64,000 nt of DNA from Haloplanus ruber (GTDB taxonomy: Archaea > Halobacteriota > Halobacteria > Halobacteriales > Haloferacaceae): contig NZ_JANHDK010000001.1 in the NCBI RefSeq assembly GCF_024494725.1, positions 1,116,001 to 1,180,000 on the forward strand. The letters run 5' to 3'. Positions 1-64,000 of this stretch are shown here, piece after piece; the stretch's first letter is position 1; the number at the start of each line of letters is the position of its first letter. Made by a program: the position numbers and the translations under genes. The notes below the pieces were generated by a model. That model ran no database searches. It was not told the origin of the DNA and saw only the letters and a list, made by a program, of their open reading frames with translations.

Positions 1-1452
1 TACGCCGATCTGAGGGGGGTCGCGGCGCGACTCGGCAACCGATCTGTCGAGGTTCGGGCGGGGGCAGTCGCGACCTACGGAGTCAACCCGCCGGGAAGCC
101 TGTCGACCACCCTCCGCAAACGGCAGGCGACGCTCGTCGACCCGCCCGAACGGTACCAGGGCGTGGCGGATCGGGCGCGCGTCAACGCACGGGTCGCGTT
201 GCTCAACGCGACGATAGCTCGGCTAGATCGCCGCGCGAAGGCACACGAACGGACGAAAGAGGCGTTTGGCGACGTCCTCGGTCGAGTTGGCGTCGAATCT
301 CCCCAGACACTCGGGCAGATCTTCGAGGCGCGCAACACGCCGATCACGGCTCCGCAGGGTCGGCTCGCGGGTCGGCCGCCCGGCGGCCCCGTCGGCGTCG
401 TCCCCGACGGCTCGCCAGCCTACCTCACCGTCGAGTCGGTGAGTCACGACCGGGCGCATGCCGTGGCGCCGTCGCGCTCGTATCGCCCGCTGGCGACGAA
501 GAACGTCAACCTGTTCGTGGCGCCGTACGGGGACGCGGCGGACGTGGTGTCGGCGCCGGCGACCGACGGTGTCTCGCGGGTTCGGCTACGGACCGCCGCA
601 CGGGTGCTCGTGGCGGCCGAACCGGTTGCGAACGACTCGGTTCGCGAGCAACGGCGCGCCCTCTCGCGGGCCGTCGCGTCGTCGGTCGGTCGGGTGCGGG
701 CGCGGACACGCCGTGCCGTCCAGAACGAGACGCGACTCACGCGACCGGAGGCTGCGGCGGCAGTCGCGGCCGGCTTCGACCGGTGGGAGGGGCCCGGACG
801 GCGGGCGCTCGCCGCGACCAACGGCTCGCTCGCCGCGGCGATAGCCGTCGCCGCGGGTCGCCGGGATGAGGCCCCACGGTCGGATCGCGTCGGTCGACTG
901 GAGCGGCGACTCGACGCCGCCATCGCCGAGAGTCTACGTCACGACGCGACGACTGTCGCGGAGACGGTGGTGGCGCGGACACTGACGCGGGTGCGGGACC
1001 GGGCACTGGCACGGGCGAGCGAGGCGGCGACGGACCGACTCGCCCGTGGCCGTCTGAACGAGACGCTCGGTGTGGTGCCAGCCGGGTTTCCGGTCGCCCC
1101 CGTCCCGGGGTACTGGTACGCGACGGTCAACGTCTGGGCGGTGCAGGTCCGGGGCGCCTACGCGCGGTTCACGCTCCGAACCCAACGCGGCGCGCCGACA
1201 CCCGGGGGTGCGATCCGGTATGTGCGCGACGGCTCGACGGTTCGGGTGGACGTCGACGGCGACGGACGAGCCGAGCGTCTCGGCCGCGACGAACGGATCG
1301 ACTTCCGGACGCGGACGGTCGTCGCCGTCGCGGTTCCACCCGGTCGGAGCGGCGTGGGCGACGTCAACGGCAACGCCGACGAGCGAGGGGGGAGTTGGCC
1401 GGAGCCTGGATGTACGTCTTGGGCAGTCGAGGACTGTCCCGCCGCGGAGTGA
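1..1452 (+). CDS. DUF7286-like haloarchaeal protein, 3' part
   Basis: The reading frame is open from base 1, so the start lies upstream of the window; about 483 residues are visible. The product is rich in Ala, Arg and Val, with a mid region of long amphipathic helices that could form coiled coils. Its C-terminal third contains a PVPGYWYATVNVW segment followed by a beta-rich tail that includes DVDGDGRAERLGRDERIDF. This pattern fits the DUF7286 family, which as I recall is found beside type IV pilus or secretion-like genes in haloarchaea; those neighbours would be upstream and are not visible. The function is unknown. The last residues before the stop are poor in secondary structure. The family assignment is from memory of the sequence style, so it is moderate. 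Confidence 0.7.
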   Translation, partial: YADLRGVAARLGNRSVEVRAGAVATYGVNPPGSLSTTLRKRQATLVDPPERYQGVADRARVNARVALLNATIARLDRRAKAHERTKEAFGDVLGRVGVESPQTLGQIFEARNTPITAPQGRLAGRPPGGPVGVVPDGSPAYLTVESVSHDRAHAVAPSRSYRPLATKNVNLFVAPYGDAADVVSAPATDGVSRVRLRTAARVLVAAEPVANDSVREQRRALSRAVASSVGRVRARTRRAVQNETRLTRPEAAAAVAAGFDRWEGPGRRALAATNGSLAAAIAVAAGRRDEAPRSDRVGRLERRLDAAIAESLRHDATTVAETVVARTLTRVRDRALARASEAATDRLARGRLNETLGVVPAGFPVAPVPGYWYATVNVWAVQVRGAYARFTLRTQRGAPTPGGAIRYVRDGSTVRVDVDGDGRAERLGRDERIDFRTRTVVAVAVPPGRSGVGDVNGNADERGGSWPEPGCTSWAVEDCPAAE

Positions 1453-1484
1453 AGCCTTTTGATGGCGGGGCACCCATCGAACGT

Positions 1485-1916
1485 ATGCTCCACGAAGCGG
1501 TCGACGAACCGGAGACGCTGTCCCCCCAACAACTTCGCGACGCCTACGACGCCGAACTCCGTGCCGTGATCGATGCACAAGGAATCGAACGGGTCGCCAC
1601 GGCGGCGGACCTCCCGGCCGAAACGGTCGCTGCGCTCGCTGGCGGGGAGTCCCCGTCGGTGACGCTGTCGGAAGCCGCGGCGGTTCTCGCGGCCGACTCC
1701 GAGGGCCGAGACGCGAACGCCATCGTACAGGAGGTCCGTGACTACCTGCTGATGGGAATGACGACTGGCGTCCTCGATGTCGACACCATCGCCTCGAACG
1801 TCGACCTTGACCTCTCTGGGCAGGAGATCCAACAGGCCATCGAGGGGCGGATTCGGCTGACACTCGACGAACTCGCATCGATCCACCGCTACGTGGCGGA
1901 GCGGTCGTCCCCCTAA
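1485..1916 (+). CDS. DUF5791 family protein
   Basis: The product is a 143-residue acidic protein beginning MLHEAVDEPETLSPQQLRD. Residues 30-75 resemble a helix-turn-helix core (ERVATAADLPAETVAALAGG), and the C-terminal half carries a conserved LLMGMTTGVLDVD segment and a LDELASIHRYVAERS end. This fits the haloarchaeal DUF5791 family, whose function is not established. The start at 1485 is preferred over an upstream in-frame codon at 1395 because the latter lies inside the preceding gene. The downstream epimerase gene starts 5 nt after the stop, so the two are probably co-transcribed. A regulatory or nucleic-acid-related role is only an inference from the helical pattern. Confidence 0.8.
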   Translation: MLHEAVDEPETLSPQQLRDAYDAELRAVIDAQGIERVATAADLPAETVAALAGGESPSVTLSEAAAVLAADSEGRDANAIVQEVRDYLLMGMTTGVLDVDTIASNVDLDLSGQEIQQAIEGRIRLTLDELASIHRYVAERSSP

Positions 1917-1921
1917 TCACC

Positions 1922-2803
1922 GTGCAGGTCGCCATTTTAGGGTGTGGATACGTCGGTCTCCGCCTCGGGCGCCAGTTGACTGACGAGGGTCACGACGTCG
2001 TCGGCGTCCGCCGGTCGGACGCCGGCCTCGACGCCATCGCGGACGCGGGGTTCGAAGCCGTCCGCGCGGATCTGACGGACGCCGCGTCGCTCACCGCGGT
2101 CCCCGACGCCGACTGGCTGGTGTACGCCGCGAGCGCGGGTGGCCGGGGAAGCGATGCGGCACGCGCGGCGTACGTCGAGGGGCTACGAACCGTCGTCGAG
2201 ACGTTCGGCGAGCGGGCGTCACCGCCGGATCGACTGGTGTACACGTCGAGCACCGGCGTGTACGGCGATCACGACGGCGACTGGGTCGACGAGTCGACGA
2301 CGCCCGACCCTGCGACGGAGCGACAGCGCGTCCTGCGTGAGGCCGAACGGGTCGCCCTGTCGGAGACGGCCGACCGGGGAATCGACGGGACGGTCGTCAG
2401 GTTCGGTGGGCTCTACGGCCCGAACCGCTACCGGATGGACCGGTACCTCGACGGCCCAGTGACGGATGGCTACCTCAACTCGATCCACGGCGACGACGCG
2501 GCGGGTGCCGTGGCCCACCTTCTGACCGCGGACGCCGCCCGCGACGAGGTGGTACTCGGCGTCGACGACGAACCGGTCTCGAAGTGGGCGTTCGCGGACT
2601 GGCTGGCCGAGCAGTGTGGCGTCTCGCCGCCGAAGAAGTGGACGGTAGCGGAACGCGCGGCGGCGGAAGGCGGGGTGAGTCGCCGTGCCCGCGCCAACAA
2701 GCGGTGTGCCAACGACCGGCTCCGCGAACTCGGGTACGACTTCCGCTATCCGACCGTTCGCGAGGGCTATCGGCCGGCGATCCGGGCGTTTCGAGAGGGC
2801 TGA
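1922..2803 (+). CDS. SDR-family NAD(P)-dependent epimerase/dehydratase
   Basis: The product is a 293-residue protein with a GTG start. The N-terminus AILGCGYVGLRLGRQL is a Rossmann nucleotide-binding loop, DLTDAASL follows as the adenine-side acidic motif, and YTSSTGVYGDHDGDWVDE contains the SDR active-site Ser/Thr and Tyr region. The second half (VVRFGGLYGPNR, SIHGDDAAGAVAHLL) matches extended SDRs of the NAD-dependent epimerase/dehydratase group, closest in style to the YeeZ-like proteins. The substrate cannot be told from sequence. The gene follows the DUF5791 gene by 5 nt and probably shares its transcript. It is full length for the family. Confidence 0.85.
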   Translation: MQVAILGCGYVGLRLGRQLTDEGHDVVGVRRSDAGLDAIADAGFEAVRADLTDAASLTAVPDADWLVYAASAGGRGSDAARAAYVEGLRTVVETFGERASPPDRLVYTSSTGVYGDHDGDWVDESTTPDPATERQRVLREAERVALSETADRGIDGTVVRFGGLYGPNRYRMDRYLDGPVTDGYLNSIHGDDAAGAVAHLLTADAARDEVVLGVDDEPVSKWAFADWLAEQCGVSPPKKWTVAERAAAEGGVSRRARANKRCANDRLRELGYDFRYPTVREGYRPAIRAFREG

Positions 2804-2879
2804 ACGGACGCAAATTGCGTCGGGTTCGGAGCGACATAATAGGAGAATACTCTTACCGCTCGGTACTGTCGGGGAGGGT

Positions 2880-4037
2880 ATGTCGGTCGCACCCGCGGAG
2901 GTCGTCGAGCGGGCGGTGACGGTCGCGCGGTCGCACCCGGAACTGGTGGCCACGCTACTCGTCGTCACTGTCGTGCTGGTCGGCGGGGGGTTCCTCCTCC
3001 ACCGGCTCACCCGCCCGTCCGGGGTTCGGTTCGCATCGCTGCTGGCCGACCGCGAGGAGGTGGTGGTACTCACGCATCCGAACCCCGACCCGGACGCGAT
3101 GGCCGCGGCGATGGGTGTCGTCTCACTCGCCGAACAGGTCGATACGGCGGCGACCATCCGGTTTCCAGGGCAGATCCGCCACCAAGAGAACCGCACGTTT
3201 CGAAACGTCCTGGACGTAACTCTCAAACGGATCGAACGGGCGGCGGATCTCGACACGAGCGCGGTGATTCTCGTCGATCACAGCCACCCGCGGGGGTTCA
3301 TCGGGTCGGAGGAGGTTCGCCCGCTGGCAGTCGTGGATCACCACCCGAGCGACGGGCGCGGCGAGGCGTTCACCGACGTACGGAGCGAGTACGGCGCCTG
3401 TGCGAGCGTGATCGCGGAATACTTCCAGGATCTCAACGCGACGCCGGTCGCACCGGACGACCGCGAGAGTGAGATAGACGCGTCGTACGTGGTGCCCTCG
3501 GAGGTGGCGACCGGCCTCTTTTTCGGCGTGCTCACCGACACGAACCGACTCACGAGCGGGACCGTCTCGGCCGACCTCGACGCGAGCGCCTATCTCTCGC
3601 CTGGCGTCGACGAGAGCCTACTCGACCGCATCGCGAACCCGCAGGTGAGTGCGGAGGTGTTGGAGGTCAAGGCGACCGCTATCGAGGAACGCGAGGTGAG
3701 CGGCGCCTTCGCGATCAGCGACGTCGGAACCGTCTCGAACGTGGATGCGATCCCGCAAGCGGTCGACGAACTCATCCGCCTCGAAGGGATCACGGCCGCC
3801 ATCGTCTGTGGCATCCGTAACGGCACGCTCTATCTCTCCGGGCGATCCCGTGACGACCGGGTTCACATGGGACGGGCGATCAAGGCCGCACTCGACGACG
3901 TCCCGGACGCGAGCGGTGGGGGCCACGCCCGTATGGGAGGAGGACAGGTGCCCATCGACGACGGCGACTTCGTCTGGCCGGCACGGCGGGCGACGCTCAC
4001 CGACCGCCTGCGTCGGGCGCTCGAAGGCGACGTGTGA
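2880..4037 (+). CDS. Membrane-anchored DHH family phosphoesterase
   Basis: The product is 385 residues. One hydrophobic segment at about residues 22-40 (VATLLVVTVVLVGGGFLL) would anchor it in the membrane with the catalytic part in the cytoplasm. The DHH domain begins near residue 57 with THPNPDPDAMAAAMGV, followed by VDHSHPRG and VVDHHPS, which supply the metal-binding Asp and His residues. A DHHA1 domain closes the protein with the GGGHARMGGG substrate loop. Family members hydrolyse nanoRNA, cyclic dinucleotides or related phosphoesters, and which applies here is unknown. The ATG at 2880 is chosen because the longer frame to 2685 overlaps the previous gene and because a TATA-like CTTACC lies about 27 nt upstream. 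Confidence 0.88.
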   Translation: MSVAPAEVVERAVTVARSHPELVATLLVVTVVLVGGGFLLHRLTRPSGVRFASLLADREEVVVLTHPNPDPDAMAAAMGVVSLAEQVDTAATIRFPGQIRHQENRTFRNVLDVTLKRIERAADLDTSAVILVDHSHPRGFIGSEEVRPLAVVDHHPSDGRGEAFTDVRSEYGACASVIAEYFQDLNATPVAPDDRESEIDASYVVPSEVATGLFFGVLTDTNRLTSGTVSADLDASAYLSPGVDESLLDRIANPQVSAEVLEVKATAIEEREVSGAFAISDVGTVSNVDAIPQAVDELIRLEGITAAIVCGIRNGTLYLSGRSRDDRVHMGRAIKAALDDVPDASGGGHARMGGGQVPIDDGDFVWPARRATLTDRLRRALEGDV

Positions 4038-4076
4038 TGGCCCACCCCTTTTATTCCGATCACGCGTAGCGAGCAC

Positions 4077-5165
4077 ATGGCGACTTCGCGCGGCACCTGG
4101 GGGTATCGGGACCGCTTCGGTGACGGCTTCGGCCGGACCTACTTCCGGCGGTTCGGTCCCGGCGTCGTCTCCAGCGTCGGCCTCGGCACGTATCTGGGCG
4201 AGGCGAGCGAGGCCGTCGACGACGGATACGAGCGGGCACTGGTTGCCGGCCTCGAAGGTGGGTGTAACGTCGTCGACACCGCCTCCAACTACCGGTGTGG
4301 ACGGAGCGAACGTGTCGTCGGGCGGGCGCTAGAGCGGGCCGAGGTCGACCGGTCGGCCGTCGTCGTCGCCACCAAGGGCGGATTTCTCCCCTTCGACGGC
4401 GACCAGCCCGACGACCCCGCCGCCGCCCTCAGAGAGCGGTTCGTCGACGACGGCCCGGTCGACCCCGCGGACCTCGTAGCCGGTCAGCACTGCATCGCCC
4501 CCGATTTCATCGATGCGATGGTCGACCGCTCACTCGACCGACTCGGCGTCGAGACGGTCGACTGTTACTACGTCCACAACCCCGAGACACAGCTTCGGAC
4601 GCGCTCGCGCGCGGCGGTGTACGACCAGCTCGAAGCGACGTTCGAGCGGCTGGAACGCCGGGTCGACGCCGGCGAGGTCGGGGGCTACGGAGTGGCAACC
4701 TGGGAAGCGTTCCGGCGACCGCCGGACCACGACGACCACCTGTCGCTCCCGACGGTGATCGAACGCGCCCGCCGGGCCGCCGAGACGGTCGGCCGGGACG
4801 AGTGTGGGTTCGCGGCGATCCAACTTCCCTTCAACGTCGTCATGGCCGACGCGTTCACCACGCAGGCCCACGATTTCAAGGGGGAGCGACGGTCGGCCCT
4901 AGCGGTGGCTCACGCGCTCGATGTGGACGTCTTCACCAGCGCCAGCCTCGCACAGGGCGACCTGATAGACGGGCTTCCGGCGGGCGTCGACGCCGAACTC
5001 GGCGGCGATACGCCCGCCCAGCGGGCGCTCAACTTCGCCCGGAGTGCACCGGCAGTCACCTGTGCGCTCGTGGGGACGAGCGACCCGGATCACGTCGCCG
5101 AGAACGTCGCCGCGGGAACCTTCGACCCGCTCGGCGCGCGGGCGTTCGACGCCGTCTTCGAGTGA
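4077..5165 (+). CDS. Aldo/keto reductase family oxidoreductase
   Basis: The product is 362 residues. It shows aldo/keto reductase features: GLGTYLGE near the N-terminus, NVVDTASNYRCGRSERVVG (Asp and Tyr of the active site), VVVATKGGF (Lys), and DCYYVHNPETQ in place of the usual DxxxxHxP strand. The C-terminal PAVTCALVGTSDPDHVAENV matches the NADPH-binding end of the barrel. Length is a little above the family norm because of an insertion around residues 115-150 (DGPVDPADLVAGQHCIAPDFI). The physiological substrate is unknown. It stands alone between genes on the same and opposite strands. Confidence 0.87.
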   Translation: MATSRGTWGYRDRFGDGFGRTYFRRFGPGVVSSVGLGTYLGEASEAVDDGYERALVAGLEGGCNVVDTASNYRCGRSERVVGRALERAEVDRSAVVVATKGGFLPFDGDQPDDPAAALRERFVDDGPVDPADLVAGQHCIAPDFIDAMVDRSLDRLGVETVDCYYVHNPETQLRTRSRAAVYDQLEATFERLERRVDAGEVGGYGVATWEAFRRPPDHDDHLSLPTVIERARRAAETVGRDECGFAAIQLPFNVVMADAFTTQAHDFKGERRSALAVAHALDVDVFTSASLAQGDLIDGLPAGVDAELGGDTPAQRALNFARSAPAVTCALVGTSDPDHVAENVAAGTFDPLGARAFDAVFE

Positions 5166-5203
5166 CCGGGGTAGCGAAGCGTCGAAATCCCTGGAATCGG
5201 CGA

Positions 5204-5374
5204 CTACCGCAAGTCCTTCCACTCTCGCCCGCACTCGGGACAGGAGCGAACCGCGAACACCTCGTCCGGATCGTCCTGCTTTTTGAGCACCTTCTCACAC
5301 TCCGCGCAGGTGAGTCGCTCGTAGGTGTCCTTGACGAGTTCGCCGTCACGGAGCCCTTTGCGGGTCGATTTCAT
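5204..5374 (-). CDS. HVO_0758-type small zinc finger protein
   Basis: The product is a 56-residue protein, MKSTRKGLRDGELVKDTYER at the N-terminus, with two CxxC pairs (CAECEKVL and CPECGREW) that form one zinc ribbon. It matches the haloarchaeal HVO_0758 family of very small zinc finger proteins. The longer frame reaching 5518 is rejected because its extra N-terminal part is not protein-like and overlaps the divergent gene at 5475. Small zinc ribbons of this kind are thought to mediate protein or nucleic acid contacts, but no role is proven for this one. Confidence 0.88.
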   Translation of the reverse strand: MKSTRKGLRDGELVKDTYERLTCAECEKVLKKQDDPDEVFAVRSCPECGREWKDLR

Positions 5375-5474
5375 GTGCCACTCTTGTGCGCCCCGGTTTA
5401 AAAAACGATCCGGCCACCGCGCCGCTGTCTCGGCACCCGCGGGCTTTTGTCCGCCCCGTCCCGAAACGGGGGTG

Positions 5475-6572
5475 ATGGAGTACGTCCAGGAACGCGTGAC
5501 GACGCTCCACGACCTCACCGATCCGACGCCGGCGGCGCCGACCGACCGGGCGACGGTGGTCGTCCCGATGACCGAACGCGAGTACGCCGGGCTGGCGCCG
5601 GATCGTGTCCTTTCGGAGTTGGAGCAGGTCGATCCGGCCCAGGTCGTCGTGCCGCTTCGAGCGCCGAGCGACCGCGTCGCGCCCTTTGCCGACTGGCTGT
5701 CCGACTACGACCTTCCGCTGTCGGTCCTCTGGTGTAACGGACCGCAACTGGAGGGGCTACTCGACGACCACGGCCTCGACGGCGAAGCCGGCAAAGGGCG
5801 AGACGTGTGGCTTGGACTGGGACAGGCGCTCGACGGGGAGTACGTCGTCGTTCACGACGCCGACACGAAGAGCTACTCTCGGGCCGACGTAGCACGCCTG
5901 CTCTACCCGCTCGCGGAGGGCAACGACTTCTCGAAGGGCTACTACGCCCGGGTCGAGAACGGACGCCTCTACGGTCGGCTGTTCCGGCTCTTTTTCGTCC
6001 CGCTGGTGCGGGCGCTCCAAGATGCGACGGGCTATGATTCGCCGGTGTTGCGGTATCTGGAGTCGTTTCGGTACGCGCTGGCGGGCGAGTTCGCGGCGAC
6101 GACGGAGCTGGCGGCACGCCTGCGGACCCAGCGGTCGTGGGGGCTGGAGGTCGGCACCCTCGGCGACGCCTTCGACCACGCCGGCTTCTCCGGGAGCGCA
6201 CAGGTCGACCTCGGGACGTACGAACACGACCACCGGGCGGTGAGCGGGCCAACCGGACTCTCGGATATGAGTCGTCACGTGGCGGCGGCGCTCTTTCGGG
6301 CCGTCGCCGACCACGGGGTCGATCCCAACTACGACACCCTCCCCGACCGCTACCGCGAGGCCGCCCGCTCGCTCGTTCGGAGCTACGAACTCGACGCGGG
6401 GTTCAACGGACTCGGATACGACCGAGGGAACGAACTCGAACAGGTAGAGACCTACGCGGCGGCCATCGAGCCACTGGGACCGGACCGCCGACTCCCGGCG
6501 TGGGCCGACGCGCCGGTGTCGCCGGCGGAGGTGTCCGCGGCCGCCGAAGCCGACCTGGAGTCGGCCCGATGA
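5475..6572 (+). CDS. GpgS-like family 81-type glycosyltransferase
   Basis: The product is 365 residues. The N-terminal GT-A fold has VVVPMTEREYAG, and EYVVVHDADTKSYSRADVARL supplies the metal-binding DxD (DAD). The overall architecture resembles glucosyl-3-phosphoglycerate synthases, which make compatible-solute or methylglucose precursors; whether that is the reaction here is inference. There are no signal peptide or clear membrane spans except a mildly hydrophobic LFRLFFVPLVRAL. The stop overlaps the ATG of the DUF7109 gene by ATGA, so the two are translationally coupled. The ATG at 5475 is preferred over the upstream in-frame codon at 5325, which lies inside the opposite-strand zinc finger gene. 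Confidence 0.75.
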   Translation: MEYVQERVTTLHDLTDPTPAAPTDRATVVVPMTEREYAGLAPDRVLSELEQVDPAQVVVPLRAPSDRVAPFADWLSDYDLPLSVLWCNGPQLEGLLDDHGLDGEAGKGRDVWLGLGQALDGEYVVVHDADTKSYSRADVARLLYPLAEGNDFSKGYYARVENGRLYGRLFRLFFVPLVRALQDATGYDSPVLRYLESFRYALAGEFAATTELAARLRTQRSWGLEVGTLGDAFDHAGFSGSAQVDLGTYEHDHRAVSGPTGLSDMSRHVAAALFRAVADHGVDPNYDTLPDRYREAARSLVRSYELDAGFNGLGYDRGNELEQVETYAAAIEPLGPDRRLPAWADAPVSPAEVSAAAEADLESAR

Positions 6573-7054
6573 TCCCGACCGACACCGGCGACGAACTCGC
6601 CGGCGTCGCGGACCTCTTCGGCGCGGTGACCCGCGAAGAACTCGAGTCCGCACTGGGCGAACTCGCCTTCAAGCGCGGCGAGGCGGTCGACACCGACGCG
6701 GCGAGCGAGGCGGTCGACGCGGCCGTCGAGAACTACTACCTCGTCACCCTCGAACCCGACGGAGACGCGCCGACGCTGCTCGCACCGGGACCCGCGGCCT
6801 TCCCCGCGCTCCCCGAGAGTGCGGAGGATCTACCGCATATTCTCGATGTCCCCGACCGGGACCCGGATCGAGAGGCGCTCGTCGCGGCCGCGGAACAGCG
6901 GTTTCGCGCCGACGCTGCCCGCGCGGTCGACGACGACGACGCCGAGCGGATCGAGCGACTGCTCGACGTGAGCTACGACCTGGAGACGTGGGGCGGGGGG
7001 GACGTCGGTGACGTCCGCACCCGCCTCGACGACGCGACGGCAAACCACAACTGA
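6569..7054 (+). CDS. DUF7109 family protein
   Basis: The product is a 161-residue acidic protein that begins MIPTDTGDELAGVADLFGAV. It is mostly helical, with a VTREELESALGELAFKRG segment and an ENYYLVTLE strand, and I assign it to the haloarchaeal DUF7109 family. There is no cysteine cluster, membrane span or known catalytic motif. Its start codon overlaps the stop of the glycosyltransferase gene, and the Nudix gene follows within about 70 nt. The function is unknown. Confidence 0.78.
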   Translation: MIPTDTGDELAGVADLFGAVTREELESALGELAFKRGEAVDTDAASEAVDAAVENYYLVTLEPDGDAPTLLAPGPAAFPALPESAEDLPHILDVPDRDPDREALVAAAEQRFRADAARAVDDDDAERIERLLDVSYDLETWGGGDVGDVRTRLDDATANHN

Positions 7055-7122
7055 AACCACCCCTCCGTGTGTAGGTGGTGACGAGCCACGAGTTCGGCGC
7101 CCGAACCGACACCCACCACACC

Positions 7123-7728
7123 ATGCGCATGGACCTGTCAGCTGTCGTCGATCACACCCCACAGAGTATCGACGACGCCGGACGCGAGGCGGCGGTCGTC
7201 GCGCCCGTCGTCGACCGGAGCGACGGCGACGCGCTCCTGTTCACCAAGCGAGCCGACCACCTCGGTGAACACGCAGGACAGATGAGTTTCCCCGGCGGCG
7301 GTCGCGAACCGAGTGATGCCGACCTGGAGGCGACCGCTCGCCGCGAGGCCAACGAGGAGATCGGCCTCCGATCCGACGAGATCGAGGTCGTCGGCCGCCT
7401 CGACGATATCCCGACGGTCAGCGAGTACGCCGTCCGCCCGTTCGTCTCGCGGGTCCCGGATCGAACCTACGTCCCCGACGAACGCGAGGTCGCTGAAATC
7501 GCGGTCCTACCGGTCGCGGCGCTCACCGACCTCGACAACTACGAATCCGAACGCCGGGATCACCCCCACTACGGGGAGATCCGTCTGCACTTCTTCCGCG
7601 TCGACGGCTACACCGTCTGGGGCGCGACCGGTCGGATGCTCGTCCAGTTGCTGGAACTCGCGACCGACTGGGAGATGCCGCCCGAGGTCGACCGGGTCGT
7701 TGGTTCCGACGCCGACTTTCCGGTCTGA
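7123..7728 (+). CDS. CoA pyrophosphatase-type Nudix hydrolase
   Basis: The product is 201 residues. The Nudix box runs from about residue 60 to 83 and keeps GGGREPSD, then REANEEIGL, with the metal-binding Glu residues. The preceding TKRADHLGEHAGQMSFPGG is the extra motif (QxSFPGG) typical of CoA/acyl-CoA pyrophosphatases (NUDT7/NudL group), which cleave CoA to 4'-phosphopantetheine and 3',5'-ADP. Full length for the family. The start at 7123 gives MRMDLSAVV; a GTG at 7075 in the same frame is possible but adds a Thr/His-rich stretch that looks non-coding. It probably shares a transcript with the DUF7109 gene. Confidence 0.88.
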   Translation: MRMDLSAVVDHTPQSIDDAGREAAVVAPVVDRSDGDALLFTKRADHLGEHAGQMSFPGGGREPSDADLEATARREANEEIGLRSDEIEVVGRLDDIPTVSEYAVRPFVSRVPDRTYVPDEREVAEIAVLPVAALTDLDNYESERRDHPHYGEIRLHFFRVDGYTVWGATGRMLVQLLELATDWEMPPEVDRVVGSDADFPV

Positions 7729-7738
7729 TCGCCGGGAG

Positions 7739-8194
7739 TTACTCGGCGTCGGCGTCCGTTTCGTCGTCTCCCTCGTCCGCCTCCGCCTCCGTGTGGACCG
7801 CCACGTCCGTCCCGTGTGCCCGCTTTGGCACCTCGACGCTGAGCGTCCCGTTGTCGGTCAGCGTCGCCGAGGCCCCGTCGGCGTCGACGTGGGCGTCCGG
7901 CGGCAGGCGCGCGCGGCCATCGAGGGAGAGCCCTCGTCCCGGGAACCGCATCTCGAAGCCCTCGTGGAAGTCACGGAAGCGGTCGAGGCGAACCTGCACC
8001 TCGCCTTCGACGTAGCGCACCTGCACGTCGCTCCGGGTGACTCCCGGCGCGTCGAAGACGACGAGGTACGCGTCCTCGGATTCGAGCACGTCGTAGGAGA
8101 GTGGCCGGCGCTCCTGGACCTTCCCGACGCCACGCCCGACGCGTTCGAGAACGGCGTTGGCCGCCGACTTTCCAAACTCCTTGAACCCGGTCAT
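7739..8194 (-). CDS. Hsp20/alpha-crystallin family small heat shock protein
   Basis: The product is 151 residues. The alpha-crystallin domain spans about residues 33-125: YDVLESEDAYLVVFDAPGV is the first strand pair and NGTLSVEVPKR is the conserved A-x-x-n-GxL end. A short N-terminal region precedes it, and the tail after residue 130 is almost all Asp and Glu, so no I-x-I oligomerisation motif is seen. Such proteins hold unfolded clients without ATP. The start codon overlaps the stop of the upstream DUF7559 gene by TCAT on the plus strand, so the pair is co-transcribed from the promoter near 8374. Confidence 0.88.
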   Translation of the reverse strand: MTGFKEFGKSAANAVLERVGRGVGKVQERRPLSYDVLESEDAYLVVFDAPGVTRSDVQVRYVEGEVQVRLDRFRDFHEGFEMRFPGRGLSLDGRARLPPDAHVDADGASATLTDNGTLSVEVPKRAHGTDVAVHTEAEADEGDDETDADAE

Positions 8195-8349
8195 AGTTCG
8201 ATCTCGTCGAGGCAGTCGGTCCCTCCACAGAGCGGACAGGAGAGGTCGGCGACGGTGTGGTCGTCGGCGATGTCGTAGGTGTAGTGGTTCTCGAACATAT
8301 CGAGTTCACAGTCGTCGCTGGTACACTTGATCTCCTTCGTGGCGGGCAT
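8191..8349 (-). CDS. DUF7559 family small zinc-binding protein
   Basis: The product is 52 residues and begins MPATKEIKCTSDDCELDMFE. Two cysteine pairs (CTSDDC and CPLCGGTDC) suggest one zinc site. It matches the haloarchaeal DUF7559 family. A TATA-like ACTTATGA on the minus strand lies at 8374-8380, about 27 nt before the ATG at 8349, which supports a leaderless transcript and rules out the longer start at 8376. It is the first gene of a two-gene unit with the Hsp20 gene. Confidence 0.85.
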   Translation of the reverse strand: MPATKEIKCTSDDCELDMFENHYTYDIADDHTVADLSCPLCGGTDCLDEIEL

Positions 8350-8462
8350 ACGCGGAGGTAGTGCCGCGACCGTCATAAGTGGCGTGGAGGCGGTGAGGGC
8401 GCCGCCGTAACCGAGCGACGCGCACGAACACGGTTTTACGCGTCGGCCGCCAACCGGCGTCT

Positions 8463-10184
8463 ATGACCGACCCCGCGGCACTCACCGTCACCATCGTCGA
8501 CGGCTACGTCGACGAACCCGCACACTTCGGGGTCCCGCCGTACGTCTCGACGTACCCCCGCTTCACCGCGGGGGCGCTGGTCGATGCCGGCGTCCCCACC
8601 GAGAGAATCACGTACCACACCATCGACGAACTCCGCGATGACCGGGGAAAGTGGGCGGACGTGGCCGACGCCGACCTCATGATCTATCTCGGTGGCATGA
8701 CCGTTCCCGGGAAGTACGTCGGCGGGACGCCCGCCGAACCTGACGAGGTGCGGGAACTCGCCTGGACCGCCGATGGGATCACGCTGATGGGCGGTCCCGT
8801 CCGCTTCGGCGTCGGCGAGGAGAACGCTGGCGCACAGGAGATGGAGCGCAAGGACCTCGACTACGACTTCGTCGCCAAGGGCGACGTCGAGGCGGCGGCC
8901 CACGACCTCGTTGCCAGCGGCTTGGAGGGGTTTGGCGACCGCATGCGCGACAACGAGGATCTGGACCGCTGGGCCGCGAAGGGCGCCTTCGTCGTCGAGG
9001 ATCACCCCAATCATCCTGACTATCTGATCGCCGAACTCGAAACCTCTCGTGGATGCGCGTACCGCTGTTCGTTCTGTACGGAGCCACTGTACGGCGATCC
9101 GGGCTTCCGGTCGGCCGAGTCGGTCGTCCGCGAGGTGGCGTCCCTGTACGAACGTGGTGTCCGTCACTTCCGTCTGGGTCGACAGGCCGATATCCTCGCG
9201 TTCGGCGGCGACGGCGAGGCGCCGAACCCCGACGCACTCGAACGCCTCTACGCCGGGATTCGGGAGGTCGCGCCCGACCTGGAGACGCTCCACCTCGACA
9301 ACATGAACCCCGTCACCATCGTCGAGTATCCCGAGCGCTCCCGAGAGGCCATCCGGATCATCGCCGAACACAACACGGCGGGAGACACCGCGGCGTTCGG
9401 CCTGGAGTCCGCCGACCCCGTCGTCCGCGAGGAGAACAATCTCCTCGTCTCGGCCGACGAGTGTCTGGAGGCGGTTCGGGTTGTCAACGAGGAGGCGGGG
9501 TGGCGCCCGGGCGACGACCCCGGTGACGCTCCCACCGTCGGCGACGCGGCGGCCGACCGCCTGCCCAAACTCCTTCCGGGAATCAACCTCGTCCACGGTC
9601 TCCAGGGCGAGCGCCGGGAAACCTTCGAGCACAACAAGCAGTTCCTCCAGCGCGTCTACGACGAGGGGCTGATGCTTCGCCGGATCAACATCCGGCAGGT
9701 GATGGCCTTCGCGGGGACGGAGATGAGCGACACCGGCGCGGAGGTTGCCCGCGACCACAAGGAACTGTTCACGGAGTACAAACGCGAGGTGCGCGAGGAA
9801 ATCGACCGCCCGATGCTTCGACGGGTCGTCCCGGCGGGAACAGTCCTGCCCGATGTCCACTTGGAGTACCACCAAGACGGCAAGACCTTCGGCCGGCAAC
9901 TCGGTACCTACCCCCTACTCGTGGCCATCCCCGGCGAGCGGGAACTGGGGACGACCCTCGACGTGGCCGTGGTGGACCACGGCTACCGGTCGGTGACGGG
10001 CGTCTCCCACCCACTCGATCCGAACGCGGCGTCGATGGACGAACTGGAACTGTTGCCCGGCGTTGGGCAGTCGACCGCGGGCGACATCGTCGTCAACCGA
10101 CCCTACGGGTCGGTCGCGGATCTCGACCACGAACTCGGGGTCGACCTCTCGGCGTTCGCGTCGGTCGTGGAGTCGGCCGACTAG
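8463..10184 (+). CDS. Radical SAM protein with C-terminal helix-hairpin-helix
   Basis: The product is 573 residues. The first ~150 residues (TIVDGYVDEPAHFGVPPYVS and DLMIYLGGMTVPG) resemble a B12-binding-like Rossmann region as in UPF0313-type enzymes. The radical SAM core follows, with the CxxxCxxC motif at Cys198, Cys202 and Cys205 (RGCAYRCSFC) ligating the 4Fe-4S cluster. The end (residues about 527-573) holds a helix-hairpin-helix, LELLPGVGQSTAGDIVVNRP, usually a nucleic-acid contact. The reaction is unknown, though tRNA or protein methylthiolation-like modification is conceivable. The start is supported by GTTTTACG about 27 nt upstream. The stop overlaps the convergent lipoprotein gene by 4 nt. 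Confidence 0.85.
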   Translation: MTDPAALTVTIVDGYVDEPAHFGVPPYVSTYPRFTAGALVDAGVPTERITYHTIDELRDDRGKWADVADADLMIYLGGMTVPGKYVGGTPAEPDEVRELAWTADGITLMGGPVRFGVGEENAGAQEMERKDLDYDFVAKGDVEAAAHDLVASGLEGFGDRMRDNEDLDRWAAKGAFVVEDHPNHPDYLIAELETSRGCAYRCSFCTEPLYGDPGFRSAESVVREVASLYERGVRHFRLGRQADILAFGGDGEAPNPDALERLYAGIREVAPDLETLHLDNMNPVTIVEYPERSREAIRIIAEHNTAGDTAAFGLESADPVVREENNLLVSADECLEAVRVVNEEAGWRPGDDPGDAPTVGDAAADRLPKLLPGINLVHGLQGERRETFEHNKQFLQRVYDEGLMLRRINIRQVMAFAGTEMSDTGAEVARDHKELFTEYKREVREEIDRPMLRRVVPAGTVLPDVHLEYHQDGKTFGRQLGTYPLLVAIPGERELGTTLDVAVVDHGYRSVTGVSHPLDPNAASMDELELLPGVGQSTAGDIVVNRPYGSVADLDHELGVDLSAFASVVESAD

Positions 10185-11146
10185 GCGACGTATTCCCCGA
10201 AGTCGACGGCGTACCACCGTGTCTCGTAGCGGGCGTAGTCGACCTGGTCCGGCGTCTCGGCGTCGGGCGTGGACGCGACGCCGTCGCCGTCGCCGGTCAC
10301 CCGCGTCGGCGGCCGGCCGAACGACCCCTGGAGGTCGGCGTAGGGTTGGGAGTAGGGCGCACACTCGTCGTACCCGTCCTCGATGGCCGTCTCGACGATG
10401 TCGCGCTGTTCGGGCGAGAGGTCGTCGAGTTCGATCCCACGCTGGTCGAGGACGACCGACGCGAATCCCGCGGGGTCGTCCGCGAGGTCACGCACCGCGA
10501 TCCGGTGAGTTTCGACGGTGACCGACTCCCGACCCTCCAAGCGAAACCGGAAGGCGCGGCCGCCGATCCGGAGGCTGTCGTACGCGGACTCGGGGACGAG
10601 TTCGGACGCCGCCACCGCCTCGTCGTCCGGGTAGGTGAGGGTGGCACCGATGCTGATGGCGTGGGCGCGGTCGAACCGCTCGATTTCGCGGGTGCTCGGG
10701 AAGCCGAGCCCGGCGTAGAGCGCCGCGCGGTCGGCCGCGGGTAGGTCGTCGAAGGCGGCAGGTCGGCCGGTCCCGTCGGCGGTCGCGCCGTCGGTGTCGA
10801 GAGAGAACCGGTAACCGGTGCGCTCTGTCGTCGCGACGGTCGACATCTCGACGGCGACGTACGCCCCGTCGGCGACGACGTACTCGGCGCTACCACGGGA
10901 GAAAGGGGTGCTGGCGGCGGTGATCGTCGCGGTGTCACCGCGTCGTGCAGCGCTGAGGGCGCGCCGTTCGGGCGGGGAAAAGGTGGCGAGCGGCTCACTC
11001 GCTCGCTCCGCAATCTCGGCGTCGGTCACGGGTCGCAACCGGAGGCTGGCGCCGCGGGTACAGTCGGTGCCGAACCCGAGCGGGAGGCCGGAACAGCCGG
11101 CCGTCGCGAGCGCCAGTCCGGTAGAGAGGAGGGCACGTCGGTACAT
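10181..11146 (-). CDS. Haloarchaeal lipoprotein of unknown function
   Basis: The product is 321 residues with an N-terminal signal MYRRALLSTGLALATAGC; Cys18 within TAGC fits an archaeal lipobox, so it should be a lipid-anchored protein outside the membrane. The mature part has no cysteines beyond Cys29 and Cys281, and it shows a repeating strand pattern without a domain I recognise. The ATG at 11146 is chosen because it begins the signal peptide; the longer frame to 11569 runs antisense through no good sequence and overlaps the TRAM gene. It is convergent with the radical SAM gene. Confidence 0.8.
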   Translation of the reverse strand: MYRRALLSTGLALATAGCSGLPLGFGTDCTRGASLRLRPVTDAEIAERASEPLATFSPPERRALSAARRGDTATITAASTPFSRGSAEYVVADGAYVAVEMSTVATTERTGYRFSLDTDGATADGTGRPAAFDDLPAADRAALYAGLGFPSTREIERFDRAHAISIGATLTYPDDEAVAASELVPESAYDSLRIGGRAFRFRLEGRESVTVETHRIAVRDLADDPAGFASVVLDQRGIELDDLSPEQRDIVETAIEDGYDECAPYSQPYADLQGSFGRPPTRVTGDGDGVASTPDAETPDQVDYARYETRWYAVDFGEYVA

Positions 11147-11187
11147 ACCGGATCTCGAACGCACGGCAACAAGGCCCTTGTGTCGGC

Positions 11188-11592
11188 CTAGATGTCCTCG
11201 TCGATGATCTCGCCGACCGCGAAGTTGGACTTGACCTCGGTGATCTCGATTTTGACGCGTTCGCCGATTTCGGCGCCGGGGACGATGATGACGTAGCCGC
11301 GCTCGACGCGCGCGATACCGTCGCCCTGTTTGCCGATATCTTCGATCTCGACGTATCGAATCTCGCCGGCCTCGACTGGCGGCTGAGGCTCCGAGGACGG
11401 TGTCTCGGTCGCCGTCTCGTCGTCGTCGGCTGCCTCCGTTCGCTCCCGGGAGATGAGTGCGACACGGTAGGTTTCGTCGGGATCGATGGACCCCGTTTCG
11501 ATCTCGCGTTGCGGTACTTCGATCACGTACGTGTCGTCTTCCGCCCGTACGCGTTCGCTGAACAGACACAGCAGTTTATCTGAGATCTCCAC
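11188..11592 (-). CDS. TRAM domain-containing protein
   Basis: The product is 134 residues with a GTG start. The C-terminal ~60 residues (IEDIGKQGDGIARVERGYVI, then VPGAEIGERVKIEI) form a TRAM domain, a small beta-barrel that binds RNA. The N-terminal half is a haloarchaeal extension with a long Glu/Thr/Ser-rich linker at about residues 55-72. Single-TRAM proteins act as RNA-binding or cold-shock-like proteins in some archaea, and a general RNA chaperone role is inferred. Transcription starts near a CTTTAACG element at about 11627-11635, and a Shine-Dalgarno sequence GGAGGT at 11599-11604 marks the GTG. Confidence 0.87.
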   Translation of the reverse strand: MEISDKLLCLFSERVRAEDDTYVIEVPQREIETGSIDPDETYRVALISRERTEAADDDETATETPSSEPQPPVEAGEIRYVEIEDIGKQGDGIARVERGYVIIVPGAEIGERVKIEITEVKSNFAVGEIIDEDI

Positions 11593-11598
11593 AATCTA

Positions 11599-11604
11599 AA
11601 CCTC
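11599..11604 (-). promoter_or_regulatory. Shine-Dalgarno site of the TRAM gene
   Basis: On the minus strand GGAGGT stands 6 nt before the GTG at 11592. It decides the start, because the only upstream in-frame ATG (11605-11607) runs into TAG after two further codons (Glu and Val). Most genes nearby look leaderless, so this site is notable. Confidence 0.65.
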
Positions 11605-11644
11605 CATACCCACCTGTGGCGGAATCGTTAAAGGTGTATCGCCC

Positions 11645-12295
11645 TCATCGGGGGTGTCCGTCGGGCGTTTTCGGCCCTTCGGAGTCGTGGACGACCACCT
11701 CGCCGGTGTCGGTCTCGACCGGACGGTAGGCCTCGCGGACGCCGATGGCCTCCTCCAGTTCGCGGACCGCCCGCGTCTTGAGGGCCGCAGCCAGATCCTC
11801 GGCGTCCGCTCGGGAGATGTCGCGACCCAGGCCCTCACACTCGTGGGCGCGGACCACTCCCGCCTCGTCGACGGCCTCGCCCATCGGCTGGCTCGTCCCG
11901 CCGAGCGCGACGCTGAAGGGGTAGGTCTCACAGATCAGCGGGCGGTCCTCGTGGACGGTACACCGACCCTCGCCCTCGCGTTCCTCGTAGAACGTACAGT
12001 CCCCGCAGGCGTCGGTCTCCAACGCCCACTCGAAGGTCTCGCCCTCGGGGCCGTCCGGACCCGCCGAGAGCCCGTACGGCATCGGCCGCGCCACGTCCCG
12101 CCAGTCGTCGCCGGTCGTCACCTGCAAGGTCCGCACCTCGTCGGGGAACACCGTCGCAGTGTGTGGATCGTCGGCCTCGCTCTTACAGCACTCGCCACAC
12201 CGGGTACACTCGAAGCCGATGGACTCGATGGCGTCGGCGAGGTCGCTCACGTCGAGGCTTCGTGCCCGTTCGAGTTCGGTTTCGAGCGAGTCCAT
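11645..12295 (-). CDS. YkgJ family cysteine cluster protein
   Basis: The product is 216 residues. The cluster CTRCGECC (Cys30, 33, 36, 37) begins the family signature, followed by CGDC near residue 97, CTVH and PLICETYPF further on. The pattern fits the YkgJ/UPF0153 group, predicted to bind a metal or Fe-S cluster. The function is not known. The gene is read in the same direction as the TRAM gene downstream, with a 52-nt gap. Full length. Confidence 0.85.
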   Translation of the reverse strand: MDSLETELERARSLDVSDLADAIESIGFECTRCGECCKSEADDPHTATVFPDEVRTLQVTTGDDWRDVARPMPYGLSAGPDGPEGETFEWALETDACGDCTFYEEREGEGRCTVHEDRPLICETYPFSVALGGTSQPMGEAVDEAGVVRAHECEGLGRDISRADAEDLAAALKTRAVRELEEAIGVREAYRPVETDTGEVVVHDSEGPKTPDGHPR

Positions 12296-12331
12296 ACCCC
12301 CGCTGAGGGACGGACGTGAAAAACGTCGTCG

Positions 12332-13111
12332 CTACCGCGGGGCGACGCCGCCGGTCTCGGCGTCGAACCGCACCCGTCCCTCGACAGCGAGTTTGTCGAG
12401 GTGAGCGCGGACGGTGGCGGCCGCGAGAGGTCGATGGTCGCCGAGTTCGCGGTCGTAGGCGGCGTCGACCACGGCGTCGACGGAGTCGGCACCCGCACGG
12501 ACGGCGCGTTCGACCCGCCGCTCGCGGTCGAGACGGTGGAAGTAGAGGCGCTCCAGGGTCGCCCGCGGGTCGTCGATCACGGGACCGTGGCCCGGAAACA
12601 GGCGGGGTGGATCGCGGGCGAGGAGGCGACGGAGGGCGACGAGATACGCTCGCAGGTCGCCCTCGGGAGCCGCGACGGCGACGCTCCCGGTGGCGACGGC
12701 GAGGTCACCCGAGAGAATCCCGGCGTCGGTGGCGAAGGCCACGTGGTCGGGCGCGTGGCCCGGGGTGTCGACGACGGTCACGGCGCCGACCCGGTCGCCC
12801 TCGGTGAAGGTACGGTCGGGGGGGTGACCGGTCGCGGCCGCGAACCGCGCCTCGCGTCCGCGGCGTGCCCAGAGCGTCGCGCCCGTCTCCGCGGCGTAGG
12901 TGGCGGCGCCGTCGACGTGGTCGGGGTGGGCGTGTGTGATCGCGACGTGGGCCACCTCGCGGTCGGCGACGGCGGCGTCGAGGTCGTCGGTGCGCCCGGC
13001 CGGATCGACGAGGAGTGCGCCGGCCGGGTCGTCGACGAGATAGGCGTTCGTCCGGCCGCCCGGGGCCGAGGTGTCCGTCGAAACCGGAACGCGCGTGACC
13101 GTCCGCGTCAC
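12332..13111 (-). CDS. MBL-fold metallo-hydrolase with winged-helix-like C-terminus
   Basis: The product is 259 residues from a GTG start. The metal-binding motif THAHPDHVDG (HxHxDH) and the later GHAPDHVAF, LSGDLA and LFPGHGPVI supply the zinc ligands of a beta-lactamase-fold hydrolase of the glyoxalase II/LACTB2 type. The C-terminal ~60 residues (LAAATVRAHLDKLAVEGRVR) look like a small winged helix, as in LACTB2. The start at 13111 is chosen because the longer frame runs into the dehydroquinate synthase gene; the GTG lies 4 nt after that gene's stop, making it the last gene of the trp/aro operon. The substrate is unknown. Confidence 0.82.
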   Translation of the reverse strand: MTRTVTRVPVSTDTSAPGGRTNAYLVDDPAGALLVDPAGRTDDLDAAVADREVAHVAITHAHPDHVDGAATYAAETGATLWARRGREARFAAATGHPPDRTFTEGDRVGAVTVVDTPGHAPDHVAFATDAGILSGDLAVATGSVAVAAPEGDLRAYLVALRRLLARDPPRLFPGHGPVIDDPRATLERLYFHRLDRERRVERAVRAGADSVDAVVDAAYDRELGDHRPLAAATVRAHLDKLAVEGRVRFDAETGGVAPR

Positions 13112-13115
13112 GGTG

Positions 13116-14291
13116 TCACTTCTCGATGATGCTTTCCTCGACGGTTTCGCCGAAGTGGCGGGCGCCGTCCCCGTAGTGGAGGAGCATCTCGTCGCCGGCT
13201 TCGAGGTCGGTGACGGCGGTCCGCCCCTCGCGGGTGTGGACCTTGATCGTCTCGGCGTTTTGGAGGAGCGTCTCGACGCGGTCGACGCCCTCCTCCGTCT
13301 CGACTTCGGCCTCCACGCGGAACATGGGTCGCTTTTCGATCTTGACGCGACCGACGACGGCCTCGCGGGTGTCGCCATCGGTGTCGACCACCTGCACCTC
13401 GTCCCCGCTCGTCAGTTCGGAGAGATACTGCGTGCCGCCGCCGGGCGTGCGGACGTAGGCGTGGACGGCGCCGGCGTTCACCCGGAAGGGCCGGGAGGCG
13501 ACGTACGGCGACTCGGCGGTCTCCGCGTGGACGAAAAAGAGTCCGCGAGACATCGAGCCGACCAGCATCCCCTCCGATCCCTCCATGAGCGACCCGGTGT
13601 CGACACAGACTCGGTCGGCCATGCCCGTCCGTTCGACGGCGGTCACCGTGGCGTACTCCAAGTCGAGGTGTTCGCGCTCGGCGGCATCGCGGACCTCACA
13701 GGTCTCCCGAATCTCGTCGGGGTCGTCCGAGTCCAACAGGACGCCGTCGGCACCGATCTCCAGCGTCTCGAAGGCAGTCTGGGCCTCTTCGGCGGTCGTG
13801 ACGCCGGCGATCAGTTCCGTCTCCTCCCCGATACGGGCGATGAGGTTCTCGAGGGGGATGATCGTCCAGTCCTCCCCGACGACGAAGGTGTAGTCGGCGT
13901 CGGTGGCGGCCGCCTCCGCGAACGTCTCGTACTCCTTGCCGAGGATGCGGACGTAGGCGCCCCGAGTCGACCGGTCGTCGCGGCGAAGCGTCGAGAGGTC
14001 GGCCGACCCCGAGAGATCCGGCGGAAGGTCGACCGTGCCGTCGCCCTCACCGTTCTTACCGACGACGTACGCGTCGGGGACGGCGCCCTCATCCTCGGCG
14101 TCCTCGACGAGGTCAGCGTCGGAGCGGAAGGCAGCAACGTTCACGTCGCCGAGTTCGCGAACCTTCGCCACGTCCGTCTCGTCGACGAGCACCCAGTCGA
14201 CGCCGGCTTCGAGACCGGCGGTGATGCGTTCCGTTCGCGACTCCCAGTCGCCGACCGTCCCGTCGGCTTTCAGCCACACGCTCCGTGTCAT
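13116..14291 (-). CDS. 3-dehydroquinate synthase II
   Basis: The product is 391 residues. It matches the archaeal 3-dehydroquinate synthase II (AroB'), which oxidatively deaminates and cyclises ADTH (2-amino-3,7-dideoxy-D-threo-hept-6-ulosonate) with NAD to give 3-dehydroquinate. This is the route that replaces DAHP synthase and AroB in many archaea. Recognisable parts are MTRSVWLKADG at the start, DYTFVVGEDWTIIPLENLIA, VCVDTGSLMEGSEGMLVGSM and the C-terminal GGGTQYLSEL. The start MTRSVWLK at 14291 is preferred over an in-frame codon at 14321. The gene lies directly downstream of the ADTH synthase gene, which makes its substrate. Confidence 0.93.
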   Translation of the reverse strand: MTRSVWLKADGTVGDWESRTERITAGLEAGVDWVLVDETDVAKVRELGDVNVAAFRSDADLVEDAEDEGAVPDAYVVGKNGEGDGTVDLPPDLSGSADLSTLRRDDRSTRGAYVRILGKEYETFAEAAATDADYTFVVGEDWTIIPLENLIARIGEETELIAGVTTAEEAQTAFETLEIGADGVLLDSDDPDEIRETCEVRDAAEREHLDLEYATVTAVERTGMADRVCVDTGSLMEGSEGMLVGSMSRGLFFVHAETAESPYVASRPFRVNAGAVHAYVRTPGGGTQYLSELTSGDEVQVVDTDGDTREAVVGRVKIEKRPMFRVEAEVETEEGVDRVETLLQNAETIKVHTREGRTAVTDLEAGDEMLLHYGDGARHFGETVEESIIEK

Positions 14292-14336
14292 TACCTGCAC
14301 CTCAACGGGACCGGGCTTCAACGTGGCGGATGGGGG

Positions 14337-15128
14337 CTATGCTTCGAGGAGACCGCCGCGCCGAAGCGCCTCGTCGATGCCAGCGCCGTCGTGGATAACC
14401 GCGGAGATGGCTCGCGTGATGGCGCCGGGGTCGTCGTGTTGGAAGATGGACCGGCCCATGGAGACGCCGGCGGCACCGCCGTCCATCGCCCCGCGGACCA
14501 TCTCGACGGTCTGGCGGTCGGTCCCGCGGCTTCCGCCGGCGATGACGACCGGCAGGCGTGTGCCGTCACAGACCGGGGCGAAGCTGTCACCGTCGCCGCT
14601 GTACCCCGTCTTGACGACGTCCGCGCCGAGTTCCTCCGCGAGGCGGACGGCGTGGGCCAGCGCCGCCGGGTCGTCCTCCTCGATATCCGGGCCGCGGGCG
14701 TAGGCCATCGCGAGCGTCGGGACGCCGAGTTCCTCCGCGCGCTCGGTCACCCGCGCGAGGTCGGTCATCTGTTGGGGTTCGTACTCGGAGCCGACGTTGA
14801 TGTGGAAGGAGACGGCGTCGGCCCCGGCCCGGAGCGCCGCCTCAACGGTGCCGGTGCGGCGCTTGTCCGACTCGTCGGGACCGATGTTCGTCGAGCCGTT
14901 GAGGTGGACGATGTAGCCCGCCTCGTTTTTGTTGTCGTGGACGCGGGAGGCGACCCCCTTCTGCGTGAGGACGGCGTCGGCCCCGCCGTCGGTGATCGCG
15001 TCGATAGTCGATTCGATGTCGACCAGTCCTTTCACCGGCCCCAGCGTGACGCCGTGGTCCATCGGGACGATCAGGTAGCGGTCATCTGTCGAGATGCGCC
15101 GCAGGCGCGCTCGTGTTCCCGTGTTCAT
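14337..15128 (-). CDS. 2-amino-3,7-dideoxy-D-threo-hept-6-ulosonate (ADTH) synthase
   Basis: The product is 263 residues. This class I aldolase-family enzyme (AroA'/DhnA-like) joins 6-deoxy-5-ketofructose phosphate and aspartate semialdehyde in the first step of archaeal dehydroquinate synthesis. Seen are [15 protein letters not shown] near residue 22, [13 protein letters not shown] with the Schiff-base Lys, VIAGGSRG and [10 protein letters not shown]. In Haloferax a paralogue is annotated as fructose-bisphosphate aldolase, but the position between trpA and dehydroquinate synthase II argues for the shikimate-route enzyme. Confidence 0.9.
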
Positions 15129-15155
15129 CGATATGTTACCCTGTACCAGTGGTGC

Positions 15156-15995
15156 TTATGTACGTTCCGGATGCGGACGTTCGTTCGCCGCCGCCCCGCG
15201 GAGCGCACCCTCCTTGAGTTCGCGGGCTTTGCCCTCCAGTCGGCTTGCGACGGTCACGGCTGGATCGCCGCGCTCGACGCCCTGTGCGACGATATCGACG
15301 AGTGCGGAGCCGACGATGACGCCGTCGGCGCCCGCCTCGATCACGCGCTGGGCGTGGTCGCCGGTCGAGATTCCGAAGCCGACGGCCTTCGGCACGTCCC
15401 ACTCAGCGACGCGTTCGAGACTCTCCTCGGCCCGGCCCGAGAGGTCCGTGCGGGCACCGGTCGTCCCGAGTCGCGCTTGGACGTAGACGTATCCCGACAC
15501 CTGAGACATGATGCGTTCCAGGCGTTCACCTTTCGTCGTCGGGGCGACGATGAAGACGAGTTCACAGCCGTGTTCGTCGCAGGCCTCGCGGAGCGGTTCG
15601 GCCTCCTCGGCTGGCAGGTCGGGGACGACGAAGCCGTCGATCCCCGCCGCGGCCGCCCGGCGGACGAAGTCCTCGGGGCCGCCGCCCTCGCCGAACTGGT
15701 AGATCAGGTTGTAGTAGGTCATACAGACCAGCGGCACGTCGACATCGAGGTCCTCGACGAACTCGAAGTAGCGGGTGGGCGTCATGCCCGCCTCCAGCGC
15801 ACGGACGATGGCGCCCTGGATGGTCGACCCTTCGGCGATTGGCTCCGAGAACGGCAAGCCGAGTTCGATAACGTCCGCACCACCCCGTTCCAGCGCTTCG
15901 ACGTAGGACAGCGAGGATTCGTAGTCGGGGTCGCCGGCCGCGAGGTAGGGGACGAAAGCCGGCCCGTCGGCGAACGCCGCGGAGATGCGACTCAT
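15156..15995 (-). CDS. trpA: Tryptophan synthase alpha chain
   Basis: The product is 279 residues. It cleaves indole-3-glycerol phosphate to indole and glyceraldehyde 3-phosphate. The signature [10 protein letters not shown]-type sequence appears as [20 protein letters not shown] with the catalytic Glu, and the second catalytic Asp lies in [15 protein letters not shown]. The phosphate-binding end is [10 protein letters not shown] and [10 protein letters not shown]. Its start codon touches the stop codon of trpB (15995), so the two subunits are co-translated. The C-terminal ~15 residues extend past the usual end and are Arg/Glu-rich. Confidence 0.96.
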
Positions 15996-17242
15996 CAGAA
16001 CCCTCCCGTTCCGGCGAACGTCTCCATCTCCGGTGCGTTCTCGACGTCGCGGTCGTGGGTCTCCTCCAGAACGGTTTCGAGGTCCTTGTCGCCACGGCCG
16101 GAGATGTTGAGCAGGATGACCTCGCCGAGGTCCGCGTGGTTCTCCTCAACGTAGGCGACGGCGTGGGCGGATTCGAGCGCCGGAATGATGCCCTCTAGCT
16201 GCGAGAGGCGGTGGAACCCCTCGAGCGCCGGGTCGTCGGCGACGTTGACCGCCGTGACGCGCCCGCGGTCGACGAGATTGGCGAGTTCGGGACCGACGCC
16301 GGCGTAGTCGAGGCCGGACGAGACGCTGTGGGACTCCATGATCTGCCCGTCACGGTCCTGTAACACGCGCGTTCGGGAGCCGTGGAGGACGCCTTCGGTG
16401 CCGGTCGAGAGCGTCGCGGAGTTGGGGGCGACGCCCTCCGCCTCGTCGACTTCCAGACTACTGCCGCCGGCCTCGACGGCGTAGAGGTCGACCTCCTCGT
16501 CGGGGACGAACTCCGCGAAAAGCCCCATCGTGTTCGAGCCGCCGCCGGCGCAGGTGAGCACGGAATCGGGGAGTCGACCCGCCTTCTCGATCATCTGCTC
16601 GCGCGCTTCCTCGGAGATAACGCGCTGGAAGTCACGCACCATCGCCGGGAACGGGTGGGGACCGACGACGCTCCCGATGACGTAGTGGGTGTCTTCGACG
16701 TTGGTCGCCCAGTCGCGCATCGTCTCGCTGATGGCCTCTTTCAGCGTGCCGCGGCCGACGGTCACCGGGGTGACCTCCGCGCCGTTGAGCCGCATCCGGA
16801 ACACGTTGGGTCGCTGGCGGTTGATGTCCCGTCGCCCCATGTACACCTCACAGGGCATACCGAGGTGGGCACACGCCATCGCCGTCGCGGTGCCGTGCTG
16901 TCCGGCGCCCGTCTCCGCGATGATTCGGTCCTTGCCCATGTACTTCGCCAAGAGCACCTGTCCGAGCGCGTTGTTCAGCTTGTGGGCGCCGCCGTGGAGC
17001 AGGTCCTCGCGTTTGAGGTAGACGTCACGGTCGTAGCGCTCCGAGAGGCGGTGGGCCTTCTGGAGCGGCGTCGGTCGGCCGCCGAAGTCGGCCAGTCGCT
17101 CGCGAAAGTCGTCCATGAAGCCGTCCTCGTTGTCGAGGACGTACCGCTCGTACGCGTCTTCCAGTTCCTCGATAGCGGGCATCAACGCCTCGGGAACGTA
17201 CTGTCCACCGTACTCGCCAAACTTGCCTGTGTGAGAACTCAT
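15995..17242 (-). CDS. trpB: Tryptophan synthase beta chain
   Basis: The product is 415 residues. It condenses indole with serine using pyridoxal phosphate. The cofactor Lys is Lys88 in HGGAHKLNN, the glycine-rich phosphate loop is [10 protein letters not shown], and the KREDLLHGG and [12 protein letters not shown] segments are typical of TrpB1 rather than TrpB2. It overlaps trpC by 4 nt (17239-17242) and meets trpA at 15995, forming trpC-trpB-trpA. Confidence 0.96.
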
Positions 17243-17997
17243 GCTGTGGTCAATCGCCGCACGTTCGCTGTCACGTCGCCATCCATGATCGCACTGCCGA
17301 TCAGCAGGGCGTCGGCACCCGCCGAACGCATCCGCTGGACGTCCGCAGTCGACGCGATGCCACTCTCAGCGAGCAACGTCACGTCGTCGGGAACCGACGG
17401 CGCCAGCGACTCGAAGGTGTCAAGGTCGACCTCGAGGCGCGCCAGGTCGCGGTTGTTAATCCCGATCAAGTCTGCATCCGCGGCGACCGCTCGGTCCAGT
17501 TCCGCCCGCGTGTGTACCTCGACCAGCGGCTGGAAGCCACGCTCGCGTGCCGCCGCGACGAGGGCTGGCAGGTCGTCGACGAACCGCGCGATCAACAGGA
17601 CGGCGTCCGACTCCACGACATCGAGTTGGGCCTCCGTCAGGATAAAGTCCTTGCGAAGCACTGGCACGTCGACCGCCGCCCGGATCCGCTCCAGTGACGC
17701 CGGCGATCCGCCGAAGTGGTCGGATTCGGTCAACACCGACAGCGCCGCCGCGCCGCCGTCGACCATCGCTCGCGCGAGGTCGACCGGGTCGTCGTCCCGC
17801 CGTCCGTCGGTCGTCGGGCTAGTCGGCTTCACCTCCGCGATCACCGGCGCCCGGCCGTCGGCCTCGGCGGCGGCGAAAGCCTCGGGGACGGACCGCGCGT
17901 CGACCGAGACGCGCTCCCCGCCGCCGGTCCGGTCGCGGGCGGCCGACAGAATCGACCGCACCGCGGGCGCCAGTTCTTCACCATTAGCGTCCATCAT
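17239..17997 (-). CDS. trpC: Indole-3-glycerol phosphate synthase
   Basis: The product is 252 residues. It closes the indole ring from CdRP. Visible motifs are [12 protein letters not shown] with the catalytic Lys, [40 protein letters not shown] and ALLIGSAIM. It is the first gene of the operon. TTATGT on the minus strand at 18020-18026 is a TATA-like element about 25 nt before the ATG, so the mRNA is probably leaderless. No trpD, trpE, trpF or trpG is in the window, so those must lie elsewhere. Confidence 0.95.
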
Positions 17998-18019
17998 TGT
18001 ACACTAACGGACGTATCTG

Positions 18020-18026
18020 CACATAA
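18020..18026 (-). promoter_or_regulatory. Probable TATA element of the trp/aro operon
   Basis: The minus strand reads CTTATGTG here, ending about 24-29 nt before the trpC ATG at 17997. This is the spacing expected for a leaderless haloarchaeal transcript. No attenuator-like leader fits between them. Confidence 0.5.
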
Positions 18027-18093
18027 GACTTGCGCCCCATGCCGGCGGCCGCCGACGGCAATCCATATGGGCCGCGCCACCCTCCGTTCGGCC

Positions 18094-18537
18094 ATGGAAG
18101 GACTCTACGCTCGCGAGACGCCGGCGCTCGGCCGCGCCGTGCAGGTGGGACTGGCCGGCGACCGCGTTATCAGCGTCTCGTTCCCCGAGACAGTGCCGGC
18201 GGACGCCGACCCCGACCATCCACTACTCGACCGCGTGTTCGCCTACCTCGACGGGGCCGAAGACCACTTCGACGACGTCGAGGTGGCGCTCACCGTCCCG
18301 ACCGAACGGCGGGCAGTGCTCGAAGCGGCGCGGAACGTCCCCTACGGCGAGACGGTCGACGTATCGCGGCTGGCGCGACTGGCCGGCCTCGACGACGACG
18401 ACGCCGAGGACCTCGACACCGTCCGCGCCGCGCTCCGGGGGAATCCGGTGCCGCTGTTCATCCCCGACCACCGGATCGAGGGGCGGGGTGCGACGCCGCC
18501 GCCGGTCGCCGAGCGCCTTCGCGACCTCGAAGCGTGA
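18094..18537 (+). CDS. MGMT-family alkyltransferase-like protein lacking the acceptor cysteine
   Basis: The product is 147 residues. It has the fold of O6-alkylguanine-DNA alkyltransferases: RNVPYGETVDVSRLARLAGL is the helix-turn-helix region, followed by VRAALRGNPVPLFIPDHRI. In true alkyltransferases the last motif is PCHR; here Asp125 replaces the Cys (IPDHRIEG), so no alkyl transfer can occur. Alkyltransferase-like (ATL) proteins bind O6-alkylguanine and flag it for repair, and this is one possible role. The start at 18094 is preferred; an in-frame ATG at 18067 is also possible. Confidence 0.8.
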   Translation: MEGLYARETPALGRAVQVGLAGDRVISVSFPETVPADADPDHPLLDRVFAYLDGAEDHFDDVEVALTVPTERRAVLEAARNVPYGETVDVSRLARLAGLDDDDAEDLDTVRAALRGNPVPLFIPDHRIEGRGATPPPVAERLRDLEA

Positions 18538-19281
18538 TCACCGACCGTTGCCGACGAACTCCATCGCGTTTACCAGGTAGTGAGCGACCACGACGGTCGC
18601 CAGGCTGTCGGTCACGACGAAGGCGACGGCGAGGACGAACCCGAGCGCTCCGGAGACGACGATCCCCAGTCGCCCCTGGGCACCGTGCCCGAGGGCGAAC
18701 GCGACGGAGGAGAGGGCCGCGAGCAGCCACGGGGAGAGGTCAAAGCCCACCGCGAAGGCGCCGATCAGGACCCCCCGAAAGAGAAGTTCCTCGAACCCGG
18801 CGACGAGCGGCAGAACGACTCCGAGAAGACCCACCCAGCCGACGGCCGTCTCGGGGGTCATGGCCCGCCGGAGGCGCTCGGGGTCGCCGAGTTCGAACCG
18901 GTCGGTCAGCCGCGAGCCGACGGCGTTGACCGCGTGGAGTCCGACGCCGAGGGCGACACCGACGAGTAGGTCGGGTCGCGCGAACGCATCGGCCGCGAGA
19001 CCGAGAGCCGCGGCCGGGACCCCGGTGAGCCACGTTCCGACCACCAAAATCGACGCGAAGGCACCCTGCGAGATGACGACGTTCGCGAGGAGCGTCGGCG
19101 TCGAAAGCGTCGCTGGACGGCGGACGGCCGGCGAGGGTGTGGGCGACGCCCCGACGACACGGTCGGAGAGGGTGGCGGGAAAATCGGGCGCGTCGAACGT
19201 CGTAGTGGAGAGGCGAGCGAGAACGAGAAGGCCCACGAGGACGACGCCGACGAAGCCGGCGAACGCCGCCCACTCGGGCAC
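18538..19281 (-). CDS. CPBP family intramembrane glutamic endopeptidase
   Basis: The product is 247 residues from a GTG start with about six to seven membrane segments. The Abi/CPBP motifs are all present: EELLFRG (EExxxR), FALGHGAQG (FxxxH) and HYLVNAMEF (HxxxN/B). These residues form the active site of Rce1-type membrane proteases. The gene starts 2 nt after the lonB stop, so it is co-transcribed with the membrane protease LonB. The natural substrate is not known. Confidence 0.88.
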   Translation of the reverse strand: MPEWAAFAGFVGVVLVGLLVLARLSTTTFDAPDFPATLSDRVVGASPTPSPAVRRPATLSTPTLLANVVISQGAFASILVVGTWLTGVPAAALGLAADAFARPDLLVGVALGVGLHAVNAVGSRLTDRFELGDPERLRRAMTPETAVGWVGLLGVVLPLVAGFEELLFRGVLIGAFAVGFDLSPWLLAALSSVAFALGHGAQGRLGIVVSGALGFVLAVAFVVTDSLATVVVAHYLVNAMEFVGNGR

Positions 19282-19283
19282 GT

Positions 19284-21461
19284 TTACTGCGGGCTGGGGC
19301 TGCTCGGGCCCTGACTGACGCTCTGTTTGTCGAGCGCGGAGCCCGTGATCGTCTTGAGGCGGTCGACCAGCGAGTCCTTCTCGGGTTCGCCTTCGAGCGC
19401 CACGTCGAGGACCTCGCTGATGTGGCTGACGGGGATGATCTCGATCATGTCCTCGTATTCGTCTTCGATCATCACGTCTTGGAGGTTAGCCTCGGGGATG
19501 ATGACCCGATCACAGCCGGTCTTTGCGGCGGCCTCGATCTTGTGGGTGACGCCGCCGACGGGGAGGACGTCGCCTCGGACCGAGAGCGATCCGGTCATGG
19601 CGAGCGACTGGTCGACACCGACGCCTTCCAGCGCGCTGATGACCGCGGTGGCGACGGTGATGGAGGCGGAGTCGCCGTCGACGCCGCCCTCGCCCGCTTG
19701 GACGAACTGGATGTGGATGTCCTTCTGGGTGATGTCCTCGTCGGAGAACTTCTTGATGATGGCCGAGACGTTCGAGACTGCCTCCTGTGCCATCTCCTTC
19801 AGCTGACCGGTCGCGATGACCTCACCCGGCCCCTGCGAGGGAGTCACCTCGGCCATCACCGGGAGGACGATACCGGAGTCCTCGCCCATGACAGCCAGGC
19901 CGTTGACGCGGCCGGGGACGTAACCCTCGGCGACTTGGAGCTCGTAGTCCTTGCGCCGCTGGATGTAGTCGTCCGCGAGCTGCTGTTCGATGCTCCGGGA
20001 GCGACCCTTCGCCTGCAGGATGTGTTCGCGGGTCGTGTACTCGGCGTCGTCGGCCCGAGCGATGTCGCCCGCGACCCGGACGAGGCCGCCGAGGTTCCGG
20101 AGTTCGAGCGTGAGGTGGCCCTTCCGGCCCGCACGACGCCGCGCTTCGAGGATGACCTCCTCGATGGCATCGTCGGTGAAGTGGGGCAGGCGGCCGTCCT
20201 TCTCGACCTCTTGGGCGATAAAGCGGGCGTACTTCCGGCGCATCTCCGGGGTGTCCTCGATGGTGTCGTCCATGTACACCTCGTACCCGTACCCCTTGAT
20301 CCGCGAGCGGAGCGCGGGGTGCATGTTCTCCATGGCGTCGAGGTTCCCCGCGGCAATCATGACGAAGTCACAGGGCACGGGTTCGGTCTGGACCATGGCA
20401 CCCGAGGAGCGCTCGGACTGACCCGTGATGCCGAACTCGCCTTCCTGAATGGCCGTCATGAGATGCTGCTGGGAGCGCACGTCGAGCGTGTTGATCTCGT
20501 CGATGAACAGCACGCCCTTGTTGGCCTTGTGGATGGCGCCGGGTTCGACACGGTCGTGGGACGGCGTCTCCATGCCGCCGGACTGGAACGGGTCGTGGCG
20601 CACGTCGCCGAGCAGGGCACCCGCGTGGGCACCGGTGGCGTCCTCGAACGGCGCCGTCTGCTGGTCGGCGGTGTTCACGATGAGGTTCGGGATCATCGCA
20701 TCGGAGCCACGGGAGCCGTAGCGGAAGGCGAGGTAGATGATCCCCGCCGCGAGGATGCCGAGCAGAATGTTGCCGGCGATGATGAGCGAGTAGCCCAGCA
20801 CGATGGCGATGATGATCCACATCAGGAACGAGCGCATCTGATTGCGCTTGCGGGCTTCTTCCTTGTGGGCCTCGACGATCTGATCGCCCTTCCCCGAGGG
20901 CACCGTCCGCACCTTCGGTTCGTTGCCGTCGTCGGGGTTGTGATAGACGAGAACGTCCTGCAGTTCCTCCTTGGGAAGCAGTTCGCTCATCGCCTTCGCG
21001 AGCATCGACTTCCCCGTCCCGGGGGAGCCGATCATCATGACGTGACGGCGCTGTTTGGCCGCCTTCATCACCACGTCGCGGGCGTGTTCTTGGCCGATCA
21101 CCTGATCGACGAGTCGGTCGGGGACCTTGATCTCGGCGGTCGAATCGATCTGCAGGCCGCCGAGGAGGCCGTCCTCGGACTCTTCGTCGATTTCGGCGTC
21201 GATCTGGACGTCACTGCCGAGGTCGTCGATGGTCCGCTCGTCCGGTTCGTCGGCCGGCGCGTCGGCCTGGCCGTTGCCGGATTCCGGTCCATCGGACGGG
21301 ACAGGGACGTCGTCCTCCCAGTCGTCGGCCCCACCAAGATCGTCACGGGACGGGTCGGGGTCGACCCGGTCCCGTTCGTCGCCGGATCGCGTCCGGCCGT
21401 TCGAGGAACTGTGTTCCTCGCCATCGGGGGGGCGCTCGTCCGTGTTCGTGTCGTCGTTCAT
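19284..21461 (-). CDS. lonB: Archaeal membrane ATP-dependent protease LonB
   Basis: The product is 725 residues. The N-terminal ~95 residues are a very acidic, low-complexity tail. The AAA+ module follows with Walker A GSPGTGKSM and Walker B GVLFIDEINTLD, interrupted by two membrane helices (SFLMWIIIAIVLGYSLIIAG and LLGILAAGIIYLAF) that anchor the enzyme facing the cytoplasm. The protease domain at the end carries the Ser in GGVDGDSASI and the Lys in GGVTHKIEAA. LonB is essential in Haloferax and controls carotenoid synthesis through phytoene synthase stability. The start at 21461 is chosen because a TATA element at 21500-21507 excludes the in-frame codon at 21497. Confidence 0.96.
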   Translation of the reverse strand: MNDDTNTDERPPDGEEHSSSNGRTRSGDERDRVDPDPSRDDLGGADDWEDDVPVPSDGPESGNGQADAPADEPDERTIDDLGSDVQIDAEIDEESEDGLLGGLQIDSTAEIKVPDRLVDQVIGQEHARDVVMKAAKQRRHVMMIGSPGTGKSMLAKAMSELLPKEELQDVLVYHNPDDGNEPKVRTVPSGKGDQIVEAHKEEARKRNQMRSFLMWIIIAIVLGYSLIIAGNILLGILAAGIIYLAFRYGSRGSDAMIPNLIVNTADQQTAPFEDATGAHAGALLGDVRHDPFQSGGMETPSHDRVEPGAIHKANKGVLFIDEINTLDVRSQQHLMTAIQEGEFGITGQSERSSGAMVQTEPVPCDFVMIAAGNLDAMENMHPALRSRIKGYGYEVYMDDTIEDTPEMRRKYARFIAQEVEKDGRLPHFTDDAIEEVILEARRRAGRKGHLTLELRNLGGLVRVAGDIARADDAEYTTREHILQAKGRSRSIEQQLADDYIQRRKDYELQVAEGYVPGRVNGLAVMGEDSGIVLPVMAEVTPSQGPGEVIATGQLKEMAQEAVSNVSAIIKKFSDEDITQKDIHIQFVQAGEGGVDGDSASITVATAVISALEGVGVDQSLAMTGSLSVRGDVLPVGGVTHKIEAAAKTGCDRVIIPEANLQDVMIEDEYEDMIEIIPVSHISEVLDVALEGEPEKDSLVDRLKTITGSALDKQSVSQGPSSPSPQ

Positions 21462-21499
21462 AGAACGGTATCGTTGGTCAGACTGAAGGGTGCGCAACT

Positions 21500-21507
21500 G
21501 ATATACT
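21500..21507 (-). promoter_or_regulatory. TATA element of lonB
   Basis: On the minus strand AGTATATC lies about 40 nt before the ATG at 21461. Transcription would begin near 21477, giving a leader of about 15 nt. Confidence 0.55.
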
Positions 21508-21597
21508 TTCTCCCCCCAGTATCAGCGTCGAAGTGTACGGATCGGGCGTGACACTCCGTCTACGGTGGAAATACGCCCCATTTCACGACTCGTCGAA

Positions 21598-21605
21598 TTT
21601 ATAAA
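21598..21605 (+). promoter_or_regulatory. TATA box of the NMN adenylyltransferase gene
   Basis: TTTATAAA stands 22-29 nt before the ATG at 21628, the classic position for a leaderless transcript. This supports the start at 21628 over the upstream in-frame codon at 21565. Confidence 0.8.
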
Positions 21606-21627
21606 TGCTCGTGCGCACGTCGTCATC

Positions 21628-22143
21628 ATGCGTGGGTTCTATATCGGCCGGTTCCAGCCGTATCACGACGGCCACCATCGGATGGTCCGGGAGATCGTCT
21701 CGGAGGTGGACGAACTCGTCCTCGGAATCGGCTCCGCCGGCCACTCCCACTCGCGCCGCAATCCTTTCACCGCGGGCGAACGCGTGATGATGGTCACCAA
21801 GTCGGTCGCGGAGTTCGACTGTACGAGCTACGTCGTCCCCATCGAGGACCTCGACCGGAACTCCGTCTGGGTGAGTCACGTCCGGAGCATGTCGCCTTCC
21901 TTCGACGTGGCGTACTCGAACAACCCGCTCGTCATCCAACTGTTCACGGAGGCCGGCGTCGAGGTCCGCCAGTCGCCCATGTTCAACCGCGGCGTACTGG
22001 AGGGTGCGGAACTCCGGGAACGCATGGACGAGGGCGGCGAGTGGCGCCACCTCGTCCCCGACCCGGTGGTCGACGTGATCGAAGAGATCGATGGCATCGA
22101 GCGGATTCAGCGCGTGAGCGAGACCGACACCAACGAGACGTGA
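21628..22143 (+). CDS. Nicotinamide-nucleotide adenylyltransferase
   Basis: The product is 171 residues. It makes NAD from NMN and ATP. The nucleotidyltransferase motif FYIGRFQPYHDGHH (HxGH-like) opens the protein, and RNPFTAGERVMMV and the ISSTxxR-type region (FNRGVLEGAELRERM) follow, as in archaeal NMNATs (NadM type without Nudix domain). The start follows from the TATA box at 21598-21605. Its stop overlaps the GTG of the next gene (GTGA), so the two are coupled. Confidence 0.94.
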   Translation: MRGFYIGRFQPYHDGHHRMVREIVSEVDELVLGIGSAGHSHSRRNPFTAGERVMMVTKSVAEFDCTSYVVPIEDLDRNSVWVSHVRSMSPSFDVAYSNNPLVIQLFTEAGVEVRQSPMFNRGVLEGAELRERMDEGGEWRHLVPDPVVDVIEEIDGIERIQRVSETDTNET

Positions 22144-22901
22144 TCACGCTCGCCTCCGACTTCGGCTCGCCGTACCCCGCGGCGATGCGGGGTGTCATCT
22201 GCCGGCAGAGCGAGGCTCGCCTCGTCGACGTGACCCACGACCTACCCCGCGGTGCCGTCCGGGAGTCGGCATTCTGGCTCCGTGAGACGCTGCCGACCTT
22301 CCCGCCGGCGACCCACCTCGCCGTGGTCGACCCCGGCGTCGGCACCGACCGGGGCGTCCTCGTCGGCCGGGCGAGCGGTCACACGTTCGTCGGCCCGGAC
22401 AACGGCCTGCTGATCCCCGCCGCGCGACGGATTGCCGGCGACGACGGCGTCGACTGGTTCCACGCCGATCCCGGCGACCCGGCGTCCACCACCTTCCACG
22501 GCCGGGACGTGTTCGCGCCCCTGGCGGCGAGGGTCCACGAAGTCGTCAGATCGCAGGGGTACGGCGCACTCGACGCCCACGACCGCCTGACGCCCGCCGA
22601 CCCGACGACCGTCGACCTGCCCGAGGCGACGGTCGAAGCCGACGCCGCCGCGGGGACCGTCCTCGCTGTCGACGACTTCGGCAACGTCGTCACGAACGTC
22701 CCCGGAGACTTCCTCGACGGCCGGGAGGCGGTGACGGTGAACGGCGAGCAGGTTCCCGTCGCGGAGACGTTCGCGTCGGTCGCCCCGGGTGAGCCGCTCG
22801 TCACCGTCGGCAGTCACGGCTACGTGGAGTGTGACGTGAATCGGGGTCGGGGCGACGAACAGTTCGACCTGACGGCCGGCGACGCGGTCCGGATGGCGTA
22901 G
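22140..22901 (+). CDS. SAM hydroxide adenosyltransferase (DUF62 family)
   Basis: The product is 253 residues from a GTG start. It begins ITLASDFGSPYPAAMRGVI, and the DUF62 motifs VVDPGVGTDR, VGPDNGLLIPA and VDDFGNVVTNV follow. Family members hydrolyse S-adenosylmethionine to adenosine and methionine with water as nucleophile, in place of halide in the related fluorinases and chlorinases. The partner NMNAT gene suggests a house-cleaning or cofactor-recycling unit, which is inferred. Full length. Confidence 0.92.
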   Translation: MITLASDFGSPYPAAMRGVICRQSEARLVDVTHDLPRGAVRESAFWLRETLPTFPPATHLAVVDPGVGTDRGVLVGRASGHTFVGPDNGLLIPAARRIAGDDGVDWFHADPGDPASTTFHGRDVFAPLAARVHEVVRSQGYGALDAHDRLTPADPTTVDLPEATVEADAAAGTVLAVDDFGNVVTNVPGDFLDGREAVTVNGEQVPVAETFASVAPGEPLVTVGSHGYVECDVNRGRGDEQFDLTAGDAVRMA

Positions 22902-22914
22902 CGAGCGCGACGGA

Positions 22915-23817
22915 TCAGCGCCAGTCGTATCGCGCGACGGCGCGGTCGGAGCGATCCGAGATACCGTGCGGGTTGCGCGTGGGCGAACGGTCCTTGACGC
23001 GGGCGATCACCCCGTCGGCGGTGCCGCGGGCGACGCCGCCGACGACAGCACGGCCGGTGGCGAACCACTCTGTCGGATCGAGATCACCGCGGAGGACGTC
23101 TCGGCCCGCAGCGAGGGCGTCCCGGGCGGCCCGTCGGATCGTTCCCGTGGCCACGGCCGGCCTGATCCCGTAGTTTTTGACGAGGCGGTAAGAGAGCGCC
23201 CGGAACTCGGCGCCACGGTCGCCGGTGGCCACGCCGCCGTCGGCGGAGTACTCCCGTCGGACGCCCATCTCCGGTCGCCAAGCCACGTCGAAATCCAGCG
23301 CGGCCAGTCGGTGAGCGGCGTCGCGGTCGCCGCCCGTTTCGAGATATTCGTCGAAGCCGTCGAGGGCGTCGACGACCCGTCGCCGAAAGGCGACGTTGCC
23401 GCCGTTGAAATACGTCACCTCGCGGGACCCGATCGTTCGGCGCTCGGACTCCTCGGTGGTCATCCCGCCGCCGAGGGTGCGGTGGGTCGGGCCGGTGGCG
23501 ACCGGTGCGTCGGCCAACCCGTCGCGCAGACCGTCGAGCCACGAGGCTTCGACGACGAGGTCGTAGCGGAGGAAGGCCACCACGTCACCGGTCGCGACCT
23601 CTAACCCGGCGTTGCGGGAGACGTTCTCGGTGCGGGTCGACACCTCTACGAGGACATCGACGTCGTCGCGTTCGCGAACCATCCCGGTAGTGCCGTCCGT
23701 CGACGGACCGTTGACGACGACAACCTCAGCGTCCGGGACGTGGGTGGCGAGGGTGTCGAGCCCCGCCGCGAGGTGGTCCCGGCCGTTGAGTGTCGGTATC
23801 ACTACCGAGAGATCCAT
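22915..23817 (-). CDS. Family 2 glycosyltransferase
   Basis: The product is 300 residues. The GT-A domain starts at residue 1 with DLSVVIPTLNGRDHL and has VVVVNGPSTDGT, VVAFLRYDLVVEA and TYFNGGNVAFRR, then DEYLETGGDRDAAHR, the usual GT2 acceptor region. The metal-binding aspartates are less obvious than in most GT2 enzymes (LRYDL in place of DxD). No membrane span is clear. TTATAG on the minus strand near 23839-23844 fits a leaderless start. The sugar and acceptor are unknown; a role in N-glycan or surface glycan assembly is possible given aglD nearby. Confidence 0.85.
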   Translation of the reverse strand: MDLSVVIPTLNGRDHLAAGLDTLATHVPDAEVVVVNGPSTDGTTGMVRERDDVDVLVEVSTRTENVSRNAGLEVATGDVVAFLRYDLVVEASWLDGLRDGLADAPVATGPTHRTLGGGMTTEESERRTIGSREVTYFNGGNVAFRRRVVDALDGFDEYLETGGDRDAAHRLAALDFDVAWRPEMGVRREYSADGGVATGDRGAEFRALSYRLVKNYGIRPAVATGTIRRAARDALAAGRDVLRGDLDPTEWFATGRAVVGGVARGTADGVIARVKDRSPTRNPHGISDRSDRAVARYDWR

Positions 23818-23861
23818 ATCCGGTCACACCGCCTCCGACACTATAACGATTCCCACTCGCC

Positions 23862-24566
23862 TCAAACGCGCGTGTTCCAGTAGGAGACGGATGCGAGGGC
23901 GTTCCCGAGGGGTGTGTCGCCGATGGCGGTATCGGCAGACCGGAAGGCGCCGGCCAACTGGTTGGGAATCTTTCGGTAGAACCCGTACGGGAGGACGAAG
24001 TCGTGACTCGCGTCGGCCAGTTCGAGGCCCGCGCCGCCGATGAGTCGGTCGACCTCCTCGCGACCGTAGAGCCGCGACCCCATCGGGAGCAGCCAGTTGT
24101 AGAGAACTCGGGTGCTACGGTCGTTGAACGTATCGAAAAACACCTGCTCTTTCGAGACGCGACACATCTCTGCGAGGAACTTCGCCGGCGTGTCGGCAAG
24201 GTGGAAAAACCGCATCGCAAAGACGGTATCGAAGTGGTCGTCGGGGAACGGGAGTCGCGCCGCGTCGCCGCGAAGGAACTCGATGCGGTCGGTCACACCC
24301 GCCGCCCGGGCCTTCTCCCGTCCCTGTGACAGCATCGCCGAGGAGATGTCCAGACCGACGATGTCCGCCCCGCGCTCGGCCAGCATGACGGTAAACCGTC
24401 CCGTTCCACAGGCGATTTCGAGTACCCGCCGATCCTCGATGGGGGTCAGCGCTTCGAGGACGGCCCGTTTCTCCCGGCGGTCGATCAGTCGCCCGCCACG
24501 CGAGAACCGCTTGGCGTCGTACGCCTGGGCGACTTCGTCCGTCTGGTACCACTCCTCTCCTTTCAC
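23862..24566 (-). CDS. Class I SAM-dependent methyltransferase
   Basis: The product is 234 residues from a GTG start. The SAM-binding motif I is VLEIACGTGRFT, motif II VGLDISSAML, and motif IV FDTVFAMRFFHLADTP; the fold is of the UbiE/COQ5 (Methyltransf_11) type. The target is unknown: lipid quinones, small molecules or other acceptors are all possible. The TATA-like TTTTAAT at 24590-24597 on the minus strand stands about 27 nt before the GTG at 24566, which supports this unusual start. It is divergent from the winged-helix gene at 24713. Confidence 0.86.
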   Translation of the reverse strand: MKGEEWYQTDEVAQAYDAKRFSRGGRLIDRREKRAVLEALTPIEDRRVLEIACGTGRFTVMLAERGADIVGLDISSAMLSQGREKARAAGVTDRIEFLRGDAARLPFPDDHFDTVFAMRFFHLADTPAKFLAEMCRVSKEQVFFDTFNDRSTRVLYNWLLPMGSRLYGREEVDRLIGGAGLELADASHDFVLPYGFYRKIPNQLAGAFRSADTAIGDTPLGNALASVSYWNTRV

Positions 24567-24659
24567 GGTTCGCGTCTCTCTGCCCGAAGATTAAAACCGT
24601 ACTGGATGCGGGCGCGACGGCCGGCCGTGATAGATTAGGACATATAAGGTATTCCCGGA

Positions 24660-24673
24660 ATATGCACGCATAT
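24660..24673 (+). promoter_or_regulatory. Inverted repeat, possible operator of the winged-helix gene
   Basis: ATATGC AC GCATAT is a perfect 6+2+6 palindrome. It lies upstream of the TTTACC element at about 24683-24688 that would direct transcription from near 24713. The position just upstream of the TATA box fits an operator, perhaps for the regulator encoded downstream. Confidence 0.5.
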
Positions 24674-24712
24674 GGAGATAACCTTTACCACTACCGGCTG
24701 GGAGGTACGGCT

Positions 24713-24985
24713 ATGAGCACCACAGCGGCAGATTCCGTCGGTGAAGACCGGTTGACGACCAGCGAATACCGCGAGCGGCTTCGCGAACTCCCCCCGAGTG
24801 CGAAGCTCGTCGCTAAGGTGCTGGAGAGCGACTCGCCGCTGTCACAGGGCCAACTCGCCGAGGAGTCACTGCTCCCCGACCGGACGGTTCGGTACGCGCT
24901 GAACCGGCTGGAGGAGTCCGACATCGTCGGCTCCCGGTACAGCTTCAAGGACGCCCGCAAGCAGGTCTACTTCCTGCGGACGTAG
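24713..24985 (+). CDS. Winged-helix transcriptional regulator
   Basis: The product is 90 residues, composed almost only of a winged helix. LRELPPSAKLVAKVLESDSP leads into QGQLAEESLLPDRTVRYALNRL as the recognition helix, and the wing is GSRYSFKDARKQVYFL. This is the small MarR/TrmB-like helix-turn-helix type that is widespread and strongly conserved in haloarchaea. The start at 24713 is preferred over an in-frame ATG at 24662, which sits in the inverted repeat. Its target genes are unknown, and autoregulation through the palindrome at 24660-24673 is possible. Confidence 0.85.
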   Translation: MSTTAADSVGEDRLTTSEYRERLRELPPSAKLVAKVLESDSPLSQGQLAEESLLPDRTVRYALNRLEESDIVGSRYSFKDARKQVYFLRT

Positions 24986-25384
24986 TTACTCCTCTTCGGT
25001 TTGCGACCCGGCACACCACGGGCAAAAGGAGAGGTCTGGGTCGAGTTCGCGCCCACAGGCGGGACACGGAACCGTCGGCTCGTCGGCATCGACGGCCGTC
25101 ACGCTCCGCTCCCGACGCGCGACGGCGTAGGTATCGACCGTGTTCAGCGCGAGAAGCACGACCACCGGGCCGGTCACCCGAAGCGGGAGGGTCGAAAGCG
25201 TCGCCGTCTCCGGGTCCGCGAAGGCTGCGACGAGCACCAGTCCCGTCCCGAGGACGAGGGAAAACCACGCGAACGCGCGTCCCCACTCCCGGAGATAGGC
25301 GTGTCCCGCCCCGGCGACGCCGACGGCGGCGCCACCGACGCTGATCGCGACGGCGAGGAGCGTCCGGCGTTCCGCGTCGATCAT
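24986..25384 (-). CDS. Membrane protein with C-terminal zinc ribbon
   Basis: The product is 132 residues from the ATG at 25384 (MIDAERRTLL). Three to four hydrophobic helices cover residues 8-90, and the tail holds CPACGREL and CPWC, a zinc ribbon. A GTG at 25432 in the same frame overlaps the aroD stop (GTGA) and is an alternative start adding 16 residues. The minus-strand TATA-like GAGTATAA at 25411-25418, about 27 nt before the ATG, favours the shorter form. The function is unknown; such proteins are common in haloarchaea. Confidence 0.72.
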   Translation of the reverse strand: MIDAERRTLLAVAISVGGAAVGVAGAGHAYLREWGRAFAWFSLVLGTGLVLVAAFADPETATLSTLPLRVTGPVVVLLALNTVDTYAVARRERSVTAVDADEPTVPCPACGRELDPDLSFCPWCAGSQTEEE

Positions 25385-25428
25385 CGCTCCGAAGTCGACG
25401 CGCCACTCGCTTATACTCTCGGTCGGTC

Positions 25429-26109
25429 TCACCGCCCGCCCAATCGCTCGATCAGCGTCGCCAGGGTCGCCAGGTCGTACTGTCCCGGCGCGGTCGCCTC
25501 GGCGGGATCGACCGGCGCGTATCCAATCGTCGACCCGTAGAGGGGGGCGACCACACGCGTGTGTCGCCCGGCCTCGCCCATCGCCATCGTCGCCACCCGG
25601 TCGCCACGGGCCGTCGCCGCGTGGGTGGCCGACAGGACCGTCAGCGCGTCGCCTCGGTCGGTGGCCGTCACCGCTGCCTTTCCCACGTCTCCCAGGTCCG
25701 CCGCCGTCACGAGCAGGTCGTCCAGCCGCGACTCCGAGGGCGTCCCCTCGAAGTCGTGGACCGAGGCGACGACCGCGGCCCCGCGGTCGCGTGCCGTCGC
25801 CGCCACGGTCGAACCGGGCGGCTCCCTGAGACTCGACACCTCGATATCGACCGCCTCGACCGCGTCGTAGCCGCTCGCCGTCTCCAGAACGTCGAGACGC
25901 GCCCGCTCCGGCCCGTCGGCGTCGCCACCCTCGGCTGGGTCGCGGTTCGTCGCGATGATCGGCAGGTCGCCGTCGTAGTCGTCGAGAGCGACCAGCGGAT
26001 CCGACGCGAGGTCCATCCGGAACTCCACGGCGTCGGCGTGGGCGCGGGCCGCGGGTTCGTCGTCGAGGTCAGCCGTCGCCGCCGCGAGCACCAGCGAGTC
26101 GAAGTCCAT
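25429..26109 (-). CDS. aroD: Type I 3-dehydroquinate dehydratase
   Basis: The product is 226 residues. It dehydrates 3-dehydroquinate to 3-dehydroshikimate through a Schiff base. VEFRMDLASDPL is the substrate-binding EFR-like strand, VVASVHDFEGTPS contains the catalytic His, and the Schiff-base Lys lies in DVGKAAVTAT. The end MGEAGRHTRVVAPLYGSTIGYAP is the closing motif. It continues the pathway begun by the dehydroquinate synthase II gene at 13.1-14.3 kb. It follows the methyltransferase gene zim with a 3-nt gap. Confidence 0.93.
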   Translation of the reverse strand: MDFDSLVLAAATADLDDEPAARAHADAVEFRMDLASDPLVALDDYDGDLPIIATNRDPAEGGDADGPERARLDVLETASGYDAVEAVDIEVSSLREPPGSTVAATARDRGAAVVASVHDFEGTPSESRLDDLLVTAADLGDVGKAAVTATDRGDALTVLSATHAATARGDRVATMAMGEAGRHTRVVAPLYGSTIGYAPVDPAEATAPGQYDLATLATLIERLGGR

Positions 26110-26112
26110 GGG

Positions 26113-27177
26113 CTACCGTTCGTCGTCCGGGATTAAGTCGTTCCCGTCGGCCGGCTCGTGATCCACTAGATAGCGCCGGCCGTCGTCGAGCGTCGCCGCG
26201 GTCACGGCCGAGACGGTGGACGGTCGAATCCGACGCTCGGCCTTCGTGACGACACGAAAGTCGTAGTGTTCGGCCTCGTACCCGCCATCTCGGTCGGCCA
26301 TCGCCTCCCGGTGGCGCGCCAGGCGGTCGGCGACGCGCCGGCGCGAAATCGTCGGGAGGTCGTCCACCCGGTCGTCGAGCGCGGTAAAGAGGTCGCCGTC
26401 GAGGTCGTAGCCGACCGAGTTTCGGCCGGCGAGCATGGCCGCGAGCGCCGTCGTCCCGGTCCCAGCGAAGGGATCGAGCACCTGGTCGCCCTGCACCGAG
26501 AACATCCGGACGAGACGGAGCGGAATCTCGACGGGGAAAGCCGCCGAGCGGTCCCGACGCTCCGTGTCCCCGTTCTCGCCCTGTCTCTCGCCGCGAACCT
26601 CCCACAGGTCCGAGAACCACCGGTTGCGCTCCTCCCAGAAGAAGGCGCTCTCGTACCGGTCGTCGTCGCCCGGTGGGAACGAGCGGGTCCCACCTTTGCG
26701 AAAGAGGAGGATATACTCGTGTTCGAGGGTGACGTAGGCGTTCGTCGGGAGCGTGCCCGACCCCATGAACTTCGCGAGGCTGTTTGTCGGCTTGCGCCAG
26801 AGCACGTCGGGAAGCGGGGTCAGTCCCCGGGAGCGGAGAGCGTCGACGATCCGTGCGTGGTTCGGGAACTGCTGAAACTCGCCGCCGACCGAACGGGTCG
26901 CGTCGCCGACGTTGATGCAGGCGATGCCCCCGGGCGCCAGCACGCGGTCGAGTTCGTCCCAGACAGCGTCGAGTTGGGCGTGCATGAGTTCGAAGGCGGC
27001 GTCACCGTCGCCGGCGTCGAGTGCCGCGCGTACGTCGGGGTCCCGTCCCGCGAAGAGGTCGTCCCAGAGGTCGATCATGGGGTAGGGAGGAGAGGTGACG
27101 ACCAGTGGGACCGACTCGTCGGCAACCGCGTCCATCGCGGCCGCGTCGCCGACGTGGAGTTCGTGTGTGGTCCGCAT
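26113..27177 (-). CDS. zim: Orphan N4-cytosine DNA methyltransferase, Zim type (probable CTAG)
   Basis: The product is 354 residues. The catalytic motif TSPPYP (residues 28-33) stands before the SAM-binding motif DPFAGTGTTALAA, the order of beta-class amino-methyltransferases; SPPY rather than DPPY favours N4-cytosine methylation. No restriction gene is next to it. In H. volcanii the orphan methyltransferase Zim (HVO_0794), which modifies CTAG, lies in the same neighbourhood between the trp genes and aglD, so this is probably the orthologue. The target site is inferred from that comparison. The start at 27177 is preferred over 27297, which would overlap the divergent gene. Confidence 0.8.
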   Translation of the reverse strand: MRTTHELHVGDAAAMDAVADESVPLVVTSPPYPMIDLWDDLFAGRDPDVRAALDAGDGDAAFELMHAQLDAVWDELDRVLAPGGIACINVGDATRSVGGEFQQFPNHARIVDALRSRGLTPLPDVLWRKPTNSLAKFMGSGTLPTNAYVTLEHEYILLFRKGGTRSFPPGDDDRYESAFFWEERNRWFSDLWEVRGERQGENGDTERRDRSAAFPVEIPLRLVRMFSVQGDQVLDPFAGTGTTALAAMLAGRNSVGYDLDGDLFTALDDRVDDLPTISRRRVADRLARHREAMADRDGGYEAEHYDFRVVTKAERRIRPSTVSAVTAATLDDGRRYLVDHEPADGNDLIPDDER

Positions 27178-27239
27178 CGCTACCACGTCCCGGCGCCCGG
27201 CAGGTATCGGTGTCGGTCGCGACACGCCGCGGCGTTCAT

Positions 27240-28013
27240 ATGAGTCGCCCTCGTGGATCGACCGTGTCCGAGCCTCGTCGCCTCGTCTCGCTCGCACCGG
27301 CCGCCACGGTGACGCTTCGGGAACTCGGCGTCGCCGACCGCCTCGTCGGCGTCACGAGCCACTGCCCGAAGGAACTGGCCGACGTCGACGCCGATCCGGC
27401 AGTCCTGGGTGGGTGGCTGACCCCCGACCTCGACCGCCTCGAAGCCCTCGATCCGGACCTCGTCTGTACCGGTGACGCCCTGCAGTCCGACCTCCGGGAC
27501 GCCATCCGGAGCCGCGGACCCGCAGTCCACCACACCGACGCCACGACGCTCGACGGCGCCATCGAGGGGTTCGTCGAACTCGGTCGGGCCGTCGGCCGAC
27601 CGGACGCGGGCGCCGCCCTCGCCGCTCGGAGTCGTGAGCGCCTCGCTCGCCTCCGCGACCGGGCCCCGGACGAGCGCCCGACCGTCTACTGCGAGGAGTG
27701 GGCGGAGCCGCCGATGGCCGCCGGTAACTGGGTACCCGAGGCCGTCGCCGCCGCCGGCGGTCACTACCCCTTCGTCGACCCCGGCGAGCGCTCGCGGGCG
27801 GTCACCCCCGCCGACGTCGAGGCGGCCGACCCCGACCACGCCGTTCTCCACCTCTGTGGCCAGGGGACGGACGTCGACCCCGCGACGATCACCGACCGGG
27901 ACTGGGCTATCGACCCGGCGGTCCACGTCGTCGACGACGCGCTCTTGAACCAGCCAAGCCCGAACCTGCTCGATGGGATCGAACGGCTGGCCGACCTGTT
28001 TCACGAGTGGTGA
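27240..28013 (+). CDS. Cobalamin-binding-like periplasmic-fold protein without signal peptide
   Basis: The product is 257 residues. It has the two-lobed fold of class III substrate-binding proteins: RLVSLAPAATVTLRELGVAD at the start, LEALDPDLVCTG, and VYCEEWAEPPMAAGNWVPEA, as in BtuF-like cobalamin-binding proteins. No signal peptide or lipobox is seen, so it should be cytoplasmic and is probably not a transporter component. A GTG at 27264 is an alternative start. A role in corrinoid metabolism is possible. The gene is divergent from zim. Confidence 0.78.
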   Translation: MSRPRGSTVSEPRRLVSLAPAATVTLRELGVADRLVGVTSHCPKELADVDADPAVLGGWLTPDLDRLEALDPDLVCTGDALQSDLRDAIRSRGPAVHHTDATTLDGAIEGFVELGRAVGRPDAGAALAARSRERLARLRDRAPDERPTVYCEEWAEPPMAAGNWVPEAVAAAGGHYPFVDPGERSRAVTPADVEAADPDHAVLHLCGQGTDVDPATITDRDWAIDPAVHVVDDALLNQPSPNLLDGIERLADLFHEW

Positions 28014-28019
28014 GGCGGG

Positions 28020-29849
28020 CTACTCCGCCTCGGGGTCCGGCTCCGCGGCGCCCGTTTCGTCCACCGCAGTCGTCAGCGAGACGTTGAGCGCGAGCATCGA
28101 GACGATACCGCCAGCGACGGTGACGAGGTTCTTGACGGCGTGATCGAGGACGGCGGCGCCGAAGGCGGTGGCACCGGTCACGGGCGTCAGTCCCGCGACG
28201 AGGAGGGTGAAGGCCGCCTCGTAGAGTCCGATGCCGCCGGGAGAGAGGGGCAACACCTTCGCCAGATTGCCGACGCTGACCGCGAAGAATCCGACGGCGA
28301 CGAGCGTCGGCGTCGAAAGCGCCACGTCGAAGGCCGCGAGGACGAGGATGGCGGTCACCACGTCCAGCGCCCAGATGGCGAGACTGCTGGCGCCCACCCG
28401 AGCGAAGGCGCCGCGGTCGGCGGCGACGGCCTGGATATCGCCGACGAACGATTCGAGGATGCCTGCCACGTAGTCGGCGTAGGAGTCGGAGCTAACGCGG
28501 GCGATCAGCCGCCGGATCAGGTTGCCGTCGCGGCGGGCGGAAACGACGATGGCGGCGGTAGCGAGGACGGCCGCGGCCGCGACGCCTGCCGCCACCGTCA
28601 GGGCCGTCCGGGCGCTCCGTGGGTCGACGCCCGGGACACTCCCGGAGAGCGTCGCCACCACCGAGTCGGTCGCCCCGGTGAGGACGTATCCGACGAGGAC
28701 CGCACCGCCAAGGACCGTGATGGTCAGCAGATCGAACACCCGCTCGACGGCCAGGGAGGCGAAGCCGGTCGGATAGGGGATGTTGCGGCGTGCCTTCATC
28801 ACGTACGCACGCACGCCATCGCCCGCGCGGAAGGGAAAGACCAGGTTACCGGTCTGGCTGATGAACACCGCGCCGGTGAGAAAGCCGAGGCGCTCGCGGT
28901 AGCCGAGTTCGACGAGAATATCGCGGTAGCGGCCGCCGCGAAGCGGCCACGAGAGGAGGTAGACGGCGGCCGCGAGCGCGACCAGCCGGCGATTCGCACC
29001 CTCCAGCTCCGCCAGCACGGCACCCGGATCGAGATACAGCGTCATGAGCGCGAGCGCAAGGAGCGTCAAGAGCACCCCGGAGCCGACGCTCACCCGACGG
29101 GTGATCCGGGGACTTACCGACACCTGCCACCAGAGCCGGAGGATCTGGCTACCCATCCCGAACACGTCGCGGACGAGGTCGACTTTCGTATCGCCTTTCG
29201 GCTCCCACTCGACGGGGAACTCGGCCACCTCCAAGCCGGCCCGCTGGGCGCGGATCAGTAGCTCCGTGTCCCAGAACCAGTGTTCGTCCTCGACCTGGCC
29301 GTGGAGGCGCTCGAAGGCCTCGCGGTTCAGCGCCTTGAATCCACACTGGTGATCGCGGAGCGGTGAGCGGAGAAACAGGCGAACGAGTCCGTTGTACGCC
29401 CGGGAGGGGATACCGCGTTTGGCGGGGCGCTCGGCGACCCGGCCGGGCATCCACCGCGACCCGGTCGCCACGTCCGCCTCGCCGGTGTGAACCCGCTGGA
29501 TCAGCTCCTCCAGATGCCGCATGTCGGTCGCGAGGTCGGTGTCGAAGTAGACGAGCGTCTCGCCGTCGGCGGCGGCGAAGGCGCGTTCGAGCGCGCCGCC
29601 GCGGCCGAGCCGTTCGTCGCTGTGGACGTGGCGGACGCGGTCGTCGGCGGCGGCGAGTCGGTCCGCAATCTCCGGAGTCCGATCCGCACAGCCGTCCTCG
29701 GCGACGATTACCTCGAAGGCCCTCGGCGGAAGGAAGTCGGCGAGCGTCGTGAGGGTCGTCTCGACGGTCCCCTCGATGGTCCGCGCCTCGTTGTAGGCGG
29801 GGAGGACGACGCTGACCTCGACGCCGGCGGCGTCGCGGGACCGATCCAT
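28020..29849 (-). CDS. aglD: AglD-type glycosyltransferase with flippase-like membrane domain
   Basis: The product is 609 residues in two parts. Residues 10-240 are a GT2 domain of the dolichyl-phosphate sugar synthase type: VSVVLPAYNEARTIEGT, LVYFDTDLATD (metal site) and DHQCGFKALNRE. From about residue 255 follow eight or nine membrane helices of the UPF0104/flippase-like domain, with LVFPFRAGDGVRAY and LPLSPGGIGLYEAAF. H. volcanii AglD (HVO_0798), which helps add the last hexose of the S-layer N-glycan, has this same architecture and a similar neighbourhood. The gene ends facing the cobalamin-binding-like gene. Confidence 0.85.
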   Translation of the reverse strand: MDRSRDAAGVEVSVVLPAYNEARTIEGTVETTLTTLADFLPPRAFEVIVAEDGCADRTPEIADRLAAADDRVRHVHSDERLGRGGALERAFAAADGETLVYFDTDLATDMRHLEELIQRVHTGEADVATGSRWMPGRVAERPAKRGIPSRAYNGLVRLFLRSPLRDHQCGFKALNREAFERLHGQVEDEHWFWDTELLIRAQRAGLEVAEFPVEWEPKGDTKVDLVRDVFGMGSQILRLWWQVSVSPRITRRVSVGSGVLLTLLALALMTLYLDPGAVLAELEGANRRLVALAAAVYLLSWPLRGGRYRDILVELGYRERLGFLTGAVFISQTGNLVFPFRAGDGVRAYVMKARRNIPYPTGFASLAVERVFDLLTITVLGGAVLVGYVLTGATDSVVATLSGSVPGVDPRSARTALTVAAGVAAAAVLATAAIVVSARRDGNLIRRLIARVSSDSYADYVAGILESFVGDIQAVAADRGAFARVGASSLAIWALDVVTAILVLAAFDVALSTPTLVAVGFFAVSVGNLAKVLPLSPGGIGLYEAAFTLLVAGLTPVTGATAFGAAVLDHAVKNLVTVAGGIVSMLALNVSLTTAVDETGAAEPDPEAE

Positions 29850-30182
29850 TTGGCGAGGATGGTCGGGCCGTGCTCAAGAACTTTCTGTCTCGGCTGTCCC
29901 ACGCTTTTGGGCCAGTAGGTGCGACGACACGCCCGAGTCCGGTTCGGCGGTCGGTAGCGTGATCGCCCGCCGCGAGTGCCGAACTCCGCCGGACTGGGCA
30001 CCGACGGGGAGTGGAGGCGCGGGACGGCCCGATCCGGCCCGTCGCGTATCCTCGTTCCGGTCGCCATCGCTGAGACCATCGCGCGACGCGCGGGTGCCAC
30101 CCTCGGCGGCAACTCCGACGTTGGGAAGCCGTACGCCGACACGGGCGAAGGAGCGAAGTGAGCGGCACGCGAAGGGGGTCGC
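29850..30182 (+). other. Intergenic region, no convincing gene
   Basis: This 333-nt gap separates the divergent aglD and DUF5788 genes. It holds short open frames on both strands, none with a good start, TATA spacing or protein-like composition. The frame at 29976-30161 ends with a plausible GATLGGNSDVGKPYADTGEG tail but lacks a credible N-terminus. Promoters for aglD and the polX operon should be here, yet no strong TATA box stands out. No tRNA-like structure was seen. Confidence 0.5.
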
Positions 30183-30626
30183 GTGAAAGAGTTCGAGCGC
30201 AAGCAGCTCCTCGAACGCGTCAACCGTGAGGCGGCGACGGTGGGCGCGACCATCCCCGAAACCATCGACGTGCAGGGCGAGGAGGTGGATCTTCAGGAGT
30301 TCGTCTTCGAGATCAAACGCCGCGACACGGTGCCCCAAGGCGAACGCGAGCGTGTCGAACAGGCAAAGCGGAACCTCCGCCGCGAGCGACTCGAGCGGCT
30401 CGAACCCATCGAGGACGGTGAGGTGAGCTACGCCGAGGGCGAGCGCTTGGTCGAGAGTATCATCGGCATCGACCGCGCGCTCAACGCCCTCGAGGCGCTC
30501 GGGACGGCGGACCTCGAACACGAGGCCGAAGCCCAGGAGGCCGCGGATCGCAAGCGCTGGATGAAGTTCCTGCGGAAGGCGCTCGGTCACGAGGACACGA
30601 GTCACAACACCCGGGGGCGGCCGTGA
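30183..30626 (+). CDS. DUF5788 family protein
   Basis: The product is 147 residues from a GTG start and begins MKEFERKQLLERVNREAATV. It is almost entirely helical and highly charged, with EEVDLQEFVFEIKRRDTVP as the conserved centre. It matches the haloarchaeal DUF5788 family of unknown function. The stop overlaps the GTG of polX by 4 nt, so the protein is made together with the repair polymerase, which suggests a related role. Confidence 0.85.
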   Translation: MKEFERKQLLERVNREAATVGATIPETIDVQGEEVDLQEFVFEIKRRDTVPQGERERVEQAKRNLRRERLERLEPIEDGEVSYAEGERLVESIIGIDRALNALEALGTADLEHEAEAQEAADRKRWMKFLRKALGHEDTSHNTRGRP

Positions 30627-32413
30627 GCCTGAGCGCGGAGGTGGCGGCCCGCTTCGAGGAGATGGCCGATCTGCTCGAAGCCCGCGGCGTCGAGTACAAA
30701 CCCCGGAGCTACCGTCGCGCCGCCGAGAACGTCCGCGAACATCCGACGCCGGTCGAGGACCTCGTGGCGGAAGGGGTCGAGGCAGTCGAGCGAATCGACG
30801 GCGTCGGCGAGGCGCTCGCGGAGAAGGTCGTCGAGTACGCAGAGACCGGCGACATCGAGGAACTGGCCGAACTGCGAGCGGACCTCCCGGTCGACATGGC
30901 GGCGCTGACGAGCGTCGAGGGCGTCGGCCCGAAGACGGTCGGCGCGCTCTACGAGGCGCTCGGGGTCACGACCCTCGACGAACTGGAGGCGGCCGCGGAG
31001 GCGGGCGAGATCCGCGAAGTGTCGGGATTTGGCGCCAAGACCGAGGCGAACATCCGCGAGAACGTCCCCTTCGCGCGCCAGGCCCAGAAGCGGGAACGCC
31101 TCGGCGACGCCCGCCCGGTCGCGGAGGCGATCCGCGACCGCCTCCGCGGCGCGGACCCGGTCGAGCGCGCCGAACTCGCAGGGTCGCTCCGCCGGTGGCG
31201 CGAGACCATCGGCGACGTCGACGTGTTGGTGGCCAGTGAGGACGCCCCCGCGGCCGTCGACGCCTTTCTCGACTGGGACGCCGTCGACGACGTAATCGAG
31301 TCGGGGACGACGAAAGCGAGCGTCCGGGCCCGCGGACTCCGGGTCGACTGTCGGGTGGTCGTTCCCGACGAGTTCGGCGCGGCACTCCAGTATTTCACCG
31401 GGAGCAAGGACCACAACGTCCATCTCCGGAACATCGCCATCGAGCGCGATCTGAAGATGAACGAGTACGGCGTGTTCGACGTAAGCGAGGCGCACCGCGA
31501 CGCCGACGGCCGGACAGCGTCGGGCGCCGGAGCGGACGGGGACGATCAGCGCGCCGGCCGGCGGGTCGGGGGCGCGACCGAGGCAGAGATGTACGACGCC
31601 CTCGGCCTGTCGCTCGTCCCGCCGGAACTCCGCGAGGATCGAGGCGAGATCGAAGCGGCCCGAGCGGGGCGCCTCCCGACTCTCCTCGCCCCCGGTGACC
31701 TTCGCGGTGACCTCCACGTCCACACCGACTGGTCCGACGGGACCGAATCGGTCGAGGCGATGATCGCCGCGGCGGCCGAGCGTGGCGACGACTACGTCGC
31801 CATCACCGACCACGCCACCGGGCCGGGAATGGTCGGGGGCGTCGGCCTCAACGACGACGACCTGCGCGAGCAGATGGCGGCCGTCGCGGACGCGGCGGGC
31901 GACGCCACCGCCGACATCGAGGTGTTCCACGGCGTCGAGGCCAACGTCGACGCCGACGGCAACCTCTCGGTGGGGGACGACGTGCTCGCCGACCTCGATC
32001 TCGTGATCGCCTCGCCCCACAGCGCCTTGGGCCAGGATCGGGAGACGGCGACCGATCGGCTCGTCGCCGCGGTCGAACACCCCGAAACGGATATCCTCGG
32101 CCACCCGACCGGGCGACGCATCAACGACCGACCGGGACTCGATCCGGACCTCGACCGACTGGCCACGGCGGCCGCCGACGCCAACACGGCCCTGGAGGTG
32201 AACGCCAACCCCCACCGTCTCGACCTGAACGACGCGGGGGTCAGGACCGCCATCGAGGCCGGTGCGCCCATCGCCGTCGACACCGACGCCCACGGAGTGA
32301 ACGAGTTCGACCTCCGGCGGTACGGCGTTCACACCGCGCGCCGGGGGTGGGCCGAGACCGACGACGTGGTGAACAGCCGGCCAGTCGCGTCGCTGTCGAC
32401 GTTTCTCGCGTGA
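30623..32413 (+). CDS. polX: PolX-type DNA polymerase/3'-5' exonuclease
   Basis: The product is 596 residues from a GTG start. It begins with a Pol beta-like 8-kDa region and two helix-hairpin-helix motifs (ERIDGVGEALAEKVVEYAET and TSVEGVGPKTVGALYEALG). The polymerase palm is near residue 190 with GSLRRWRETIGDVDVLVAS, whose GDVDV aspartates bind metal. A linker (about residues 295-330) leads to the PHP domain, DLHVHTDWSDG and DYVAITDHATG, which gives 3'-5' exonuclease and AP-endonuclease activities in bacterial PolX. It is a base-excision repair enzyme. The middle gene of DUF5788-polX-Mut7-C. Confidence 0.94.
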   Translation: MSLSAEVAARFEEMADLLEARGVEYKPRSYRRAAENVREHPTPVEDLVAEGVEAVERIDGVGEALAEKVVEYAETGDIEELAELRADLPVDMAALTSVEGVGPKTVGALYEALGVTTLDELEAAAEAGEIREVSGFGAKTEANIRENVPFARQAQKRERLGDARPVAEAIRDRLRGADPVERAELAGSLRRWRETIGDVDVLVASEDAPAAVDAFLDWDAVDDVIESGTTKASVRARGLRVDCRVVVPDEFGAALQYFTGSKDHNVHLRNIAIERDLKMNEYGVFDVSEAHRDADGRTASGAGADGDDQRAGRRVGGATEAEMYDALGLSLVPPELREDRGEIEAARAGRLPTLLAPGDLRGDLHVHTDWSDGTESVEAMIAAAAERGDDYVAITDHATGPGMVGGVGLNDDDLREQMAAVADAAGDATADIEVFHGVEANVDADGNLSVGDDVLADLDLVIASPHSALGQDRETATDRLVAAVEHPETDILGHPTGRRINDRPGLDPDLDRLATAAADANTALEVNANPHRLDLNDAGVRTAIEAGAPIAVDTDAHGVNEFDLRRYGVHTARRGWAETDDVVNSRPVASLSTFLA

Positions 32414-32859
32414 CGGACCGCTTCCTCTGTGACGCGATGCTCGGCAAACTGGCGACCTACCTGCGGATGTGCGGCTACGATACGGCCTACGCCCTCGACC
32501 GGGAGGTCGAGGCCGACGACGCGGTCCGGGAACTCGCACGCGACGAGGACCGACGGCTCCTCACCCGTGACGCCGCCCTCGCCGCGCGGACGGCAGCGGC
32601 GATCCGACTCACGGCACGGGATATCGAGGGCCAGTTGGACGAACTCCGCGAGGCGGGGGTGTCGCTCTCGCTCCCGGAGCGGCCGCGACGGTGCGGGCGG
32701 TGTAACGGCCCGCTGGCTCCCGTCGACGCGTCGACAACGACGCCAGCGGACGCGCCCGACCCCGCGACGACCGACGTCTGGCGGTGCAGGCGGTGTGGCG
32801 GCCACTTCTGGATGGGGAGTCACTGGGACGACGTGCGGCGACGGCTGAACGACGGTTAG
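32410..32859 (+). CDS. Mut7-C RNAse domain protein with zinc ribbon
   Basis: The product is 149 residues from a GTG start. The N-terminal DRFLCDAMLGKLATYLRMCG and DRRLLTRDAALAAR are typical of Mut7-C (PIN-like) predicted RNases. The C-terminal half holds a zinc ribbon with CGRCNGPL and CRRCGGHFWMG. Substrate and biological role are unknown. The GTG overlaps the polX stop (GTGA), so the start upstream at 32347 is not needed. It may act with the repair genes or may simply share their promoter. Confidence 0.87.
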   Translation: MTDRFLCDAMLGKLATYLRMCGYDTAYALDREVEADDAVRELARDEDRRLLTRDAALAARTAAAIRLTARDIEGQLDELREAGVSLSLPERPRRCGRCNGPLAPVDASTTTPADAPDPATTDVWRCRRCGGHFWMGSHWDDVRRRLNDG

Positions 32860-32898
32860 CGGCGACTCCGTCCAGACCGACGACGCGGGACCGCGTGA

Positions 32899-33810
32899 TC
32901 AGCGATTGCTCCAGTCCTCGCAGGCGTCCATGTCGGCCATGACGCCGTCGTGGTAGCCACAGTAGGGCTGGATGCCGCGCTCGGTACGGACGTACTCGAA
33001 GTGCTCGCAGTTGCCGCAGTAGCGGTCGGCGGCGTCGGTGGTCGCGTCGGCCGCGGCCGTCGACTTCCAGGTCTCGTCGGCCCGGTCGGTCGGTCCGGAC
33101 GGGGAGGGTGGAGACTGGGGAGGCGACGTCCCAGCCGCCCCGCCGTCCGACGTCGAGGTGACGGTGGTGACCTCGCGGATATCGTCGGCGTCGGCCCCGC
33201 CGTCGCTCACACCGGAATCGACGGTCCCCGTCGGGCCGGCGACGCCGCCGCCGAGGCCGACCCCGCCGCCCGAGTTCGAGCGATCCACCTCGATCACCTT
33301 CGTCTCGCCTTGGCGAGTCACCTCCATCGTGACGGTGCCGCCGGGATCGTTGCGCGTCTTGAAGTTGGCGATGCCGACGAACAGACACCAGAAGGTGGTG
33401 AGCGCGCCGAGGAAGTAGATGCCGGCGGTCGGGAGCGTCAGATCGACCATACCGGGGGCGCAGTTGGCACCGGACCACCGACAGGGGTAGGCGTGGGCGA
33501 ACAGTGCGACGCCGAGGACGGCGACGCTGGCGCCGATGCCGGCGGCGGCGCGTGTCGACCGCTCCGCCGGGAGAACCGCCGAGATGCCGAGAAAGACGGC
33601 GGGCACGCCGAGACCGGCGAGGATGCCGCCGTACTCGCGCACGTCGAGGAGGGTGATTCCACCGCCCAGTAACACGTCCGTCGTGGCGACGACGATCCCC
33701 GCCACGACGAGGACGATGCCAACGAGAAAGAGGCTCGCCCCCGCGTAGATCTGCCGGAGACCCGGACCGCTCCGGTCGTCTCCGTGGTAGACCTCCCCGA
33801 GACTGGTCAT
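32899..33810 (-). CDS. DUF7139 family membrane protein
   Basis: The product is 303 residues. Four to five membrane helices lie in the first ~140 residues (GASLFLVGIVLVVAGIVVAT and similar). A Gly/Ser/Thr-rich linker of ~90 residues follows, and the end has CGNCEHFEYVRTERG and CGYHDGVMADMDACEDW, which could bind a metal. This fits the haloarchaeal DUF7139 family. The start MTSLGEVYHG at 33810 is preferred over 33837. It is divergent from the DUF5789 gene. Function unknown. Confidence 0.8.
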   Translation of the reverse strand: MTSLGEVYHGDDRSGPGLRQIYAGASLFLVGIVLVVAGIVVATTDVLLGGGITLLDVREYGGILAGLGVPAVFLGISAVLPAERSTRAAAGIGASVAVLGVALFAHAYPCRWSGANCAPGMVDLTLPTAGIYFLGALTTFWCLFVGIANFKTRNDPGGTVTMEVTRQGETKVIEVDRSNSGGGVGLGGGVAGPTGTVDSGVSDGGADADDIREVTTVTSTSDGGAAGTSPPQSPPSPSGPTDRADETWKSTAAADATTDAADRYCGNCEHFEYVRTERGIQPYCGYHDGVMADMDACEDWSNR

Positions 33811-33934
33811 AGCCAAGACTACGCCACCCACCCACAAAACCCTACGTCAGACGGGCGTGTGACGGCGTGTCGGCGGAGCGAGCGGTTCCGGGCGGTTCGA
33901 AGGGATTAACTCCCGGGCGAGAGTAGCCCGAAAC

Positions 33935-34222
33935 ATGGCAGAGGACGAGGACGACACGGAGCCGGCGGTCGAACTCGGAGAGGGCGAACCGGTCGAGGGC
34001 GCACCGCTCGCACGCGTCGCCTCCCGGCTCACCTGGCCGCAGGAAGCGAGCAACGTGCGACGGAAAGAGGGGACGGCGACGATTCGGACCCCCGATGGAC
34101 CGCGGACGCTCGATTCGGTGCTCGACGACGTCGACGAAACCTACTTCGATACGCGACAGACGTTCCTGTCCGCCGTGCGGTCGGTGATCGGGACGGGACC
34201 AGTCGCTACCGCCGAGGAGTGA
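33935..34222 (+). CDS. DUF5789 family protein
   Basis: The product is 95 residues, acidic, with WPQEASNVRRKEGTATIRTP and a LDSVLDDVDETYFDTRQTFL core. It belongs to the small haloarchaeal DUF5789 family of unknown function, perhaps a protein-protein contact module. The TATA-like GATTAACT near 33905-33912 stands about 27 nt before the ATG and supports a leaderless start. The membrane protease gene follows after 1 nt. Confidence 0.85.
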   Translation: MAEDEDDTEPAVELGEGEPVEGAPLARVASRLTWPQEASNVRRKEGTATIRTPDGPRTLDSVLDDVDETYFDTRQTFLSAVRSVIGTGPVATAEE

Positions 34223-34223
34223 G

Positions 34224-34886
34224 GTGAACCGCCCCCGGCTTTCTTGGGTGCGAACATCGCTGCTCGCCGGTCTCTGTCTCTCGGTTCTCTGGTCGCTCTG
34301 GAGCGTGCCGCCTACCAGTCTGCCCGCACGGTTGGTTCGGGACGTGACGCTTTTCATCGGGCTCCCCTGTGTCTTGGCGGTCGGTCGCAGCCGCGACATC
34401 GGGTGGCGCGTCGACCGGCGCGTGCTCCGCAACACCGTCGCGCTCGCCCTCGTCGTCACGCCGTTTTACGTCGTCGGAGCGTCGCTGCCGACGATCCGAA
34501 CGTACTACCCCATGTGGGCGACCGACACCGCACTCGCAACCTTCCTGCCACACGCCGCCGCTCAGTTCGTCGTCGCCGCCGCCGCCGAGACGTACTACCG
34601 GGGGTTGCTCTGTGTCGGTATCCGCGAACTCGGACTCAAGAGTGTCTTCATCAGCCCCGTCGTCTACGCCTTCCATCACATCCACAAGCCGCCGATAGAA
34701 CTGCTCCTGTCCGCGCCGGCCGACGTCTTCTTCGGCGCCGTCGACTATCGGAGCGAGTCGATCCTGCCCTCGGTAGTGGCCCACGGCGGTGGACTCGCCT
34801 TGCTCGATTGGCTGGTGCTCAACCCGCCGCTCGTCCCGACGGCGACGGTCGTTCGGTTGCTCTCGTGGCTTCCAGTCCCGCTGTAG
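34224..34886 (+). CDS. CPBP family intramembrane protease-like protein with altered EExxxR motif
   Basis: The product is 220 residues from a GTG start with about six membrane helices. The motif AETYYRG aligns with the EExxxR motif of CPBP proteases, but the first Glu is Ala, while FHHIH keeps the FxxxH histidine. The third motif is less clear (SVVAHGGGLAL, His followed by Gly). It may be a non-catalytic member or one whose register differs. It is translated 1 nt after the DUF5789 stop. Confidence 0.72.
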   Translation: MNRPRLSWVRTSLLAGLCLSVLWSLWSVPPTSLPARLVRDVTLFIGLPCVLAVGRSRDIGWRVDRRVLRNTVALALVVTPFYVVGASLPTIRTYYPMWATDTALATFLPHAAAQFVVAAAAETYYRGLLCVGIRELGLKSVFISPVVYAFHHIHKPPIELLLSAPADVFFGAVDYRSESILPSVVAHGGGLALLDWLVLNPPLVPTATVVRLLSWLPVPL

Positions 34887-35052
34887 CGACGGCCGCGCTC
34901 GCACGATGCGCCGTGGGCGCGAGGTGGCCGTCGCGGCCGTGGCTCGTCGGAGAGCGCACACGACGTTGTGGGCCCTTCGTGGGTACCACAGCGTGTCGGG
35001 AGTCGTCGACGCCGGTCCGAACAGGACGAGACACCGGGACTCTCGGCAGTGG

Positions 35053-35058
35053 TTTATT
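35053..35058 (+). promoter_or_regulatory. TATA element of the DUF302 gene
   Basis: TTTATT stands 25-30 nt before the GTG at 35083, which supports this GTG as a leaderless start over the longer frame that opens at 34789. Confidence 0.6.
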
Positions 35059-35082
35059 CGGCCGGCGTGCGTTACGGCGAGT

Positions 35083-35523
35083 GTGACACTCCCCATCGAC
35101 CCCTCGGTTCTCGACGCGGCGGACATCGGCGAAAAACGGGCGACCCTGGAGATGGACCACGAGGCGGCCATCGAACACGTCCGGGAGACGTTCGCGGCGG
35201 CAGGGTTCGGCGTCCCCGTCGAGTTCTCGCCGTCCGACCTCCTCAACGAGAAGGTGGACGCGGACCGGGACCCCTACTACGTACTCGGGGCGTGCAACCC
35301 CACGATGGCCGACCGCGTCCTCGACGCCAGCGACGGCCGGATGGGCGCGCTGTTCCCGTGTAATGTCGTCGTCTGGGAGACGGAGCCGGGCGTTCAGGTC
35401 GTCTATCACGTGAGCATCATGCGAATCGGCCGGCTGGTCGGCCTCGCGCCCGACGACGACGAAATGGCGAACGTCGTCGCCGAGACGGGCGAAATGGTCG
35501 ACGCCGCGTTCGCCGCGCTGTAG
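35083..35523 (+). CDS. DUF302 domain-containing protein
   Basis: The product is 146 residues from a GTG start. The DUF302 fold is visible in the pattern AAIEHVRETFAAAGFGVPVE, YYVLGACNPTMADRVLDA, LFPCNVVVWETEPGVQVVYH, with conserved Cys before the central strand (GACNP) and PCN. DUF302 proteins are thought to bind small ligands or metals; here the function is unknown. It stands alone, and the promoter is at 35053. Confidence 0.86.
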   Translation: MTLPIDPSVLDAADIGEKRATLEMDHEAAIEHVRETFAAAGFGVPVEFSPSDLLNEKVDADRDPYYVLGACNPTMADRVLDASDGRMGALFPCNVVVWETEPGVQVVYHVSIMRIGRLVGLAPDDDEMANVVAETGEMVDAAFAAL

Positions 35524-35595
35524 GATCGTTGCCGCCGCCGTGAACCCGCGGCTGTCACGGCGTCCAGCGAAGCGATGTGGCGGTGGGACGCGGGA

Positions 35596-36846
35596 TCAAA
35601 ATTGGTCCAGCGTGGTTTGGAGACCCGCGACCATCGTCGACTTGCGCCGGAGGTCGGCGAGCGACGCAGGGAGGTAGTCAGCGACACCCCGCACCGCGTC
35701 GGCGAGGGTCTCGGCAGTGGCGTGTTCGCCATCGAAGGCGTGGCGGACGCCTTCGCGGACCTGCCAGACGCCGGCCGGTCCCCAGTAGTCGTCGGAGACG
35801 TGCCGCAGGACGAGACACTTCGCCTGCCGGCCCCGGTCGTCGAGGTGTTCCAGCGCCGCCAACCGCGCCGCGTGGTACGCCCCGGCCGTCTCCTCGACGT
35901 AACCGGTGCGCCCCTCGTAGCCCTCGCGGTCGGCCGCAAGCCACATGCCAGCCTCGGGGTCTGGATTCCAGACGCTCCCCGGCGCCTTCAGTTCGACGAG
36001 TTCGTACTCCCACTGGCCGGGCGCGAGGATCACCCAGTAGGCGTTGCCGAGAAACTCGTTGCGGTGGATCTCCACCCCGTTCACGCTCGGCGCGTCGCGC
36101 AAGGACCCGCGCAAGAACCCTCCGACGGTGTCGTCGACGGCGGTGATCGACCACCGCGTCGGGACGAGTCGGCGGTGCTCCGCCCGTCCCAAGGCCCCCG
36201 CCGAGAGGATGGTGTTCACCTCGTAAACGTCGAACCCGCGGCGATAGAGGTAGTTGATCGCCCCCTCGGCGCGCCAGTCGTCGTCCTCCAGGGTCTTCTC
36301 GACAGCCCGGGGAACGTGAGGATTCTCGCCGAGGCTGGCCGACCGGGCGGGGGCGCTGGGACCGGTCGGGGCCGAGGCGCCGTCGGCGTCGAAGTCGACG
36401 GTCGGGTCGGCGTCGAGACCGATTTCGACGTCGACCGGACGGTCGGCGATGGCTACCTCCCGGCCGACGCCGACGAAGCCCTCCCAAGTATCCGCGGCGT
36501 CGACCGACGCCGAGCGGCGGGAGTTGAGCAGGCTGGTCCGCCGGCGGAACACCTCCGTCAGGTCGACGCCCTCGTCGTACCACGCGCCGCTGGTGACGAA
36601 GCGTCCGGCGTCGCCCTCGTTCCCGACCGGCGAGAGGATGCCGGTCGACACCCGCGGGTAGTTCGACCGGCCGACGAAGATGGAAGGGGAGACGCTACCG
36701 ACGACTGCGTCGCCAGAGACGGTGCGTTCGATCCGGTCGGTGACGCGTTCGACGTGATCGAGGATCTCGTAGGATTTCTCCGCGGCGAGGCGTCGTCGCT
36801 CGGCGCGTTCGTTCGCCTCGATGTCGACGAAGTCGTCGAGGCGCAT
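35596..36846 (-). CDS. nreA: DNA repair protein NreA
   Basis: The product is 416 residues. It has the Nre features: a long N-terminal region with SPSIFVGRSNYPRVSTGILSP (family core), AINYLYRRGFDVYEVNTILS and EYELVELKAPGSVWNP, and it ends in QTTLDQF, a PCNA-interacting (PIP-like) motif at residues 410-416. NreA is a widely conserved archaeal repair factor needed after mitomycin C damage in Haloferax, acting with PCNA. No N-terminal zinc finger is seen in this copy. Confidence 0.92.
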   Translation of the reverse strand: MRLDDFVDIEANERAERRRLAAEKSYEILDHVERVTDRIERTVSGDAVVGSVSPSIFVGRSNYPRVSTGILSPVGNEGDAGRFVTSGAWYDEGVDLTEVFRRRTSLLNSRRSASVDAADTWEGFVGVGREVAIADRPVDVEIGLDADPTVDFDADGASAPTGPSAPARSASLGENPHVPRAVEKTLEDDDWRAEGAINYLYRRGFDVYEVNTILSAGALGRAEHRRLVPTRWSITAVDDTVGGFLRGSLRDAPSVNGVEIHRNEFLGNAYWVILAPGQWEYELVELKAPGSVWNPDPEAGMWLAADREGYEGRTGYVEETAGAYHAARLAALEHLDDRGRQAKCLVLRHVSDDYWGPAGVWQVREGVRHAFDGEHATAETLADAVRGVADYLPASLADLRRKSTMVAGLQTTLDQF

Positions 36847-36922
36847 GGAGGCGGTAGCAGTGGCGAGGGTTTGATACTGTCGCTGTCGGTCGTCCGCGGG
36901 CGGGGCATCCCGGCGGGAGGTC

Positions 36923-37891
36923 CTAACTGTGGATGCCCATCGCTTCGATCTGCTCTTGGTAGCGGTTGCGGATGGTGACCTCGGTCACCTGGGCGACGTC
37001 GGCCACCTCGCGCTGGGTCTTTTTCTCGTTACAGAGCAGCGAGGCGGCGTAGATAGCCGCCGCGGCGTAGCCGGTCGGAGACTTGCCCGAGAGCAGTCCC
37101 TTCTCGGCGGTCGTCTCGATGATCTCGTTGGCCTTCGACTGGACCTCCTCGCTGAGTTCGAGTTCCGAACAGAATCGTGGGACGTACTTCTTTGGGTCGA
37201 CGGGTTTCATCTCGAGGCCGAGTTCCTGAGAGATGTAGCGGTAGGTCCGACCGATCTCCTTGCGTTCGACTCGTGACACCTCGGAGATTTCTTCCAGCGA
37301 CCGGGGGATGCCCTCCTTGCGACAGGCGGCATAGAGGGCGGCGGTGGCGACACCTTCGATCGAGCGCCCGCGAATGAGGTCCTCGTTGAGCGCACGGCGA
37401 TAGATGACCGAGGCGACCTCCCGTACCGACCGCGGGACGCCCAGCGCCGAGGCCATCCGGTCGATTTCGCTCAGCGCGAACTGGAGGTTTCGCTCGCCCG
37501 CGTCCTTCGTCCGGATGCGCTCTTGCCACTTTCGCAGTCGGTGCATCTGTGAGCGCTTCCGAGAGGAGATAGAACGCCCGTAGGCGTCCTTATCCTTCCA
37601 GTCGATGGTCGTCGTCAGCCCCTTGTCGTGCATCGTCTGGGTGGTTGGGGCGCCCACCCGCGATTTCTCCTGGCGTTCCTGGTGGTTGAAGGCCCGCCAC
37701 TCCGGCCCGGGATCGATCTGCTCTTCCTCGATGATGAGGCCGGTCTCCTCGTGGATCAGTTCGCCATCCGCCGTCCTGACGAGATCCTCGGGATCGAGAT
37801 CGTCGAGATCGACATCCGTGTCGTCGGTTTCTTCCTCCTCCTCGCCCTGCCATCGCGTTCTGTCTTCCCGCTGGCGGGTGGGCCGTGTCAT
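36923..37891 (-). CDS. Transcription initiation factor B (TFB) without zinc-ribbon cysteines
   Basis: The product is 322 residues. The core is normal: GPEWRAF and SRVGAPTT in the B-reader/linker, then two cyclin-like repeats (about residues 125-210 and 220-315) ending [15 protein letters not shown]. The region that should be the zinc ribbon reads [20 protein letters not shown], where the usual CPEC and CEDC pairs are missing (the latter aligns with HEET). It should still contact TBP and DNA, but recruitment of RNA polymerase by the ribbon may differ. Haloarchaea carry several TFBs. A TATA-like TTAAGTAA near 37918-37925 stands about 27 nt before the ATG. Confidence 0.9.
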
Positions 37892-37916
37892 CGCGTTTTT
37901 ATACTCGTAGCTGGCG

Positions 37917-37926
37917 GTTACTTAAT
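37917..37926 (-). promoter_or_regulatory. TATA region of the TFB gene
   Basis: The minus strand reads GAATTAAGTA around here, 26-35 nt before the ATG at 37891. A second AT-rich stretch TATAAAAA at 37897-37904 is too near the start codon to be the promoter of this ATG but may mark an additional signal. Confidence 0.45.
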
Positions 37927-38042
37927 TCCTTGGCTGCCACCGACGCCGCCCTTCGAAGCGTTCGGGGCCGATGTCAGACTCCGGGGCGCCGGGCCGGTGA
38001 CGGGCGAAGGACTTATCCGGTGAACCTAACACCTATTCGTTG

Positions 38043-38330
38043 ATGTGTCGGGAGATGCGGCGGGAACCCGCCTGGGTATCAGCCATCAGGCTCGCGCTTC
38101 TCGAGGGCTGTGTCGACGTTGACAGCGTCATCGAGGAGGCGAACCTGATCCCCGGGCGGGAGCGGACGGTCCGCGACGTGCTCTCGACGATGGCCGAGCG
38201 TGACCTCCTCGAACCCGTCGGCGACGACGCATACGTCCCCGGCCCGGTGTTGCTCGACTCCGACCGCTTCGACCTGGACTTCGACCGGGCTTCCGACGGC
38301 GGCGCCCACCGCTGGAAGTCGACCGGATGA
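38043..38330 (+). CDS. Small winged-helix-like protein
   Basis: The product is 95 residues. A helix-turn-helix is likely in residues 10-50 (AIRLALLEGCVDVDSVIEEA, then RTVRDVLSTMAERDLLEPV), followed by a wing GDDAYVPGPVLLDSD. It looks like a small haloarchaeal transcriptional regulator. An internal ATG at 38055 (MRREPAW) could be the true start. It stands between the TFB gene and the AbrB gene, 2 kb from the CO dehydrogenase locus, so a regulatory link is possible but not shown. Confidence 0.7.
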   Translation: MCREMRREPAWVSAIRLALLEGCVDVDSVIEEANLIPGRERTVRDVLSTMAERDLLEPVGDDAYVPGPVLLDSDRFDLDFDRASDGGAHRWKSTG

Positions 38331-38385
38331 CCGGCAGGGTGGTATAGCATAAACTATGTATGCGCTACGCCCGTGGCTGTGACCG

Positions 38386-38535
38386 ATGGGCAAGCTCAGC
38401 GATACGAAGATTTCGGAGAAGAACCTCACCACCGTCCCGAAACCGGTACGAACCTTTCTCGACATCGGCGCCGGCGACCGGGTCGAGTGGCACGTCGAGG
38501 AGGGCCGGATCGTCGTCGAGCCTCAGGACGACTAG
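38386..38535 (+). CDS. AbrB/SpoVT-type small DNA-binding protein
   Basis: The product is a 49-residue protein: MGKLSDTKISEKNLTTVPKP begins the swapped-hairpin fold, followed by VRTFLDIGAGDRVEWHVEEG, the characteristic G-DxVxW end of AbrB/MazE domains. Such proteins are dimeric DNA-binding regulators or antitoxins; no toxin gene (PIN or similar) is adjacent, which favours a regulator. Its stop (TAG at 38533-38535) overlaps the convergent mocA stop by 4 nt. AT-rich sequence near 38343-38360 may be its promoter. Confidence 0.85.
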   Translation: MGKLSDTKISEKNLTTVPKPVRTFLDIGAGDRVEWHVEEGRIVVEPQDD

Positions 38536-39137
38536 AGGTCGTCGGGTTCGTCGACGTCGCGCCGGACGCCGGGGTCACCAGTCTCGACGAGTTGCCCGTG
38601 TTCGAGGAGGAGTTCCCGCCCCCCGACGTCGCCGGTCACGTCGGCGAGAGCGTCGAAAAAGCGGTCGGCGAAGAGTACCGGATTCCCTCGTGTGCCGTCG
38701 TGTGCGGCCGCGAGCGCGTCGCCAACCCCGGCAGCGTGGGCGTCGACGAGTCGTTCGACGCTGGCCGGCGTGACGAACGGCATGTCGCCGAGAGCGACGA
38801 CGACCGCCGAGGCACGATCACGGACCGCGTCGACGCCGACCCGGACCGAAGACGCTTGGCCGCTCGCGTAATCCTCGTTGTAGGCGAGTTCCACGTCGAG
38901 GTCGGCGAGTGCGGCACGGACTCGGCCGGCCTCGTGGCCGACGACGACGGCGACCGGGTCGACCGGCGCATCGAGGAGCGTCCGCGCGGCGTGACGAACG
39001 AGCGGATCGCCGTCGTGGGTCGCGAGCAGTTTGTTGCGGTCACCGTACCGGTCGCTAGTGCCGGCGGCGAGGAGGACACCGGCGACCGACGACGAGTCCG
39101 TGGCGTCGAACGGCGGGGTGACGACCGGGAGACTCAT
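38532..39137 (-). CDS. mocA: MocA-like molybdenum cofactor cytidylyltransferase
   Basis: The product is 201 residues. The nucleotidyltransferase loop is VAGVLLAAGTSDRYGDRNKL; the metal and base sites are GDPLVRHAART, VVVALGDMPFVTP and GTRGNPVLF, as in the MobA/MocA family. Family members attach GMP or CMP to molybdopterin. CO dehydrogenase and related enzymes use molybdopterin cytosine dinucleotide, and this gene lies next to moeA and the cox locus, so CMP transfer (MocA) is the likely role, inferred from context. Its start overlaps the moeA stop by 4 nt. Confidence 0.8.
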   Translation of the reverse strand: MSLPVVTPPFDATDSSSVAGVLLAAGTSDRYGDRNKLLATHDGDPLVRHAARTLLDAPVDPVAVVVGHEAGRVRAALADLDVELAYNEDYASGQASSVRVGVDAVRDRASAVVVALGDMPFVTPASVERLVDAHAAGVGDALAAAHDGTRGNPVLFADRFFDALADVTGDVGGRELLLEHGQLVETGDPGVRRDVDEPDDL

Positions 39138-40354
39138 CGCTCGACGACCGGGTAGGGGACCACCTCGACTGCGTCACCACGGTCGACCGCCGACTCGGTG
39201 AGGACGAAGCCGTCGGCCCGTGTCGCACGCGTGCTCGACGAGAGGACACTGGGATCGAAGGTGTCCTCGTACACCGACAGCGGGGAGTCGGCGTGACCGA
39301 GGGGGGTGGCCGTCCCGTCGTCGAGGGTGACGGGGACCGCGTAGGTGAAGCCGGGGGCGCCGATGCCGACGGCGCGAGCCAGTCGTGCCGTAACGGTCGG
39401 AAGTGCGGTGTCGCCGGTGAAAAACGGGCGGGCGACGAGGCTCGTGACGGCGTGGGCACCGACGGGTTTGCCGGGGATAGCGAAGGCAACGGCGTCGTGA
39501 TCGGGGAGTTCGGCGACGGCGATGGGCTTTCCCGGGCGCAGGCGCACGCGGTGGAAGTGAATCTGGCCGAGGCTGTCGAGTGCCCGTACCACGAAGTCCT
39601 TGTCGCCGACGCTGGTCCCGCCGGTGGTCATCACCACGTCGTGGTCACGTGCGAGCGCCGCGATGCGCGACTCGACGCGGTCGTAGTCGTCGGAGACGGT
39701 CCCCTCGTAGGTAGCCTCGTGACCCCACGACCGGACCAGGCCGGCGAGCATCGCGGAGTCGAGGTCACGCTGGCTCCCCTCGTGAATCTCGGTGCCAGTC
39801 GCCAGCAGCCCCACCGAGAAGCGGTCGCGGACGGCCACCGATTCGACGCCGAGGTCGGCGAGTAGAATGGCGTCCTTGGGACCGAGACGTTCTCCGGCCG
39901 CGAACAGTCGTTCGCCCTCGGCGACGTTGCTCCCGCGCTCGTAGACGTAGGTCCCGGGGTCGAGGTCGGTCCCGTCGAGTCGGCCGTCCGTGACCCGTGC
40001 CTCCTCGCGTTTCAACACCGCGTTGGCCCCTGCTGGGAGCGGGGCACCCGTGGCGATGCGGGTCGCCTCGCCGGCGTCGATGGCGCCAGGGTCGTCCTCC
40101 GGAAAGACCTCGGTGTCGACGACGTCGAACGGGTAGGAATCGGTCGCATCGAAGGCAAACCCGTCCATGGTGGCGTGACTGTGTGCGGGGACATCGACCG
40201 GAGCATCGATTGGCTCGGCGACGGTGCGGCCGGCGATGCGGTCGAGCGGAACCGTCTCGATCCCCAGACGTGACAGCCACGCTTCGCGGAGGGCACTGAC
40301 CCGTTCGGCAGCCTCGTCACAGTCGATCAGATCGTCGTGGGTGTGGTCCGACAT
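39134..40354 (-). CDS. moeA: Molybdopterin molybdotransferase MoeA
   Basis: The product is 406 residues. It inserts molybdate into adenylylated molybdopterin. Motifs include VPAHSHATMDGFAF (substrate loop), ATRIATGAPLPAGANAVLK, FSVGLLATGTEIHEG, VMTTGGTSVGDKDFV and IPGKPVGAHA. The arrangement moeA-mocA, transcribed away from the CO dehydrogenase operon, points to a dedicated cofactor supply for it, though moeA may also serve other molybdoenzymes. The promoter is in the 145-nt region shared with coxG. Confidence 0.93.
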   Translation of the reverse strand: MSDHTHDDLIDCDEAAERVSALREAWLSRLGIETVPLDRIAGRTVAEPIDAPVDVPAHSHATMDGFAFDATDSYPFDVVDTEVFPEDDPGAIDAGEATRIATGAPLPAGANAVLKREEARVTDGRLDGTDLDPGTYVYERGSNVAEGERLFAAGERLGPKDAILLADLGVESVAVRDRFSVGLLATGTEIHEGSQRDLDSAMLAGLVRSWGHEATYEGTVSDDYDRVESRIAALARDHDVVMTTGGTSVGDKDFVVRALDSLGQIHFHRVRLRPGKPIAVAELPDHDAVAFAIPGKPVGAHAVTSLVARPFFTGDTALPTVTARLARAVGIGAPGFTYAVPVTLDDGTATPLGHADSPLSVYEDTFDPSVLSSSTRATRADGFVLTESAVDRGDAVEVVPYPVVER

Positions 40355-40368
40355 AGTGTTGACTTAGG

Positions 40369-40380
40369 GTACGAAAGTAC
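40369..40380 (+). promoter_or_regulatory. Short inverted repeat near moeA start
   Basis: GTAC GAAA GTAC (4+4+4) lies 15-26 nt before the moeA ATG. It overlaps the place where a core promoter element of moeA could be and is a possible operator; the short arms make it uncertain. Confidence 0.35.
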
Positions 40381-40408
40381 GTCACTAACTTTTATTACTA
40401 TGATTCCT

Positions 40409-40435
40409 CATACTACGATCCGTGCTAATAGTATG
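40409..40435 (+). promoter_or_regulatory. Inverted repeat in the moeA-cox control region
   Basis: CATACTA at 40409-40415 and TAGTATG at 40429-40435 form a perfect 7-nt inverted repeat with a 13-nt spacer. It lies just upstream of the cox TATA box and upstream of moeA on the other side, so one regulator could control both. A related TACTATGA at 40396-40403 stands near by. Confidence 0.5.
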
Positions 40436-40449
40436 CACATAGTGGAGGG

Positions 40450-40457
40450 TTATAAAA
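40450..40457 (+). promoter_or_regulatory. TATA box of the cox operon
   Basis: TTATAAAA within GGTTATAAAAGATG is the clearest core promoter element of the region. Transcription should begin near 40478, giving a short leader of about 20 nt to the coxG ATG at 40500. The leader contains GGAGG at 40486-40490, a Shine-Dalgarno-like sequence 9 nt before the ATG. Confidence 0.7.
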
Positions 40458-40499
40458 GATGATGGTGTTCAATGTACGACGACGCGGAGGGATCGGCCG

Positions 40500-41096
40500 A
40501 TGAACTTCGAAGGCGAATTCGAGCTGGAAAGTGTACCACCGGAGACGGCGTGGAGTGTTCTCTCGGACCCGATGGCGGTTCGCGACGCACTGAAGGGGTG
40601 CCGGTATATCGCCCCGATGGACGACGACTTCAATTTCGACGAGTACGAGGCCGAGGAGGACGTCGAGATGCTCCCGGAGGCCGACCCGGACGAGGTGGCA
40701 GACCGGGCGTTCGTCGCCGGCCAGAAGTACGCGGCGCTGATGCAGGTGGGCGTCGGAAGCGTGAAACCACAGTTCGAGACGACGGTCACCATCACGGATC
40801 GTGACGACGAGACCTTCGAGATGCTAGCGAGCGGTGGCGGCGATGCGAGCGGGAGCAGTTTCAGCATGAACTCGGGGATGCGTATCCACGAGTTGGATGA
40901 CGGCGAGGGGTCGCGGATCGAGTGGTGGACCGAAGCCGACATCTCGGGCCGCATCGCACAGCTCGGGTCCCGGGTCATCAAGCCCGTCTCCAATAAGATC
41001 GTGAACAACTTCTTCAACAACATCGAGCAGCAGATGACCGACGTCGACGAGGAGGCCGACAGCGGCGTCACCGACAGGCTGCGCAACATGCTATGA
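40500..41096 (+). CDS. coxG: CoxG-like SRPBCC protein of the CO dehydrogenase operon
   Basis: The product is 198 residues and begins MNFEGEFELESVPPETAWSV. It belongs to the SRPBCC/START-fold CoxG family, which in bacteria links CO dehydrogenase to the membrane or the quinone pool. A strongly acidic insertion sits at about residues 41-72 (MDDDFNFDEYEAEEDVEMLP and onward), compared with a usual CoxG length of ~150-200. The C-terminal helix SNKIVNNFFNNIEQQM is amphipathic. First gene of the operon, overlapping coxM by ATGA. Confidence 0.85.
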   Translation: MNFEGEFELESVPPETAWSVLSDPMAVRDALKGCRYIAPMDDDFNFDEYEAEEDVEMLPEADPDEVADRAFVAGQKYAALMQVGVGSVKPQFETTVTITDRDDETFEMLASGGGDASGSSFSMNSGMRIHELDDGEGSRIEWWTEADISGRIAQLGSRVIKPVSNKIVNNFFNNIEQQMTDVDEEADSGVTDRLRNML

Positions 41097-41980
41097 AGGC
41101 CGCATCGTTCGAACACCACGAGCCGACGACGGTCGAGGAGGCGGTGAGCCTGCTGGAGAGTCTCGACGAGCCGACGATTCTCGCGGGCGGGCAGAGTCTC
41201 GTCCCGATGCTCCGGTTTCGGCTGGCACGGCCCGACACCGTCATCGACATCAACGGCATCGACTCGCTCGAATACCTCCACGAGGAGGACGGCTACCTGC
41301 GGATCGGCGCCCTGGCCCGTCACGCCGATGTCGAGGACACGGACGTCATCGCGGACCGCTACGGGAGTTTCGCCGACGCGGCACCGCTGATCGCGGACCC
41401 CCAGATACGGAATCAAGGCACCGTCGTGGGGTCGATGGCACAGGCCGATCCCAAGGGCGACTGGGGAAGCGTCCTCATCGCCCACGACGGCGAGGTGACC
41501 GCGCGGGGACCGGACGGCGAGCGGACCATCCCCGTAGACGAACTCTTCCTCCTGCCGTACGACACGTCGCTGATGGACGACGAACTCCTGACGGAGGCTC
41601 GCGTCCCGGCGCCGGTCGAGGGCGAGGGAAGCGCGTACCACAAGCTGAAACGCAAGACCGGCGACTACGCCATGGCCGGGGTAGCGGCTCGACTCGTCCT
41701 GGACGACGACGGCCGGATCGAGGACGCGGGCATCGGCATGACCGCCGTGGACATCACGAACGCCCGCGCGGCCGACGCGGAGGCCCACCTCGAGGGTGAG
41801 CGGCCAAGCGCCGACCTGTTCGAAGAGGCCGGCGAGTTGGCTGCCGAGGCGTCGAACCCCGAGTCGGACGAACACGGCGATGCCGGGTACAAAGAGCGGA
41901 TGGTCGACGTGCTGACGCAGCGAGCGCTCGGCGACGCCGCGGAGCGTGCCGGCGCGGTCAAGCGGAGGGTTCCACAGTGA
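41093..41980 (+). CDS. coxM: CO dehydrogenase medium (FAD) subunit
   Basis: The product is 295 residues. FAD binding is seen in the two flavoprotein motifs, [19 protein letters not shown] and [16 protein letters not shown]. The subunit carries electrons from the 2Fe-2S centres to a quinone or other acceptor. The C-terminal CODH_C domain (about residues 180-280) is present. It overlaps coxG by 4 nt (ATGA) and coxS by 4 nt (GTGA). Full length for the family. Confidence 0.93.
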
Positions 41981-42627
41981 CTGACAAACGCGAAATCACG
42001 CTGACGGTCAACGGTACCGAGCGGACGGTCGAGGCCGAGCCGCGCAAACTGCTCGTCCACGCCATCCGCGAGGACCTGGACCTGACTGGCACTCACATCG
42101 GCTGTGACACGGGTAACTGCGGCGCCTGTACCGTCCTCAAGGACGGCGAGCCGATCAAGTCCTGTCTGACCTTCGCGGTCCAGGCCGACGGAAGCGAGAT
42201 CATGACCGTCGAAGGGATGGAGGATCTGCCCGAGGCGAGCGGCGAACTGCACCCGCTGCAGGAAGGGTTCCGCGAAGAACACGGGCTGCAGTGTGGCTAC
42301 TGTACGCCGGGCATGATCATGTCGGGGAAGGCCCTGCTGGACGAGAACCCCGACCCCGAGGAGGGCGAGATCCGGGAGGCAATCAGCGGCAACCTCTGTC
42401 GGTGTACTGGTTACCAGAACATCGTCAAATCCATCGAGTACGCCGCCGACGAGTTGAACAAGGAGCCAGCGGCCGCGGACGGCGGCACTGTCACCGCCGA
42501 GCAGCGGTTTGCGGACGACGACTTCGACTGCGGCGTCGAGAACTGCTGTGGCGGCCCATCGACGGAGACGCCCCACGTCGAGGGTGCAGATCCGCAGTTC
42601 GACGACGTTGGAGGTGACGACACATGA
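41977..42627 (+). CDS. coxS: CO dehydrogenase small (2Fe-2S) subunit with Cys-rich tail
   Basis: The product is 216 residues from a GTG start. The N-terminal plant-type 2Fe-2S site has [12 protein letters not shown], and the second cluster domain has [12 protein letters not shown] and CRCTGY. The family is about 160 residues long; here a tail of about 50 residues is added, containing [10 protein letters not shown] with three cysteines. The tail is absent from the classical bacterial CoxS as I know it. The GTG overlaps coxM, and the stop overlaps coxL by ATGA. Confidence 0.92.
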
Positions 42628-45119
42628 GCAGCGAATCAGACAACACGACCGAACCGACGGAGTACCAACACGACGACGACGGTGGGCCACAGCCCGAGAA
42701 ACACTGTGGCCACGGCCGTGGCGGAATGGGCGAGGAGGTCACCCGCAAGGAGGACAAACGCTTCATCACCGGTCGCGGCAACTACGTCGACGACATCAAG
42801 AAGCCGCGGATGCTCCACTGCGAAATCGTCCGCAGTCCGCACGCTCACGCGCGGATCGAGGACATCGACGGCTCGCGGGCGATGGCGCTCGACGACGTGG
42901 TGGCGGTGTTGACCGCCGACGACCTGCTCGAACACGGCCTGGCGACCATGCCGACGCTCATGGACGACACCCAGGACGTGCTCGTCAACGACAAGGTGAA
43001 GTTCCAGTCCCAGGAGGTGGCGGCGGTCATCGCGACCGACCGCTACGCCGCAAAGGACGGGGCCGAGAAGGTCGAAGTAGAGTACGACGTCCTCGATCCG
43101 GTCATCGGCGCCGAGGAGGCACTGGAGGACGACGCGCCGGTCATCCGCGAGGAACTCGACGATCAGGACGACAACCACATCTTCGACTGGGAGACCGGCG
43201 ACGCGGAGGCGACCGATGCGGTGTTCGACGCGGCGGACGTAACCGTCGAAGAGCAGATGGAGTACCAGCGCCTCCACCCGGCACCCATCGAGACCTGTGG
43301 CTGCGTGGCCGACTGGGACCCTGGCGACGACAAGATGACGGTCCACATGACCTCGCAGGCACCCCACGCACACCGCACCCTGTTCTCACAGGTGTCGGGA
43401 ATCCCCGAACACAAGGTTCGGATCGTGAGCCCGGACGTGGGCGGTGGCTTCGGTAACAAGGTGCCGATCTACCCCGGCTACGTCGTCGCCGCCGCGGCGT
43501 CGTACGTCCTCGAACGGCCGGTGAAGTGGGTCGAAGAGCGCTCGGAGAACATCCAGACGACGGGGTTCGCCCGCGACTACGACATGACGGGCGAACTCGC
43601 CGCGACGGAGAACGGCGAGATCAAGGGTGTGAAAGTCGACGTGCTCGCCGACCACGGCGCGTACAACGCGGCGGCCCAGCCGTCGAAGTTCCCGGCCGGC
43701 TTCTTCAACATCTTCACGGGGTCGTACGACATCGAGGCGGCCCACGGGTCGTTGACGGCGGCGTACACCAACACGGCCCCCGGCGGGGTCGCCTACCGGT
43801 GTTCGTTCCGCGTCACCGAGGCGGTCTACCTCATCGAGCGGATGGTGAAGGTACTCGCGGACGAACTCGACCTCGACCCCGCGGAGATCCGTCGGCGGAA
43901 CTTCATCCCCTCGGATGCGTTCCCCTACGAGTCCGCCACCGGGTGGAACTACGACTCCGGCGACTACGAGAAGGCGCTCGACAAGGCGCTGGAGATGGCC
44001 GACTACGACCACTACCGCGAGGAACAGCAGCGGCGGATCGAGGAAGACGCCGACAAGCTGATCGGCATCGGCATCTCCTCGTTTACCGAAGTCGTCGGCG
44101 CAGGCCCCGGCAAGCAGTGTGACATCGCGGGCATCGAGATGTTCGACTCCGCGGACCTGCGGGTGAACCCGACGGGCAACGCGGTGTTGCGGGTCGGCGT
44201 CCAGACACAGGGTCAGGGACACGAGACGACGTTCGCCCAGATCATCGCCGAGGAACTCGGGATGGACGTCGACAACATCGTCGTCGAACACGGCGACACG
44301 GACACGGAGCCGTACGGACTCGGCACCTACGGCTCGCGGTCGACCCCTGTCGCGGGCGCGGCGGCCGCCGTCGCCGCCCGGAAGGTGCGCGATAAGGCCA
44401 AATCCATCGCCGCCAACGAACTCGAAGCGGCGGAGGAGGACATCGAGTGGGACCGCGAGTCCGGCGAGTTCCACGTCGCTGGCGCCCCGGAGCGCTCGAT
44501 CACGATCACCGAGATTGCGGCGGGCGCCTACATGAACCACCCCGGAAGCGAGGAACCCGGGCTGGAGGCGACGAACTACTACGACCCACCGGAGATGACC
44601 TATCCGTTCGGGTCGTACATCGTGATCGTCGAGGTCGACCGCGAGACCGGCGAGGTCGACTTCGAGAAGTTCGTCGCCGTCGACGACTGTGGCAACCGTA
44701 TCAATCCCATGATCATCGAGGGGCAGATCCACGGCGGCCTCGCCCAAGGGATCGGCACCGCGATGATGGAACACGTCACCTACGACGACAACGGGAACGT
44801 CACGGGTGGCGACTTCATGAACTACCTCCTGCCGACGGCCAAGGAGATTCCCAACTTCGATACAGGGCATACGGTCACGCCCTCGCCCCACCACCCCATC
44901 GGCGCGAAGGGCGTCGGGGAGTCGCCGACGGTGGGATCGCCGCCGGCCATCGTCAACGCCGTCGTCGACGCGATGAGTCACTCCGGCGTCTCGCACGTCG
45001 AGATGCCGATGACACCCGACGCGGTCTGGGAAGCGCTGGACGAGGCCGAACTCACGCTCGAACCCAGCGCGAACGTCGACTTCGCGTTCGACACGAGTGA
45101 AGAGCCGGCCGACGACTAA
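42624..45119 (+). CDS. coxL: Form I CO dehydrogenase large (Mo-Cu) subunit
   Basis: The product is 831 residues. The active-site loop is VAYRCSFR (AYRCSFR at residues 390-396), with Cys393 as the copper-coupled sulfur ligand. This is the exact signature of form I CoxL (AYXCSFR), whereas form II has AYRGAGR. The catalytic Glu appears as Glu766 in KGVGESP, near Glu763 of Oligotropha. Mo-cofactor contacts are seen in [13 protein letters not shown] and [14 protein letters not shown]. The first ~55 residues are an acidic haloarchaeal extension. The enzyme oxidises CO to CO2 with release of two electrons. Confidence 0.95.
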
Positions 45120-45166
45120 CCGGGGCGAGCCGCCGCCCCATTTTCGAGCACACTGGATCACCACAG

Positions 45167-46201
45167 ATGACACGGGACGACACGCGACGGGACGAATCGA
45201 GCGACGACGGGGCTGCCTTAGAGCGGGCGCTCGCGGAGCGCGGCGAGGCGTACGCGCGGGTGACGGTCGTCCGCCGCGAGCCACCGGTCTCCGCGAACGT
45301 CGGTGATCGGGCGGTCGTGACGCGGTCGGGTGAGATTCACGGCTGGATCGGCGGCATGTCGTGTGCGCAGTCGATCGTCAGCGAGCAGGCGACAGCCGCC
45401 ATCGAGGACGGCGAGCCACGCCTGCTCGGTATCGCCCCCGACCCCGACACGGTCGACCGCCCGGGGGTGTCGGCGTTCCCCATGCAGTGTCACAGCGAGG
45501 GCGTCCTCGAACTGTTCGTCGAGCCGGTGACGCCGGCGCCGGAACTGCTCGTTGTCGGCGGATCGCCAATCGCGCGGTCGCTCGCGCGACTGGCCGCCGA
45601 ACTCCCCGTCGACGTGACGGTCGTGGACCCGGACGGCAACGCCGACGGCCTGCCGGCGGGAACGGCGGTGACGGCGACCACCGACCCGGAGGACATCGCC
45701 GCGGAGGTGGGGACGGCGCCGCTGGTCGTCGTCGCCTCGATGGGCGGCTACGACGCTCGCGGGGTGGCGGCCGGCGTCCACGCCGACGCAGGCTACATCG
45801 GTCTCGTCGCCAGCGACACCCGGTGTGCGGAGGTGATCGAGCGGGCGGCCGGTCTCCTGGACCGCGACCCGGACGCAGTGGAGGCGGCGGTGACGAACCC
45901 CGCCGGGGTCGACATCACGGCCCACACCCCGCCGGAAATTGCCGCGAGCATCCTCGCGGAGGTGGTCGACGTGCGGGCGCGGGCTGTGGGTGCCGACGCC
46001 GAGGGCGAGACGGACACGGCTCCCGACACCGACGCCGACGCGACCGATCCGGTGTGTGGCATGACGGTTACACCCGACGAGGCGGCCGCGAGCGTCCACC
46101 ACGACGACGAGACGTACCACTTCTGCTGTCGCGGCTGCGCTGACTCGTTCCGTGCCGATCCAACGGCGTATCTGGAGGAGGACTCGACGGCCCCAGCATG
46201 A
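45167..46201 (+). CDS. XdhC-family maturation protein fused to a YHS domain
   Basis: The product is 344 residues. Residues 20-115 are an XdhC N-domain (PVSANVGDRAVVTRSGEIHG, MSCAQSIVSEQ), residues 120-255 the XdhC Rossmann domain (PELLVVGGSPIARSLARLAA). After an Asp/Thr-rich linker, the last ~45 residues are a YHS/TRASH domain, DPVCGMTVTPDEAA and YHFCCRGCADSF, a metal-binding module often next to copper transporters. XdhC proteins deliver sulfurated Mo cofactor; the YHS fusion could bring copper for the Mo-Cu site (inference). It overlaps coxD by 4 nt. Confidence 0.87.
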   Translation: MTRDDTRRDESSDDGAALERALAERGEAYARVTVVRREPPVSANVGDRAVVTRSGEIHGWIGGMSCAQSIVSEQATAAIEDGEPRLLGIAPDPDTVDRPGVSAFPMQCHSEGVLELFVEPVTPAPELLVVGGSPIARSLARLAAELPVDVTVVDPDGNADGLPAGTAVTATTDPEDIAAEVGTAPLVVVASMGGYDARGVAAGVHADAGYIGLVASDTRCAEVIERAAGLLDRDPDAVEAAVTNPAGVDITAHTPPEIAASILAEVVDVRARAVGADAEGETDTAPDTDADATDPVCGMTVTPDEAAASVHHDDETYHFCCRGCADSFRADPTAYLEEDSTAPA

Positions 46202-47127
46202 CCCGGAACACGTCGTTCGAGTCGGTGTCCGAGTCGGACCTCGAAGCGCGGTTCGAGCGGGCGGACTACGTGGCTGACGACCGCACGGTGGCGACGGTCA
46301 GCCTCGCGCTCCAGCTTGGGCGGCCGCTGCTGGTCGAGGGGCCGCCAGGGAGCGGCAAGACGGAGCTTGGAAAGGTGCTCGCAGAGTCGTTCGAGACCGA
46401 CCTGATCCGTCTGCAGTGTTACGAGGGGCTGACCGCGGAGAACGCCCTCTACGAGTGGAACTACACCAAACAGCTGCTCGCGGTGCAGGCCGACGAAGGA
46501 AGCGTCGCGGACGACGACGGCGGCCGGTCGGTGTTCGACGAGGAGTACCTACTAGAGCGGCCGCTCCTCCGTGCGCTCACCGCGGGCGACGAGACGCCGC
46601 CGGTCCTGTTGATCGACGAAATCGACCGCGCGGACGAAGCGTTCGAGGCGTTCCTGCTCGAACTGCTCTCGGACTTCCAGGTGTCGATTCCGGAACTCGG
46701 CACCGTCGGCGCCGACCAGCCGCCGGTTGTCGTGCTCACCTCGAATCGGACCCGGGGGCTCTCGGACGCGCTCAAGCGCCGCTGTCTCTACCTCCACGTC
46801 GATCCGCCGGCGTTCGAGGACGAGTACGACATCGTCCGCCGGAAGGTGCCGGAACTCGACGCGGCGGTGGCGGCCGAGGTGTGTGCCGTCGTTGCCCGCC
46901 TCCGCGAAGAGGCCTTCCTCAAGCGGCCGGGCGTGGCCGAGACGCTGGACTGGGCGCGCGCCGTGGCACGGCTCCGGACCGACGACGAACCGCTCTCGGC
47001 CGACGAAATCGAGCGCACCATCGGCTGTCTGCTGAAGGAAGTCGAGGACGTGGAACGGGTGGATACCGAGTTGCTCGAACAGTTGCGGGAGGCGGCCGCG
47101 GCCGCCGGAGACCAACTCGAAGCGTAA
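46198..47127 (+). CDS. coxD: CoxD-like MoxR-family AAA ATPase
   Basis: The product is 309 residues. Walker A is EGPPGSGKTELGK near residue 50, Walker B is PPVLLIDEIDRADEAF, and sensor 1 and the Arg finger follow in VVLTSNRTRGLSDALKRRCL. CoxD in Oligotropha is an AAA chaperone needed to build the [Mo-S-Cu] site, and the MoxR family acts with VWA partners such as CoxE. It is directly followed by coxE (3-nt gap). Confidence 0.92.
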   Translation: MTRNTSFESVSESDLEARFERADYVADDRTVATVSLALQLGRPLLVEGPPGSGKTELGKVLAESFETDLIRLQCYEGLTAENALYEWNYTKQLLAVQADEGSVADDDGGRSVFDEEYLLERPLLRALTAGDETPPVLLIDEIDRADEAFEAFLLELLSDFQVSIPELGTVGADQPPVVVLTSNRTRGLSDALKRRCLYLHVDPPAFEDEYDIVRRKVPELDAAVAAEVCAVVARLREEAFLKRPGVAETLDWARAVARLRTDDEPLSADEIERTIGCLLKEVEDVERVDTELLEQLREAAAAAGDQLEA

Positions 47128-47130
47128 CGC

Positions 47131-48501
47131 ATGGCCCCAAGCGACGACCCGGACGCCGGTCTCGACGCCCCGCCGACGGACGGCCGCGACGACCTGCCCG
47201 ACTTTCGCGCTGCGCGACAGCACGTGCTGATCGAGACGATACGGCTCGGCGGGATGCTCCGACGCGAGGGCGTCTCCGTCCCGACCAGCGGATCGCTGGC
47301 GGCGGCACGTGCGCTCGCGACCGTCGGACTGGGTGACCGAGACGCCGCCGAGGCAGCGCTACGAGCGACGCTCGTCTCCGAGGCGTCGGGTCTCGACGCC
47401 TTCGACGAGGCGTTCCCCGAGTTCTGGCACCGGCTCCGGTCGGGCCTCGACGCCATCGCGACGGACCACGAGGGACCGTCGCCGGAGAGCGGAGAGGGCG
47501 ACGACGACCCCGTGGCCGACAGCGATTCGACCCCCGACGACCCTGGGCTGCTTGCGGACGCGGAGGCCCCGGAGATGAACGGGGACGGCTCGGGCGACGT
47601 GGAGGTGCGGGTTCCGACGGAGCGCCGGCACGTGACGGGCGACCGACCGGCCGAGACGGGAGACGGAGACGCCAGGCGATACAGCGCCGTCGGCGAGGGT
47701 GGCCAGGTCGACGTGGACGCGGCGGAGTTGACCGTCGCGGAGTCCGCGGCCATCGAGCGGTTCGTGGACGCACTCGCGACCCTCCCCGGGCGGCGCCAGC
47801 AGGCGTCGCGGACGGGCGACCGGGTGGACGCGCGACGGGCGCTCCGGGCGAGCCTAGAGACGGGGGGCGCGGCTATCGACCTGCCGCGTCGGGAGCCGAC
47901 GCCCAGTGAACTCCGGTGTTGCCTGCTCGTCGACGTGAGCGGATCGGTGCTCGACACCGTGGATCGGAGCGTCCTGCTCGCGTTCGCGGACCGACTGCAC
48001 GCGAGCGCCCGAGACGCGCGAGTGTTCCTTTTCGATACCGACCTCCGCGACGTGACGGCACAGTTCGACCGGGCAGGCGGCGACCCGGCGGGCGCGCTCC
48101 GGGACGCCGCGGTGGAGTGGGGCGGCGGCACCGAAATCGGTGGGGCGTTCACGACGCTCCGGCGGGACCATCCCCACGCAGTCGACCGGCGGACGGCCGT
48201 CATCGTCGTCAGTGACGGCCTCGACGTGGGCGACGAGGACGTCCTGAAGGACGGCGTGACGTGGCTGGCAGACCGCGCGGGCGCGCTGCTCTGGCTCAAC
48301 CCGCTCGCCGTGTCGTCGGAGTTCGAGCCTCGGTCCCGCGGGATGGCGACGTGCGAGCCGTACGTCGACGCGCTCTTTGGCTTCGCCCAACCGGCCGACC
48401 TCGCGGAGGCGGCCCGACAGATCGAACGCCGGGGCCTCACCGGCCCGGTCGGGTACGAGTACGACCGTCGGCGGAACGGATCGGGGGGTGACGGGTCGTG
48501 A
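47131..48501 (+). CDS. coxE: CoxE-like VWA domain protein
   Basis: The product is 456 residues. A central Asp/Glu/Gly-rich low-complexity region (about residues 110-180) separates an N-terminal helical part (DLPDFRAARQHVLIETIRLG) from a C-terminal VWA domain with the MIDAS motif CCLLVDVSGSVLDT and VIVVSDGLDVGDED. CoxE partners CoxD in maturation of CO dehydrogenase and in copper insertion. It overlaps the next gene by 4 nt. Length is slightly above typical because of the linker. Confidence 0.9.
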   Translation: MAPSDDPDAGLDAPPTDGRDDLPDFRAARQHVLIETIRLGGMLRREGVSVPTSGSLAAARALATVGLGDRDAAEAALRATLVSEASGLDAFDEAFPEFWHRLRSGLDAIATDHEGPSPESGEGDDDPVADSDSTPDDPGLLADAEAPEMNGDGSGDVEVRVPTERRHVTGDRPAETGDGDARRYSAVGEGGQVDVDAAELTVAESAAIERFVDALATLPGRRQQASRTGDRVDARRALRASLETGGAAIDLPRREPTPSELRCCLLVDVSGSVLDTVDRSVLLAFADRLHASARDARVFLFDTDLRDVTAQFDRAGGDPAGALRDAAVEWGGGTEIGGAFTTLRRDHPHAVDRRTAVIVVSDGLDVGDEDVLKDGVTWLADRAGALLWLNPLAVSSEFEPRSRGMATCEPYVDALFGFAQPADLAEAARQIERRGLTGPVGYEYDRRRNGSGGDGS

Positions 48502-49304
48502 CGGCGTCGGTGATCGCGCGGGTCGCTGACCGTCTCCGTGCCCGTGGCGCGACGGAGAGCGCGAGCGTCGACCGGATCACCGTCGGAGACGCCGTCGTGC
48601 TGGTGGAGCTATCCGACGCGGCCGGTCTCGCCCATCGGCCGCCGGGTGACGTACCGCCGACGGACGACATCGACATCGGGCGCCTGCTGACGTGGGCGAT
48701 GGACGACACAGCGGCCACCCCCGTTCGGCGGGCGCTCGGCATCGCGACGCTGAACGCGCTGTCGGCCCCCCACGTCGAGTGGCGGACGGGCGATCCGATG
48801 GCGTTGCTGGACCCCGCGGTGGATCGGGTGACGACGGTCGGCCTCTTTCGCCCCGCCCTGCGGAAGTTCGCGGACGTGACCGTGCGCGTGATCGAACGGA
48901 CCCCGGTCGGCGACGTGTCGGCACCGGCGGGCGTCCAAGTGGAGACGTTCACGCCGGACGAGACGGCAACGGCGATGGCAGAGACTGAAGTGGTCTTTCT
49001 CACCGGCTCGGCGTTCGTCTACGGGGGGGCGGCCCGGTATCTGGACGCGGCACCGGCGACAGCGACCCTGGTCGTCGTGGGGGCGACGGCCTCCGTGCTG
49101 CCCGGGCCGCTGTTCGATGCGGGCGCGGACGTCGTCGCCGGAGCAGCCGTCGAGGACGCCACGCGAGTCCGAACGGCGGTTCGGCGGGGCGCCTGTGGAA
49201 CGGAACTGCACGACGCCGGCGTTCGGAAGGGCTACGTCGCGGCCGACCGAGCGGACGGCGTGCGACTCGATGCGACCGACGGAGTGAGCCATGACACAAC
49301 GTAA
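48498..49304 (+). CDS. DUF364-type Rossmann-like protein, putative metal chelation
   Basis: The product is 268 residues from a GTG start. It shows a DUF4213-like N-terminal part and a C-terminal Rossmann-like domain with VVFLTGSAFVYGGAARYLDA and LVVVGATASVLPGPLF, as in DUF364 proteins suggested to chelate heavy metals. Its location between coxE and a second XdhC gene within the co-transcribed operon suggests a part in Mo/Cu site assembly. It has a single Cys (in RRGACGTELHD). Not a standard cox gene in bacteria as far as I know. Confidence 0.78.
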   Translation: MTASVIARVADRLRARGATESASVDRITVGDAVVLVELSDAAGLAHRPPGDVPPTDDIDIGRLLTWAMDDTAATPVRRALGIATLNALSAPHVEWRTGDPMALLDPAVDRVTTVGLFRPALRKFADVTVRVIERTPVGDVSAPAGVQVETFTPDETATAMAETEVVFLTGSAFVYGGAARYLDAAPATATLVVVGATASVLPGPLFDAGADVVAGAAVEDATRVRTAVRRGACGTELHDAGVRKGYVAADRADGVRLDATDGVSHDTT

Positions 49305-50460
49305 CTGGAGTGTACCGGAGACGGAAGTCGTACAGCGCATCCGCGACCGACTCGACGCGGATGGAACGGACGTCCTCGCGACGGTGGTCGACATCGAGGG
49401 GAACGCCTACCGGCGACCGGGGGCGAAGATGCTCCTCGACGCCGAGGGGACGGGCGTCGGCAGCATCACCGCTGGCTGTCTGGAGGACGAACTCGTCCAG
49501 GTCGCAAGCGAGGTCAGAGCGGCCGGCGAGCCCCGACTCGTCACGTACGACCTCATGGAGGACGACGAGGGCGACGTCTGGGGGCTGGGCGTCGGCTGTA
49601 ACGGCGTCATCGAGGTGTTGCTCGAACCCCTGACCGAGACGTACCGCCCGGCGGTGTCGGCGTTTGCCGACGGCCGGGACGTCGCCGTCGTCACGGTGCT
49701 CGACGGTGACGACGGGCCACTGGAGCGTGGCGACCGCGCGTACTACGACCCCGTGGACGGCTCGCTGTCGACGCCCGCGGCAGACCCCGCGGCCTGGCCG
49801 GCGGACGCACTGGCCGGCTCGGCGGCCGACTTAGCCGAACGCGGTCGGGCGGCCACCGTGACGGTCGACGGACTGACGCTGTTCGTCGACGGGCTGTCGG
49901 CGCCGCCGGAGCTCGTCGTCTTCGGAACCGGCCACGACGTGGGACCGGTGACAGAGCTGGCCGCGAAAAGCGACTTCCGCGTGACGGTCGTCGGCTTCCG
50001 TGGCGCGGTCGACCTCGCGGACCAGTTCCCGGCCGCGGACCGAGCGCTGACCACCTCGCCCGCGTCGATAGCGGACGACCTCACGCTCGGCGGGAACACG
50101 TACGCGGTCGTGATGACCCACAACTTCGTCGACGACCGGCTGACAGTCGAGGCGTTGCTCGATGCGTCGGTTCCCTACGTCGGCTTGATGGGACCTCGCG
50201 ACCGATTCGAGGAGATGCGCGACGCCTTCGACGAGGAGGGGCGGACGTTCACCGAGGCGGAACTGTCGTCGCTGTACACGCCGGTCGGTCTCGACCTCGG
50301 CGGGGGCTCGCCGTACCAGATCGCTCACAGCATCGTCGCGGAGGTACTAGCTGTCGCCAACGACCGAACGCCACGACACCTGAAGGCCCGAGAGGGGCCG
50401 ATCCACGAGCGAGTGGACGTCGACGCGGGGGCAGACGCCGACACGGGCGTCCCTCGATAG
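49291..50460 (+). CDS. XdhC/CoxF-family sulfur-insertion chaperone
   Basis: The product is 389 residues. It has the XdhC N-domain (YRRPGAKMLLDAEGTGVGSI, TAGCLEDELVQ, GVGCNGVIEVLLEPL) and a Rossmann C-domain (PPELVVFGTGHDVGPVTELA, MTHNFVDDRLTVEALLD, LGGGSPYQIAHSIVAEVLA). Such proteins bind Mo cofactor and present it for sulfuration before insertion into CO dehydrogenase or xanthine dehydrogenase. It is the CoxF/CoxI-like counterpart, and the second XdhC of this operon. It overlaps the previous gene by 14 nt. Confidence 0.88.
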   Translation: MTQRNWSVPETEVVQRIRDRLDADGTDVLATVVDIEGNAYRRPGAKMLLDAEGTGVGSITAGCLEDELVQVASEVRAAGEPRLVTYDLMEDDEGDVWGLGVGCNGVIEVLLEPLTETYRPAVSAFADGRDVAVVTVLDGDDGPLERGDRAYYDPVDGSLSTPAADPAAWPADALAGSAADLAERGRAATVTVDGLTLFVDGLSAPPELVVFGTGHDVGPVTELAAKSDFRVTVVGFRGAVDLADQFPAADRALTTSPASIADDLTLGGNTYAVVMTHNFVDDRLTVEALLDASVPYVGLMGPRDRFEEMRDAFDEEGRTFTEAELSSLYTPVGLDLGGGSPYQIAHSIVAEVLAVANDRTPRHLKAREGPIHERVDVDAGADADTGVPR

Positions 50461-50508
50461 TCGACCGGGAACGAACGGCCTTTGAGTCGGTCGGTCGAAG
50501 TGGGGCCG

Positions 50509-51102
50509 ATGCCGACCATCGACTGCGATCCCGAGACGGCACGACTGCGCTTGGTGGAGGCCGGCGTGACCGTCGAGTCGGGAAACACCGACCACGAGCG
50601 CTGGCGGGCGGAACGCGGCGACGCGGTGGCCGTCGCCTACGACGACAGCGTCGTTGTCCAAGGCGCCCGGCCGGCCGACCTGACCGCGTTGCTCTCGGAC
50701 GCGGGCGGCCGGGCACACGTCTACTTCGACGGAGCGAGCCGCGGCAACCCCGGACCGGCCGCCGTCGGGTGGGTCATCGTCTCGGGGGATGGAATCGTCG
50801 ACGAGGGGGGCGAGACCATCGGCGAGACGACGAACAACCGCGCCGAGTACGAGGCACTGATTCGCGGACTGGAGGTGGCGCGCGACCACGGGTTCGACGA
50901 GGTGGACGTCCGCGGCGACTCGGAGTTGATCGTCAAACAGGTGCGGGGAGAGTGGAACGCGAACGACCCCGGACTTCGGGAGCGACGAGTGACGGTCCGG
51001 GAGTTACTCGCCGGATTCGACCGCTGGTCGCTCGAACACGTTCCGCGGGAGATAAACGACCGCGCCGACCGACTGGCGAACGAGGCACTCGACAATGACT
51101 GA
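50509..51102 (+). CDS. rnhA: Ribonuclease HI
   Basis: The product is 197 residues. The archaeal RNase HI domain occupies about residues 68-195 with catalytic residues in VYFDGASRGNPGP (Asp), NNRAEYEAL (Glu), VDVRGDSELIVKQ (Asp) and REINDRADRLAN (Asp). An N-terminal ~65-residue domain (DCDPETARLRLVEAGVTVES) is common in haloarchaeal members. It removes RNA from RNA-DNA hybrids. The start at 50509 (MPTIDCD) is preferred over 50482. It overlaps the next gene by 8 nt. Confidence 0.9.
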   Translation: MPTIDCDPETARLRLVEAGVTVESGNTDHERWRAERGDAVAVAYDDSVVVQGARPADLTALLSDAGGRAHVYFDGASRGNPGPAAVGWVIVSGDGIVDEGGETIGETTNNRAEYEALIRGLEVARDHGFDEVDVRGDSELIVKQVRGEWNANDPGLRERRVTVRELLAGFDRWSLEHVPREINDRADRLANEALDND

Positions 51103-51658
51103 TTTGCCACGCGAGGTACGGACGGAGGCCGAACGGCTCACCCGCCTGGCCCGCCGGGCGGTCGACGAGAACGAGGCGGCCGCCTACGAGCGTGACCGGG
51201 ACGAACGCCTCGCGGCGTTCGATTACACCGCCCGCGTCCGAGCGGAGGACGACACGCTCGTGCTCCATCCGGCCGAGTGGTTGGAGGGTGACACGGCGCA
51301 ACTGGACCGCATCGAGGACACCGACCGCGCGGTCGAGATTTCGCTGTCCGGGAGCGGCGACCCGGCGGAGTGGGAGTCGGTGGAACAGCACAACACCGCG
51401 GTAGTCGAGCGCGTCCGCGAGCGGGAGGGAGCGGTGCACGCCGCCAACGCTCGGGCGTTCGCGGACTTCATGGGCAATCACTACGCCCGGGAGGTAGAGA
51501 CGGCGACGGCGGCGGAGCTACGGGAGTTCCTGACGGAGTATTTCCCGCGAAACGCGTGGCCGAGCGACGAGCAACGCGACGCCGTAGAGCAGTCGCTCGA
51601 ACACGTATACGCCGTAACCGAAACCGAGATGCCCGAGTTCAGTTCTGCGCGTCGATGA
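51095..51658 (+). CDS. DUF7108 family protein
   Basis: The product is 187 residues, helical and charged: MTDLPREVRTEAERLTRLAR begins it, and WLEGDTAQLDRIEDTDRAVE and a TAAELREFLTEYFPRNAWPS segment follow. I assign it to the haloarchaeal DUF7108 family, usually beside rnhA. The function is unknown; translational coupling with RNase HI suggests a linked role. Its 3' end overlaps the convergent padR gene by 20 nt. Confidence 0.8.
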   Translation: MTDLPREVRTEAERLTRLARRAVDENEAAAYERDRDERLAAFDYTARVRAEDDTLVLHPAEWLEGDTAQLDRIEDTDRAVEISLSGSGDPAEWESVEQHNTAVVERVREREGAVHAANARAFADFMGNHYAREVETATAAELREFLTEYFPRNAWPSDEQRDAVEQSLEHVYAVTETEMPEFSSARR

Positions 51659-51998
51659 GGTCACGGACCGAGTCGGCTCGGTCCTCGTCGGTGACGAACT
51701 TCGAGAGTACCCAGTCCAGCCGCGAGAGGACCGCCTCGTGGCCCTCCTCGGTCAGTTCGTACTGATTCGTTCGCTTGTCGAGTTCGCTCTTTTCGACCAG
51801 TCCCATCTCGACGAGGTTGTCGAGGTTCGGATACAGGCGACCGTGGTTCACTTCGGTCCCGTAGTAGTCCTCGAGCTGGCGCTTGATCGCCAACCCGTAC
51901 ATGGCCTCCTCGGAGAGGATGACGAGGATATTATGCTGAAACGCGGTCAGATCGCGAACGATGCCGGGGCTGCTGCTTACTGCTTGTGCCTCTGACAT
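51639..51998 (-). CDS. PadR family transcriptional regulator
   Basis: The product is 119 residues starting MSEAQAVSSS. The winged helix spans residues 25-95: FQHNILVILSEEAMYGLAIK, then YYGTEVNHGRLYPNLDNLVE and KRTNQYELTEEG, the PadR signature. PadR proteins repress as dimers through a C-terminal helix, which here is LDWVLSKFVTDEDRADSVRD. The start at 51998 is chosen because the TATA-like TTAAATA at 52021-52027 is 23-29 nt upstream; an ATG at 52010 would lie too near it. Target genes are unknown. Confidence 0.88.
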   Translation of the reverse strand: MSEAQAVSSSPGIVRDLTAFQHNILVILSEEAMYGLAIKRQLEDYYGTEVNHGRLYPNLDNLVEMGLVEKSELDKRTNQYELTEEGHEAVLSRLDWVLSKFVTDEDRADSVRDLIDAQN

Positions 51999-52323
51999 AC
52001 TAGTAGACATGTCACGGAGATATTTAACCTTTCTCAAGTAAGTCTTGATTGTGAGAATTAGAGGCCCTACCCTCGGAATAGTACGTTACCAATATCAGAC
52101 ACATCGGTGACTGGACATGTTTGTGTTCGGCTCGAACCGACGGCGACTGCCCGGTCACCGTCGATATCGCTGCCCGGAGAGGCGCGAACGAGTCGGACCT
52201 GCGCGTTCGCCCACTCGCGCCTGTCACACCGGATTCAGTCACCGGCGTTCATGTACTTTTTCATTCGTGTTGCCGTGCTCCCGTCCCGAAAGGACTATTT
52301 GCCGGTTCGGCCGTCGTATCACT
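51999..52323 (+). other. Divergent padR-ppa intergenic region
   Basis: This 325-nt region holds the promoters of padR (TTAAATA on the minus strand at 52021-52027) and of the pyrophosphatase gene (ACTATTT at 52294-52300, about 27 nt before its ATG). The part from 52028 to 52110 is AT-richer than the rest of the window. A GACATGTC palindrome at 52006-52013 overlaps the padR start region and could be an operator. I see no credible gene in it; short frames there lack protein-like sequence. Confidence 0.55.
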
Positions 52324-52857
52324 ATGGTGAACCTGTGGGAAGACCTCGAACCCGGCCCGAACCCGCCCGAGACGATCACCGCCGTCGTCGAGTGTCTCAA
52401 GGGTGAGCGCAACAAGTACGAGTACGACAAGGACGTTCCCGGTATCGTCCTCGACCGGGTTCTCCACAGCAACGTCCACTATCCGAGCGACTACGGATTC
52501 ATCCCCCAGTCGTACTACGACGACGAGGATCCCTTCGACGTCCTCGTCCTCGTCGAGGACCAGACGTTCCCTGGCTGTATCGTCGAAGCCCGCCCCATCG
52601 CACTCATGAAGATGGACGACGACGGCGAACAGGACGACAAGGTCATCGCCGTCCCGACCGAGGACCCCCGGTTCGATCACTTCCAGGACCTCGACGACAT
52701 CCCCCAGCAGACCCTCGACGAGATTGACGAGTTCTTCGCGACCTACAAGAACCTCGAAGAAGGCAAGGAAGTCGAGACGCTGGGTTGGGAGGACAAAGCC
52801 GCCGCGAAAGACGCCATCGAACACGCACTCGACCTCTACGACGAGACGTTCGCCTGA
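52324..52857 (+). CDS. ppa: Inorganic pyrophosphatase (family I)
   Basis: The product is 177 residues. It hydrolyses pyrophosphate to phosphate. Signature stretches are ERNKYEYDKDVPGIVLDRVL, YPSDYGFIPQSYYDDEDPFD (metal-binding Asp) and DDKVIAVPTEDPRF. Length is that of soluble archaeal family I enzymes. It starts at 52324, placed by the TATA-like element about 27 nt upstream; the longer frame to 52117 is rejected. Confidence 0.95.
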   Translation: MVNLWEDLEPGPNPPETITAVVECLKGERNKYEYDKDVPGIVLDRVLHSNVHYPSDYGFIPQSYYDDEDPFDVLVLVEDQTFPGCIVEARPIALMKMDDDGEQDDKVIAVPTEDPRFDHFQDLDDIPQQTLDEIDEFFATYKNLEEGKEVETLGWEDKAAAKDAIEHALDLYDETFA

Positions 52858-52913
52858 GTCGGGCGCCGCCCCGGCCTCGCGAGCACATACCCGTCAGTTA
52901 TCCATCCCACCCG

Positions 52914-52930
52914 GCGCATAAATTATGCGC
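52914..52930 (+). promoter_or_regulatory. Perfect 17-nt palindrome, candidate operator
   Basis: GCGCATAA A TTATGCGC is a perfect 8+1+8 inverted repeat, found just upstream of a CTTTTACTC element (52940-52948) that would act as TATA box for an ATG at 52970. Its place before the TATA element fits an activator or repressor site. Confidence 0.6.
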
Positions 52931-52969
52931 ATGGGTAATCTTTTACTCGGGAGTAGCGTACGGACTGGT

Positions 52970-53074
52970 ATGAGCGACACTTCCCACCCCGGCCTGAGTC
53001 ACGTGACCGTCGTCCCGTCGAACTACGACGCGGACGAGGAGGGGTCGACTCGGTCGGACGACGCGGGGCGCTGA
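52970..53074 (+). CDS. Possible 34-residue small protein
   Basis: The frame encodes MSDTSHPGLSHVTVVPSNYD followed by 14 more residues rich in Asp, Glu and Ser. The TTTTACTC element at about 52941-52948 lies 22-29 nt before the ATG, and the palindrome at 52914-52930 lies just upstream, so the transcript would be leaderless. I recognise no domain. The rhomboid gene downstream has its own promoter-like CTTTTTGTC about 27 nt before its start. The frame may be a real small protein or a regulatory leader frame. Confidence 0.5.
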   Translation: MSDTSHPGLSHVTVVPSNYDADEEGSTRSDDAGR

Positions 53075-53137
53075 ACCGCCCGGGGACGAATCGACGACCG
53101 CCCCCCTTTTTGTCGACCCCGCCACTACGCAGAGGTA

Positions 53138-54103
53138 ATGGCTCAGTGCGACGAGTGCGGCAGTCACGAGAACTTGCCGTACCAGTGTCGGCGCTGTGGC
53201 GGGACGTTCTGTGCGGAACATCGACTGCCGGAGAACCACGACTGTCCCGGGTTGAACGAGTGGAACGATCCGGACGGCGTGTTCGACAGCGGCTTCGACG
53301 ATAGCGTACAGGCCGAGGGCGGGGCGAGTCAAAGCGTTCTCGACAGGGTTCCCGGCCTCGACTCGGTGACGGGGATCGGCGGCCTGCTCGGCTACTTCCG
53401 GGGGAACGTGGCGTACCTGTTTCTCGCGCTCATGTGGATCACGTTCGCCCTCCAACTGGGTATCGGGGCCGTCTTCGGACGGGAAGTGATGGCGTCGCTG
53501 TTCGTTCTCCGGTCGGATCACATCGCCTACGTCTGGACGTGGCTCACCTCGATTTTCGCCCACGGCGGCCTCTATCACATCGCCGGAAACAGCATCGTGC
53601 TGTACTTTTTCGGCCCACTCGTCGAGCGGTACGCCGGATCGAAACGCTTTGCCGCCCTGTTCCTGCTCAGCGGTGCCCTCGCCGGCCTCGGATTCGTCGG
53701 GGTCAGCATCCTCCTCGGCTCGCTCGGTCCCACGGGTGTCGTGAGCGTCGTCGGTGCCAGCGGCGCCATCTTCGCCGTTCTCGGTGTCCTCACGGTGCTC
53801 AACCCCAAACTGCGGATCTATCTCTATTTCATCATCCCCGTTCCGCTGTGGCTGTTCACCGGCGGATTCGCCGTCATCTCCGTGCTCTTTTTCCTCTCAC
53901 CACAGTCCGCGTCGTCGGTGGGCCAGGGCAACGTCGCCCACCTCGCACACCTGATCGGTCTCGTGATTGGACTCGCCTACGGCAAGCGACTCAAGCGTCC
54001 GCGGAACATTCCCGATCAACTGACCTTCGGCGGCGGGCGCGGCCCGGGTGGTCCGGGTGGCCCGGGTGGTCCCGGCGGTCCCGGTGGCCCGGGACGACGG
54101 TGA
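53138..54103 (+). CDS. Rhomboid family intramembrane protease with AN1-type zinc finger
   Basis: The product is 321 residues. An AN1-like zinc finger (CDECGSHENLPYQCRRCGGT, then CAEH and CPGL) opens the protein. Six membrane helices follow, with the rhomboid catalytic Ser208 in GASGAIF and His271 in HLAHLIG, and the HGGLYHIAGN loop. The enzyme cuts substrates inside the membrane; H. volcanii RhoII has this same layout and affects S-layer glycosylation. The tail is a run of Gly-Gly-Pro units encoded at about 54041-54094. Confidence 0.9.
   Translation: MAQCDECGSHENLPYQCRRCGGTFCAEHRLPENHDCPGLNEWNDPDGVFDSGFDDSVQAEGGASQSVLDRVPGLDSVTGIGGLLGYFRGNVAYLFLALMWITFALQLGIGAVFGREVMASLFVLRSDHIAYVWTWLTSIFAHGGLYHIAGNSIVLYFFGPLVERYAGSKRFAALFLLSGALAGLGFVGVSILLGSLGPTGVVSVVGASGAIFAVLGVLTVLNPKLRIYLYFIIPVPLWLFTGGFAVISVLFFLSPQSASSVGQGNVAHLAHLIGLVIGLAYGKRLKRPRNIPDQLTFGGGRGPGGPGGPGGPGGPGGPGRR
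54041..54094 (+). repeat. GGP tandem repeat at the rhomboid C-terminus
   Basis: About six copies of a 9-nt unit close to GGTGGTCCC encode Gly-Gly-Pro. Variation in third positions shows that the repeat is kept at protein level rather than as recent identical copies. It may form a flexible extracellular or cytoplasmic tail and is prone to slippage. Confidence 0.7.
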
Positions 54104-54110
54104 TCCGGCC

Positions 54111-54881
54111 GTGACCCCCGACCGCCCCGAGTTCGTCCCCGACCCCGACGATTCCCGCGCGGAGATGGAGCGACTCCAGCGACAGGTCGCGGACCTGGCG
54201 CGGTTCGCGGACGACCTGGCGTTCGATCCGGCGACCGTCTCACTGGCGGCCGACGCGACATCCGCCAGCGACCGGCCCGTCGTCGCCGGCGTAGATCAGG
54301 CCTTCCTCGACGACCGGGCGGTCAGCGCCGTCGTCTGTCTCCAGGGTGGGACGGTGATCGAGCGCACCTACGCGGTGACCGACCTGTCGATTCCGTACAT
54401 TCCTGGACTACTCGCCATGCGCGAGGGCGGGCCGATCATCGCGGCGTTCGAACGCTTGACGACCGACCCGGACCTCGTCGTCTTCGACGGAAGTGGGCGC
54501 ATCCACTACCGACAGGCTGGTCTCGCGACCCACCTCGGCGTCGTCCTCGACGTGCCGAGCGTCGGCGTCGCAAAGAACCTGCTCTGCGGGCGAATCGACG
54601 TCGACGGCGGCGTCGGCGGGCGACCGGCAGGCTGGCGGGCGCCGGTCGTGGCCGACGACGACATCGACGCTCCCGACGGGACCGTCGTCGGCTACGCCTA
54701 CCAGTCGCGGCAGTACGACTCGAACCCGGTCATCAACCCGCTGTACGTGAGTCCGGGCCACCGCGTGAGCGTGGAGACGGCTGTCGACGTCGTCGCCGCG
54801 CTGTGTGGTGGCTACAAGCTTCCGGAGCCGACCCGACTGGCCGACGCGTACGCCGAGGAGTGCAAGGCCGAAGTCGGGTAG
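54111..54881 (+). CDS. nfi: Endonuclease V
   Basis: The product is 256 residues from a GTG start (VTPDRPEF). The family core is present: VVAGVDQAFLDDRAVSAVVC (metal Asp), PYIPGLLAMREGGPIIAAFE, LVVFDGSGRIHYRQAGLATH and VGVAKNLLCG. It nicks DNA near deaminated bases such as inosine. A haloarchaeal N-terminal ~45 residues precede the core. It starts 7 nt after the rhomboid stop. Confidence 0.92.
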   Translation: MTPDRPEFVPDPDDSRAEMERLQRQVADLARFADDLAFDPATVSLAADATSASDRPVVAGVDQAFLDDRAVSAVVCLQGGTVIERTYAVTDLSIPYIPGLLAMREGGPIIAAFERLTTDPDLVVFDGSGRIHYRQAGLATHLGVVLDVPSVGVAKNLLCGRIDVDGGVGGRPAGWRAPVVADDDIDAPDGTVVGYAYQSRQYDSNPVINPLYVSPGHRVSVETAVDVVAALCGGYKLPEPTRLADAYAEECKAEVG

Positions 54882-54930
54882 TCGCCGACGCTCCGCACGT
54901 TTTAAGCCGTATCTCCGTCACCTCCCGGTA

Positions 54931-56406
54931 ATGAGCGACGATCAGGAACTCGGGATCACCGAGTCGAAGGAACACAGCACCGGCGAGTGGTACGCCGAGG
55001 TGGTACGCAAGGCAGGGTTAGCGAACTACGGCCCGGAGGGGATGAGCGGATTCATCATTACGCGCCCGCGTGGGTACGCGCTCTGGGAGACGATTCGAAA
55101 CGAGCTCGACGCCCGATTCAAGGCGACCGGGGTGCAGAACGCCTACTTCCCGATGTTGATCCCCGAGTCGTATCTCGAACGCGAGAAGGACGTGGTTGAG
55201 GGGTTCGACCCCGAGGTGGCGTGGGTCACACAGGGCGGCTACGAGGAGTTAGATGAGCGATTGGCCGTCCGGCCGACGAGCGAGAGCATCATCGCACCGT
55301 ATCTGAGCCAGTGGATCCGAAGCTACCGGGACCTCCCTACCCGCGTCAATCAGTGGTGTAGCGTGATCCGGTGGGAGGCCACAGAGACCAAGCCGTTTTT
55401 CCGCACCAAGGAGTTCCTCTGGCAGGAGGGTCACACCGCCCACGCGACCGAGGAGAGCGCTTGGTCGGAGACGCTCACGCGCCTCGACCAGTACGAGGAG
55501 GTGTACGAGGACGTCCTCGCCATGCCGGTCCTGCGGGGGAAGAAGCCCGAACACGACAAGTTCCCCGGTGCCGATACGACGACGACCGTCGAGGCGCTGA
55601 TGCCGGACGGCAAGTCGGTCCAGGGAGCGACCAGCCACTACCTCGGACAGAGCTTCGCCGAAGCGTTCGACATCACGTTCACCGACGAAACGGAGGACGA
55701 ACGCGTCGCCCACACCACCTCGTGGGGGCTCTCCTGGCGGGCGCTCGGGGCGCTCATCATGACCCACAGCGACGATCAGGGACTCGTTCTGCCGCCGACG
55801 ATGGCGCCCGAACAGGTCGTGATCGTCCCCATCTGGCAGGAGGAGACGAAAGACGACGTGCTGACGTACGCCGAGGCTATCGCCAGCGACCTCCGGGAAG
55901 CGGGCCTTCGCGTCGAACTCGACGACCGCGACGAACACAACCCCGGCTTCAAGTTCAACGAGTGGGAGCTAAAGGGCGTCCCACTCCGGATCGAAATCGG
56001 CCCCAACGAGGTCGAGGAGGCGACGACGACGCTCGTCCACCGGCCCGACGGCGAGTCCGCCGAGGCTGACCGCGACGGTATCGTCGGAGCCGTCCGGGAC
56101 CACCTCGACACCGTCCACGCCAAACTCTACGCCGCCGCCGAGGAGAACCTGACCGAGAACGTCCGGGAGGCGTCGGATCGGGCGGAGATTCTCGGGACCA
56201 TCGGCCAACACGGCGGCTACGTCAAGGCGCCGTGGTGTGGCGACGAGGACTGCGAGGCGGCGATCAAAGAACCGGTGGCCGCCGAAATCGTCCTCGTGCC
56301 CTTCGAGGGAGAGGAGAGCGACACGGAACCGATCCACGAAGGCGAGACCTGTGCGCTCTGTGAGGACGACGCCGTCGAAACTGCCTACTTCGCTCGTTCG
56401 TACTGA
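54931..56406 (+). CDS. proS: Prolyl-tRNA synthetase
   Basis: The product is 491 residues. It charges tRNA-Pro. The class II motifs are GYALWETIRNELDARFKATG (motif 1 region), RTKEFLWQEGHTAH (motif 2) and GLSWRALGALIMTHSDDQGL (motif 3). The last ~70 residues form the archaeal/eukaryotic-type C-terminal domain with CGDEDC and CALC, a zinc-binding pattern. A TTTAAG element at 54901-54906 is 25-30 nt before the ATG, so the start at 54931 is leaderless. Confidence 0.96.
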   Translation: MSDDQELGITESKEHSTGEWYAEVVRKAGLANYGPEGMSGFIITRPRGYALWETIRNELDARFKATGVQNAYFPMLIPESYLEREKDVVEGFDPEVAWVTQGGYEELDERLAVRPTSESIIAPYLSQWIRSYRDLPTRVNQWCSVIRWEATETKPFFRTKEFLWQEGHTAHATEESAWSETLTRLDQYEEVYEDVLAMPVLRGKKPEHDKFPGADTTTTVEALMPDGKSVQGATSHYLGQSFAEAFDITFTDETEDERVAHTTSWGLSWRALGALIMTHSDDQGLVLPPTMAPEQVVIVPIWQEETKDDVLTYAEAIASDLREAGLRVELDDRDEHNPGFKFNEWELKGVPLRIEIGPNEVEEATTTLVHRPDGESAEADRDGIVGAVRDHLDTVHAKLYAAAEENLTENVREASDRAEILGTIGQHGGYVKAPWCGDEDCEAAIKEPVAAEIVLVPFEGEESDTEPIHEGETCALCEDDAVETAYFARSY

Positions 56407-56549
56407 TAGCGTCGACCCCAGCGATTCCGGATACCGCCATCACGGGGCCGAACGTCACGACTGACGGTCGACCGTACGACCCTCACGGCGGCTGGCGTAT
56501 CGAAGATTATCGATCATTATGTTAGTTTCGCCAAGGTATTTGGTGGAAT

Positions 56550-56566
56550 TAATATGATATATATTA
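56550..56566 (+). promoter_or_regulatory. AT-rich inverted repeat upstream of gltB
   Basis: TAATAT GATAT ATATTA is a 6+5+6 inverted repeat in the AT-rich 222-nt gap between proS and gltB. It lies about 45 nt upstream of the gltB TATA element and is a possible site for a nitrogen-linked regulator. It could also reflect AT bias. Confidence 0.4.
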
Positions 56567-56608
56567 CCTTGTATGTGACTAATGAAGCCTTACGGTAACA
56601 GGAACAGG

Positions 56609-56615
56609 CTAATAA
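56609..56615 (+). promoter_or_regulatory. TATA element of gltB
   Basis: CTAATAAG here centres about 26 nt before the ATG at 56638. This spacing favours 56638 as the start over the in-frame ATG at 56629. Confidence 0.55.
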
Positions 56616-56637
56616 GTGGGAACCCGGTATGCCAGGT

Positions 56638-61170
<4,533 letters not shown>

Positions 61171-61174
61171 CCCG

Positions 61175-61870
61175 TTACGCGTCGTCGCGGTCGTCCGGCC
61201 CGTCGAGCCCCGGAATCTCGTCTTCGAGCCACTCGCGGAACCACTTCACCCGCTTGAGCCGCTGGTGGGCGATGCCCTCGGCGGCGTCGCTCTCGACACG
61301 CCGGGCGGCGTCGTGGCCGCGTTCGAGGACGCGGTCGATCATCTCACCGGCGTCCATGTGTGTGCGCGACTCGTACCCCATGCGCAGAATCATCAACACG
61401 GTGCCGTTGGCACCGACCTTATCGAGGATGTCGCCCTCAATGAGACACTGTGTCTCCAGAGCGACATCGGCGAGTGGCCCCTGATAGGAGTGCTCTCGGA
61501 CCGACTGTGTCACCTGATCGACAAACGACTGGGGGTAGTCGCCGTGTGTCGCGAGATACTCGCGGGCGACGCGGGCCCCCTCGTCGGCGTGGCGCTCCTG
61601 TTCGGCTTCGAGTTTCGCGATGTCGTGAAAGAGCGCCGCCACGCGGACGACGTCGAGGTCGGCCCCCTCGTGGCTGGCAATTTCCGTCGCCAGATCCACC
61701 ACGTTCAGCGTGTGGTTGAAGCGGTATTCGGCGCTGTGCCACGGATACCACCGCATTCGCCCGCCGTCGCGCTCGTTTTCGACGCTCGCAACGAGATAGT
61801 CTGAGACGAATCGTTTCATCTCCGCGAACTCCTCGTCCGAGACGGCCGACTCCTTGATCTCAACCCCCAC
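61175..61870 (-). CDS. HD domain-containing phosphohydrolase-like protein
   Basis: The product is 231 residues. The HD motif appears as FNHTLNVVDLA and AALFHDIAKLE, with later His/Asp ligands in HADEG and VREHSYQGP, and EGDILDKVGANG as the closing aspartate. The protein binds divalent metal and probably cleaves a phosphoester. The substrate is unknown. Its 3' end faces the gltB 3' end (4-nt gap). Confidence 0.86.
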   Translation of the reverse strand: MGVEIKESAVSDEEFAEMKRFVSDYLVASVENERDGGRMRWYPWHSAEYRFNHTLNVVDLATEIASHEGADLDVVRVAALFHDIAKLEAEQERHADEGARVAREYLATHGDYPQSFVDQVTQSVREHSYQGPLADVALETQCLIEGDILDKVGANGTVLMILRMGYESRTHMDAGEMIDRVLERGHDAARRVESDAAEGIAHQRLKRVKWFREWLEDEIPGLDGPDDRDDA

Positions 61871-62367
61871 AGTTCCACCTCCGTTGCGTTCGTGTGTAGC
61901 TCATTGTCGAAAAAAGGACTGTTCGACTATTAGGCGTTACGACAACGGCGGTCGACGCGAACAGTGGTGAGTGTGGTGGATCGGCGGCTCGGTCGGGCGC
62001 CGGTGACCGCCGTCCGTGACACCCCGACCCCGGGGACCGACCGCGAGGATCAGGGTCGTCCAGCGGGGTTCCGCGAACCGGCGGGACATGGTCGACCGGG
62101 GCGCTCGGGCACGGCCCGTGCCAGGAGGCGTCCGAGAAGGACGATGACGACCGGGACCGCGGGGTGGAGGAAGACAGCCGGCAGCGCCACGAGACAGGGG
62201 TTGGGGAACCGACTCCCGGTGGCGTGGTCGGAGAGACGATCACAGCGGGGACGCGTGCGGGGTGACGTGTGGTACATCTACGGGGGAGGGCCGAAGCGTG
62301 CGTCGCGCGGACCACAGGGGAGGAATGGCCCGGTGTCGGTGCGGGGGAGTGAGCCGTCTATTCTGTT
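61871..62367 (+). other. Intergenic region, no convincing gene
   Basis: About 500 nt lies between the HD gene and the operator of the GbsR-type gene. Both strands carry short open frames. One on the minus strand (62050-62277) has a hydrophobic LVALPAVFLHPAVPVVIVLL stretch, but it lacks a promoter at the expected distance from its ATG and its ends look non-coding. Nothing resembling a tRNA, rRNA or repeat was seen. The region may contain a small RNA, but no direct sign of one is visible. Confidence 0.5.
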
Positions 62368-62400
62368 TGTTCGGCTCATTCCGAACAACCAGACCGAACA
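62368..62400 (+). promoter_or_regulatory. Inverted repeat with extra half-site, operator candidate
   Basis: TGTTCGG (62368-62374), spacer CTCATT and CCGAACA (62381-62387) form a perfect 7+6+7 inverted repeat. A third half-site CCGAACA stands at 62394-62400, directly before a TTTAAT element (62402-62407) that would be the TATA box. The layout suggests cooperative binding of a dimeric regulator, probably the GbsR/MarR-type protein encoded downstream. Confidence 0.65.
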
Positions 62401-62478
62401 GTTTAATGCTTACGATTCGTCACGTACGGCCGTGAACGAACGGTGGACGGACCCCTCGGTCGGCGACGGGGAGCGACC

Positions 62479-62988
62479 ATGAGCGGGGACGAGGCGGGGA
62501 CCGCTCGGGAGGAAGTCATCGAGTCGATGGAGCGGTCGGCGGAGGTGTACGGGTTGAGTCGGAGCGCGGGGCGGGTGTACGGTGTGCTCTACTTCGCCGC
62601 CGAACCCCTGTCGATTCCCGAACTGGTCGAGGAGACGGGGTACGCGAAGTCGACGATCAGCAACGTGACCCGACGGTTGACGCGGATCGGCTTGATTCGC
62701 CGGCGCTCCTCGGGCGGTGGCGGGCGGCGGGTCCGGTTCGAACCCGAGGCGGACCTGTGGTTCGTCGTCCGTGACGTGTTCCAGCAACACGTCGCTCGGG
62801 AGATGGGGACGACCCGGCGAACACTCGACCGGTCCCTGTCCCGCCTCGACGACGAGGACACGACGACACGCGCCCGTATCGAGGCGTTGGCGGCCACATA
62901 CGACGAGTTCGAGACGCTCCTCGAACTCGCGATGGACCACTCCGTCACGGAGTTGATCGACGCCATCGAGGCCTACGAGGACGACTGA
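62479..62988 (+). CDS. GbsR/MarR-type winged-helix regulator
   Basis: The product is 169 residues starting MSGDEAGTAREEVIE. The winged helix covers residues 20-85: YGLSRSAGRVYGVLYFAAEP, then IPELVEETGYAKSTISNVTR and RRLTRIGLIRRRSSGGGGRR. A C-terminal helical dimerisation region follows. This is the GbsR/MarR-like type of haloarchaea, often controlling transporters. The start at 62479 (GGGGAGCGACC before ATG) is preferred over GTG at 62443. The strong palindrome upstream suggests autoregulation. Confidence 0.88.
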   Translation: MSGDEAGTAREEVIESMERSAEVYGLSRSAGRVYGVLYFAAEPLSIPELVEETGYAKSTISNVTRRLTRIGLIRRRSSGGGGRRVRFEPEADLWFVVRDVFQQHVAREMGTTRRTLDRSLSRLDDEDTTTRARIEALAATYDEFETLLELAMDHSVTELIDAIEAYEDD

Positions 62989-63540
62989 CTACCAGGAGAC
63001 GGTGTAGACACAGGCGTCGTCGCCGTCGCGGCGACACCGGTCGCCCCGCTCTTCGACGAAGACGAAGGCCTCGACGGGGGCGTGTTTCCTGGCGACGGCC
63101 CGGATCAGGCCCCGGTCGAACGGGCAGGGGTAGGGGGTTCGACAGGTCATCTCGGCCTCGCGGTCACCGACTGCGGCGAACCGGTAGAAGCCGATGTCGC
63201 CGCCGCGGTGGTTTCGGCGGTAGGCGTCGTCGATGGCACGCAGTCCCTCGGGGACCGAATCCGGATCGGCCGGCCACTCGGCGACGTCGGGGATCTGTTC
63301 GCCGAGTCGGTCGAGGATGTGCGGTTCGAGTTCCGCCGCGATGACCTCGAACGTGTTCAACCAGGCCTGCTGGGGATACCACTCGTCCGGCGACGGATCG
63401 TCGATGCCGTTCGCCGCGAGGGCGTCGCGTGCCGTCTCCCGGTAGGCGTCGGCGAACCGAGCGAGTGCGTCGTCGACGACGCGAAGAATCGTCCGCCCGT
63501 GGACGTCCACGTCCTCGTCGAAGGCCTCGTAGGGAGCCAT
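62989..63540 (-). CDS. Haloarchaeal protein with V4R-like C-terminus
   Basis: The product is 183 residues. The C-terminal half, TCRTPYPCPFDRGLIRAVAR and onward to FVEERGDRCRRDGDDACVYT, has the pattern of V4R domains, which end in GxxCRxGDxxCxY and bind small ligands or a metal. The N-terminal part (YEAFDEDVDVHGRTILRVVD) is helical and may be a heme-NO-binding-associated module. The minus-strand TATA-like TATATCC at about 63565-63571 stands about 26 nt before the ATG at 63540, ruling out the longer form to 63588. It is convergent with the GbsR gene with no gap. Confidence 0.72.
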   Translation of the reverse strand: MAPYEAFDEDVDVHGRTILRVVDDALARFADAYRETARDALAANGIDDPSPDEWYPQQAWLNTFEVIAAELEPHILDRLGEQIPDVAEWPADPDSVPEGLRAIDDAYRRNHRGGDIGFYRFAAVGDREAEMTCRTPYPCPFDRGLIRAVARKHAPVEAFVFVEERGDRCRRDGDDACVYTVSW

Positions 63541-63656
63541 CGACTGTGCCTGTGCGGGGCGTCCGGATATAGCTTGGTGGGACAGCATCGGGTGAGGTTT
63601 TCATCCCTGATACTCACGTCCGAACGGTTATTCGCCCGTCGGTTGTATAGCCGGCG

Positions 63657-64000
63657 ATGAACTGGGAGCCCCCGGATCCCGTTCGCGTCCTGCACGTCGA
63701 CGACGATCCCGATTTCGCCGAACTGACCGCCACCTTTCTCGAACGTGAGAACGACCAGCTGACCGTCGAGACGGCAACCAACGTCGACGAGGCGCTCGAA
63801 CGGCTTCGAGTCGACGAGTACGACTGTGTCGTCTCGGATTACGATATGCCCGGTCGGAACGGCATCGAGTTTCTGGAAGCCGTTCGGAAGACCAACCTCT
63901 CGCTTCCGTTCGTCCTCTTTACCGGGAAAGGCAGCGAGGAAGTCGCCAGCGACGCCATCTCCGCGGGCGTGACCGACTACCTCCAGAAGGAGACCGGGAC
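63657..64000 (+). CDS. Response regulator receiver protein, 5' part
   Basis: The frame is open to the window end (114 codons visible). The receiver domain shows RVLHVDDDPDFAELTATFLE (acidic pocket), CVVSDYDMPGRNGIEFLEAV with the phospho-acceptor Asp in VVSDYD, PFVLFTGKGSEEVASDAISA and a Lys in YLQKETGT. In haloarchaea such receivers are often followed by PAS, histidine kinase or bacterio-opsin-activator domains, which would lie beyond the window. GTTATTC at about 63626-63632 is a TATA-like element about 27 nt upstream. Confidence 0.88.
   Translation, partial: MNWEPPDPVRVLHVDDDPDFAELTATFLERENDQLTVETATNVDEALERLRVDEYDCVVSDYDMPGRNGIEFLEAVRKTNLSLPFVLFTGKGSEEVASDAISAGVTDYLQKETG

Follow-up and report, generated by a model that had tools for sequence, protein, structure and literature searches.

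What does a DUF364 protein do in the middle of a CO dehydrogenase operon? In the window, that is, the whole 64,000-nucleotide stretch of the Haloplanus ruber genome that was analyzed, a gene for such a protein forms part of an operon with the order coxG, coxM, coxS, coxL, XdhC1 (YHS), coxD, coxE, DUF364, XdhC2 (Table 1). The original prediction, made from the letters of the window, placed a DUF364-type reading frame between coxE and the second XdhC gene, overlapping both, and this arrangement is borne out, with overlaps of 4 nt and 14 nt. The N-terminal part of the protein (residues 17-89) matches PF13938 (DUF4213; E = 3.6e-8, 34 bits against a cut-off of 23.5), and residues 108-241 match PF04016 (DUF364; E = 5.7e-20, 71.9 bits against a cut-off of 23). 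The protein contains a single cysteine, and a search of the whole genome found no second DUF364 gene. The large subunit of the operon is of form I, as judged from its score against TIGR02416 (1207.5 bits, cut-off 991.15) and its AYRCSFR motif. The moeA gene keeps its divergent place by coxG in most haloarchaeal form I operons, and the probable MocA-type reading frame that adjoins it has a counterpart in Natronorubrum bangense, annotated there as "nucleotidyltransferase family protein" beside MoeA. The XdhC-YHS fusion seen in XdhC1 also occurs in the cox clusters of Thermomicrobium and Deinococcus and is absent from Afipia CoxF. CO uptake has been demonstrated in four other haloarchaeal genera (PMC6794299).

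Table 1. Features of the form I cox operon and the adjoining genes in the window (coordinates are positions in the window).
Feature	Position	Strand	Basis
Probable MocA-type nucleotidyltransferase adjoining moeA	38532..39137	-	ORF, sequence, Natronorubrum bangense counterpart
MoeA (molybdopterin molybdotransferase), divergent from operon	39134..40354	-	PF03453, PF00994
coxG	40500..41096	+	PF06240
coxM, FAD subunit	41093..41980	+	PF00941, PF03450
coxS, 2Fe-2S subunit	41977..42627	+	PF01799, PF00111
coxL, form I CO dehydrogenase large subunit	42624..45119	+	TIGR02416, AYRCSFR motif
XdhC1 with C-terminal YHS/TRASH-type domain, in the CoxF position	45167..46201	+	PF13478, PF02625, PF04945 (YHS)
coxD, MoxR-type AAA+ ATPase, 309 aa	46198..47127	+	PF07728 (AAA_5) E = 6e-13; phmmer ortholog of form I coxD elsewhere
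coxE, VWA-domain protein, 456 aa	47131..48501	+	PF05762 (VWA_CoxE) E = 1.6e-40
GTGA, 4-nt overlap of coxE stop and DUF364 start	48498..48501	+	sequence
DUF4213-DUF364 two-domain protein, 268 aa, GTG start	48498..49304	+	ORF; PF13938 and PF04016 over cut-off
14-nt overlap of DUF364 end and XdhC2 start	49291..49304	+	sequence
XdhC2, second XdhC-family protein	49291..50460	+	PF13478 E = 5.6e-30, PF02625

DUF364 is a near-fixed part of the haloarchaeal form I CO dehydrogenase operon. In a sample of 341 Halobacteria genomes drawn evenly across the class, 35 have a form I coxL and 42 a DUF364 gene over the respective cut-off; DUF364 is present in 34 of the 35 genomes with form I coxL and in 8 of the 306 without it (Fisher p ~5e-38, a nominal value, the genomes being related). 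Many congeneric relatives in the sample lack both genes, and because the operon is thus patchily distributed within genera, the association does not reflect one inherited event. In 33 of the 34 genomes with both genes, DUF364 follows coxL on the same strand, 1.5-4.5 kb downstream; in the remaining genome (G293), coxL and DUF364 are found near the ends of different contigs that both end in coxE fragments, which indicates that the operon was split by assembly. The order coxG-M-S-L-XdhC1-coxD-coxE-DUF364-XdhC2, with a divergent moeA, is constant among related loci. Among the 31 related loci in which coxE is adjacent, 27 offer DUF364 a start codon that would overlap coxE by 4 nt, so that the coupling of these two genes is conserved and not a product of chance; at the junction between DUF364 and XdhC2, most related loci have either a short gap or an overlap of 4 nt. 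The operons that keep DUF364 span six families, and their DUF364 proteins have a mean pairwise identity of 0.57, with ~40 residues invariant throughout.

The exceptions are few. One genome (G126) keeps coxGMSL, XdhC1, coxD, and coxE, with DUF364 and xdhC2 missing at the locus, and DUF364 was not found anywhere else in that genome. In two others (G159 and G245), coxD, coxE, and xdhC2 are missing at the locus and DUF364 still adjoins XdhC1; another XdhC and a VWA_CoxE protein are encoded elsewhere in each genome. Conversely, two genomes, G212 and G312 (loci L053 and L055), have lost form I coxL and kept the DUF364-xdhC2 pair, in G212 together with coxD and coxE; because xdhC2 encodes the only XdhC in either genome, the pair may have been kept for its sake. 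In the DUF364 tree, all cox-linked copies fall into one clade (support 100/99), within which the orphan copies of G052, G084, G276, and G320 are nested; these look like leftovers of lost operons. The copies of G001 and G007 form a sister branch to the cox clade. It could be argued from the loss in G126 and from the retention in G212 and G312 after coxL had gone that DUF364 is a passenger, inherited with the operon, kept by coupling, and unimportant for CO oxidation. Its presence in 34 of 35 operons across six families, loci without coxD, coxE, and xdhC2 included, and the number of residues that have stayed invariant at this level of divergence make such an explanation very improbable.

The tie is to the form I enzyme and not to the form II-like one, since DUF364 is found in only 5 of the 105 Halobacteria genomes whose large subunits all score below the form I cut-off (form II-like) and since the form II (AYRGAGR) operon that the Haloplanus genome itself carries at ~739-747 kb (G000:C1) is without DUF364. 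An association with form II was rejected, as 5/105 does not differ significantly from the 3/201 seen in genomes with neither form (p = 0.13). The form II-like operon of the Haloplanus genome (locus L093, G000:C1 737000-752000) shares coxG, S, L, M, D, E, and one XdhC with the form I operon but, unlike it, has no YHS-XdhC among the genes found. Two further MoCoBD_1 proteins are encoded in the same genome, at C1 ~374 kb and C4 ~286 kb.

This specificity bears on the idea that DUF364 serves the supply or homeostasis of molybdenum (or tungsten) for the operon and not the assembly of the active site. Other archaeal DUF364 genes do lie beside transport-related genes: among the 80 co-directional neighbors at 40 such loci, there are 13 ABC ATPases, 10 periplasmic binding proteins, and 10 QRPTase genes (with ModD and NadC scores about equal for the last), and the STRING context of the family is one of molybdate, tungstate, vanadium, and iron transport (PMC2954201). 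However, transporter genes do not adjoin the haloarchaeal copies, and the form II molybdenum enzymes, equally dependent on molybdenum, are mostly without DUF364, so that we regard a supply function as improbable. In some genomes of methanogen relatives (loci L233-L237 and L243), DUF364 is found among paired MinD/Mrp-type ATPases with ferredoxin domains.

Outside Halobacteria, the picture is a different one. When GTDB species genomes were screened with a coxL alignment led by bacterial sequences, 80 non-haloarchaeal form I loci came up, distributed over Chloroflexota (Thermomicrobia among them), Bacteroidota, Gemmatimonadota, Acidobacteriota, Deinococcota, Bacillota, Thermoplasmata, Nitrososphaeria, and further groups. 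Within 10 kb on each side of coxL (less on short contigs), a DUF364 homologue was found at none of the 80 loci, with a search profile that was built from haloarchaeal copies and that distant relatives could escape. When whole genomes were searched with the Pfam model, PF04016 was present anywhere in 1 of 50 of these form I genomes, on a separately numbered contig not matched to the contig with coxL, and no DUF364 turned up at the coxL locus of that genome. There is no DUF364 in the pHCG3 cox cluster of Afipia (Oligotropha) carboxidovorans or in the cox clusters of Thermomicrobium roseum and Deinococcus, and a plasmid collection gave one match, inside the form I operon of Natronorubrum bangense. 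DUF364 is not mentioned in a 2026 survey of marine CO dehydrogenases (PMC13240472). Because the CoxL proteins of Halobacteria group separately, as one clade (PMC6794299), and the loci sampled in other lineages lack DUF364, the gene can be taken as a marker of the operon of the halobacterial CoxL clade.

These results divide what had been claimed for the protein at the outset. That DUF364 lies outside the classic cox gene set is confirmed by the Afipia pHCG3 cluster and the 80 other loci, and the suggested count of DUF364 genes near form I coxL gives a clear enrichment in Halobacteria (34/35) and none near the 80 loci elsewhere. The proposal of a shared job in building the Mo-Cu site holds in part: the tie to the form I operon in Halobacteria (34/35 versus 8/306) makes a haloarchaeal addition to the assembly pathway plausible on the grounds of operon structure, but a general factor for the Mo-Cu site is rejected, as DUF364 is absent from the Afipia cluster, from all 80 loci, from 49 of 50 genomes, and from the form I operon of G126. 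In Afipia, it is CoxD, CoxE, and CoxF that are required for the [CuSMoO2] cluster (PMC4240915). DUF364 is not needed for Mo-Cu assembly in general, nor does it look like a metal store. Metal storage or delivery had been read from the Pfam family label, and the label of heavy-metal chelation was itself derived from genome context (PMC2954201); with one cysteine in the protein, storage is poorly supported, and we do not uphold the claim in that form.

Structural relatives offer another view of the protein. A profile of 21 haloarchaeal orthologues matches the solved structures 3npg (E = 3.3e-12) and 3l5o (Dhaf4260; E = 0.008). The conserved residues of DUF364 lie in an interdomain pocket, and the authors of the structure proposed an enzyme of flavin or pterin derivatives (PMC2954201); among the openly available papers found to use the term DUF364, this is, judging by titles and abstracts, the only one that addresses the structure or function of the family. 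We compared 36 cox-clade rows with 40 DUF364 proteins of archaea that belong to the same phylum but to other classes. N86, G115, E133, and T169, which correspond to N83, G129, E148, and T174 of Dhaf4260, are invariant (1.00) in the cox clade, whereas the pocket positions D180 and T182 of Dhaf4260 are Y175 and G177 in all cox-clade rows; in the other archaeal proteins, the first of these positions is N or D, and more often N, in 34/40 and the second T or S in 38/40. Membership in the Pfam family is unaffected by these substitutions, but it is less sure, from such a residue comparison, that the chemistry is shared with other DUF364 proteins. C233 and H238 are found in 36/36 cox-clade rows and H46 and W95 in 97%; among the 40 other proteins, C233 is absent, H46 is not conserved, and H238 occurs in 9. 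The sister-branch haloarchaeal proteins (loci L049 and L050, in two genomes without a coxL-like gene) have neither C233 nor H46, and at L049 a dimethyl-sulfoxide-reductase-like set of ORFs was noticed by eye a few kb from DUF364. An AlphaFold2 model computed without an alignment (pLDDT 34) was left out of the evidence, and homology between DUF364 and XdhC was rejected (profile comparison probability 0.2%). The distance correlations between DUF364 and other operon proteins (coxE 0.82, XdhC1 0.80, moeA 0.63) are likewise not taken as evidence, because shared ancestry explains most of them.

The conserved histidines and cysteine raise the question of whether DUF364 might bind and deliver Cu(I), or hold molybdenum or copper, through His46, Cys233, and His238. 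The near-complete conservation of these residues, with C233 and H46 specific to the clade, is in line with this, as is the restriction of DUF364 to form I, the copper-containing kind. Yet a protein with one cysteine would have no storage capacity, in bacteria, form I enzymes receive their copper with no DUF364 in the operon, and XdhC1, with its YHS/TRASH-type domain and a PMxCHS motif resembling the suspected copper site of CoxF (PMC4240915), would be the better donor. We therefore consider a copper or metal-holding function of DUF364 unlikely; going by domain and motif, XdhC1 is a likely copper donor.

Operon membership alone cannot tell maturation from regulation or electron-transfer roles, and DUF364 might act away from the metal site altogether, in protein stability at molar salt, in coupling to the membrane or an electron acceptor, or in regulation by a bound metabolite. 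The restriction to haloarchaea would fit such a lineage-specific need, and so would the altered pocket motif. However, DUF364 is placed between two cofactor-maturation genes and not by coxG or a regulator, and we give these possibilities only a small chance of being correct.

The gene belongs to the form I operon, at a fixed position and specifically there, is absent from the form I loci sampled in other lineages, and has all its cox-linked copies in a single clade. We propose, tentatively and with slightly less than even confidence, that it is an accessory gene dedicated to the haloarchaeal form I enzyme, with a role in cofactor maturation or upkeep. Position and fold make the handling of the molybdenum cofactor the most likely such role, and DUF364 would probably be a local helper, specific to this operon, and not a general builder of the Mo-Cu site. 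An archaeal two-domain DUF4213/DUF364 protein would have joined the cox operon once and travelled along with it since. Once the coxMSL apoenzyme and CoxD, CoxE, and XdhC have been made, DUF364 would act to mature or maintain the cofactor, most likely by binding the molybdopterin-nucleotide cofactor, or a pterin- or nucleotide-like molecule, in the interdomain cleft; the bound cofactor might then be handed on or altered together with CoxE and XdhC2, the products of the flanking genes. The persistence of DUF364 beside XdhC1 in G159 and G245, despite the local loss of coxD, coxE, and xdhC2, favors a cofactor role, as do the conserved pocket proposed for flavin- or pterin-like ligands, the ABC transporter and ModD/NadC-like neighbors of other archaeal DUF364 genes, and the adjoining moeA and MocA-type genes. 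Against it stand the otherwise equipped operon of G126, the bacterial form I operons, whose enzymes mature regardless, the replacement of classic pocket residues by Y175 and G177, because of which the cox-clade proteins may not share the reaction of other DUF364 proteins, and the orphan copies within the cox clade that persist without form I coxL. A more specific version, which we hold to be possible but rather doubtful, is that of a haloarchaeal-only maturase, a DUF364 enzyme rebuilt around Tyr175, Gly177, His46, and Cys233 that would modify or hand over the molybdopterin cofactor, or load copper, so that the Mo-Cu site assembles in a cytoplasm of molar salt.

If the maturase reading is true, DUF364 would for the first time have a defined function; the family has had solved structures since 2010, and we found no established function for it in the literature. 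Because DUF364 goes almost one to one with a single enzyme, and the organisms are open to genetic work, its function can be tested directly. More broadly, the maturation gene set of aerobic CO dehydrogenases differs among lineages, with consequences for the heterologous expression of the haloarchaeal enzyme and for the choice of marker genes for haloarchaeal CO oxidizers.

Compared with the coxMSLDEFG cluster on Afipia pHCG3, the haloarchaeal operon has coxM, S, L, D, E, an XdhC-type F, and coxG in common and differs in the extra DUF364 gene, in having coxG first, in the fusion of YHS to the first XdhC, and in the divergent moeA. The clusters of Thermomicrobium roseum and Deinococcus resemble that of the window in combining form I coxL with a YHS-bearing XdhC but, unlike it, are without DUF364. 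At the level of the protein, the cox-clade DUF364 shares with 3l5o (Dhaf4260) and 3npg the two-domain layout and the N, G, E, and T pocket residues, and is set apart from them by Y175, G177, and the clade-specific H46, C233, and W95. The operon partners differ as well, being ABC transporters and ModD-like genes for other DUF364 proteins and the form I CO dehydrogenase for the cox clade.
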